NCBI GenBank assembly: GCA_017539165.1
Contig: JAFYHN010000021.1
Span: 1-36,031, forward strand
Length of the DNA stretch: 36,031 nt
From: Eubacterium sp.
GTDB lineage: Bacteria; Bacillota; Clostridia; Lachnospirales; Lachnospiraceae
Direction: 5' to 3'
The notes under the pieces were generated by a model. That model had not been told where the DNA came from. It did no database searches and was given only the letters and a program-made list of their open reading frames with translations. Positions 1 to 36,031 of the stretch are shown one piece after another; the stretch's first letter is position 1, and each line of letters opens with the position of its first letter. Position numbers and translations under genes: made by a program.

Positions 1-1509
1 CTCAACCATATCATTTCTTTCAAACTCACCATGAACAAGTACATCAAGCCCGATCTCTTCCTGAAGCTCGATACATTCCTTAATCTTCTTCTTATTAAAC
101 TCGGTATATTCCTCTTTAGTCTTAAGACCTTTTTTGAGTTCCTGTCTGTTCTTTCTTACATCAGAGGTCTGAGGAAATGAACCGATAGTTGTTGTTGGGA
201 AACTTGGCAGATTCAGTATCTCCTTCTGAAGCTTCTCTCTTTCGTCAAACGCAGGAAGTCTTGTGTAATCTGCTTCTTTGATTCCTGCAACTCTCTTCTG
301 TACTGCCTCGTCCTTGCTGTTTACTCTGCCTGCAAAAAGAGCCTGGTTGTTTTTAAATGTATCAACAGCCGCTACATTTGACGCCTCAGCATAGTCTGAA
401 AGCTTAGCAATATCAGCAAGCTCTCCAAGTTTCTCCTCCGCAAATGCAAAATGCTTTTTGTAATCATCTGTAAGTTTTGTCTCACTGTCAAGAGTGTAAG
501 GCACATGAAGCAGTGAGCATGAGGTTCCGAGAACAACATTTGATCCGTCACCGCCGTCTTTTGAAACTGCAGCTTTGATCTCTTTAAGTGCATCAATTGT
601 TTTTGCGTAATTATTCTTCCAGATGTTCTTTCCATTTACGAGTCCTGCAAAGAGAAGCTTATCCTTCGGGAAGCCAAATGTCTTAACTAGCTCTGCTGTT
701 TTTCTTCCTTCGATGAAGTCGAGTCCGATTCCGTCAAACGCAAGACTGATAACTGTTTCATAAATATCTCTGATATCACCGAAGTAAGTCTGTAGAAGAA
801 CCTTTACATCTCCTTTTACAGCAAGGATTGCCTGATATATCTCTACAAAAAGTTTGATATCATCTGAACTGAGGTCTCTTACAAGATAAGGCTCGTCGAA
901 CTGTACCCAGGCAACATTTTCTGCTTTAAGATCTTCCAGGAGAGCTTTGTATTCACGGATGAAATCCGCCTTAAAGTCATCCACACCCTTGTTTCCTGTA
1001 TACTTTGCGAGTTTAAGGAATGTAAATGGACCTACAATGACAGGCTTAGTCTCAACTCCCTGAGCCTTAGCTTCTTTGTACTCTCTGACAGGCTTATCGC
1101 CCACAAGTTTAACCTCTGTTGTGTCATCGATTTCAGGCACAAGATAGTGGTAGTTTGTATTGAACCACTTCTTCATGGCAAGTGCCTTTACATTTCCGTG
1201 ATCACCCTGGTAACCTCTTGCAAGTGCAAAATATGTACCAAGCTCAGGAAGCCCAAGTTCTTTATATCTGTCAGGTATCACATTGAAAAGAAATGCAGTA
1301 TCAAGAACTCCATCATAAAATGAGAAATCATTTGATGATATAAAATCAATTCCCACATTCTTCTGCTTAAGAAGTCCGTACTGTCTTATCTCCTTTGCAA
1401 CACCCTCAAGGATGTCTTCTCCTATCTCACTTCTGAAATATTTCTCAGATGCAAATTTTAATTCTCTATCTTTTCCAATTCTTGGAAAACCTATAACTGA
1501 TGTCTTCAA
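1..1509 (-). CDS. metE: Cobalamin-independent methionine synthase (5-methyltetrahydropteroyltriglutamate--homocysteine methyltransferase), 3' end outside window
   Basis: MetE transfers the methyl group of 5-methyl-tetrahydropteroyl-polyglutamate to homocysteine, the last step of methionine synthesis, without B12. The visible 503 residues begin KTSVIGFPRIGKDREL, the usual N-terminal folate-domain start, and run into the C-terminal barrel (TTTIGSFPQTSDVR near residue 440). The family is about 750-770 residues, so the zinc-binding His/Cys/Glu/Cys ligands lie beyond the window edge. I chose a TTG start at 1509 because a perfect AGGAGG (1518-1523) sits 8 nt upstream. The gene stands alone behind three LysR-type boxes, so methionine-responsive activation is likely (inference). 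Confidence 0.95.
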   Translation of the reverse strand, partial: MKTSVIGFPRIGKDRELKFASEKYFRSEIGEDILEGVAKEIRQYGLLKQKNVGIDFISSNDFSFYDGVLDTAFLFNVIPDRYKELGLPELGTYFALARGYQGDHGNVKALAMKKWFNTNYHYLVPEIDDTTEVKLVGDKPVREYKEAKAQGVETKPVIVGPFTFLKLAKYTGNKGVDDFKADFIREYKALLEDLKAENVAWVQFDEPYLVRDLSSDDIKLFVEIYQAILAVKGDVKVLLQTYFGDIRDIYETVISLAFDGIGLDFIEGRKTAELVKTFGFPKDKLLFAGLVNGKNIWKNNYAKTIDALKEIKAAVSKDGGDGSNVVLGTSCSLLHVPYTLDSETKLTDDYKKHFAFAEEKLGELADIAKLSDYAEASNVAAVDTFKNNQALFAGRVNSKDEAVQKRVAGIKEADYTRLPAFDEREKLQKEILNLPSFPTTTIGSFPQTSDVRKNRQELKKGLKTKEEYTEFNKKKIKECIELQEEIGLDVLVHGEFERNDMVE

Positions 1510-1593
1510 ATATCTATCCTCCTGTTCTATTCGTTATGCAGAGTATAAAGGAAGAAATGAAATAGGTAAAATATATAAATCATTTGACTTTGC

Positions 1594-1664
1594 ATAGATT
1601 TTTTCTATATTCATGAGCATTGTATAGTTTACCTCTATCATTCGTTATAGGTATCATCTATAAC
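1594..1664 (-). promoter_or_regulatory. Three ATAG-N7-CTAT boxes upstream of metE
   Basis: Three copies of the same dyad lie 85-155 nt upstream of the metE start: 1594-1608, 1624-1638 and 1647-1661. Each is ATAG, seven bases, CTAT; the third extends to GTTATAG-N7-CTATAAC (1644-1664). This is a T-N11-A architecture, as expected for LysR-family regulators; MetR and MtaR/CmbR are known LysR-type regulators of methionine genes. No such regulator gene is nearby. A weak AT-rich -10 lies downstream without a good -35, which fits an activator-dependent promoter. Confidence 0.6.
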
Positions 1665-1693
1665 AATTCTTTCCCGAAAATCATTATCAAAAT

Positions 1694-1738
1694 GAAAAAT
1701 ATGACAGTTGAAATCTGATTTCAACTGTCATATTTTTC
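1694..1738. terminator. Perfect 45-nt palindrome, terminator of the DUF4317 gene (copy 1 of a repeat)
   Basis: Two perfect 22-nt arms flank one central base, with A-rich 5' and T-rich 3' flanks on either strand, so it can terminate in both directions. The TGA stop of the DUF4317 gene (1737-1739) lies inside its edge. The 48-nt sequence 1691-1738 recurs without change at 20728-20775. Confidence 0.8.
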
Positions 1739-2966
1739 ATTTTACCGGTATACCATTCACAGTAAGATCATCCGTAAGTTCTATTACAAGACATTTCTTG
1801 CCATCTATCACCTTAGTTTCTAATATATCCGTATGCTTGCTGTTAATTCGAAGCACCATATCCTTTGTCTTTACTTCGAAATTTCTTACCGGAACAACAT
1901 TATCAGCAAAGAGTTTCTCTTCAACCTTAATCTGAGGAACATATGAGTTTTTAGATGTTCCTTCAACCTCCAGGTTTTCATCACCAATCTCATTCTCTAT
2001 CTGATTCTGCTGAAGTCTCTTCACATCAAACTGCTCATCGAATTTCTTATCGAACTTCTCGAGTTTTTCCTGAGATACACCACTGCTTTCAAAAACATTT
2101 CTTACTGCGTGCTTATCCAGGAATACGGTCTCTCCCTCTGCCTCATTCTTCCTGTTTTTAATTGTCTCACTCAGATTTTCCTGAATGGAAAGTACTGTTT
2201 CAAAACTTGTTTCTTCGCCTAGAACATCAGCAACGAATTCTGTGAAGCCTTCCTTCTGCTGCTTGGCAGGAAGAGTTGTAGAAACACCGAGGACATTTTC
2301 AAGAAATCTATCCTGAAGCTGATCTGTTCTCTTGCATGAATAAAGAATGGCAGAATCATCTGAGCTTCTGTCGTTAAATGCAGGGAACAGAAATCCGGTA
2401 TCAGGGAGTTCAACCGCAAATATCTGTCTGAGTGTATGTATCTCCCCAAGATCATCATCGAATCCGAGTCCCGGCTTGGTAAGCTTCATCGGACATATAC
2501 TGCAAAGCACATAGCTGTATACTTCGTCTGACGCATCATCCATCTCGATTCCATCCGTAGTCATACCAGGAACATCATAAGACTGGAAGATAAGAAGAAT
2601 CAGATAATTTCCTACATAATTATAATTTTCAATCACTTTATCATAGAAACTTTCAAGAACAGCATCATCCTTAAGCTCTGACTTCTTCAGTTTCAGAAGA
2701 AGCCCCTTGCCCGATTCAGATGAGCTTCCTTCCTGATCAACAAATCCCATATCCAGAAGATTCTTACCAGGCGTACCAGAAAGAGTCTTTCTGAATATTT
2801 CCAGATATTTGTACATTTCCTCTTCAGGAAGATTATAGAAAGATTCACAAAAAGACTTAACCTTCTCCTTCTCTCCATTTACGTAACAGCCTGCAAGCTT
2901 CAGTATGTTGCAGTCCTGTATCGTATCAAATAATGATTTAATCTCATTTATTTCTTTCTTTATCAT
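1737..2966 (-). CDS. DUF4317 family protein
   Basis: The 409-residue protein matches the DUF4317 family as I remember it: an N-terminal KKEINEIKSLF segment, the GCYVNGEKEKVKSF motif near residue 27 and the LSGTPGKNLLDMGF segment near residue 62. The family is widespread in Clostridia and has no established function. No signal peptide or membrane segment is seen, so it is probably cytoplasmic. The ATG at 2966 has a GAGG about 13 nt upstream. The gene ends inside a strong palindromic terminator and follows the membrane spermidine-synthase-like gene by 36 nt, so they may share a transcript. Confidence 0.8.
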   Translation of the reverse strand: MIKKEINEIKSLFDTIQDCNILKLAGCYVNGEKEKVKSFCESFYNLPEEEMYKYLEIFRKTLSGTPGKNLLDMGFVDQEGSSSESGKGLLLKLKKSELKDDAVLESFYDKVIENYNYVGNYLILLIFQSYDVPGMTTDGIEMDDASDEVYSYVLCSICPMKLTKPGLGFDDDLGEIHTLRQIFAVELPDTGFLFPAFNDRSSDDSAILYSCKRTDQLQDRFLENVLGVSTTLPAKQQKEGFTEFVADVLGEETSFETVLSIQENLSETIKNRKNEAEGETVFLDKHAVRNVFESSGVSQEKLEKFDKKFDEQFDVKRLQQNQIENEIGDENLEVEGTSKNSYVPQIKVEEKLFADNVVPVRNFEVKTKDMVLRINSKHTDILETKVIDGKKCLVIELTDDLTVNGIPVK

Positions 2967-3002
2967 CTTAAATGTTACCTCAAACTTTAATTTACTGTTC
3001 AG

Positions 3003-4640
3003 TTAAAAGCTTTCTATAAGCCCTTCAAGACCTTTTTCCTTATAGACATCCTTATAGTACTCTACCTCTTCTCCGATCAGGCTGTCTATTGCTTTCATAC
3101 CGAGCACCTCAACCGGTGCCTTGTCGTCTGTCATGATCAGGTCACCAGCAGCATATCTGGTCATATTGTCACTGACCTTCTGTATCATAGCATGAAGTTC
3201 TTCGTTCTGTTCCTTATCAAGATTTGCTTTGAGACGGCTGAACATCTCTGGATCACTGCCCGCAAAAAGCTCGCGGTTTGTATTTCCAGTCACGTCTACC
3301 GTATATATTTCTGAGAAAACCTGAGCAATCGTATCAGAGAGATATTCATTTATCCCACCATTTACATCAGACTTCATATTCATATTTACGACCATCACAC
3401 CATCCGGTACAAGCTGTTCTTTTACAAGCGAAAAAAACTCTACTGAAGACATCTGAAAAGGAATAGTAATATCCTGATAAGCATCAACCATTATAACATC
3501 ATACTTGTCGGCTTCTGTCTTTTCCTTCTTTCCTGAGCTGAGTGCCTCAAGATATGCTCTTCCATCATAAGTCGTAACTTTTATATCATCCGGAAGCTCA
3601 AAATACTCATGAGCAAGTGCCGTGATCTTCTCATCTATCTCGACTCCTTCTATATACATATCACCAAAATATCTACGACACTGAGTCGCATAAGTTCCAG
3701 TTCCCATTCCTAGAATAAGGACTCTAAGGGGTTTCTTCTTCTCATAGATTCCCGCCATATATGGTGCTGCCATAGCATAGTCGTAGTACATTCCCGTAAG
3801 GACCTTATCCTTTTTATAGATTGATTGAACTCCGAACAGAGTATTGGTAGAAAGGATGATGCTGGAATCATTTTCCGAAACCTGAAGGTAGTTATAAACT
3901 GATTCGTCTTCAACTTTGAGGTCATTTTCCCAGAAGGCAAAGCTGTTATCATGTCCAAAGATACAGCACAGGAGAAATATCACACCTGCAACTGGTACCT
4001 TGACAGTTTTTATCTTCCCACTCACAAAATATACTACAGCAAGTCCAAGAAGGATTCCTGCAAATATCAGAAATGTAATCGATGTTCCTACAGCAGGAAT
4101 ACTGATAAATGTAGGAACAAATGTTCCGATGATGCTTCCTATAGTATTTGATGCATTAAGCGTTCCAACAACCTTACCGCTGTCGTCCAGACTATCGACC
4201 GTGTACTTTACAAGCGATGGTGTTACCGTTCCAAGAAGGAACAGCGGAAATACGAATACCACCATACATGCCGCAAATGCTGCTATGATAAGAAAGTTTG
4301 TACTTATGGTAAATATCAAAAGAGCAGATATTCCCATAATGATATACTTTCCCACTACTGGTATCAGACCTATCCAGATAGCTGCGATAACTATCCTACC
4401 ATATAGCTTATCCGGATTCGGATTCTTATCTGCAGCTCTTCCTCCGTAGATATTTCCGAGAGCCATCGCGATCATGATAGTTCCAATGATTATCGTCCAA
4501 ACAATCTGTGAAGAACTGAAGTAGGGAGCAAGTAGTCTGCTCGCTCCCAATTCCACTGCCATAACCGACATACCCGCAAAGAATTCGGTTATGTACAGAT
4601 ATGCTTTATTTTTTAGTATCTTTCTTTCTTCCTGTTTCAT
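3003..4640 (-). CDS. Membrane-fused spermidine-synthase-like protein
   Basis: A 545-residue fusion. Residues 12-230 hold about seven or eight hydrophobic helices resembling the integral-membrane half of fused 'MFS/spermidine synthase' proteins, and residues 300-500 hold a Rossmann-fold aminopropyltransferase-like domain. The domain shows the nucleotide-binding GMGTG (311-315), an acidic residue at the end of strand 2 (EGVEID, 332-337), TYDGRAYL (357-364) and VDAYQD (385-390). Substrate is unknown for this class; polyamine synthesis cannot be assumed, because no S-adenosylmethionine decarboxylase gene is nearby. A GAGAG ribosome site precedes the ATG. Confidence 0.85.
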   Translation of the reverse strand: MKQEERKILKNKAYLYITEFFAGMSVMAVELGASRLLAPYFSSSQIVWTIIIGTIMIAMALGNIYGGRAADKNPNPDKLYGRIVIAAIWIGLIPVVGKYIIMGISALLIFTISTNFLIIAAFAACMVVFVFPLFLLGTVTPSLVKYTVDSLDDSGKVVGTLNASNTIGSIIGTFVPTFISIPAVGTSITFLIFAGILLGLAVVYFVSGKIKTVKVPVAGVIFLLCCIFGHDNSFAFWENDLKVEDESVYNYLQVSENDSSIILSTNTLFGVQSIYKKDKVLTGMYYDYAMAAPYMAGIYEKKKPLRVLILGMGTGTYATQCRRYFGDMYIEGVEIDEKITALAHEYFELPDDIKVTTYDGRAYLEALSSGKKEKTEADKYDVIMVDAYQDITIPFQMSSVEFFSLVKEQLVPDGVMVVNMNMKSDVNGGINEYLSDTIAQVFSEIYTVDVTGNTNRELFAGSDPEMFSRLKANLDKEQNEELHAMIQKVSDNMTRYAAGDLIMTDDKAPVEVLGMKAIDSLIGEEVEYYKDVYKEKGLEGLIESF

Positions 4641-4691
4641 ATAGTTCTCTCGTTTGCTTCCTTCTCAATACACCCAATCTGTGCCTTAACC

Positions 4692-4734
4692 TTGAAAGGC
4701 CGTTACAGAGATTACTCTCCGTAACGGCTTTCAA
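4692..4734 (-). terminator. Strong hairpin after the 68-residue gene
   Basis: GCCGTTAC pairs with GTAACGGC, extended inward by GGAGA/TCTCT and outward by TTGAAA/TTTCAA. The stop codon of the upstream gene is embedded in the 5' arm. The U-tract is poor, so it may be an imperfect terminator or an mRNA-stabilising hairpin before the membrane spermidine-synthase-like gene. Confidence 0.5.
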
Positions 4735-4937
4735 TCGTGTTTCTTAAAACTTATAGTGCGAGTTCCTGCAGATATCTTGAATATTACATATCCATAGTCT
4801 TTGATCTCGCCTTTATACCTGATAATAGATGCATCAACGTCTATCCCGGTTGTTGTTTTAATCTCATCGTATGTCATCTCGAATGCCTCCCGCCCATCAT
4901 TCTGGACATACTCCCACAATGGTACATAATTACTCAT
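4731..4937 (-). CDS. Small conserved protein of the 'PLWEY' type
   Basis: This 68-residue protein begins MSNYVPLWEYVQNDGREAFEM and continues with MTYDEIKTTTGIDVDASI and a C-terminal GYVIFKISAGTRTISFKK. The pattern 'Y-PLWEYL...G...LTFDEIE' is shared by many small bacterial proteins (I believe DUF7662, from memory). These are small alpha/beta proteins without known role. A GAGGTGATGACTT ribosome site precedes the ATG and a hairpin follows. No membrane segment. The gene appears monocistronic or at the head of the following operon. Confidence 0.65.
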   Translation of the reverse strand: MSNYVPLWEYVQNDGREAFEMTYDEIKTTTGIDVDASIIRYKGEIKDYGYVIFKISAGTRTISFKKHD

Positions 4938-5142
4938 AAGTCATCACCTCGTTGTTTTGGTAGTTCTATTATAGCATATATCCAACAGATTTCTCCATTG
5001 TCAGTTTTTCATAGTTTTTCTTCTGTATTATTAGATTTCTCCAGCAAAAACATCGTTAGTTTCCAGTTTTCGCTTGAAATATTCATTCACCACACCAGAA
5101 CCCCGCAAAAAGTTTCCATACCTCATCGATTATTTTATCAGC

Positions 5143-5181
5143 AAAAATACGTCTGCAAATGTATTAAAACACTTGCAGACG
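5143..5181 (-). terminator. Rho-independent terminator of the ybaK-like gene
   Basis: On the minus strand CGTCTGCAA pairs with TTGCAGACG (arms 5173-5181 and 5150-5158), with a further TGT/ACA inside, and a TATTTTTG tract follows. It lies 10 nt after the stop codon. Confidence 0.8.
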
Positions 5182-5190
5182 CTCATATGT

Positions 5191-5670
5191 TTATTCTTCT
5201 ACGATCACATCCGAATATTTACTCTGTGAAACCTTTTCAAGATTCTCTGGAGAAAGCTCTACCTGAAAGCCAACCTTTCCCGCACTCACATATATCTTAT
5301 CAAGATCCTTAGCTGTCTCATGAATAAATGTAGGAAAATGTTTCTTCATACCTACCGGAGAACATCCACCATGTACATAACCAGTAAGCGGAAGCAGATC
5401 CTTCTGTTTTATCATGCTTATAGACTTTTCACCGGCAGCCTTAGCAGCTTTTTTCAGATCCAGTTCACCTTTGACGGGAACTACGAAAACATAATACTGC
5501 CCGGACTTCGCCTGCGTAACAAGAGTTTTAAATACCTTATCAGGATTCTCTCCGAGAAGAGCCGCTATCTCTTCCCCGGTCATCGTTGCATCGGGTTCAT
5601 AGCTGTGACTCTTATAGTCTATCTTCTTACTGTCAAGAACTCTCATTACATTTGTCTTTTCTGCACTCAA
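5191..5670 (-). CDS. ybaK: Cys-tRNA(Pro)/Cys-tRNA(Cys) deacylase, YbaK/EbsC family
   Basis: YbaK hydrolyses cysteine mischarged on tRNA(Pro), a trans-editing activity supporting prolyl-tRNA synthetase. The 159-residue protein has the YbaK/aa-tRNA-editing domain across its length: MTGEEIAALLGENPDKVFKTLV, then the conserved lysine in LDLKKAAKAAGEKSI and the GGCSPVGMKK segment. A longer reading frame begins with ATG at 5712, but the TTG at 5670 has GAGGAG 8 nt upstream, matches the family's usual length of about 155-160, and avoids a 20-nt overlap with the preceding gene. A terminator follows directly. Confidence 0.9.
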   Translation of the reverse strand: MSAEKTNVMRVLDSKKIDYKSHSYEPDATMTGEEIAALLGENPDKVFKTLVTQAKSGQYYVFVVPVKGELDLKKAAKAAGEKSISMIKQKDLLPLTGYVHGGCSPVGMKKHFPTFIHETAKDLDKIYVSAGKVGFQVELSPENLEKVSQSKYSDVIVEE

Positions 5671-5692
5671 TTTGGTTACTCCTCTAATTAAT

Positions 5693-6301
5693 CTACAGAC
5701 TCTTTTCCTCAACTATATCTTTTGCAGTAACCTTTACAAAACATGCCGACGTAATTATTGAGACTCCCATTCCCATGAGCAATCCCATAAGAATATCATG
5801 AAAAATTATTGCAAATAATAGTGTGATTATTATAAATAATACTGTCTTGTTTACTACTACTCCACATACGTCTACTGACTCAACCGGATCAACACTCACA
5901 CCATTATACTCCGCTTTACCTGTAAGTGCCATACCAACTTCGTTTTTGAAATATTTTACCATATTCTCATCAAAGTATACTTTCTCATCCTTATACTGAG
6001 AATCAAAATAACTCTCTTTTTCTACATACTTGATATGTGGTCTTATACAAGAATCAACAGAATTCGCAGATATTTCAAATGGAACTTTCTTAACTACTGA
6101 AACTCCAAGCAGATGCTTTACGCCGTCAATCTTCTTTATCATTCCGTAAACTCTTCCATCTTTTTCTGCAACGATCTCTTTCAGCATTTCAATTGAAAGC
6201 TCGTCCTTCAGGCCATCCGATATTACCATATTTCCCTTATCAAATGCCTTCATTGTTCTTCTTGAAATAAATACTATACTACATCCCTTTACATTTTTCA
6301 T
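5693..6301 (-). CDS. Unknown membrane-anchored protein
   Basis: I do not recognise this 202-residue protein. Residues 1-130 are soluble and mixed alpha/beta (KGCSIVFISRRTMKAF near the start); residues about 150-195 contain two hydrophobic helices separated by a short turn (FHDILMGLLMGMG), ending in a charged tail VKVTAKDIVEEKSL. It is therefore probably inner-membrane with a cytoplasmic N-terminal domain. The ATG at 6301 is preferred over an upstream ATG at 6397 because AAAGGAGAA lies 5-7 nt before it and the upstream extension is low-complexity Asn/Lys. It probably shares a transcript with ybaK, 22 nt downstream. Confidence 0.6.
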   Translation of the reverse strand: MKNVKGCSIVFISRRTMKAFDKGNMVISDGLKDELSIEMLKEIVAEKDGRVYGMIKKIDGVKHLLGVSVVKKVPFEISANSVDSCIRPHIKYVEKESYFDSQYKDEKVYFDENMVKYFKNEVGMALTGKAEYNGVSVDPVESVDVCGVVVNKTVLFIIITLLFAIIFHDILMGLLMGMGVSIITSACFVKVTAKDIVEEKSL

Positions 6302-6469
6302 AACTACTTCTCCTTTTTTATCTTTGTTTTTTTTGTTTGGTTTGTATTTGTTTGTGTTTGCTTTTGATGTACTGATAATAACTCTTTCACGCGCCAATTG
6401 TTAAAATATGGAGTGAATCGACATATTAATGTCGTCAATGGAAATATATAAAGGAATGCAGCCTTTTTC

Positions 6470-6718
6470 ATAAAGCAAGAGAGCCCAATCCAGCATTAAC
6501 CGGACCAGACTCTCAGGGGACAAACACTTTAGTATTTATGTAATGTTATTCAAAGGGCTTTAGTTATATTTATATGCGCATCGATTTATCCGTAAAAATA
6601 AGAGATATCACAAATTCAGCAGGTTTTGTTCATGACTATCTCTTGATTGTATGTTCGCGATATAGCTTTTAATCCACGCATATGAACACAGTATAGAGGT
6701 TCATTTCTTTTTTGTCAA
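6470..6718 (-). ncRNA. Candidate small RNA or long leader with near-consensus promoter
   Basis: On the minus strand TTGACA (6713-6718), exactly 17 nt, then TATACT (6690-6695) form an excellent sigma-70-type promoter with predicted start near 6683. No plausible ORF follows for about 380 nt. The predicted RNA has a long-range stem ATATGCGTG/TGCGCATAT, an inner stem AAGAGATA/TATCTCTT and, at 6479-6514, a 13-bp hairpin (GAGAGTCTGGTCC with GGATTGGGCTCTC, counting G-U pairs) followed by a moderate T-rich stretch. It is either a ~210-nt independent RNA or a leader with an attenuator before the 202-residue membrane protein gene. I could not assign it to a known RNA family; a TPP riboswitch was considered and rejected. 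Confidence 0.45.
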
Positions 6719-6771
6719 GGAGAAAGACGAAAAATGTCCGCGTTCATGATTCTTAAATGCACGGTTACGAC

Positions 6772-6848
6772 ATGTCAATACGCGAAAATGACATTAAATC
6801 ATCCTGTTAGTACTGAATTAAACCGAGATAGATTATTTCCTATATAAT
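6772..6848 (+). promoter_or_regulatory. Promoter region of the 59-residue peptide gene, with upstream dyad
   Basis: A TATAAT (6843-6848) lies 58 nt before the start codon, but no good -35 is present at 16-18 nt spacing. A perfect dyad ATGTCA-N11-TGACAT (6772-6777 and 6789-6794) is centred about 72 nt upstream of the predicted start site, a typical activator position. The regulator is unknown; the adjacent LytTR protein is one candidate (inference). Confidence 0.4.
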
Positions 6849-6906
6849 AACCACAGAATAAAAAGTTACTGTTCAAGGTAACAAAAGCGAAAAGGAGATA
6901 TACATT

Positions 6907-7086
6907 ATGAATAAGGTATTAACAGGAATTATCGTCACTGTAGTCACACTTTTAATACTTCTTGTAGTCAGCATCATCTGCAACAAAAACGGTATCGATC
7001 TCAACAATACAGGAGTCGGAACTGTTTGTGCTATCGGCGCAATGCTTGTCTATGAAGGTCTGACAAAGAAACGTGATGTGAAATAA
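6907..7086 (+). CDS. Small membrane peptide (59 aa)
   Basis: The ORF starts MNKVLTGIIVTVVTLLILLV and is preceded by AAAAGGAGATATACATT, a strong ribosome site, with a terminator directly after its stop. One clear transmembrane helix covers residues 5-25; a second weaker one covers about 37-51, and the tail TKKRDVK is basic. It has its own promoter region and sits convergent to a GHKL kinase gene. It resembles no recognised family and lacks an AgrD-like cyclisation motif that I can see. A role as a signal, kinase partner or target of the neighbouring two-component system is only an inference. Confidence 0.65.
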   Translation: MNKVLTGIIVTVVTLLILLVVSIICNKNGIDLNNTGVGTVCAIGAMLVYEGLTKKRDVK

Positions 7087-7095
7087 TAAATAATT

Positions 7096-7128
7096 AGCGC
7101 CAGAGGAATAATCCTTTGGCGCTGTTTT
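7096..7128 (+). terminator. Terminator of the 59-residue peptide gene
   Basis: AGCGCCAGAGGA pairs with TCCTTTGGCGCT across an ATAA loop (7096-7123), one G-U pair, followed by GTTTTG. It lies between this gene and the convergent kinase gene. Confidence 0.85.
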
Positions 7129-7145
7129 GCTAACTGAATATTGAC

Positions 7146-8462
7146 TTATGATATACGAAGCTGTTGGACAAAGAGTCCGTCTTCCATATAAGTTTCATGA
7201 AAGATATTGCTATACTTATTTAGAATCTCAGAAACGTTATAGAGACCGAGACCATGTCCGGTTCCTTTTGTGGTTACATCTTTTTTTTGCATCTGTGAGA
7301 TCGAAAGACCTTTATCGATGTAATTGTTCGAGATGATACATACTACATCATCGTCCACCTTACCCATGTGAAGATTCAGTACCGGTTTCTCCGTCTCAAG
7401 GCTGGCTTCAATTGCATTGTCCATGTAGACACCGAGTGTTCTGGTAAGATCAACAGGATCCATATTTACATCATTTATCTCGTCCGGAATATCTATCGTT
7501 GCGTCGATATTCTGGTTTACTGCAAGGATCATTTTGGTATATAAGATACTCTTCAGTTCCATGTTTTTTATCTTCTGAAGATTATTTATGGTCTCGTTCT
7601 TCTGCGTCAGACTTTTGTTCATAGGTAGTATATGTTCATAGAAGAATCGTTCCAGTTCATCATACCTTTTCTCATCTATATATGCAGAAAGAGCTGCCAT
7701 GATATTTACATAGTCATGCTTGAATGAACGCATGTTGTTATAAACCACTTCAAGATTTCTGGTATATTCATTCAGATTATCAAGATACTCAACTTTTTTC
7801 TCTGCCTCATAACTCTTTTTTTCAGCAGTGAAAAAGATGAAGACAATAACTAATGCAAATATAAGCATAAAAAGCATAAACGAAATAACTGATGAAATAT
7901 AAGTTTCCAAAAGCCCTGATTTATAAAACATTGAAGCTATACAAAATACCAGTTCTGCACATACAAGGAAAAATCCAGCTGAAATATATATCAACTTTTT
8001 ATCTGCACGTTCGAGATTAGTTACTATCTGTTTTCCTATAGGTCGCTTTTCCAGTTTTTTTCTTATAGGATATACAGTCAGAAATGAAGCGATAGACATT
8101 AAAGTATAAGTAAAACACGTCCAGAAAATACTCTTATCCTGTTCTTGAGGAGTGAGTCCTGAAATCTTTAATTCCGGAATAAGTAATATATGACAGATCA
8201 TACAATTATAAATATAGAGCGCAGGGAAACATAAGCTCGTATAGCTTTTCGAGGTTAGTTTTACCAATACTATTGAACATATTAATAGTGAAATCGGAAT
8301 CCATAGTACAAAAGCGAGTTGGCCCATTATAAAAAACGTCGCCGTCTCCACTAAAATAACAAGAATACTCTTCCTTATAGAAAGTATCGGATGTAGTATT
8401 ACGTATATGCTAGGAATCATCGCTAATGATATTCCTATTGAAGCCGCAAACATTAATAGCAT
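7146..8462 (-). CDS. GHKL-domain sensor histidine kinase, AgrC-like
   Basis: This 438-residue protein has about six hydrophobic helices in residues 1-215, then a cytoplasmic coiled region and a transmitter domain. The phosphoacceptor is the His in SFKHDYVNI (about residue 249), the AgrC/HPK10 signature. The GHKL ATPase has the N-box DNAIEASLE and the G-box GTGHGLGLYNV. Such kinases sense peptides or membrane signals and phosphorylate LytTR regulators. The ATG at 8462 is chosen over one at 8507 because AAAGGGG is just upstream. The partner regulator is divergent at 8626; no agrB-type maturation protease is in the window. Confidence 0.9.
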   Translation of the reverse strand: MLLMFAASIGISLAMIPSIYVILHPILSIRKSILVILVETATFFIMGQLAFVLWIPISLLICSIVLVKLTSKSYTSLCFPALYIYNCMICHILLIPELKISGLTPQEQDKSIFWTCFTYTLMSIASFLTVYPIRKKLEKRPIGKQIVTNLERADKKLIYISAGFFLVCAELVFCIASMFYKSGLLETYISSVISFMLFMLIFALVIVFIFFTAEKKSYEAEKKVEYLDNLNEYTRNLEVVYNNMRSFKHDYVNIMAALSAYIDEKRYDELERFFYEHILPMNKSLTQKNETINNLQKIKNMELKSILYTKMILAVNQNIDATIDIPDEINDVNMDPVDLTRTLGVYMDNAIEASLETEKPVLNLHMGKVDDDVVCIISNNYIDKGLSISQMQKKDVTTKGTGHGLGLYNVSEILNKYSNIFHETYMEDGLFVQQLRIS

Positions 8463-8509
8463 AGTTTCCCCTTTTAAGTAATAATTCCAGATAATAATCA
8501 AACACAACT

Positions 8510-8538
8510 ATTATAATTTATGTAACAAAAAAACTCAA
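8510..8538 (-). promoter_or_regulatory. Promoter of the GHKL kinase gene
   Basis: TTGAGT (8533-8538 on the minus strand) and TATAAT (8510-8515) are exactly 17 nt apart, giving a leader of about 40 nt. The -35 overlaps an imperfect inverted repeat (about 8530-8566; AAACTC/GAGTTT with AACAT/ATGTT inside) that could be an operator. Confidence 0.6.
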
Positions 8539-8563
8539 CATATGTTATCATGTTAGAGTGAGT

Positions 8564-8580
8564 TTTACAGTGACTGTGAA
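8564..8580. promoter_or_regulatory. 17-bp palindrome in the divergent kinase/regulator region
   Basis: TTTACAGTGACTGTGAA is palindromic apart from the outermost pair classes and the central base (core ACAGT-G-ACTGT). It lies 46 nt before the LytTR regulator gene. The half-site resembles the ACAGTT-type cores bound by LytTR domains, though those are usually direct repeats. Autoregulation is an inference. Confidence 0.4.
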
Positions 8581-8625
8581 TAGTAAAGAATAAAACGTAT
8601 TCACCAACAAATCTGAGGTACGGAA

Positions 8626-9348
8626 ATGTTAAAGATTTATATATGTGAAGATATAGATGTTCAAAGAGAAAATCTGAAAAAGACAGTTGAAAATGTAATC
8701 ATTATGGAAGAGCTTGATATGGAGCTCGCTTGTGTTTCAGATAATCCTGAAGAAATACTTGATAAAGTCAGAAATACAAAGGAAGTAGGAATATACTTCC
8801 TGGATATCGATCTGAAAACAGATATGAACGGAATGAATCTCGCGCTCAAAATACGTGAATTTGATCCACGTGGTTTCATTATCTTTGTAACCACTCATTC
8901 AGAAATGAGCTACATGACTTTCATATATAAGATAGAGGCTATGGATTTCATTTTAAAGGACGATTCCGATGCCCTTCAGAAAAGAATACGTGAATGTATT
9001 CTTGAGGCAAAGAGACGTTTTGCATCTACAAATAATAATCTTCAGAATAACTTTTCCGTTAAGGTCAGAGAGAAGGTTTACACCGTAGATTATGATGATA
9101 TCCTCTTCTTCGAAACCTCTTCAAATGTTCATAAAGTTATCCTTCACTGCAAAAACCGTCAGATGGAATTCGCAGGAAAGATAAAAGATATTGAAGATCA
9201 GCTTGATGACAGATTCTATAGATGCCATCGTTCTTTTCTTGTTAACAAAGATAATATAGAAAAAATAGATTTTAAGAATCGTATGATCTATATGGTTAAC
9301 GGAGACGAATGTATGATCTCATCTCGTATGATGAAAGGGCTGAAGTAG
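8626..9348 (+). CDS. LytTR-family response regulator, AgrA-like
   Basis: The 240-residue protein has an N-terminal receiver domain with the acidic pocket ICEDID (residues 6-11) and phosphoacceptor Asp60 in YFLDIDL, and a C-terminal LytTR DNA-binding domain from about residue 143 (SVKVREKVYTVDYDDILFFE, then FYRCHRSFLVN near 202). It is the likely partner of the divergent GHKL kinase. AgrA-type regulators activate promoters from direct repeats upstream of -35. It ends 10 nt from the convergent Nudix gene. A GAGG site precedes the ATG. Confidence 0.9.
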   Translation: MLKIYICEDIDVQRENLKKTVENVIIMEELDMELACVSDNPEEILDKVRNTKEVGIYFLDIDLKTDMNGMNLALKIREFDPRGFIIFVTTHSEMSYMTFIYKIEAMDFILKDDSDALQKRIRECILEAKRRFASTNNNLQNNFSVKVREKVYTVDYDDILFFETSSNVHKVILHCKNRQMEFAGKIKDIEDQLDDRFYRCHRSFLVNKDNIEKIDFKNRMIYMVNGDECMISSRMMKGLK

Positions 9349-9358
9349 TTAATTACAT

Positions 9359-10174
9359 TTATTTATTAAACATCAGCCACGCCATTACATGCATCGCCTG
9401 TTTAAAGTTTCCTTCTTTTATCATCGTATCGATCTCCTGTGGAGTTAGAAGCTTAACATTCAGGAATTCCATCTCATCCAGAGATTGATCGGATATCTTT
9501 CTGCAATTACGGGCAGCATAAATATGAGCCCAATTATCTGCTATAGTTGCATTTGATGGAATAGAGATCAGATGTTCCCATTCATCTGATTCGTAACCGG
9601 TCTCTTCAATAAGTTCCCTTTTAGCAGCTTCAAGTGCATCTTCCGCAGATGAATTGCTGCCATATTGTTTACCGTCTTCTCTCTCAATCCCACCTGCTGG
9701 AAATTCAGTAGTAACCTCTCTTATTCCCTGTCTAAACTGTTTCACGCAGATCAGACGTCCTTCCTCATCCTCAGCAACAACTACAACGTAATCTCTTCTA
9801 CTGTATGTATAAAATGGTTCGAATACATTTCCATCCGGAAATCTGAATGCGGTCTTTCTGAAATCTATCCACTCATCCTGAACTATGTGTTCTGTTGAAA
9901 CCTCTTCCCAGACTAATTCTTCATCTTCTGTATTTTTATCCATCATAACTATCTTCTTTCTATCTGATTCATTTTGGCAGCTGAACTGTGGATTATCCTT
10001 TTTTAGTCCCTCATATATCTTCTTATATCCATTTAAAGAATGGTTGTTTGCTCCACCTGCCAGGTCCGGATTGTTCACCTGAGATATATCATATTCCCAG
10101 AAACATTCCGGGCATATTTCATATTCATAATCTTCTTCATCAAATGTATCATTTCCACATACGGGACACTTCAT
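9359..10174 (-). CDS. CPCC zinc-finger-like domain fused to Nudix hydrolase (ADP-ribose pyrophosphatase type)
   Basis: This 271-residue protein joins two domains. Residues 1-65 form a cysteine-rich CPCC-type domain (MKCPVCGN, then EICPECFWEYD) that probably binds a metal. Residues 90-271 form a Nudix domain with FPAGGIERE and a complete Nudix box: Gly, five residues, Glu, seven residues, REL-I-EE-T-GY. The arrangement resembles ADP-ribose/nucleoside-diphosphate-sugar pyrophosphatases. I start at the ATG 10174, since AGGA lies inside the reading extended to a GTG at 10189. It is the last gene of the operon beginning with the Na/Pi transporter, 22 nt after the permease. Confidence 0.85.
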   Translation of the reverse strand: MKCPVCGNDTFDEEDYEYEICPECFWEYDISQVNNPDLAGGANNHSLNGYKKIYEGLKKDNPQFSCQNESDRKKIVMMDKNTEDEELVWEEVSTEHIVQDEWIDFRKTAFRFPDGNVFEPFYTYSRRDYVVVVAEDEEGRLICVKQFRQGIREVTTEFPAGGIEREDGKQYGSNSSAEDALEAAKRELIEETGYESDEWEHLISIPSNATIADNWAHIYAARNCRKISDQSLDEMEFLNVKLLTPQEIDTMIKEGNFKQAMHVMAWLMFNK

Positions 10175-10196
10175 AAATTCGTTCCTCACTTAACAA

Positions 10197-10922
10197 CTAA
10201 AACTTTTTATATTTCAATATTCTAATCTTGATCAATATCACGGCTATTACATATATTGTCATATGAATAAAAATCTGTAAAGAACCTGATCTATCAAAAA
10301 TATCCGCATCCCCAACCATTTTAAAGCCATCCATGATTGGTGGAACAAATACCCCAATGATCTTTAGAGGCGAAAACTCCTTGATAAGCGGATACTTACA
10401 CACTGCAAGGATAGATATTAGGACCAGTCCTATTATCCCATTTCTTCTCGTTGTAAATATCCTGCGATGGAAGAGATCCCCCAATGCTATACCGCAGAAT
10501 CCACTTCCTATAACGATCAGGCCCCCGAAAAAAACATCTGATCGAGTAAGCGGCCGAGAAAAAATAATACTGTTAATCTTATATTTTATGATAGGACATG
10601 CTATAAGAAACGCCGCATAAACTAATGAAATGCTGTACATAACAAGTTCTCTGGAAATGTAATAATGGAACTCCGAATTACTGTGAAACAGCATAATCTC
10701 TTCATGGACATCATTTTCCTTTCCCTGTATGCTCATAGCGATGTAAGCACAAAGTACAAAAAGAAAAAATGCAGTAATCAGGAAACTACCACTTACCTGA
10801 ACAGGGGGAAATGAATACATTATCCCAAGAAACGCAAAAACAGAAACCGTAGGAATAACCAGAACTGCACTCTTCAATACTACCATTAACCGTAATCGGT
10901 ATAAACTATATATATTCTTCAA
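10197..10922 (-). CDS. ABC transporter permease-like membrane protein
   Basis: A 241-residue hydrophobic protein with about six membrane segments and no recognised catalytic motif. It directly follows and overlaps the ABC ATPase gene by 17 nt, so it is most likely that ATPase's permease, in an ABC-2-like exporter of unknown substrate. A TTG start at 10922 gives KNIYSLYRLRLMVVLK, a typical N-terminus for such permeases, with GGGAG about 10 nt upstream; an ATG at 10946 has no ribosome site and would extend the overlap to 41 nt. Confidence 0.7.
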   Translation of the reverse strand: MKNIYSLYRLRLMVVLKSAVLVIPTVSVFAFLGIMYSFPPVQVSGSFLITAFFLFVLCAYIAMSIQGKENDVHEEIMLFHSNSEFHYYISRELVMYSISLVYAAFLIACPIIKYKINSIIFSRPLTRSDVFFGGLIVIGSGFCGIALGDLFHRRIFTTRRNGIIGLVLISILAVCKYPLIKEFSPLKIIGVFVPPIMDGFKMVGDADIFDRSGSLQIFIHMTIYVIAVILIKIRILKYKKF

Positions 10923-11694
10923 TTCCGACCAGCTCCCATCCTTCATTAAACAGCTTCATGACATTTTTCTTTAATTCTGATTCGCTTACGGTGATCATAT
11001 ATTTGTTTCCGTGAAGAATCATATCAGACCAGCTGTTCAGCTCATTATTTCTTCTTACATATATTTTAAAGAATGTCTCTTGTTTATTCTCTACTTTTTC
11101 CAGTTTTCCCTGATTTATCGTGTACACACTATCAGAGACCTCATCCATAAGTTTCTTCTCATGACATGACATAAAAACTGTTACACCCTGACCTATCAGT
11201 TCATTTACCTTTGTGATAAAAACCTCCTGCGACTCCGCATCCTGTCCCGACAACGGTTCATCAAGAATAAGGATATCATGCGGCGCCATAAGAGCCTGGA
11301 TAACTCCTACTTTCTGAAGGCTTCCCTTTGACATATTATTCATACGGGTATTTTTCATTTCCTCCAGAAAGAATTCTTCTATTAATCTTTCCACTTCGCT
11401 GAAATCAACGCCTTCCATCCCGGCTACTGATCTCAGATAACTTATCATTGTTACGTCTAAACCCGGAAACTTTTCCGGAACATAAGAAAATCTTACCTTA
11501 TCATGATAATGTATATTACCGCTGTTTATTCTGATGATCCCCGATAGAATCTTAAGCATCGTACTTTTTCCGCATCCGTTATGACCTGCAAATGCTATCG
11601 ATTGACCCTTGTAAAAATCATGGGATACTTCATCTATAACACACTTTCCATTATATGACTTGGTAACATTCTCAAGCGTAATTATCTTATCCAT
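10906..11694 (-). CDS. ABC transporter ATP-binding protein
   Basis: A 262-residue ABC ATPase. It has Walker A GHNGCGKST (residues 37-45), a signature region MSKGSLQKVGVIQAL (about 121-135, with SKGS in place of LSGGQ), Walker B DILILDEPLSG (about 139-149) and the switch His in FMSCHE (near 176). The C-terminal 60 residues form an extra domain as in ABC-2-type exporters. It pairs with the overlapping downstream permease. It starts 12 nt after Maf, within a run of genes with gaps of 5-22 nt, implying one transcript with the phosphate regulators. Confidence 0.9.
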   Translation of the reverse strand: MDKIITLENVTKSYNGKCVIDEVSHDFYKGQSIAFAGHNGCGKSTMLKILSGIIRINSGNIHYHDKVRFSYVPEKFPGLDVTMISYLRSVAGMEGVDFSEVERLIEEFFLEEMKNTRMNNMSKGSLQKVGVIQALMAPHDILILDEPLSGQDAESQEVFITKVNELIGQGVTVFMSCHEKKLMDEVSDSVYTINQGKLEKVENKQETFFKIYVRRNNELNSWSDMILHGNKYMITVSESELKKNVMKLFNEGWELVGIEEYI

Positions 11695-11706
11695 CTTCTG
11701 TAAATC

Positions 11707-12363
11707 CTAATAAACAATATATTCTCTTTCTGCAAGCTCTTTCATGAATCTGCTCAATGGAAATCCAACTACATTGTTGTAGTCACCATTTATTGATTCA
11801 ACCAGACGTTCTCCTATTCCCTGAATACCGTATGATCCGGCCTTGTCCATAGGCTCGCCGGTGGCTATGTAATCTAAAGCTTCATACTCATCAAATGGAT
11901 ACATATTCACCTCAGTCTTAGAACTGAATCCGAAACTATCTGCCTCCAGAAGGGCATCCTGAAATGAGCTGTATTGAAGAACTTTACAATATACTCCTGT
12001 ATAAACTTCATGCTGACGTCCTGAAAGACTCATAAGGCTTCTAAGTGCATCCTTTGCATCAGCAGGTTTTCCGAGTATTGTTTCATCCATAGATACGACG
12101 GTATCTGCAGAAACAATAAGTATTCCTGTATTCTCCGCAAGCAGAAGCTTTAGTGTTTCATAATTACTATCTCCGACAAATCCAGCTGCAACAGCATCAC
12201 ATTTCTGTTTTGCGAGATCAAGCACCACATCCCACGGCTTTGTAAACTGAGTTTTCTCTTCTACGTCACTTGTTATAACCTGAAATTCCAGACCTGCCTG
12301 TGTTAAAAGTTCTCTCCTACGCGGCGAACCGGATGCTAGAATTATCACTACATTCTGCTTCAT
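11707..12363 (-). CDS. maf: Maf-family nucleoside triphosphate pyrophosphatase
   Basis: Maf proteins hydrolyse non-canonical or specific NTPs (dTTP, UTP, modified pyrimidines) and affect septum formation when overproduced. The 218-residue protein has the hallmark N-terminus IILASGSPRRRELL (residues 7-20), ISDVEE-like TSDVEE (35-40), VSADTVVSMDETILGKP (about 94-110), the HEVYTGVY segment (about 127-134) and DKAGSYGIQGIG (about 175-186). It is somewhat longer than the usual 190-200 because of a short insertion (residues 60-90). A GAGGAAG site precedes the ATG. Confidence 0.93.
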   Translation of the reverse strand: MKQNVVIILASGSPRRRELLTQAGLEFQVITSDVEEKTQFTKPWDVVLDLAKQKCDAVAAGFVGDSNYETLKLLLAENTGILIVSADTVVSMDETILGKPADAKDALRSLMSLSGRQHEVYTGVYCKVLQYSSFQDALLEADSFGFSSKTEVNMYPFDEYEALDYIATGEPMDKAGSYGIQGIGERLVESINGDYNNVVGFPLSRFMKELAEREYIVY

Positions 12364-12373
12364 TTATACTTCC

Positions 12374-13693
12374 TCACGATTTAAAATCTACGATCATTTC
12401 CGTTCCCTGGCCCTCACTGCTATTCACTATCAGTTTGGCATTACTCAGCTCAACGATATGCTTCACTATAGCAAGACCGAGACCTGTTCCACCGGTTTTA
12501 CGTGATCTGCTCTTATCCACACGGAAAAACCTTTCGAATACCCGCTCCTGATTTTCCTTGGATATTCCTATTCCATCGTCTTTTACAGATAATCTTTGAT
12601 CACTGGTTTCTATCCATACATTTCCATTTGGATTGTTGTATCTTATCGCATTATCGCATAAATTATACATCAATTCTTCCATCATGGACTTGTTGGCATA
12701 TACAACACATTTTTCTCCAGAAACATGTACTGTAACGCTGTGTTTTTCTGCCATAGGCTCAAGCATCGCCTGACAGTCGAGTGCAATCTTGTGAATATCC
12801 ACATCTTCCATCGTAAGAGACTCATCAGATGTATCCATCTCAGAAAGTCTTAGGATGTCATTTATCAGAACAAGCATTCTGTCGGCACCTGCATGTATCT
12901 CTCCTGCGAATTTACGGGTCGTCTCTTCGTCTGTCATTCCATTTTCAATCAGTTCAGAATATCCTGAAATAGAAGTAAGCGGCGTCTTAAGTTCATGTGA
13001 GACATTTGCCGTAAATTCCTGCCTTATATTCTGCTTATTCAATAGATCTTCATGCTGACTTCTTATGTGTTCCATAACTGGAACCAGCTCGCTATATATC
13101 TTCTTCTCGCCGGTAAACTTATCGCCTTCACCCATTATGCTGTCGGCCATCTTCTCTACTGGAAGAACTATACTTCTTGTAAGAAGGCGGCTGATGATAT
13201 AACTGATGATCAGGATCACCATCACTATCAGGATAACATATGGAAATGCATGACCAAATATATTGAAGATACTGCTTGTCTTTTTCGCAGTTCTTATCAC
13301 GCCTCCATTTGGAAGTCTGACAGCATAGTAATAATTCGAATATCTGAGACTTTCGGATTTTCTTACGCTGTATCCTTCTCCAACTGAATATGCAGCTTTT
13401 ATCTCAGCTCTACTCCTATGGTTTTCGAGTCCGCTGACATCTGCCACATTATCAAAAATAACCTCACCATTTTCACTGATGATGGTCATTCTTATCTCTG
13501 ACTTGGATAGTTCCTCAGCATATTTTTCACTTTCAACACTATCCATGTCAGAAAGTATTCTGGCATAGACTTCAAGGTCTTCCAGAACCTCTTCCTGAAA
13601 TACCCTATAATAGCAAAAAGTGGATAAGAGTGCCGTAAAAAGAATAGCAATCGTAGCCACTATCATCATTCGTATATTTATAGCTTTATTCAA
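12374..13693 (-). CDS. PhoR-like membrane sensor histidine kinase
   Basis: The 439-residue kinase has a transmembrane helix at residues 7-28, an extracytoplasmic sensing domain (30-150), a second helix (151-170), a HAMP-like linker and a transmitter. Its H-box is NVSHELKTPLTSISGY with phosphoacceptor His233, followed by the N-box NLCDNAIRYNN, G1 KDDGIGI, F-box FERFFRVDKSRSR and G2 GGTGLGLAIV. It lies 5 nt behind the PhoB-like regulator and downstream of a Na/Pi transporter, so phosphate sensing is the best guess. It starts with TTG, with GAGG 8 nt upstream. Confidence 0.9.
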   Translation of the reverse strand: MNKAINIRMMIVATIAILFTALLSTFCYYRVFQEEVLEDLEVYARILSDMDSVESEKYAEELSKSEIRMTIISENGEVIFDNVADVSGLENHRSRAEIKAAYSVGEGYSVRKSESLRYSNYYYAVRLPNGGVIRTAKKTSSIFNIFGHAFPYVILIVMVILIISYIISRLLTRSIVLPVEKMADSIMGEGDKFTGEKKIYSELVPVMEHIRSQHEDLLNKQNIRQEFTANVSHELKTPLTSISGYSELIENGMTDEETTRKFAGEIHAGADRMLVLINDILRLSEMDTSDESLTMEDVDIHKIALDCQAMLEPMAEKHSVTVHVSGEKCVVYANKSMMEELMYNLCDNAIRYNNPNGNVWIETSDQRLSVKDDGIGISKENQERVFERFFRVDKSRSRKTGGTGLGLAIVKHIVELSNAKLIVNSSEGQGTEMIVDFKS

Positions 13694-13698
13694 TCAAT

Positions 13699-14370
13699 CT
13701 ACCTCACTACATAGCCAACATTTCTGACTGTTTGTATATGCTGACTTTCATCTCCAAGTTTCTGTCTCAGTGTCTTGATGTGCATATCAAGAGTTCTTGA
13801 TTCTCCTTCGAAATCAATCCCCCATATCTTTTCCATGAGTACATCTCTGGTAAGAACAGTTCCTGCATTTCTTACAAGGAGAAGAAACAATTCGTATTCT
13901 TTATATGTAAGTTCTATACGCTCACCATTCACTATGCAGTCTCTGCTCTCTGGATTCAGAGTTATATTTCCTAGCTCATAAGATTCCTTCTGCTCAGTCT
14001 TTCCTGTACGGCGAAGCAAAGCTTTTACTCTCGAGATAAGCTCCATAACCCCGAAAGGTTTTGATATATAATCATCCGCTCCCTGATCCAGACCTCTCAC
14101 CGTATCCAGCTCAGTAGCCTTTGCAGTTACCATTATGATTGGAAGATTCCTGGTATCTTCCCTTCCTCTCAACCTTTTTAATATTTCAATACCATCCATA
14201 TCCGGCAGCATAACATCTAACAGAAGAAGATCTGGAAGTCCTTTTTCAAGCTCATCGAAGAAGTCACGTGCATTTTCAAAGCCCATAACTTCAAAACCTC
14301 CGCTGGTAAGAGCGTAGGTTTCTATTTCAAGAATATTCCTGTCATCTTCAACTATATAGATATTTATCAT
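13699..14370 (-). CDS. OmpR/PhoB-family response regulator
   Basis: The 223-residue protein carries a receiver domain (acidic pair EDD, residues 8-10; phosphoacceptor Asp52 in LLLDVMLPDMDG; Lys in ISKPFG near 104) and a winged-helix DNA-binding domain (residues 125-223: LTYKEYELFLLLVRNAG, then RTLDMHIKTLRQKLGD). Its ATG overlaps the stop of the Na/Pi transporter gene in ATGA, so translation is coupled. A Pho-box-like array before the transporter suggests that it regulates its own operon. Confidence 0.93.
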   Translation of the reverse strand: MINIYIVEDDRNILEIETYALTSGGFEVMGFENARDFFDELEKGLPDLLLLDVMLPDMDGIEILKRLRGREDTRNLPIIMVTAKATELDTVRGLDQGADDYISKPFGVMELISRVKALLRRTGKTEQKESYELGNITLNPESRDCIVNGERIELTYKEYELFLLLVRNAGTVLTRDVLMEKIWGIDFEGESRTLDMHIKTLRQKLGDESQHIQTVRNVGYVVR

Positions 14371-16181
14371 TTTGCCACCTTTTGCAGTTTCTTAGGGAAA
14401 TACTTCTCAATATAATAATGTTCCAGAGCAAGGTATTCCTCACTGCCTCTATTCATAATACTTCCGTGCATTTCATCCTGAAGACCATCTGGTTCTAATC
14501 TCTTGGCTATATGTCTTGCAATACTTCTACTATGAACTCCTATCCTCTCAAAACAGTTGATCAGATCATACAGAGCAGTTCCACCATCTACACCACAGTC
14601 ACCATCCTGAAGTCTGTCTACGTGATGATCCGATATGATCTCCTTCATCTTTGTGATGGACCTTGATAAAACTTCTATCTTTCCAACATCATTTTTCTTG
14701 TCATTATCAAATGCATCAAATGACATTTCTATAAGATGTCTAGAAGCTTCAATCATAGATTTAAGTTCCTTCTTTCCCTTCTTCGAGAAGTGAACTTTCT
14801 CGTCATGCGCATGTCTTGCAACGTAGGCTATGTTCATAGCATAATCGCCAATCCTCTCATAGTCACCTATTGAGTTCAGAATCTCAAGCATCATATGTCT
14901 ATTATCTATAGTCAGTCGTTCTCTGTCAATCTTAACCACATAAGCTGACAGAACAGTTTCACATTTATCAATAAAATCTTCATTTTCATTCAGAATATTA
15001 AATGCTTCGTCATCATTTTCAAATATAAGTCCGGTCGCGATATCATAGTTCTCCATAATCTTTTCGCCCATACTTTTCATCAGTATCTTACACTGCGATA
15101 GAGCGATACCCGGAGTTTTGAGAAGCATATCATCAAGTGCTCTGAACTCTTCCTCAACGACTACCTCATCACTGTCCTTAAGAATCTTGCCAGTCAGGTT
15201 CGCCATCTGTTTGGAAAATGGCATCATAGCGATACTCATTATGAGATTGAAACCAAGATGAAGATTGGCTATGCCGCCCATACGCACAGTATTCGAGAAC
15301 CCAGGTATACCGACAGTATAATATATTCCGTAAATGATAACCGTGAATGCAATAGCCCCGAGGATATTAAACAAAAGATAACTGAGTGCTACTCTTTTAG
15401 CCTTCTTATTAGCTCCGATACTACCAAGAATTATTGTCATACATTTACCAATGTTCTGACCAATTATGATTGGAATAGCCGTTTGATATGTAACAACTCC
15501 TGTTTTCGAAAGAGTCTGAAGAATACCAACAGATGCACTGGAACTCTGAATGAGTGCAGTGATCACAAGACCAGTCAGAATACCTATAATAGGATTTTTA
15601 AATGATGTGAAAAAACTCTGAAACTCTTTAGATTTCTGGAGAGGTTTAAAAACTTCTTCCATCATAGTCATTCCATAAAAAAGAGTACCAAGACCAATAA
15701 GAATACCAGATATATCTTTCATCTTTTTCGTCTTGATAAACATATTGCTACTTATGATATACATATGGATAAAAGCACCGACAATAAGAAGCACACATGC
15801 AAATTGAGCCGGCTTTAAAAGCATCATGAATACATTATCAGATGAGATATCTCCCAGTCTTAGTATCTGCGCTGTAACAGTACTTCCGACATTTGATCCA
15901 TAAACAACCGGAATCGCCTGCCCCAAAGTCATAATACCTGCATTTACAAAACCTATAAGCATTATAGTCGTTGCGGCCGAACTCTGAATGATTCCGGTCA
16001 CGCCAAGACCAAGGCCCCATCCCTTAATGGTACCTACGCCCTTCTTACGACTAGTAGTCATTTTCCCTAAAATCTGTTCGAGACCCGAACCTGCAAGCTT
16101 CTCAAGTGATGATCCCATCAGGTTCATTCCGAACAGGAACAACCCTACTCCTCCAAAGAGTTGTAATATTACCTTAATCAC
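14367..16181 (-). CDS. Na+/phosphate cotransporter with PhoU-like C-terminal domain
   Basis: A 604-residue NptA/YjbB-type transporter. Two inverted membrane repeats each carry the hallmark QSS motif (IIQSSAATTIM near residue 75 and LIQSSSASVGIL near 208), and the C-terminal 230 residues form a helical PhoU-like domain. It imports phosphate with sodium. The GTG at 16181 is chosen because AGGAG lies 8 nt upstream; an ATG at 16214 has no ribosome site. It heads the seven-gene operon and is translationally coupled to the PhoB-like regulator. A Pho-box-like promoter precedes it. Confidence 0.92.
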   Translation of the reverse strand: MIKVILQLFGGVGLFLFGMNLMGSSLEKLAGSGLEQILGKMTTSRKKGVGTIKGWGLGLGVTGIIQSSAATTIMLIGFVNAGIMTLGQAIPVVYGSNVGSTVTAQILRLGDISSDNVFMMLLKPAQFACVLLIVGAFIHMYIISSNMFIKTKKMKDISGILIGLGTLFYGMTMMEEVFKPLQKSKEFQSFFTSFKNPIIGILTGLVITALIQSSSASVGILQTLSKTGVVTYQTAIPIIIGQNIGKCMTIILGSIGANKKAKRVALSYLLFNILGAIAFTVIIYGIYYTVGIPGFSNTVRMGGIANLHLGFNLIMSIAMMPFSKQMANLTGKILKDSDEVVVEEEFRALDDMLLKTPGIALSQCKILMKSMGEKIMENYDIATGLIFENDDEAFNILNENEDFIDKCETVLSAYVVKIDRERLTIDNRHMMLEILNSIGDYERIGDYAMNIAYVARHAHDEKVHFSKKGKKELKSMIEASRHLIEMSFDAFDNDKKNDVGKIEVLSRSITKMKEIISDHHVDRLQDGDCGVDGGTALYDLINCFERIGVHSRSIARHIAKRLEPDGLQDEMHGSIMNRGSEEYLALEHYYIEKYFPKKLQKVAK

Positions 16182-16228
16182 AATTTTTTCTCCTACTATA
16201 ATTGATTCTATCATTCTTTTACGAATCT

Positions 16229-16271
16229 ATCATAGTACAGCGAAGTAAAGCATAAGTTATCTGTATGTAAA
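16229..16271 (-). promoter_or_regulatory. Pho-box-like array and -10 of the Na/Pi transporter operon
   Basis: On the minus strand three hexamers lie in exact 11-nt steps: TTTACA (16266-16271), ATAACT (16255-16260) and TTTACT (16244-16249). A TATGAT -10 (16229-16234) follows after 9 nt. PhoP boxes of Bacillus subtilis are TT(A/C/T)ACA-type hexamers with 11-nt period, so this is a plausible phosphate-response site replacing a -35. Confidence 0.55.
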
Positions 16272-16298
16272 AACTGAGTAAAATCTTATACTCAGTTT
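16266..16298 (-). terminator. Terminator of the metallo-beta-lactamase-fold gene
   Basis: Perfect 10-bp stem AAACTGAGTA/TACTCAGTTT (16289-16298 and 16271-16280) with a T-run on the minus strand, 14 nt after the stop codon. It abuts the Pho-box-like array of the next operon. Confidence 0.8.
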
Positions 16299-16311
16299 CA
16301 GGAAATATCTA

Positions 16312-17445
16312 TCACTCATAATCTCTCCACCAGCGGTCGTGATAGCTTTCTGAGTTATTAAGAGACATCGTTTCACATATCTTCGGCGTGATCACTTCAA
16401 TGCCTTTGTTTTCGCATTGAGTTGTAACTCGTTCAGGAGAATCATCCCAACCATGATCTGATAATACAAATGTCCCCCAATGTATCGGCATGACTGCAGC
16501 TGCCCCAAGTGTTTCTGCCGCCATCACAGTCTCCTCCGGAAACATATGAGAACTATGCCAGTTTATATTGTACTGACCACTATCAGGCATGAATAGATCA
16601 AAATCACCAAATCTATCATGTATCTCTTCAAAGTGAGCGCCATATCCCGTATCTCCGCTCTCAAATATCTGATGTTTTTCATCCTTCAAAACCCATGAAC
16701 AAAAAAGGGTTGAAAGCTGATCATCAAGCGCTCTTCCTGATCTATGACACGAAGGCGTACAGTATATTTCAAGACCACCAAGATTAACACTTCCCCACCA
16801 TGCCAGATTAAAAACCTTACTGTCATTCTTTATCCAGCGTTTTATATGTTTTTCCACACCAAGTGGAACTATGAAATGATCCGTCTTTTTTTCAAGTGCC
16901 TTGATAGTATCCATATCCAGATGATCATAATGATCATGCGTTATAAGAACTGCGTCCAGTTTGGGAATATCATCAACTGTTATTGACGGCTTTGTATATC
17001 TTTCCGGGCCTGCCCACTGAACAGGCGATGATCGATCTGCAAATACAGGGTCGATAAGTATATTCTTTCCATGCATTTGTATCAACATACTTGAATGCCC
17101 CATCCACGTCACACAGACATCATCCTCAGAAGCTTTGGTAAAGTCAGGCGTTTCAATCGGAAGATTATCCTTCGGAACGGTTTCTTTTTTTGATACTTTA
17201 TTATTCTCCTTTACTCCTTCTATCTTCCATTCAGAAGGATAATAAAACTCCTCTCCGTCAAAATAACCATCAGCACGCCTCTTATAATCACCCCTATCCG
17301 ACTTAGTGGTTCTAGCACCAAAAGAAGGATATACATGCATGAAGATCAGTGTAAATACATTTATCAATAAAACAACGATACATATCCTAAATAATACCTT
17401 TAAAAATCCCCTTACAACCTTATGTCTTTTAAGAAAGTCTTTCAT
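16312..17445 (-). CDS. Membrane-anchored metallo-beta-lactamase-fold hydrolase (NAPE-PLD/UlaG-like)
   Basis: The 377-residue protein has an N-terminal transmembrane helix (residues 14-34) and a lactamase_B_2 domain. Metal-binding motifs are ITHDHYDHLDMD (about 168-179), CHRSGR (near 232), ESGDTGYG (about 261-268) and PIHWGTF (near 339). The pattern is that of N-acyl-phosphatidylethanolamine phospholipase D-like or L-ascorbate-6-phosphate lactonase-like proteins, but the bacterial substrate is unknown. It probably faces one side of the membrane close to lipids (inference). GGGGAG precedes the ATG, and a terminator follows. Confidence 0.88.
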   Translation of the reverse strand: MKDFLKRHKVVRGFLKVLFRICIVVLLINVFTLIFMHVYPSFGARTTKSDRGDYKRRADGYFDGEEFYYPSEWKIEGVKENNKVSKKETVPKDNLPIETPDFTKASEDDVCVTWMGHSSMLIQMHGKNILIDPVFADRSSPVQWAGPERYTKPSITVDDIPKLDAVLITHDHYDHLDMDTIKALEKKTDHFIVPLGVEKHIKRWIKNDSKVFNLAWWGSVNLGGLEIYCTPSCHRSGRALDDQLSTLFCSWVLKDEKHQIFESGDTGYGAHFEEIHDRFGDFDLFMPDSGQYNINWHSSHMFPEETVMAAETLGAAAVMPIHWGTFVLSDHGWDDSPERVTTQCENKGIEVITPKICETMSLNNSESYHDRWWRDYE

Positions 17446-17562
17446 TCAGTTTCTCCCCATTTTTCTTGATTACATCCATATGTAGATTATAACACTTATT
17501 AACCATATAATCCAAAGAACCTATATCTTTTATATAATCTATCATTTTATATTATCAGACAG

Positions 17563-17594
17563 AAAAAGAGCCTACCCACCAAATGAGTAAGCTC
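17563..17594 (-). terminator. Terminator of the 348-residue lipoprotein gene
   Basis: On the minus strand GAGCTTACTCA pairs with TGGGTAGGCTC (two G-U pairs) and is followed by TTTTTCTG, 26 nt after the stop codon. Confidence 0.85.
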
Positions 17595-17619
17595 TATGTG
17601 TAACTCTCCCCAAACCGAA

Positions 17620-18666
17620 CTACCAGCTCAGACTTTTCAGTATCTTATCTCCCATTGTTCCGTCAGCAGTATCTGCCCGAACAATACCTATGGATATAGC
17701 TTTTCCATCCGAAAGCTCGCCATAATATTCTGTCCAGTCATATCCGATATATGAATAAGTTCTTCCGGTCATTGTGATTCCATTTATATCTCTTGAATCT
17801 ATGTCTGCCAGATTTTCAAATTTGTCCAGATATGTATCAATCTTCTCCATACTTTCCTTAATCTCTATCTGAATAAATCCTGCACCAAATGCTTCAACAT
17901 CATCTGACTCAACTATCTTGATCTTTCCGGAGCTGTTTTTATATGACCAACCAGCCGGAAGATCAAATGTCACCTTTGTCGCATCGTCCTTCTTTCCAAA
18001 TGGATATACATCCTCAGTAACTGACGATGTTTCTGCATTTGCTGCTGCAGCCTTGTTTTCTTCCTGGGCTCCTGACTCAAGCTCACTGAGATACTTATCA
18101 GCAGCATCCTGGCTTGAGAATCCACTTGAATTAAATGCAGTTATCATATACTTTCCTGGTTCTTTTTCAGCAAAATTCACATATATGAAATGTGTATCAT
18201 CATCAGTAGATATCCACTTATAGAAACGCTTGTTTATTGAGTTTTCCTCATCAAGCTCTTCTTTATCAAGTTTTCCATCAACTCCAAATCGTGCCACGAG
18301 ATCTTCATATGTCAGCTTAAATGACATTGAACCCTGAATCTTATCTAACCAAACATAACCCTTCTGAACATCTTCTTCGCTCATAAGTCCATCTCCATTC
18401 GGAGCTTCTGCGCTTGCAGAACCACTGCTTGCTTCGTCTTTAGCTTCTTCCGTTACCTCTTCTGTTGAAGCTTCTGTTGTCTCAGCCTCAGTCTCAGCCT
18501 GTTCAGTAGTTGTTACCTCTTCAACGGTCGCAGCTTCAGTAGTAGCATTACCACTGTTTGATGATGTATCAGTACCGCCACAAGCAGTAGTCGCTGTCAT
18601 CATAAGAGACATCGCAACTGCTATGACCATCATCTTTCTTTTTGTTACTTTCACATTTTTCCTCAT
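17620..18666 (-). CDS. Putative secreted lipoprotein with acidic linker
   Basis: A 348-residue lipoprotein. Basic N-terminus, hydrophobic segment (residues 13-24) and a lipobox-like TTAC at Cys29. Residues 30-95 are Thr/Glu/Ala/Ser-rich, a typical cell-wall-spanning linker. Two globular parts follow: residues 95-200, beginning GLMSEEDVQKGYVWLDKIQG, and residues 220-348, a beta-rich domain with VTFDLPAGWSYKN, reminiscent of PsbP/LpqN-like folds. I cannot assign a function. The gene stands alone with its own terminator and a GGGAGG ribosome site. Confidence 0.75.
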   Translation of the reverse strand: MRKNVKVTKRKMMVIAVAMSLMMTATTACGGTDTSSNSGNATTEAATVEEVTTTEQAETEAETTEASTEEVTEEAKDEASSGSASAEAPNGDGLMSEEDVQKGYVWLDKIQGSMSFKLTYEDLVARFGVDGKLDKEELDEENSINKRFYKWISTDDDTHFIYVNFAEKEPGKYMITAFNSSGFSSQDAADKYLSELESGAQEENKAAAANAETSSVTEDVYPFGKKDDATKVTFDLPAGWSYKNSSGKIKIVESDDVEAFGAGFIQIEIKESMEKIDTYLDKFENLADIDSRDINGITMTGRTYSYIGYDWTEYYGELSDGKAISIGIVRADTADGTMGDKILKSLSW

Positions 18667-18736
18667 TTCAAAAACCTCCCGCGTTTTTAATAGTTACTAC
18701 AGCTTTAATCCTAATATGAGCAAAAACAATCCGCAA

Positions 18737-18791
18737 TAAAAAAATAGCTAAAACTACAAAAGTATCCATTGGATACCTACTGTTTTAGCCA
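18737..18791 (-). terminator. Terminator of the ACT-domain gene
   Basis: On the minus strand TGGCTAAAAC pairs with GTTTTAGCTA, with an inner stem GTATCC-AAT-GGATAC, then a run of seven or more T. It begins 8 nt after the stop codon. Confidence 0.85.
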
Positions 18792-18798
18792 TTTCTCG

Positions 18799-19164
18799 TC
18801 ATATAATCTTATATCCAGCGTCCGAAAGAACATCAAGTGCCTTCTCAAAATTCTCTTCTTTTACAAGAATATAATCCGTATTGAATGTTGATACTGCAAA
18901 AATCCCGATCTGATTCTCAGCCAGGATTCCTGACAGCTTTGAAAGAATTCCTATCAGCGAAAAATCCAAAACTCCCTGAATTCTGAATCCCTTCCATCCA
19001 TCATCCCTCTCAAGTGTTTTCTCCGGTGTATCTTCAGTACGACAGACCAGCGAAAGCTCTTCATCCGTCTTTCCAACAAAATAAAAATCTGCTTTCTGAT
19101 TGATTTCAGCATCCATATCTAACTTGCAAACAGTCAGATTATAAGGAAGTTTTTTCAGTTCCAT
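18799..19164 (-). CDS. ACT-domain protein
   Basis: This 121-residue protein consists of two ACT-like domains: residues 1-60 (MELKKLPYNLTVCKLD, then DEELSLVCR) and residues 62-121 (FRIQGVLDFSLIGILSKLSGILAENQIGIFAVSTFNTDYILV). The second has the standard ACT loop between the first strand and helix and the ISTF-like motif, as in aspartate-kinase regulatory domains and the CASTOR-like group. Such free-standing proteins probably bind amino acids; the ligand is unknown. It has its own terminator and is divergent from the sodium-pump decarboxylase genes. Confidence 0.85.
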   Translation of the reverse strand: MELKKLPYNLTVCKLDMDAEINQKADFYFVGKTDEELSLVCRTEDTPEKTLERDDGWKGFRIQGVLDFSLIGILSKLSGILAENQIGIFAVSTFNTDYILVKEENFEKALDVLSDAGYKII

Positions 19165-19228
19165 ATATTTGTCATCCCTTTCCTATCTAGTTTTCTAAGT
19201 ATAACATACAAGAACGAATAATGTATAA

Positions 19229-19257
19229 TTGTTTATAATCATAATTTATGATAAAAT
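19229..19257 (+). promoter_or_regulatory. Promoter of the sodium-pump decarboxylase genes
   Basis: TTGTTT (19229-19234) and TAAAAT (19252-19257) are 17 nt apart, 36 nt before the start codon. Confidence 0.5.
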
Positions 19258-19293
19258 ATCTTCTTGTTAAATCTATATGAAAGGGGAACTATC

Positions 19294-20427
19294 ATGGGAG
19301 TTTTTTCTACACTCTTCTCAAATGTTCAATATCTAGATATAAAACAGCTGATAATGTGGATAATCGGAGGAATCCTCATATATCTTGCTATTAAGAAAAA
19401 TATGGAACCGACTCTTCTGCTTCCTATTGGTTTTGGTGCCATCCTGGTCAACCTGCCTATGTCAGGAGCCATAACTCAGAAGGTCGGAGATATCCTTCAG
19501 GAAGGACCAATCTCAATCCTTTTCGAAAGCGGTATAGCTAACGAACTATTTCCACTTTTACTATTCGTTGGAATAGGTGCGATGATTGATTTCGGTCCGC
19601 TTCTATCCAATCCAAAGCTTATGATATTCGGTGCTGCTGCTCAGTTCGGTATATTCTTCACACTGAGTCTTGCTTCACTCTTTGGATTTGAACTTCGTGA
19701 TGCCGCTTCAATCGCTATCATCGGTGCTGCTGATGGCCCTACTTCTATATTTGTAGCCAACTATTTTGGAACTAAATATATCGGAGCTATCATCGTTGCA
19801 GCCTATTCATATATGGCTCTTGTACCTATCGTACAGCCACCGATCATTAAACTTCTGACGACTAAAAAAGAACGTCAGATAAAAATGGAATATAATCCGG
19901 GAAATGTTTCTCAGACTACCAAGATTATCTTCCCTATATTCGTTACCATCCTTGTTGGAATCGTAGCGCCTAATGCAGTCGCACTTATCGGATTCCTTAT
20001 GTTTGGTAATCTTATACGAGAAAGTGGCGTACTGAAATCACTTTCCGATACTGCTCAGACCGCTCTTCCTAATCTGATAACACTCTTCTTAGGAATTACT
20101 ATCGCAGAAAAAATGCAGGCCGATGCATTCCTGAATCCTCAGACACTTCTGATACTCGGACTCGGACTTGTTGCATTTATCTTCGATACAGCAGGTGGAG
20201 TTATCTTTGCAAAGATCATCAATATCTTCGCAAAGAAGAAGATCAATCCTATGATCGGCGCAGCAGGAATATCTGCATTCCCTATGTCATCCAGAGTAGT
20301 ACATAAGCTTGGTCTAGAGGAAGATCCTTCAAACTTCCTTCTTACTCATACAATAGGTATTAATGTTTCAGGACAGATTGCTTCCGTTATAGCCGGAGGA
20401 CTCATCCTTAACCTGATAGCACGATAG
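19294..20427 (+). CDS. Sodium ion-translocating decarboxylase beta subunit
   Basis: The beta subunit of biotin-dependent sodium pumps (oxaloacetate, methylmalonyl-CoA or glutaconyl-CoA decarboxylase) decarboxylates carboxybiotin and exports Na+. The 377-residue polytopic protein has the family hallmarks LPIGFGAILVNLP (about residue 45), ELFPLLLFVGIGAMIDFGPLLSNP, GAADGPTSIF (about 145-154) with the conserved Asp, and FDTAGGVIFAK and AAGISAFPMSSRVV near the C-terminus. The ATG at 19294 follows AAAGGGGA. The matching carboxytransferase and biotin carrier are not in this window, so substrate is undetermined. Confidence 0.93.
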   Translation: MGVFSTLFSNVQYLDIKQLIMWIIGGILIYLAIKKNMEPTLLLPIGFGAILVNLPMSGAITQKVGDILQEGPISILFESGIANELFPLLLFVGIGAMIDFGPLLSNPKLMIFGAAAQFGIFFTLSLASLFGFELRDAASIAIIGAADGPTSIFVANYFGTKYIGAIIVAAYSYMALVPIVQPPIIKLLTTKKERQIKMEYNPGNVSQTTKIIFPIFVTILVGIVAPNAVALIGFLMFGNLIRESGVLKSLSDTAQTALPNLITLFLGITIAEKMQADAFLNPQTLLILGLGLVAFIFDTAGGVIFAKIINIFAKKKINPMIGAAGISAFPMSSRVVHKLGLEEDPSNFLLTHTIGINVSGQIASVIAGGLILNLIAR

Positions 20428-20438
20428 GAGGACTCATT

Positions 20439-20723
20439 ATGAAATTTGATATTAATGCATTTATGGATTCTCTCCCTATCATGGGGGTGGGACTGCTAGG
20501 AATATTCATTGTAACTATAGTCATCATTCTTGGAATATATCTATTAAAAGCAATTACAGCAAAAACGGATAAGAATGATTCTGATGATAAAGCTGATAAA
20601 AAAGAAAAGACAGATTCAGGAGCAGACACAAAAAAAGAATCCGCTATGGATCTTATGAAAGAACGAGAGAAAAAAGACTTTTATAAAGAAGTAGAAAGCA
20701 ACTACATCTCACGTGATCTGTAG
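20439..20723 (+). CDS. OadG-like gamma/delta subunit of a sodium-pump decarboxylase
   Basis: A 94-residue protein with one transmembrane helix at residues 14-36 (MGVGLLGIFIVTIVIILGIY) and a charged, low-complexity Lys/Asp/Ser-rich tail (residues 43-94). This 'short membrane anchor plus polar tail' plan, and the position 11 nt after the beta subunit with its own GGAGGA site, fit the OadG family, which assembles the complex. Sequence conservation in this family is low, so the call rests mainly on architecture and context. Confidence 0.75.
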   Translation: MKFDINAFMDSLPIMGVGLLGIFIVTIVIILGIYLLKAITAKTDKNDSDDKADKKEKTDSGADTKKESAMDLMKEREKKDFYKEVESNYISRDL

Positions 20724-20730
20724 AATCAAT

Positions 20731-20775
20731 GAAAAATATGACAGTTGAAATCTGATTTCAACTGTCATATTTTTC
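20731..20775. terminator. Perfect 45-nt palindrome between convergent genes (copy 2 of a repeat)
   Basis: The sequence 20728-20775 is identical to 1691-1738. Here it lies 7 nt after the oadG-like stop and 18 nt from the end of the convergent GH16 gene, where it can terminate both transcripts. Confidence 0.85.
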
Positions 20776-20793
20776 TAAGAAATAATAACAATA

Positions 20794-21984
20794 CTATTTC
20801 TCTATCTTTTCTTTGTAAGCACGAACATAATCCACATAGAAATGAGCTGGTTCCATATCTTTTTTTATTTCCCCGCCATATGTTCCAAACTCAGCAGAAA
20901 GAATCATATAACAAGGTACCGCACACGTTCCTTCTGTGTCCTCTCCTTTGATCTTCATCATAAGATGTTCTTCATCTGTTCCGTCTAGGTATAGACGATA
21001 TCCATCCTTATCCCATTCATACCATAATTCATGATATTCATCATAGAAATCGTCTTTAACATATTTTTCCTTGCCTTTATGCTTGATATCTTCATGGTAT
21101 CCATCCCAATGTACAGCCATAGCATATAAGTTCTTATTCGGTACTAATTCAAAAACATCCTGTTCTGCACCGTCTGTTGCACCATTACCAACAGAATTAT
21201 GCATTTTTTCAGTAAGTAGCCAGAATGCATACCAAAGACCACTGGATTTTTCCATCTTAAAACGCATATGGTATAGTCCATAAGTCTGTTCGAACTTTTC
21301 TTTTGTCTGAATACCTCCACTTAACGGAGTTCCCTTATCATCAACATAACAGGTAAGTACATATTCTCCATTTTCAAATGAACTACAGGAATTTTTCCAT
21401 TCACAACCTGCATCCTGACGTTCCTTTTCAGGACAATACTCCCATTTGGTCGGATCAAATGAGTCAAATTCATCATCAAATGAAAGTTCATATTTTTTTC
21501 CGTTAAATGTAATATCACTCGAAACAGTCGGGGTTGGTTCTGGTGTTGGTTCCGGAGTCGGTGTCGGTTCTGGAACTGGTGTCGGCGTCGGTTCTGGTGT
21601 TGGTTCCGGAACTGGTTCTGGAACTGGTATCGGCGCCGGCTTTTTAGTTTTTTTCTTAACTACAGTAACTTTGCATCTATAGATTTTTCCCTTATATTTA
21701 GCTTTAACATATGTTGTTCCCTGCTTTTTAGCTTTCACTCTGCAAGCAGACTTCTTACTGTTCTTCAGTTTAACAACACCCTTTTTACTGACATACCACT
21801 TTATTTTTGCTTTTTTATCTACGCCCTTAAGCTTAAGGACTATTTCTTTCCCCTGTGTCATCCTAATTTTGCGTTTACTCAGTTTTATCTGAGTCTTAGC
21901 ATTCAATGTTGTAACTGGAACGCAAATAATGATCATCGCTGCAACTAGCAACAGTGAAATAATTCTTTTTCCTATTTTTTTCAT
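20794..21984 (-). CDS. Secreted glycoside hydrolase family 16 enzyme with Ig-like N-terminal domain
   Basis: A 396-residue exported protein. Signal peptide at residues 1-29 (cleavage near LNA-K), a Lys-rich Ig-like/BIG2-like beta domain (31-112), a Pro/Glu/Thr/Val linker (117-153) and a GH16 catalytic domain (157-393). The catalytic signature is EQDVFE with Glu274, Asp276 and Glu279, the nucleophile, assisting residue and acid/base of the family. GH16 enzymes cut beta-1,3(4)-glucans and related polymers; the exact substrate cannot be told. The basic Ig-like domain may bind the cell wall or polyanions (inference). AAGGGG precedes the ATG. Confidence 0.88.
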   Translation of the reverse strand: MKKIGKRIISLLLVAAMIIICVPVTTLNAKTQIKLSKRKIRMTQGKEIVLKLKGVDKKAKIKWYVSKKGVVKLKNSKKSACRVKAKKQGTTYVKAKYKGKIYRCKVTVVKKKTKKPAPIPVPEPVPEPTPEPTPTPVPEPTPTPEPTPEPTPTVSSDITFNGKKYELSFDDEFDSFDPTKWEYCPEKERQDAGCEWKNSCSSFENGEYVLTCYVDDKGTPLSGGIQTKEKFEQTYGLYHMRFKMEKSSGLWYAFWLLTEKMHNSVGNGATDGAEQDVFELVPNKNLYAMAVHWDGYHEDIKHKGKEKYVKDDFYDEYHELWYEWDKDGYRLYLDGTDEEHLMMKIKGEDTEGTCAVPCYMILSAEFGTYGGEIKKDMEPAHFYVDYVRAYKEKIEK

Positions 21985-22066
21985 ACTAATTCCCCTTTAT
22001 ATAATACTTTTTTACCAAACGGGCTCATTATACCAAAAAATCACAGAAAATCAACACATACAAAAA

Positions 22067-22627
22067 TTATAAGCCTGAAAATATACCCATAACGAGAAAT
22101 GCTGCACCCAAAAGAATGATTGGTATCAATAGCATACAAATCCCGATTGCAGCTGCGCCAAATGATTTTTTACCGCGCAGCTTACAGATAATTCCATATA
22201 AAATCATTAAAACTCCTGGAATAATAGCCACCCACGGAATACCAGCACTTAGTTGCAGCTTTTCTGCATTCCAATCGATACCCAACAATATTTCCAGAAT
22301 TGTAAGCAACACTGTTGTTCCAGCAAATGTATAGATTATGATCTTGTGTCGTTCCTCAATATCTGCTTTGGCAACCTGAATAACATTTTCTACCGTTTCA
22401 TCCATCGTAGTACTGTTTGATTTTTCTGATTTCATAAGTTCTGTAATGGATACATCTAAAGCCTCAGCTAAAAATTCTATTGTATTTATATCCGGGAATC
22501 CTAAACCTCTTTCCCATTTGCTGACCGCCTTATCTGTCACTTGGATTTTTGCAGCCAAATCCTTTTGAGTCATCTTTAATTCTTTTCTTCTATCAGCTAC
22601 AAAGCAACCGAATTTTTCTGCATCCAT
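22067..22627 (-). CDS. XRE-family transcriptional regulator with membrane segments
   Basis: The 186-residue protein has an N-terminal XRE helix-turn-helix (residues 5-62: RRKELKMTQKDLAAKIQVTDKAVSKWERGLGFPD) and three hydrophobic segments in residues 95-185. Many Clostridia have such membrane-tethered HTH proteins, with unknown ligands. The ATG at 22627 has a perfect AAGGAGGTG upstream, so the frame's extension to 22678 is ignored. It is monocistronic; a degraded GNAT gene lies upstream. Confidence 0.88.
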   Translation of the reverse strand: MDAEKFGCFVADRRKELKMTQKDLAAKIQVTDKAVSKWERGLGFPDINTIEFLAEALDVSITELMKSEKSNSTTMDETVENVIQVAKADIEERHKIIIYTFAGTTVLLTILEILLGIDWNAEKLQLSAGIPWVAIIPGVLMILYGIICKLRGKKSFGAAAIGICMLLIPIILLGAAFLVMGIFSGL

Positions 22628-22723
22628 TTTTTCACCTCCTTCGGTTGCTATCCTATGTCCACAGAAGAATAATATCAACCGACGCTTCGTTTACCCACCA
22701 AAACATGTGATTTTATAAGCATT

Positions 22724-22970
22724 CTACGATTCATTTACCGATACGATCCGATAACCAAGTTTTTCAGCCAAGTGAACTGAATTCATGTTTTGCGCATCCC
22801 AACTTGGATACAGATTTTCTTCCAGACATCTGAGGATATATCTAGTTACCTTCTTTGCATCAGGATATACCTATTCTATAAGTGCTGCCCACGCTTCATT
22901 CTGTGGCACAATAATCGAAAAACCTTCTGAAATGCTTTACTTTAGAAGTATCATCTAACACTAAGACCAT
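22724..22970 (-). pseudogene. Degraded GNAT acetyltransferase gene
   Basis: Frames on the minus strand contain pieces of one GNAT acetyltransferase of the type I know as about 250 residues. An ATG at 22970 begins MVLVLDDTSKVKHF. After a frame change comes EGFSIIVPQNEAWAALIE, then an in-frame TAG, then VYPDAKKVTRY joined directly to ILRCLEENLYPSWDAQN and MNSVHLAEKLGY, ending at a TAG (22724-22726). Two internal deletions, a frameshift and a stop leave about one third of the gene. The PSWDAQN-x-S-x-x-LAEKLGY end is the acetyl-CoA-binding C-terminal part of the fold. Confidence 0.8.
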
Positions 22971-22998
22971 TTTTCCAAAACCTCTTCTTCAAAAAATC

Positions 22999-23508
22999 TC
23001 AAAGCCAAATATCATACAATTTAATTGATTCATCATTACTACCTATTCTTTCAACATATAATGAATCAACCACCATTTCAAATGTATCATCTAATTCTAT
23101 TTCTTTATCTAATGGCTTATTAGCTAAACTAATATGAGGAACGTAATTGTATTTATCTCTATGTTCTAATTCTTCTGGAACAATGTTCTTGTAAATATCA
23201 TCGCTCATACTTTTGATGATATCTTTATTTTCTACAACATCTAAAAATCTATAATTGGATTCACCTATAGGAGTTGAAACACCATGACATATAATTCTAA
23301 ATGGTTTATATTTTTCTACTACTTTAGTTATTTTTTCATATAGGTCTTCATCAGATATATCAGAATCAAATGGAAATGTCACAGCAATATGTGGTTCTAT
23401 TTTATCTGCTATATCATAATACTTCTTTTGAATTTCCTTTATTTTATCAATATTAGGAAATGTCACCATTATTAATACATCCCTTTTATCTGTATTATCA
23501 AATGTCAT
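22999..23508 (-). CDS. 2H phosphoesterase superfamily protein (2'-5' RNA ligase-like)
   Basis: This 169-residue protein has the two-lobed 2H layout: a first motif PHIAVTFPFDSD (about residues 38-49) and a second PHISLANKPLD (about 124-134). The second fits H-x-S; the first reads HIA, lacking the usual Thr/Ser two positions after His. The family includes 2'-5' RNA ligases and cyclic phosphodiesterases acting on RNA ends or cyclic nucleotides. Whether the altered first motif is active is open. GAGAGGTGATATT precedes the ATG. It may once have been transcribed with the neighbouring lipoprotein gene. Confidence 0.8.
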   Translation of the reverse strand: MTFDNTDKRDVLIMVTFPNIDKIKEIQKKYYDIADKIEPHIAVTFPFDSDISDEDLYEKITKVVEKYKPFRIICHGVSTPIGESNYRFLDVVENKDIIKSMSDDIYKNIVPEELEHRDKYNYVPHISLANKPLDKEIELDDTFEMVVDSLYVERIGSNDESIKLYDIWL

Positions 23509-23571
23509 AATATCACCTCTCGAATTGATAGTTTTTAGCCCTTTCCTATCTTTAAATATAAGGCCACTTTT

Positions 23572-23976
23572 CTATTCAAGCTCGAATTTAAAACTGCCTT
23601 CTTCACACTTGCCATCGCTCTCGAATATGATATAAAGTTTTCCTTTATCAAGGCCTTCAATCTTAGAATCAACAGTCTCGCCACCTTTGATTGTGAATAG
23701 TTCTTTCCTAGTCCCATCGTCATCATAATAAATAGTAGCAGCACCTTTGCCCAATTTACCTGTATATTTCAGACTATTTCCGGATTCTTTACTATTAAGT
23801 TTAGAACTCTTTGTACCTTCAAATGTACTGAAACTGAGGCTTGCCGAATCGGAATCATTAGTATAAACACACATTGTTGTATTATAATGTGACGCATAAC
23901 TTCGGCATCCGGTCAGACTAAGCATAGCTATTATTGTTAATAAAATCGATAATCTTTTTAGAGAAGTCCTTAACAT
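23572..23976 (-). CDS. Small lipoprotein of unknown function
   Basis: A 134-residue protein with a clear lipoprotein signal: basic start, hydrophobic residues 10-20 and lipobox LTGC, Cys24. The mature part is beta-rich with repeated Ser/Lys/Gly and a C-terminal FKFELE, a size and character typical of small surface lipoproteins. I do not recognise the family. The ribosome site is weak (GGG about 10 nt upstream). No gene partner is evident. Confidence 0.65.
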   Translation of the reverse strand: MLRTSLKRLSILLTIIAMLSLTGCRSYASHYNTTMCVYTNDSDSASLSFSTFEGTKSSKLNSKESGNSLKYTGKLGKGAATIYYDDDGTRKELFTIKGGETVDSKIEGLDKGKLYIIFESDGKCEEGSFKFELE

Positions 23977-24254
23977 ATCCGAACCCTAATTCATCAGATA
24001 AATGTAAGCAGAAATGTAACAGCTGTTATTGCCACCACAACAGTTATCCTGACCGGCTCACCTTCAAACTCACACAGAAAATATGGTATCTGCGTTCTTG
24101 CATAATATCATATAGACATACGTTTGTCTTCTGTCAATTTAAGCTTCAAAATATCGTACGAAAGAATAATTTGTCCTTGGATAAGGCAATACTGCAATGG
24201 TATAATAAACAAGTTATGATAATGAAATAGTCATGTGGAAAGGAACTAAATACC

Positions 24255-25331
24255 ATGCATTATATATTTTATCCGGCTTTATTGATACTTCTGTTTTGGG
24301 GAGCTCATCTTTGTAAAAAAGGAGAATGGAATGATGAAGTGCTTTCTTATTCCCATACAAAAGCATTCCTCGGATATTGTGCTATTCTGATCCTGTTCCA
24401 TCATGCTTCACAGAGGACATGTGCTCCATGGCTGATACCGACCAAAATCCATCATGGTCTGGATGCATTTGTTTTTATAGGATACCTGTGTGTAGCAGTC
24501 TTCTTTTTCTGCTCCGGCTATGGCGTATATACGGCACATTTTAAAGAGAACTTTTTCGATCATTTCTTCATGCGAAGGATTCTTCCGGTTCTGACTCCCA
24601 CAATCGTTATGTGGTTAGTCTTTTTTGTCATTGAAAAAGTAAGAAAGATTTCGGTTGCTAAACCAATCTGGCTGGGTACTTATGATTATATCTGGTATGT
24701 ACCTGCAATGATCTATCTTTATTTCCTGTTTTATCTTAGTTTTAAAATCATAAAAAAAGATTGGCTTTCTATGACTGTAATGATCCTTGGAACAGTGCTG
24801 CATTTTCTACTTTGTATGTTCTTCGGTCCCGGTACCTGGTGGTTCAACACACCGTTTCTTTTTGTGCTAGGCATCGTTGCAGCTCGTCATAAAGAAGGAA
24901 TAATTTCTCTTTTCAAAAAAGCATATCCACTTTGGCTGATCTTGTCATTTCTGATCACAGTATGTGCATTTGCCTTTGCTAACTATTACTCTGTGGTCAT
25001 TCATCTTCTAGGCGGTCAATATACTGATGCTGGACACGCTAAAGCAGAGTTGATCGGACAACTGATCAGCGCAGCTACTTTTGTCTGGTTTGTTCTGCTT
25101 GTAGGTATGAAGATACGAATCGGCAATCCTATCCTGAAATTTCTTGGAACTTTTACATTAGAATTCTACCTGGTACATCCTTTGTTTATTCAGATGTTCA
25201 GTTATGCATTTGTCAATGACATGGCAAAGCCTATTTTCTATATAAAGAATCAGTTTATTTATGTGATGATATCAATCGTTCTGACGATACCAATTGCATA
25301 TGGATTGCACCTTCTGACGAAACGCAAATAA
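24255..25331 (+). CDS. Acyltransferase-3 family membrane protein
   Basis: The 358-residue protein has about ten hydrophobic helices and matches the acyltransferase-3 (OafA/NodX) group: a short N-terminal segment, then KAFLGYCAILILFHHASQRT with the conserved His pair (residues 54-55), GYLCVAVFFFCSGYGVY and the RRILPVLTPTIVM segment. These enzymes transfer acyl groups to surface glycans, lipids or peptidoglycan from the cytoplasmic side. The acceptor is unknown. It is monocistronic with an AGGAAC ribosome site and is convergent to a broken SUFU gene. Confidence 0.88.
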   Translation: MHYIFYPALLILLFWGAHLCKKGEWNDEVLSYSHTKAFLGYCAILILFHHASQRTCAPWLIPTKIHHGLDAFVFIGYLCVAVFFFCSGYGVYTAHFKENFFDHFFMRRILPVLTPTIVMWLVFFVIEKVRKISVAKPIWLGTYDYIWYVPAMIYLYFLFYLSFKIIKKDWLSMTVMILGTVLHFLLCMFFGPGTWWFNTPFLFVLGIVAARHKEGIISLFKKAYPLWLILSFLITVCAFAFANYYSVVIHLLGGQYTDAGHAKAELIGQLISAATFVWFVLLVGMKIRIGNPILKFLGTFTLEFYLVHPLFIQMFSYAFVNDMAKPIFYIKNQFIYVMISIVLTIPIAYGLHLLTKRK

Positions 25332-25346
25332 AGTATTGCGTCAGAT

Positions 25347-25373
25347 TTCGTTATTTTAATCTGATTTACTTAA
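25347..25373. terminator. Weak bidirectional hairpin between convergent genes
   Basis: TCAGATT (25350-25356) pairs with AATCTGA (25367-25373) around a T-rich loop, between the acyltransferase stop and the SUFU pseudogene stop. The U-tract is poor. Confidence 0.35.
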
Positions 25374-25966
25374 TAGCACTTTTTCTATTTATATCTACAA
25401 CTTTATATTCGATTTCATTTTCACCGAACATATCTATAAGAGTTTCTGCATCATTTTCCAGCTTGAACTTCAATTCCTCAGGATAAAGAGGAATGACTTG
25501 ATAAAAATTTATTGTCTTACCTGAGGATGTTTTCAATCGAACATCTCCCTGATGATTTTCACAAAAATCAAGAATTACACTATTGAATCTCGTGTTGGAA
25601 GCATAAGGCGTTCCTTCTTCATCTGACTGTGTCGTATGACCGAAAGAAAGCCATGTATCACACCAGATAGGAAGACGTGCAACATCCTTAAGAACTTTGA
25701 TTGGCCAATAGTCCTTCATGTCCTTACTTTGAAGATCCCAATCTTTCGGAACATACATTACATATTCAGCACGTTCAAGATTGTATTCCTTCCATTTATC
25801 CGGAATATTCATTTCATAAGCTCCTGCACCCATAGTAACAAGCTTATAGAAAGGCTCTTCATCCAATGTATGTATCAACCTCTTCCATATCTTTTTCTTC
25901 ATAAAGATACATCGGCACAAAGTTTTTAGGTTCTTCTTTTTTCTTAAACTTGTCAAATAATCCCAT
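25366..25966 (-). pseudogene. SUFU-domain gene broken by internal deletion and frameshift
   Basis: The natural start is ATG 25966, after GAGAGGAAAAA, reading MGLFDKFKKKEEPKNFVPMY to DTYIG, then TGA at 25859. The rest of the protein continues in another frame from about 25865: DEEPFYKLVTMGAGAYEMN and then about 160 residues of a suppressor-of-fused (SUFU) domain to the stop at 25366. Compared with the family, roughly 25-35 residues between YIG and EEPFYKL are missing. Bacterial SUFU proteins are often immunity proteins of polymorphic toxins. A long ORF from 25956 exists, but its first 30 codons are out of frame and unlike the family. Confidence 0.75.
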
Positions 25967-26000
25967 ATTTTTTCCTCTCAAGAAAAATCTATACTTGAAT

Positions 26001-26672
26001 TTATAGTAAATAACCTACAGCGATAAAAAGATAGCTATATAGCCATCTCCTATTTAGTCTTAAATACATTACTCCGCTAAGAACAGAAAATATCATAGTG
26101 GAAATGCCGTTCCATATTTCAAGTCCTACTCCTCTTGACACGAAATGAAACGCTCCCCATGTCACAGCCAATATAATACCGCCATAAGGAATCGGGCTTT
26201 CTTTTTTTAGCAAGTTTTCAATTGCTTTTTGCCCATATATGATAATCAGAACAACAAGCATCACTTCCAATACATAGTATAAATATTGTGCGCAGAATTG
26301 ATATATATTTTTATCTTGAATTTCACCTACTACTTTTAGAGTATGCCAATCAATAAAAGTCAAAATCTTACAACCAATTAAGCAAATAAATGTTATTATC
26401 CAATTTCCCAAAGAAAGATTTTCTTCTTTGTTTTCTCTTGATGGAAAATGTAAATGTTTCCGAGAAAAAAATAGCAGTATTGCAATAAAAACAGTCCACA
26501 CAAAAGCCATAATGATACAGTGTACACTTCTTTGATCTACTGTATAGTTCCCTATATCTACATGAAGAAGCATGGGTTCGATTACAAATATTGAAAAATA
26601 TTCAAGCATAAATGCTCCGAATGAGAGCAAACTCAGCCATAAATAATTTGTCCATCTTACCTCTCTATTCAT
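26001..26672 (-). CDS. Integral membrane protein, CPBP-protease-like
   Basis: This 223-residue protein has about six or seven hydrophobic helices. Its C-terminal part (YGGIILAVTWGAFHFVSRG, then a helix and LRLNRRWLYSYLFI) resembles the second half of CPBP/Abi-type intramembrane proteases, with the FH motif, but the usual EExxR motif is not seen, so it may be inactive or only distantly related. The start is one of two adjacent ATGs after GAGGTGAAA; I give the second. It begins 61 nt after the phosphatidyltransferase stop, so the two could form an operon. Confidence 0.6.
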   Translation of the reverse strand: MNREVRWTNYLWLSLLSFGAFMLEYFSIFVIEPMLLHVDIGNYTVDQRSVHCIIMAFVWTVFIAILLFFSRKHLHFPSRENKEENLSLGNWIITFICLIGCKILTFIDWHTLKVVGEIQDKNIYQFCAQYLYYVLEVMLVVLIIIYGQKAIENLLKKESPIPYGGIILAVTWGAFHFVSRGVGLEIWNGISTMIFSVLSGVMYLRLNRRWLYSYLFIAVGYLL

Positions 26673-26733
26673 CATTTTCACCTCATGAAACCTCTGATTC
26701 TACGTTTATTCTTCATCCCGGCAAACTGAAAGC

Positions 26734-27231
26734 TTACATTCTTTTCTTTATCATATGTCCTTCCTGTACTGCTGCGAATGTTGCCACGGCACTGACGATT
26801 ACTTCGCTGAATTTCAAATCAATAAAAGTAACTGTCAATGGAAAAACGAACAACAGTATTCCCGTCACCTTATTCATTACTGTATGTTGGACAACCAATT
26901 CCTTTCGGATCACATATCCATAAATCAGATTGATTACCTTGATTGCAGCAATCGCAATGATCCAGATGAAAAGCCACATCGGGATATGAAGTGCTGGAAT
27001 CAACTTTATCAAACATACTACAACCAGAACAAAATCGGCCACAGTATCAAACTTCGATCCAAACTCACTGACGTTCCCTGTTTTCCTAGCAACTGTCCCA
27101 TCTACCATGTCACTGATCCCAGCAATGATATACAGAGTATAAAAAGTATTTGAAAACAACGGACTGAACAGCAATGCAATACTGCATACGATTCGAATCC
27201 CAGTTATGACATTTGCCATTTTAATTTTCAT
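26734..27231 (-). CDS. CDP-alcohol phosphatidyltransferase family protein
   Basis: The 165-residue membrane enzyme contains the complete family motif D-x2-DG-x2-AR-x8-G-x3-D-x3-D (DMVDGTVARKTGNVSEFG, then SKFDTVAD; about residues 41-66) that binds metal and the CDP group. It is the size of phosphatidylglycerophosphate synthases (about 165-190), and the N-terminus KMANVITGIRIVCSIAL is typical of PgsA/PssA-like proteins. The alcohol substrate is not certain. A GGAGCAGG site precedes the ATG. Confidence 0.9.
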   Translation of the reverse strand: MKIKMANVITGIRIVCSIALLFSPLFSNTFYTLYIIAGISDMVDGTVARKTGNVSEFGSKFDTVADFVLVVVCLIKLIPALHIPMWLFIWIIAIAAIKVINLIYGYVIRKELVVQHTVMNKVTGILLFVFPLTVTFIDLKFSEVIVSAVATFAAVQEGHMIKKRM

Positions 27232-27331
27232 TGTCCTGCTCCATTACCTAAAATAATAAGATTTCTATAAGACTATAACACATAACGTCCCCCTACAACA
27301 AACGAATCATCTTCCAGCAGAAAAATAAAAA

Positions 27332-27352
27332 AGCCACTTAATTTAAGTAGCT
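27332..27352 (-). terminator. Terminator facing out of the hairpin-array region
   Basis: On the minus strand AAGCTACTT pairs with AAGTGGCTT (one G-U pair) followed by TTTTATTTTT. No minus-strand gene ends here, so it would terminate an RNA coming from the structured region above 27353. Confidence 0.7.
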
Positions 27353-27390
27353 TAATTAAAAATTCAAAACTATGAACCAGCTCTTTGCTC

Positions 27391-27576
27391 CATGGTTGCT
27401 TTGCAACCATGCAATCCTTGCTACGCAAGTCTTGATTCTGCTACGCAGAACGAGTCTGCACTTTGTGCAGATCCTCGATTACTAAGTAATCGAGGACTAA
27501 CTTGGAGAAGGTATTTTGTTACTTATAGGGCGGGGATCTAGAGGGATACCTCTTGTCTTATAGAGGCTTGTAGGCC
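27391..27576. repeat. Array of consecutive triloop hairpins (structured RNA or palindromic element)
   Basis: Five perfect hairpins, each with a 3-nt loop, follow one another: 27391-27411 (9-bp stem), 27417-27429 (5 bp), 27436-27450 (6 bp), 27455-27471 (7 bp) and 27472-27496 (11 bp); the last two touch without spacer. Two more short hairpins lie at 27540-27553 (AGAGG/CCTCT) and 27565-27576 (GGC/GCC). Spacers are 0-6 nt. The stretch lacks a convincing ORF. Read on the minus strand it would end at the terminator 27332-27352. It may be a non-autonomous palindromic element or a non-coding RNA; I cannot assign a family. Confidence 0.6.
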
Positions 27577-27668
27577 GCATAAATACTGGATTTTTTAGTC
27601 AATTTTGTTACGCATCTTAGGTATTATAGTTTACATAATATGCAGTAGATATCCATTATTATACAATT

Positions 27669-27788
27669 TTAAAACTTTTTTGCTACTCTTTTACCAATCT
27701 TATCACCTATAGGCTCCCATATATCCTTATATTTCTCCTGTAGGAGTTTCTGCATCTGTTGCATTTCGTTTATAGTAAAGTCACTCAT
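27669..27788 (-). pseudogene. 39-residue ORF resembling the N-terminus of a MazG-like pyrophosphohydrolase
   Basis: The ORF has a good ribosome site (GAGGA, 8 nt) and reads MSDFTINEMQQMQKLLQEKY then KDIWEPIGDKIGK and VAKKF. The first 30 residues look like the start of the ~110-residue MazG-like nucleotide pyrophosphohydrolases, in which the segment is followed by KLLWMIGEIGEV; here the frame stops early. It is probably a truncated remnant, though a real small protein is possible. Confidence 0.45.
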
Positions 27789-27808
27789 ATTTAATCCTCA
27801 TATATGTA

Positions 27809-27830
27809 TTCGCTGGTAAACAAAACCGAA
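27809..27830. repeat. Recurring 22-nt intergenic motif, copy 1
   Basis: On the minus strand TTCGGTTTTG-T-TTA followed by CCAGCGAA, located 20 nt after the histidine phosphatase stop and 21 nt before the 39-residue ORF. It matches 28485-28506 at 19 of 22 positions, the differences being transitions. Confidence 0.5.
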
Positions 27831-27850
27831 ATCTAATTCATTTTGAATAT

Positions 27851-28459
27851 TTACAAAATATAAGACATATCATTAATATGCCTTACTCGATGTTTACCGT
27901 CATCACCGACAATCATATGAGATACACCGCCTGCTGGCCCATGTATATCTACGTTATAATATGATTCAACCGATAAACCCAAATACATTGCATTCCAAAG
28001 GCTCAAAAGATCTCCATGAAATACAATGATAATATACTCTTCATCATTTGCCATTATTTCTTCAAAGAAAGGCAATAGACGCTTCCAAGCATCACGACGA
28101 CTCTCTCCATCCGAGAACAATTTATCATCAACGGTTTGTTCCGGACCTTCCATATTCTCACGAAGCCACTGCACAGATTTTCCGCAACACTTACCAAGAT
28201 TACGTTCTCTCAATTCACTTCGGAGTACTGGTTTTACTCCCATATATTTAGCAATTTCTTCGGCTGTCTGTTTTGCACGCTTTAAATCCGATGAATATAT
28301 GACTACTTTTTTATCGGTAAGCTCATCTTTTAACTTATTTCCAATATGATCAGCCTGACTTTTCCCAAGTTCTGTAAGATCCCAATCAGTCCAAGAGCCT
28401 ACCATTCCATTTGTGTGATGAACTGATTGTGTATGCTGAACAGTGATGATATGTTTCAT
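27851..28459 (-). CDS. Histidine phosphatase family protein
   Basis: A 202-residue member of the histidine phosphatase (phosphoglycerate-mutase-like) superfamily. The usual RHG motif is replaced by QHTQS in IITVQHTQSVHHTNG (residues 4-18), so the nucleophile would be His10; WTDWDLTELGKSQADHIG and IYSSDLKRAKQTAEEIA (about 54-70) follow the family, and FHGDLLSLWN (about 150-159) gives the second catalytic His. Substrate unknown. The ATG at 28459 has AGGAGAG upstream; the ATG at 28480 has none. Confidence 0.85.
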   Translation of the reverse strand: MKHIITVQHTQSVHHTNGMVGSWTDWDLTELGKSQADHIGNKLKDELTDKKVVIYSSDLKRAKQTAEEIAKYMGVKPVLRSELRERNLGKCCGKSVQWLRENMEGPEQTVDDKLFSDGESRRDAWKRLLPFFEEIMANDEEYIIIVFHGDLLSLWNAMYLGLSVESYYNVDIHGPAGGVSHMIVGDDGKHRVRHINDMSYIL

Positions 28460-28484
28460 CGTTTCTCTCCTATATCTCATAATC

Positions 28485-28506
28485 TTCGTTGATAAGCAAA
28501 ACCGAA
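28485..28506. repeat. Recurring 22-nt intergenic motif, copy 2
   Basis: On the minus strand TTCGGTTTTG-C-TTA followed by TCAACGAA, 23 nt after the stop of the 26-residue ORF fragment and 25 nt before the histidine phosphatase start. Weaker relatives lie at 28634-28649 and 35839-35853. Confidence 0.5.
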
Positions 28507-28529
28507 TGTTTCCATTTATAGCTAGGGAT

Positions 28530-28610
28530 TCATTTCTTTCTTTTTTCTATATATTCTTCCTCTGTGATGTTAAAATCACTAGGTACTTTATCAAGTTTGC
28601 CAAATCCCAT
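28530..28610 (-). pseudogene. 26-residue ORF fragment, possible gene remnant
   Basis: The frame reads MGFGKLDKVPSDFNITEEEY then IEKRKK and a stop. The GAGG directly abuts the ATG, which is too close to act as its ribosome site, so I read this as the C-terminal leftover of a larger gene. The family is not recognised. Confidence 0.3.
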
Positions 28611-28667
28611 CCTCAAGTAATATTATATTGTTTGTAATTAAAACCGCAATTTGTCAAATAACACCAC

Positions 28668-29924
28668 TCAGCATTTTTCCAAACTATTTTTATCCATCAA
28701 AAAATCATAAATGCTCATTGTGACTATTCCTTTTTCATCTCTGGAAATCTTCACGACGTCTCGAACCAAAACAATCTTTTTAAAGGAATCATCTACATTA
28801 TTAAGCGATTCCTTTTCTTGTCTTTCTTTCTCTTGATCAGGAATTTGGAATGCTGACTGAATATAGTAACGTTGACTTCCCATATTGGCTACGAAATCTA
28901 TTTCCAGCTTTCTCTTCTCTTGTTTACCTTCTTGATTTCGCTTTCTTGTTTCCACCACCCCTACATCAACTGCATAGCCTCTTGATAGTAATTCATTATA
29001 TACAGCATTTTCCATCAAATGTGTTTCTTCCACTTGACGGAATCCAAGTCTGGCATTTCTAAGGCCAATGTCCTCATAGTAGTATTTAAGTGGTGTTCCA
29101 ATGTACTTTCTACCTTTAACATCATACCTGTTTGCTTCATTTATAATAAAAGCATCCTTTAGGTATCCTAGATACTGTACAATCGTATTTCTGGAGATAT
29201 TTGATTTCAATACGCTTTTAAAAGTTGCTTCAATTTTCGTGGGATTTGTAAGTGAACCTACTGCAGAAGCAAGTACATTCAACAGAGTTTCCAATTCCTC
29301 CGTCTTCTCAATACCATTATGATCAATAATATCACTTATATATGTTTTTTCGAAAAGATCCGTCAGATACTTAATTTTTTGCTGATCTGTGCGCATTCCC
29401 CAAACAAGTGGAAGCCCTCCATAAGTGACATATTCTGCCCATCCATGATAAATATCCCCTTTATAATTCTGCATTGCCTCCTGAAAAGTCAATGGATAAA
29501 CATGAATCTCGTCCCCACGCCCTCTAAATTCTGTAAGAACATCACTGGACAAAAACTTTGAATTGCTTCCCGTGACATAGATGTCTAAATTCTTTATATG
29601 AAGCAACGAATTAAGGACTTCCTCAAAATCTTTTAGCATTTGCACTTCGTCAAGAAGAACGTAATAATCTCCTTTATCTGAAATATGTTCTTTTACATAG
29701 TCAAGCAGTGCATCCGGATCACGGTATTTTGCATTCTCTTTCCTATCAAATTCCATTTCAATGATGTGATTCTCACTCACACCTTCGCCAATTAAATAAC
29801 TCTTAAAAATAGAAAAAACAAGGTAGGATTTTCCACTTCTTCTGATTCCGGTAACAACTTTAATCATACCGTTATGCATACGGTCTTTTAAATCATCCAG
29901 ATATTTATCTCTCTTTATTTCCAT
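28668..29924 (-). CDS. AAA-family ATPase with C-terminal DUF4143 domain
   Basis: The 418-residue protein has an AAA_14-type ATPase domain (residues 15-150) with Walker A GIRRSGKSYL (about 26-35), Walker B YYVLLDEVQML (about 92-102) and sensor VTGSNSKFL (about 117-125), then a DUF4143 domain (residues 200-380: NISRNTIVQYLGYLKDAFII, then ENAVYNELLSRGY and EIDFVAN). This widespread family has no established role, though winged-helix and nuclease-like features suggest DNA-associated functions. It appears monocistronic. GAGGTGCCAA precedes the ATG, and two related repeats lie upstream. Confidence 0.9.
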   Translation of the reverse strand: MEIKRDKYLDDLKDRMHNGMIKVVTGIRRSGKSYLVFSIFKSYLIGEGVSENHIIEMEFDRKENAKYRDPDALLDYVKEHISDKGDYYVLLDEVQMLKDFEEVLNSLLHIKNLDIYVTGSNSKFLSSDVLTEFRGRGDEIHVYPLTFQEAMQNYKGDIYHGWAEYVTYGGLPLVWGMRTDQQKIKYLTDLFEKTYISDIIDHNGIEKTEELETLLNVLASAVGSLTNPTKIEATFKSVLKSNISRNTIVQYLGYLKDAFIINEANRYDVKGRKYIGTPLKYYYEDIGLRNARLGFRQVEETHLMENAVYNELLSRGYAVDVGVVETRKRNQEGKQEKRKLEIDFVANMGSQRYYIQSAFQIPDQEKERQEKESLNNVDDSFKKIVLVRDVVKISRDEKGIVTMSIYDFLMDKNSLEKC

Positions 29925-29938
29925 TTGGCACCTCTGAT

Positions 29939-30038
29939 ATTTTCGGACTCAATAGTCCGTTTTTGTCATTATACCACGTAACAATGATTTAGCAACGCAA
30001 GTTTTGATAATTTTGGACTCTCGTGACCATTTTTGTCA
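29939..30038. promoter_or_regulatory. Two related ~30-nt repeats upstream of the AAA/DUF4143 gene
   Basis: 29939-29968 and 30010-30038 share ATTTT, GGACTC and TTTTTGTCA in the same order, 71 nt apart. The first contains the palindrome CGGACT-CAAT-AGTCCG. On the minus strand each contains TGACA, so they may be duplicated operator/promoter elements. The remaining stretch to 30238 shows nothing I can support beyond a small TACCG/CGGTA dyad. Confidence 0.45.
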
Positions 30039-30238
30039 AAATCATCTCGGTGAATTATCTTGACTTAGTGAGTAAAACTGCAAAAGATTTGGAGATTTTT
30101 CCTTGGAAAAGTTTAATAAGGCAGCTTTTCAAGTCTATGGTATTCGATTATATTGCGATTATATACCGATGCGGTAATAACTGTAACTTTCTGTTTTACT
30201 TCCCAAGGTACATTGCGATATTATGTAATAGCGTCACT

Positions 30239-30565
30239 CTAAGAACGCACAAATCCTTCATCCGATTCCGGAAGTTCATCCGAGATGAACCTTTCCACCT
30301 TCATGTGCAGGTCATACTTCTCGCGAAGTTCCAAAATAGTCTGCATCATCGGTGACGCATGATGCTTATCAATTGCTTCTTGATCTATCCATGCATCAAT
30401 CAGAAGGACTGTCTCAGAATCTTTCATAGGAAAGAAGTATTCATATCTGACGTTTCCTTCTTCTGCCCGGATCTTATCTGCGGTACCGCTGCTTTCCATC
30501 TCTTCAGCAAATTGTCGAGCGTTTCCGTTTTCACCTGTATAGTATAGATTTACTGTAATCATCAT
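30239..30565 (-). CDS. Antibiotic biosynthesis monooxygenase (ABM) domain protein
   Basis: A protein of 108 residues with a ferredoxin-like ABM fold: strand ITVNLYYTGENGN, a helix with FAEEMESSG, YEYFFPMKDSETVLLIDAWIDQEAIDKHHASPMM (the typical W-x-D/S-x-E-A-x-x-x-H motif) and a C-terminal helix. Relatives (YgiN-like) act on quinols or are small oxygen- or heme-related enzymes. It follows the iron alcohol dehydrogenase by 15 nt and closes the LysR-linked redox operon. One of two adjacent ATGs after AAGGGGG is the start. Confidence 0.85.
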   Translation of the reverse strand: MMITVNLYYTGENGNARQFAEEMESSGTADKIRAEEGNVRYEYFFPMKDSETVLLIDAWIDQEAIDKHHASPMMQTILELREKYDLHMKVERFISDELPESDEGFVRS

Positions 30566-30580
30566 AACCCCCTTCATCTC

Positions 30581-31747
30581 CTACATGCTTTTTCTTATAA
30601 TTTCCCTAACCTCATCTTTAGTCAGTACCTTGTATCCACCCTCCAGGATAATTGTACCATCCGTAATTCCATCGATCATATCTTCAGTAGCACCTAACTC
30701 CGAAAGACTCATTGCCACACCTATTTTTCTCATCCAGTTTTCCATAGCTTCAAGACCTTCTTCGGCTACCTGTTCATCTGTCTTACCTTCAGAACATATA
30801 TCCCATACTTCTTCGGCAAACCTCTTAAACTTTTTAATCCCGTAAGGCATAATATATCGATAGTATGGAAGTGATACTGCTGAAAGAGTCATTCCATGAG
30901 TTGCATCTGTATATGCTCCTGCTGACTGTCCAAGCATATGCACCATCCAGTCTTCACTCTTTCCTCTTGATATCAAGGTATTGAGTGCCCAGGTTGCTGT
31001 CCACATGATATTTGATCTTGCCTCGTAATCTTCAGGATCTTCGATAGCGATAAGAGAACTGTGAACAACAGACTTCATCAATGCTTCTGCTATATAATCA
31101 CTAGTGTTGTCATCCTCACCAGAGAAATACTGCTCGCAGATATGATTGAAGATATCATATATACCTGCTACCATCTGTCTCTTTGGAAGAGAGAAGGTAT
31201 ACTTAGGATTGAGGATTGAAAACTTTGGCATCACTTCTTCACCAAATACATGACCAATTTTCAGCTTCTGTGCATGGTTGGTAATAACTGCACCTGCATT
31301 CATTTCTGATCCCGTACCTGCCATAGTCAGGACACATCCAACTGGAAGTATCTCGCATGTCGGCTCTTCAAAACGATCAAAATACTTCTCCCAGGGATCT
31401 TCATCACAGTTAACTGACACGGATACGGCCTTGGCATAATCACAGCACGAGCCTCCTCCTACCGCAAGCAACAGATCTGACTTATTTTCACGGGCTATAT
31501 GCACCCCCTCTCTTAACTTCTCAATTGTAGGGTTCGGCATGACACCTGCATCCTCAATGATATTTTTCCCATTATCCCTAAGAATCTTTACAATCTCATC
31601 ATAAAGACCATTTTTCTTAATGGATCCACCACCGTAAATCAATTGCACATTTTTACCATACTTTGACAATTCTTCATTAAGGTACTTAAGGGAATCGTCC
31701 CCAAAATAAAGCTTTGTTGCATTCTTATAACTGAAATTTCCTAACAT
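30581..31747 (-). CDS. Iron-containing alcohol dehydrogenase (BdhA/YqhD-like)
   Basis: The 388-residue protein is a group-III metal-dependent dehydrogenase that reduces aldehydes or ketones with NAD(P)H. Seen: NAD(P)-binding YGGGSIKKNG (about 38-47), VGGGSCCDYAKA (about 96-107), GTGSEMNAGAVIT (about 144-156) and the metal ligands in YDIFNHICEQY (Asp, His; near 200) and HMLGQSAGAYTDATHG (two His; about 266-281). YqhD with the aldo/keto reductase DkgA detoxifies glyoxals in Escherichia coli; here an aldo/keto reductase lies in the same operon. AAAGGAGAA precedes the ATG. Confidence 0.93.
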   Translation of the reverse strand: MLGNFSYKNATKLYFGDDSLKYLNEELSKYGKNVQLIYGGGSIKKNGLYDEIVKILRDNGKNIIEDAGVMPNPTIEKLREGVHIARENKSDLLLAVGGGSCCDYAKAVSVSVNCDEDPWEKYFDRFEEPTCEILPVGCVLTMAGTGSEMNAGAVITNHAQKLKIGHVFGEEVMPKFSILNPKYTFSLPKRQMVAGIYDIFNHICEQYFSGEDDNTSDYIAEALMKSVVHSSLIAIEDPEDYEARSNIMWTATWALNTLISRGKSEDWMVHMLGQSAGAYTDATHGMTLSAVSLPYYRYIMPYGIKKFKRFAEEVWDICSEGKTDEQVAEEGLEAMENWMRKIGVAMSLSELGATEDMIDGITDGTIILEGGYKVLTKDEVREIIRKSM

Positions 31748-31789
31748 TATTTAATTCTCCTTTGACTTCTTATTTCTGAATCTAAATAA

Positions 31790-32539
31790 TTACTGCAATA
31801 TATTATACTGTTCATCATCAACAGCTTCGCACCATTCGGTCTTAGTATCTTCTCCGGAAATCTCCTGCGCTATATGCTGGAACCACGAATCCGAAGCAGC
31901 ACCGTGCCAGTGCTTCACATTTGCAGGGATATTCACCACATCCCCGGGATGAAGTTCTCTTGCTTCCTTGCCCCATTCCTGATACCAGCCTCTTCCACTG
32001 ACGCAGATTAGAAGCTGACCACCACCATTTGATGCGTGATGAATATGCCAGTTGTTTCTGCAGGACGGTTCAAAGGTCACATTGAAAGTCGGAACCTGTT
32101 CCATCGTTAGTGGAGCAAGGAAGCTACGACCCACGAAATACTGAGCATATGTGTCATTAGGTTTCCCTACAGGGAATGGAAGATTTGAAGGCGCACCTTC
32201 TGGAAGATCTTCCCTATTATCATCCCCATAAACTTCCTGTATCATCGGGAAGGTGCTCCACGCCTTAGGCCATCCACAGTAGAATGCAAGCTGAGTAACA
32301 ATTTCTACAGCTTCTGCTTTTGTCACGCCATGTTCTTTCCCAATTGCTAAATGTGCTTTCAGCTGTGGATACAAACCAGCCGAAAAAAGTGCCGCTATGG
32401 TAATCATACTACGGTCTCTCGGAGACAGCTCTTTCTCTCTGGACCAAACCTCACCAAACAGTACGTCATCGTTAAGCTCTGCAAATTTAGGTGCGAGTTC
32501 TCCAAGATTATCTCTTCCCGCTGACTGTTTCTTTGCCAT
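31790..32539 (-). CDS. Carboxymuconolactone decarboxylase-cupin fusion protein
   Basis: A 249-residue protein with two domains: a helical CMD domain (residues 20-105: ELSPRDRSMITIAALFSAG, LKAHLAIGKEHGVTKAEAVE, FYCGWPKAW), lacking an AhpD CxxC pair, and a C-terminal cupin (residues 145-235: NNWHIHHASNGGGQLLICVSG and PGDVVNIPANVKHWHGA), with several His able to bind a metal. Such CMD-cupin fusions are common next to alcohol dehydrogenases, flavodoxins and aldo/keto reductases and are probably redox or detoxification enzymes. I start at the ATG 32539, as the ATG at 32551 abuts its AAGG. Confidence 0.88.
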   Translation of the reverse strand: MAKKQSAGRDNLGELAPKFAELNDDVLFGEVWSREKELSPRDRSMITIAALFSAGLYPQLKAHLAIGKEHGVTKAEAVEIVTQLAFYCGWPKAWSTFPMIQEVYGDDNREDLPEGAPSNLPFPVGKPNDTYAQYFVGRSFLAPLTMEQVPTFNVTFEPSCRNNWHIHHASNGGGQLLICVSGRGWYQEWGKEARELHPGDVVNIPANVKHWHGAASDSWFQHIAQEISGEDTKTEWCEAVDDEQYNILQ

Positions 32540-32663
32540 ATTTCTTTCCATCCTTTCCTGTTTTTTGTACTTTTTTCAAACCACTTTGTAAATAGAATCT
32601 AATGTTTCCCACAAGTACCATGTGGCATAATACTGTAATCCAGAATATTATTATCTTCTTCAT
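32508..32663 (-). CDS. Possible 51-residue membrane peptide overlapping the CMD-cupin start
   Basis: The ORF reads MKKIIIFWITVLCHMVLVGN and continues into a Lys-rich tail (GLKKVQKTGKDGKKYGK), ending 32 nt inside the next gene. It has a single hydrophobic segment (residues 4-20) and GGTGA before its ATG. It occupies the only large gap (134 nt) in the operon. It could be a true small protein or an accident; the tail is encoded by ribosome-site sequence of the next gene, which argues for accident. Confidence 0.3.
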   Translation of the reverse strand: MKKIIIFWITVLCHMVLVGNIRFYLQSGLKKVQKTGKDGKKYGKETVSGKR

Positions 32664-32673
32664 TTGATTCACC

Positions 32674-33258
32674 TTACTCCTTCTGCTCCTCTGGATTCAG
32701 ATATCTGATAACCTTTGCAGGTACACCACCAACAACCGCGTAATCAGGCACATCTTTGGTTACAACCGCACCTGCTGCAACAACAGCATACTCACCAATT
32801 GTAACTCCGGGACAGATAGTTACATTCATTCCCAGCCATGCATTCTTCTTAACAAGTACCTTACCATAAGTGTACTTCGTATGGCGTTCATTCATATCAT
32901 GATTGATCGTTGTGATGCGAAGTCCCGGTGCAGCCATAGCTCCGTCTTCAAATTCAATACCACCGGAAGCTGACAGAATGGCTGAATGATTGATAAATAC
33001 ATTTTTTCCAAACTTCACTCCGTTTCCAAAATCGCAGATAAATGGAGTAAGAATACGGACATCATCAAGTTTTCTACCAAACAATTCTTCAAGATAAGTA
33101 ATATAGGTCGGATCATCAGGCATACATGCATTTGCCTTGGCACAAAGTGTTCTGGCACGCATCATTTCTTCCACTGCTTCCATAAAATTAGATTCAGTCA
33201 CATAAGTCGGTCCGCCTTTTTCCATTAGTTCATATACATATCCTTTTTCGTAATCCAT
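32674..33258 (-). CDS. Sugar O-acetyltransferase-like protein (left-handed beta-helix)
   Basis: The 194-residue protein belongs to the maltose/galactoside O-acetyltransferase group. It has the N-terminal helical domain (residues 1-60: MMRARTLCAKANACMPDD) and a hexapeptide-repeat beta-helix (70-190: FGKNVFINHSAILSAS, AWLGMNVTICPGVTIGEYAV, PDYAVVGGVPAKVIRYL). The catalytic His is likely in TTINHDMNERH (about 117-127). It transfers acetyl from acetyl-CoA to a hydroxyl; the acceptor is unknown. A perfect AGGAGG precedes the ATG, and it follows the flavodoxin by 11 nt. Confidence 0.9.
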   Translation of the reverse strand: MDYEKGYVYELMEKGGPTYVTESNFMEAVEEMMRARTLCAKANACMPDDPTYITYLEELFGRKLDDVRILTPFICDFGNGVKFGKNVFINHSAILSASGGIEFEDGAMAAPGLRITTINHDMNERHTKYTYGKVLVKKNAWLGMNVTICPGVTIGEYAVVAAGAVVTKDVPDYAVVGGVPAKVIRYLNPEEQKE

Positions 33259-33269
33259 CCTGACACCTC

Positions 33270-33791
33270 CTACATTAATCCATTTTCTTTAAGCCAGTTT
33301 TCAATCTGTGAATCAGAACTGTTTACTCTGCTTCCACTTAATGAAAGACCTTTTCTGATACTTGCTCCCGGGCACAGTTTTTTGATATCTCCTTCGCTAC
33401 TTCCCATACCACTTCCTTCATTTGTGCAAAGCGGAAGGATTGTCTTACCATCAAAGCTGAACGACTCAAGAAAAGTAAATACTGCCATCGGCATGGTTCC
33501 CCAGTAATTTGGATATCCAAGTATTATTGTCTCGTATTCTTCAATACTGTCAGGAAGAGAAAACAGTTCCGGACGGGCATTACTCTGTTTATCTTTTTTC
33601 GCTTCTTCTATACACGGATTATATTCTTTCGAATAAGGATTCTTCATTTCTATCTTGAACATATCCGCATCTATATGATTCCTGATTTTTCCTGCTACAA
33701 TCTCTGTGTTACCAACCTCGATATATCTCATCGAACCGCCAAAATAGTTTTCATCTGCTCTTGAAAAGAATGCTATAAGTGTCTTTGACAT
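33270..33791 (-). CDS. Flavodoxin family protein
   Basis: A 173-residue flavodoxin-fold protein. The FMN phosphate loop region is AFFSRADENYF (about residues 7-17), followed by a flavodoxin core with SIEEYETIILGYPNYWGTMP (flavin-contacting loop, about 82-101) and LPLCTNEGSGMG (about 118-129). This resembles the 'flavodoxin_4' group common in anaerobes, which carry electrons or act as quinone/azo-type reductases. GGAGGG lies 8 nt before the ATG at 33791, preferred over the ATG 6 nt upstream. It follows the aldo/keto reductase by 20 nt. Confidence 0.9.
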   Translation of the reverse strand: MSKTLIAFFSRADENYFGGSMRYIEVGNTEIVAGKIRNHIDADMFKIEMKNPYSKEYNPCIEEAKKDKQSNARPELFSLPDSIEEYETIILGYPNYWGTMPMAVFTFLESFSFDGKTILPLCTNEGSGMGSSEGDIKKLCPGASIRKGLSLSGSRVNSSDSQIENWLKENGLM

Positions 33792-33811
33792 GTTCATTTC
33801 CCTCCTCTTTA

Positions 33812-34744
33812 TTATCCTTCAAACGGAAGATGCATTGTAGCGTACTTTGCCACATCTTCCTTACTTGCGTTGTAATACTTCTTGGTTCCATCAAGCTTTG
33901 CGATTTCAGCCATCTCTTCATCAGTAAGAGTGAAGTCAAAGATATCACCGTTATCACGGATATGATCCGGATTCTTGGAGCCAGGGATTGTGATAAATCC
34001 CATCTGGGTATGCCAGCGGAGCACAATCTGTGCATTGCTCTTGCGATACTTGTCTGCTAGCTTTCCAAACACTTCTTCCTTCACAAGACTGGGATCTCCG
34101 TGTCCCAACGGATACCACCCCATAAGTACTGTGCCGTACTCCTTCACTCTGTCTCTTACTTCCTTTTCTGTGCAGTATGGATGAGCTTCCAGCTGCATCA
34201 CATGAGGCTTTATCTCTGATTCTTTAAGAAGAGTTTCAAGTTCCTCATCGTAGAAGTTTGAAATTCCCAGGCTCTTTGCCTTTCCATCCTTATAAGCTTT
34301 CTCCAGCTGTCTATATCCTGCCATATAATTACCTGCTGGCTGGTGGATAAAGAGCAGATCCACATAATCCATAGAAAGTCTCTTTAGTGTGTTATCTACA
34401 GCCGCATCGTTCTCATACAGTGTCGGCCAGAGCTTTGTGGAAATGAAAAGATCTTCTCTTGTAACAATTCCTTCCTCAATGGCTTTTTTCACGCCAACTC
34501 CAACAGCCTCTTCATTCATGTATGCATTTGCGGTATCGATCAATCTGTATCCGAGTTTGATTGCCGAGTACACACTATTTACGGTATCTTCCGGGCTGAT
34601 CATAAATGTTCCAATTCCAAGTATAGGTGCCTTAATTTCGTTTGATAATGTTACACGTCGGCTGTCGCCTCCGTGTGTGTAGTCGTCAAGAGCCTTTTCG
34701 AGCGAGCTCGAAGGCTCTTTCCTCGTTGCTGTTACACATTCCAT
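33812..34744 (-). CDS. Aldo/keto reductase
   Basis: This 310-residue protein is an NADPH-dependent (beta/alpha)8 reductase close to the DkgA/2,5-diketo-gluconate group. The catalytic tetrad is visible: Asp and Tyr in RLIDTANAYMNEE (about residues 66-78), Lys in FISTKLW (about 99-105) and His in LLFIHQP (about 130-136); the cofactor-binding region is ITIPGSKNP (near 258). The N-terminus carries about 30 extra residues (SSLEKALDDYTHGGDSRR). It heads the operon divergent from a LysR gene. GGAGG lies 8 nt before the ATG 34744. Confidence 0.92.
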   Translation of the reverse strand: MECVTATRKEPSSSLEKALDDYTHGGDSRRVTLSNEIKAPILGIGTFMISPEDTVNSVYSAIKLGYRLIDTANAYMNEEAVGVGVKKAIEEGIVTREDLFISTKLWPTLYENDAAVDNTLKRLSMDYVDLLFIHQPAGNYMAGYRQLEKAYKDGKAKSLGISNFYDEELETLLKESEIKPHVMQLEAHPYCTEKEVRDRVKEYGTVLMGWYPLGHGDPSLVKEEVFGKLADKYRKSNAQIVLRWHTQMGFITIPGSKNPDHIRDNGDIFDFTLTDEEMAEIAKLDGTKKYYNASKEDVAKYATMHLPFEG

Positions 34745-34805
34745 GGTGTTTTCCTCCATTCATTATGCTGTTTGCTATAGCTTCTATTTATGGTTCTCAA
34801 ATTTC

Positions 34806-34847
34806 CTGATAGTTCAACTTTACAGCACCAGTGAAAAAATGTACAAT
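34806..34847. promoter_or_regulatory. Shared regulatory region of the LysR gene and redox operon
   Basis: For the LysR gene TTTACA (34819-34824) and TACAAT (34842-34847) are 17 nt apart. On the minus strand TTGAACT (34811-34817) overlaps as a candidate -35 for the operon. An imperfect dyad with CTG and CAG ends and a GTTCAAC core (34806-34825) could bind the LysR protein. Confidence 0.4.
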
Positions 34848-34902
34848 ACCAATATCGGAATCTGCTATAACAAAAGCGTATAGTGAGAAAGAGGTGACTT
34901 TT

Positions 34903-35760
34903 ATGATAGATATTCATCTGTTGGAGCAATTCCACGCATTCTACGAGTGCGGCACGCTTTCGGCTGCAGCCGAACAGCTTCATACCTCGCAGCCCGCCCT
35001 GACCCGAGCCATGAAGAAACTGGAGGAAGATTTGGGAGTTACCTTATTTGTCCGCAGCAAGAATCAACTAAAGCTGAACGACACTGGGATCCATGCGGCA
35101 GAATATGCCAGAGATGTATTGGATGCGGACAGAGATTTTGAAGCCAAGGTAAAAGCATATGAAAGAAGGTTGCGCACAATATCCATCGGGTTCTGTGCCC
35201 CTGTACCGCAGACTGTTCTTACACCCATCCTAAATACCATATTTGACGGTATGACCATTTCCGCTGATATGATGGATGATATAGAGTTCGTGGATCGCCT
35301 CAAATCACACGAGTACAATCTTGCGGTCTTACACGAAGACCCTAAGGATAAAGATATCTATGTAAAAAAATGCGGACACGAGGATTTATTCATATCCCTC
35401 ATGCCCGGTGATCCGTTAACTTTTTATCCCGAAATACATCTATCTGACCTCGACGGCAAATCCATCCTCCTGCTCACCCGTATAGGTTTTTGGATGAACT
35501 TTCACAAAGATAAGACTCCGAATACCAACTACCTTCTGCAGATAGATATGGATTCCTTTTTTGAACTATCGCAGAACTCAAGCTATCCTTCTTTTGCATC
35601 AAGCTACTACATGAGCAGAGGACAGGAATTCAAAGGAAAAGTCACTGTTGCACTGGCCGATCCGGAATGCCATACCGATTATTTCCTCGCTTGCCTCACA
35701 TCCGAGAAAGAGAAGTATAAAACCTTGTTCGACAGAATAAATGAAACAACAATTCTGTAA
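34903..35760 (+). CDS. LysR-family transcriptional regulator
   Basis: The 285-residue protein has a LysR winged helix-turn-helix (residues 1-60: LEQFHAFYECGTLSAAAEQLH, TSQPALTRAMKKLEEDLGVTLFVR) and an effector-binding domain (residues 85-285). It is divergent from the aldo/keto reductase operon, the usual arrangement for a LysR protein that controls its neighbour in response to a substrate or oxidant. The ATG at 34903 follows AGAGGTGA; the frame's earlier ATG at 34831 lies within the promoter and is rejected. The codon use is somewhat more GC-rich at its 5' end than nearby genes. Confidence 0.92.
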   Translation: MIDIHLLEQFHAFYECGTLSAAAEQLHTSQPALTRAMKKLEEDLGVTLFVRSKNQLKLNDTGIHAAEYARDVLDADRDFEAKVKAYERRLRTISIGFCAPVPQTVLTPILNTIFDGMTISADMMDDIEFVDRLKSHEYNLAVLHEDPKDKDIYVKKCGHEDLFISLMPGDPLTFYPEIHLSDLDGKSILLLTRIGFWMNFHKDKTPNTNYLLQIDMDSFFELSQNSSYPSFASSYYMSRGQEFKGKVTVALADPECHTDYFLACLTSEKEKYKTLFDRINETTIL

Positions 35761-35764
35761 AATT

Positions 35765-35797
35765 TGAGGCATGAGTATCTGTCAATCTCATGCCTCA
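35765..35797. terminator. Bidirectional terminator between LysR gene and alpha/beta hydrolase gene
   Basis: An 11-bp perfect stem TGAGGCATGAG/CTCATGCCTCA with an 11-nt loop, 4 nt after the LysR stop. T-rich sequence lies on both sides (TGTATTTAT on plus, AAATTTTAC on minus). Confidence 0.7.
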
Positions 35798-35907
35798 TGT
35801 ATTTATAAAATATATTAAATGTCAAAAAATCTATTTTAGTAAGCACAACCGAAATCTTTCTTTTTTACTTACTACGATATATTGCGATAGAATTGAGATA
35901 TATCTTC

Positions 35908-36031
35908 TTACGACAACGAGTCAATGAAGCCTTTTATCTCCTCGTTCATGTCATCACTCTTAAAGTAATGAATGTAATGTCCGCAATCATATGTGATCAG
36001 TCTTGCATCCATAACTTCCGCAAACTCCTGC
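35908..36031 (-). CDS. Alpha/beta hydrolase, C-terminal end only
   Basis: The 40 visible codons read QEFAEVMDARLITYDCGHYI, then HYFKSDDMNEEIKGFIDSLS and a stop at 35908. The DCGHYIHYF segment holds the catalytic His expected at the C-terminus of an alpha/beta hydrolase. The rest of the gene lies outside the window, so substrate cannot be judged. About 60 nt after the stop is a relative of the recurring 22-nt motif (35839-35853). Confidence 0.7.
   Translation of the reverse strand, partial: QEFAEVMDARLITYDCGHYIHYFKSDDMNEEIKGFIDSLS

Follow-up and report, generated by a model that had tools for sequence, protein, structure and literature searches.

A 36,031-nucleotide stretch from Eubacterium sp. 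(contig JAFYHN010000021.1), which we call the window, contains a compact array of five short hairpins. We think that this array is probably a copy of a mobile, non-autonomous DNA element, which we call the comb, and that the comb may be recognized as folded, single-stranded DNA. In the mechanism that we favor, recognition would be of the minus strand of the window in a single-stranded DNA fold, which would contain C(GNA)G triloops and G.A mismatches. An enzyme that is encoded elsewhere would insert the comb and leave no clear duplication of the target site. Hairpins would be kept in lineages that are still moving, and dead copies would decay.

The hairpin array

Between positions 27391 and 27496 of the window, there are five triloop hairpins, with loops of TTT, TAC, TAC, TTT, and TAA on the plus strand and stems of 5–11 bp. 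This is just as an earlier note on this sequence had described them. We call the hairpins A to E; their perfect stems are 9, 5, 6, 7, and 11 bp. Hairpin A is at 27391–27411 (9 bp, loop TTT), hairpin C is at 27435–27451 (6 bp plus an A.C pair at the base, loop TAC), and the last two hairpins abut, as had been noticed: D is at 27455–27471 (7 bp, loop TTT) and E is at 27472–27496 (11 bp, loop TAA). All five were said to be perfect. The triloop hairpins are indeed there, but the perfect stem of hairpin B (27417–27429, loop TAC) is nested within a longer, imperfect hairpin at 27412–27434. A GC-xxx-GC core was attributed to four of the hairpins, but only three have it; the fourth and fifth have AC-xxx-GT instead. 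As for two additional hairpins proposed at 27540–27576, our scan found a 5-bp stem at 27540–27553, but the second one is weak and was absent from the scan.

The entire insertion extends from about 27387 to about 27501 on the plus strand. These ends are approximate by 1–2 bases and were placed using the terminator of a small RNA in relatives that lack the insertion (see below). The plus strand of the window has the consensus orientation, with the hairpins in the order A to E.

The array is real, and it pairs with itself far more than shuffled sequence does. RNA folding of 27375–27580 gave z = -5.49 for the minus strand and -5.61 for the plus strand, relative to shuffles, and DNA folding of 27388–27497 gave z = -9.02 and -9.09 for the two strands. 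The predicted DNA energies of the two strands of this copy are nearly equal (-34.9 vs. -34.0 kcal/mol). Across the whole window, there are 9 perfect triloop hairpins with a stem of at least 7 bp, while 2.75 were expected, and 3 of the 9 are within the 106-bp array.

The window also contains two copies of a different repeat, which is a single long palindrome (1689–1743 and 20731–20775, with stems of 26 and 21 bp). The sequence common to these is GAAAAATATGACAGTTGAAAT. The window's own genome has 82 matches to this repeat, counting both strands.

The comb family and its distribution

We aligned 43 copies of the comb as one unit of about 110 bp, with hairpins A to E in a fixed order. These copies were chosen by hand (the window, a copy from genome G004, 37 of 47 parsed copies, and four others), so the set leans towards well-kept copies. 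The parsed copies came from a pattern scan with 81 hits; 16 of these lacked a clear A or E hairpin and another 18 had short flanks, so we left them out. Double changes occur in 28 of the 40 stem pairs. Overall, 92.0% of cells are paired, vs. 79.7% in shuffles, and there are 200 cells with double changes, vs. 47.9 in shuffles. Compensatory changes in the stems, which the earlier note had proposed looking for, are thus abundant.

A covariance model built from the 43 copies (with a short calibration) matches the window copy at 27388–27497 with a score of 98.8 bits (E = 1.3e-20). With the best 63 candidates scored, the model has matches in at least 50 of 61 genomes from the genus (the Eubacterium ruminantium group). 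The counts, which are for the best 63 candidates and may include both strands of one copy, were at least 30 in G070, 27 in G003, 22 in G016, 17 in G033, 17 in G084, and 4 in the window's genome. Among 146 genomes from the order, including the window's own, matches were found in 3: the window's own and, weakly, two others (E = 3e-4 and 1e-3).

Homologs were also apparent with blastn. Across the window's genome and 60 relatives, 32 genomes out of 61 had a match. All of these were in the genus (32 of 37, counting the window's own), while the 24 other genomes had none. These matches represent two separate things, namely a 29-base core to the right of the array and the array itself, which is multicopy in some genomes.

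To look more broadly, we compared the exact pattern of hairpins B and C to 84,980 species genomes. This gave 77 stretches, all of them titled Lachnospiraceae or Eubacterium, including E. ruminantium ATCC 17233 and strain AC2031. Viral contigs had zero exact matches to one pattern, and phage records had just three short matches (E = 0.6). Every copy of the comb sits on a bacterial genome contig. As far as tested by these sequence comparisons, the comb appears to be confined to rumen Lachnospiraceae of the Eubacterium ruminantium group. We found no description of such an element in the open-licence papers that we searched.

Outside of combs, the loci L082–L158 (some of which overlap) have 2.25 perfect triloop hairpins (stem of at least 7 bp) per 10 kb, vs. 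0.60 under a Markov model. In 52 of 113 of these non-comb hairpins, the loop is GNA or TNC, and some of them may be partial combs.

The host site of the window copy

The 29-base core lies at 27502–27530 on the minus strand, just outside the element, and is kept in relatives: blastn matched it in 29 of 37 genomes of the genus. We consider this conserved core to be part of a candidate small RNA. In the relatives, the core runs directly into a minus-strand hairpin terminator. In the window, as well as at the same place in G004 (where the array is 94% identical), the element separates the core from the terminator. We infer from this comparison that the window comb was inserted between the candidate small RNA's core and its terminator.

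The old terminator is truncated in the window, and the next one downstream is an intrinsic terminator at 27331–27353 on the minus strand. This is the terminator that had been placed at 27332–27352 and described as an orphan with no gene to serve. On the minus strand, it is downstream of both the core and the array, so the orphan label is doubtful and the core would be a possible client, although no minus-strand promoter was matched in 27220–27860. The core had no Rfam family match in the window or in seven comb or small-RNA loci.

The candidate small RNA (CCCCATAAGTAACAAAATACCTTCTCC within the minus-strand core) is present in the window and in L009, L031, L032, and L040. In relatives, a TATAAT-like box and C-rich stretches precede the core, as judged by eye. 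Repeats resembling GGTACAAATTGGTACAA and a CCCGCATAAAYACTG motif lie beside the core in L009, L023, and L032. They occur in several genomes and may mark the integration site of a larger element.

In G004, whose comb is the closest relative of the one in the window, hairpins B and D are broken, as would be expected of a decaying copy.

Filled and empty sites

The earlier note suggested that the array could be a mobile palindromic element, and that presence or absence at orthologous loci should be checked. Both filled and empty sites exist. The tRNA-Met gene of strain AC2031 (locus L101) is interrupted in the anticodon loop, while it is whole in relatives (L159, L160, and L161): the uninterrupted sequence GGTTCTTCATACGGAC corresponds to TTCATATCAGC...GGCACAACGGAC in L101. 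A tRNA-Gln gene in L154 is interrupted just before the anticodon loop, and its homolog in L101 is whole. (ARAGORN calls the L154 gene tRNA-Glu; we named it from the homolog.) Two loci (L108 and L062) contain, next to an intact tRNA-Asn gene, a second copy that has a degenerate 5' part and an insertion in its anticodon loop. Here the comb has the opposite orientation from the other tRNA insertions. Finally, in L039 the element lies between ACCCGCAT and AAACACTG, beside the candidate small RNA, and these sequences are adjacent in L032 (L040 differs by one base). L009, which is from the window's genome, has the same insertion in the small-RNA flank as L039. A search with joined flanks (97 flanks) gave at least 249 spanning alignments, many of them between paralogous tRNAs or composites, and we used only the sites named here.

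At the sites that allow a judgment, we saw none of the target-site duplications that the note had asked for as evidence of a mobile element. There is no duplication at the tRNA-Asn or L039/L032 sites, and these are the only two kinds of site that allow a clean call. The tRNA-Met and window sites have 0 or 1 base left, and the tRNA-Gln site lacks a good reference.

Combs also tend to group by genome: 29 of 86 copies have their nearest neighbor in their own genome, as compared to a mean of 4.6 and a maximum of 15 when shuffled. The dispersed copies, the existence of filled as well as empty sites, the five identical combs of G070 (described below), and the two orientations relative to tRNA genes all support the mobile-element half of the note's proposal.

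Could the combs in tRNA genes be introns? With introns allowed, ARAGORN fits introns in the tRNA-Met of L101 and in one gene of L154. Both loci contain large clusters of tRNA genes (L101, 5272–7583; L154, 28–1607), with 19 and 12 genes found without introns, and the combs are inside as well as between the tRNA genes. Also, G005 has a weaker match elsewhere (79% over 56 bases) to the tRNA kind that reads CAT in other loci. Because of these large clusters, the differing insertion points and orientations, and the match in G005, introns seem less likely to us, and we read the combs in tRNA genes as putative inactivating insertions.

Pairing in DNA or in RNA

The note's other suggestion was a non-coding RNA with a comb-like fold. 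More specifically, the five stems could be a structured RNA or a module for RNA processing or termination, which in the window would be on the minus strand along with the small-RNA core. The strong covariation of the stems would fit with this, as would the strand-specific conservation of loops and mismatches (see below) and the minus-strand terminator after the array.

RNA stems tolerate G-U pairs on the transcribed strand but not A-C pairs. Across the 40 pairs in 95 distinct copies (from the first 109 of 150 rows of the model-fitted alignment), we counted 3368 Watson-Crick cells, 28 G.T cells, and 26 A.C cells. An alignment from MAFFT agrees (1547 Watson-Crick, 18 G.T, and 12 A.C). As a control, we used the acceptor stems of 149 distinct tRNAs from the same loci, which were counted if at least 5 of the 7 acceptor pairs were Watson-Crick. 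These gave 904 Watson-Crick, 115 G.T, and 0 A.C (p = 7e-16, Fisher test of G.T vs. A.C). So, of the features by which Rfam-type families are judged, covariation is present but tolerance of G-U on one strand is absent (28 G.T and 26 A.C, vs. 115 and 0 for tRNA). Since G.T is no more common than A.C in combs, unlike in tRNAs, the pairing is kept without regard to which strand is transcribed, and it seems to be maintained at the DNA level.

Other observations also argue against an RNA. Combs are found in both orientations within tRNA genes. Their orientation relative to the local coding strand is not biased (32 to 42 of 74, p = 0.30). This result, which gives no sign of a preference for one replication strand, also weighs against the mechanism that we favor. 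The gene pairs around these 74 copies were 6 convergent, 12 divergent, and 33 tandem, which is not an enrichment between convergent genes. The two broken hairpins of G004 weigh against an RNA, and at Rfam's gathering scores, the window had no matches and the seven comb or small-RNA loci matched only tRNAs. On balance, we consider a functional RNA to be quite unlikely.

Covariation is normally taken to prove that an RNA is functional, yet this family covaries strongly without the wobble signature. The comb would be a worked case of DNA-level structure passing for RNA, and comparing G-U to A-C, with tRNA stems from the same loci as the control, is a simple test.

Tandem G.A pairs are stable in DNA. 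In the paired columns of the 95 copies, there are 183 T.C mismatches on the plus strand but just 4 G.A, so it is the minus strand that has G.A; some of the T.C mismatches are at innermost positions, which are part of the loop in shorter hairpins. The triloops are GNA on the minus strand in 229 of 376 cases and on the plus strand in 5, and the closing pair is C-G in 340 of 376. (Because the copies are related, the loop and pair counts are not independent.) The C(GNA)G minihairpin is an established DNA fold, which PMC4686876 describes as extraordinarily stable. Given the GNA triloops and G.A mismatches of the minus strand, this strand probably adopts a fold as single-stranded DNA at some step. 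The copy in the window is weak evidence for such a fold: of its loops, just the two TAC ones are GNA when read on the minus strand, and the predicted energies of its strands are nearly equal.

How pairing changes as copies diverge

Among copies that are at least 95% identical, single-sided changes outnumber double changes by 45 to 3. At 90–95% identity, double changes account for 37 of 83 differing pairs (45%), and at 60–70% identity, they reach 79%. The excess of single-sided changes between the closest copies weighs against the mechanism that we favor. The pattern as a whole fits the decay of single copies combined with selection on the lineages that keep moving.

Alternatively, template switching during replication might make and repair the stems, so that the pairing would be a by-product of mutation and the hairpins would have no role in movement. 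According to PMC8794818, one such event can make or mend a perfect stem, which would yield double changes without G-U intermediates, and double changes are already frequent at 90–95% identity. However, if template switching acted alone, single-sided changes would not be expected to dominate at the shortest distances, and it leaves both the fixed order of A to E and the filled and empty sites unexplained. As the sole cause, template switching lacks support at these distances, and we think that it is very unlikely to be the main explanation.

Larger composites and the search for an enzyme

Some combs lie within larger repeats. G070 contains five identical combs inside versions of a MITE-like carrier of about 330 bp, one of which has a different left end. 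The ends of the carrier (L214–L218) resemble GATGTGGGTGTCAAAAGT and GACTTTTGACACTTATGTCAT. For 13 of 65 copies, flank complementarity exceeds the 99th percentile for cross-locus pairs, over as many as about 70 bases. The outer stems are alike within one subfamily (L082, L137, and L139), and because they resemble each other, we assign them to a larger element; in the G003 copies, the outer stems largely differ between loci. In L087, L090, L100, L105, and L127, combs are at the center of imperfect inverted repeats of 30–70 bases whose sequence is specific to the locus.

These composites raise the question of whether the comb is a passenger, that is, palindromic filler of larger elements (MITE-like repeats or composites with outer stems) that does not move by itself. 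The identical copies in the G070 carrier, the complementary flanks, and the subfamily with common outer stems would all be consistent with a passenger. On the other hand, combs with no carrier interrupt tRNA-Met, tRNA-Gln, tRNA-Asn, and the small-RNA flank, and we view a passenger as unlikely. We also considered a general insertion into hairpin loops, as 13 of 65 copies exceed the percentile, but the outer stems of one subfamily recur from locus to locus, and we keep this idea only within the more specific proposal below.

Returning to a comb that moves by itself, we looked for its enzyme. Among 296 reading frames near 94 copies, the families present at three or more loci were transporter-like or other, and no transposase was recognized by eye. 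Of the 61 genomes of the genus, 36 have Y1 transposases, but G033, G016, and G084, which are rich in combs, have no Y1 match. Conversely, no combs were found at 30 Y1 loci, which gave a single match of 15 bases (E = 0.95). We rejected a Y1 (RAYT) partner on both grounds, and these negative results weigh against the mechanism that we favor.

A more specific proposal is that combs are a new class of mobile element in prokaryotes, whose substrate is a row of C(GNA)G minihairpins in single-stranded DNA. Such an element would insert flush and without duplication, would prefer hairpin loops (including the anticodon loops of tRNAs), and would be moved by an enzyme not yet linked to such repeats. We put this forward as a possibility, but a doubtful one. 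If the single-strand reading is true, then this genus offers a natural experiment in which to look for the enzyme that moves such hairpins, with the tRNA genes providing empty sites.

Comparison with known systems

REP and BIME repeats, with their RAYT (Y1 HUH) transposases, are interspersed hairpins with a strand-specific folded form and a step in single-stranded DNA. The comb is similar in having interspersed hairpins and, probably, a strand-specific fold with a step in single-stranded DNA, but it has no Y1 partner and its hairpins vary by compensation. In the attC sites of integrons, it is one folded DNA strand that matters, and the structure is kept while the sequence varies. This resembles the one-strand fold that we propose for the comb, except that attC is a single hairpin and the comb has five.

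BOX and RUP are among the small interspersed repeats of bacteria, along with RU-1/ERIC (PMC2759123). Like the comb, the bacterial MITEs and small interspersed repeats are short, non-coding, multi-copy, mobile, and palindromic, with no enzyme of their own. The comb is non-coding, multi-copy, and dispersed as MITEs are, but it is five separate hairpins with compensatory changes instead of one long palindrome. It also lacks MITE-type terminal inverted repeats: by inspection, its left end is TGTGCC or similar and its right end is AGCTGA or similar, and these are not inverted copies of each other. The comb acts like a small non-autonomous palindromic repeat, but without terminal inverted repeats or a Y1 partner.

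Among the papers that we saw, the closest parallels to the comb are the repetitive and double-hairpin elements and GC clusters of mitochondria (PMC2800124 and PMC4478555), which are mobile arrays of hairpins with no known enzyme and with lineage-specific invasions. For the Allomyces elements, a lack of flanking duplications was reported (as cited in PMC2800124). These elements are organellar, while combs are on bacterial genome contigs. Also, the sponge mitochondrial elements keep their stems and vary their loops, and the comb does the reverse: its stems vary, with compensation, and its loops are constrained.
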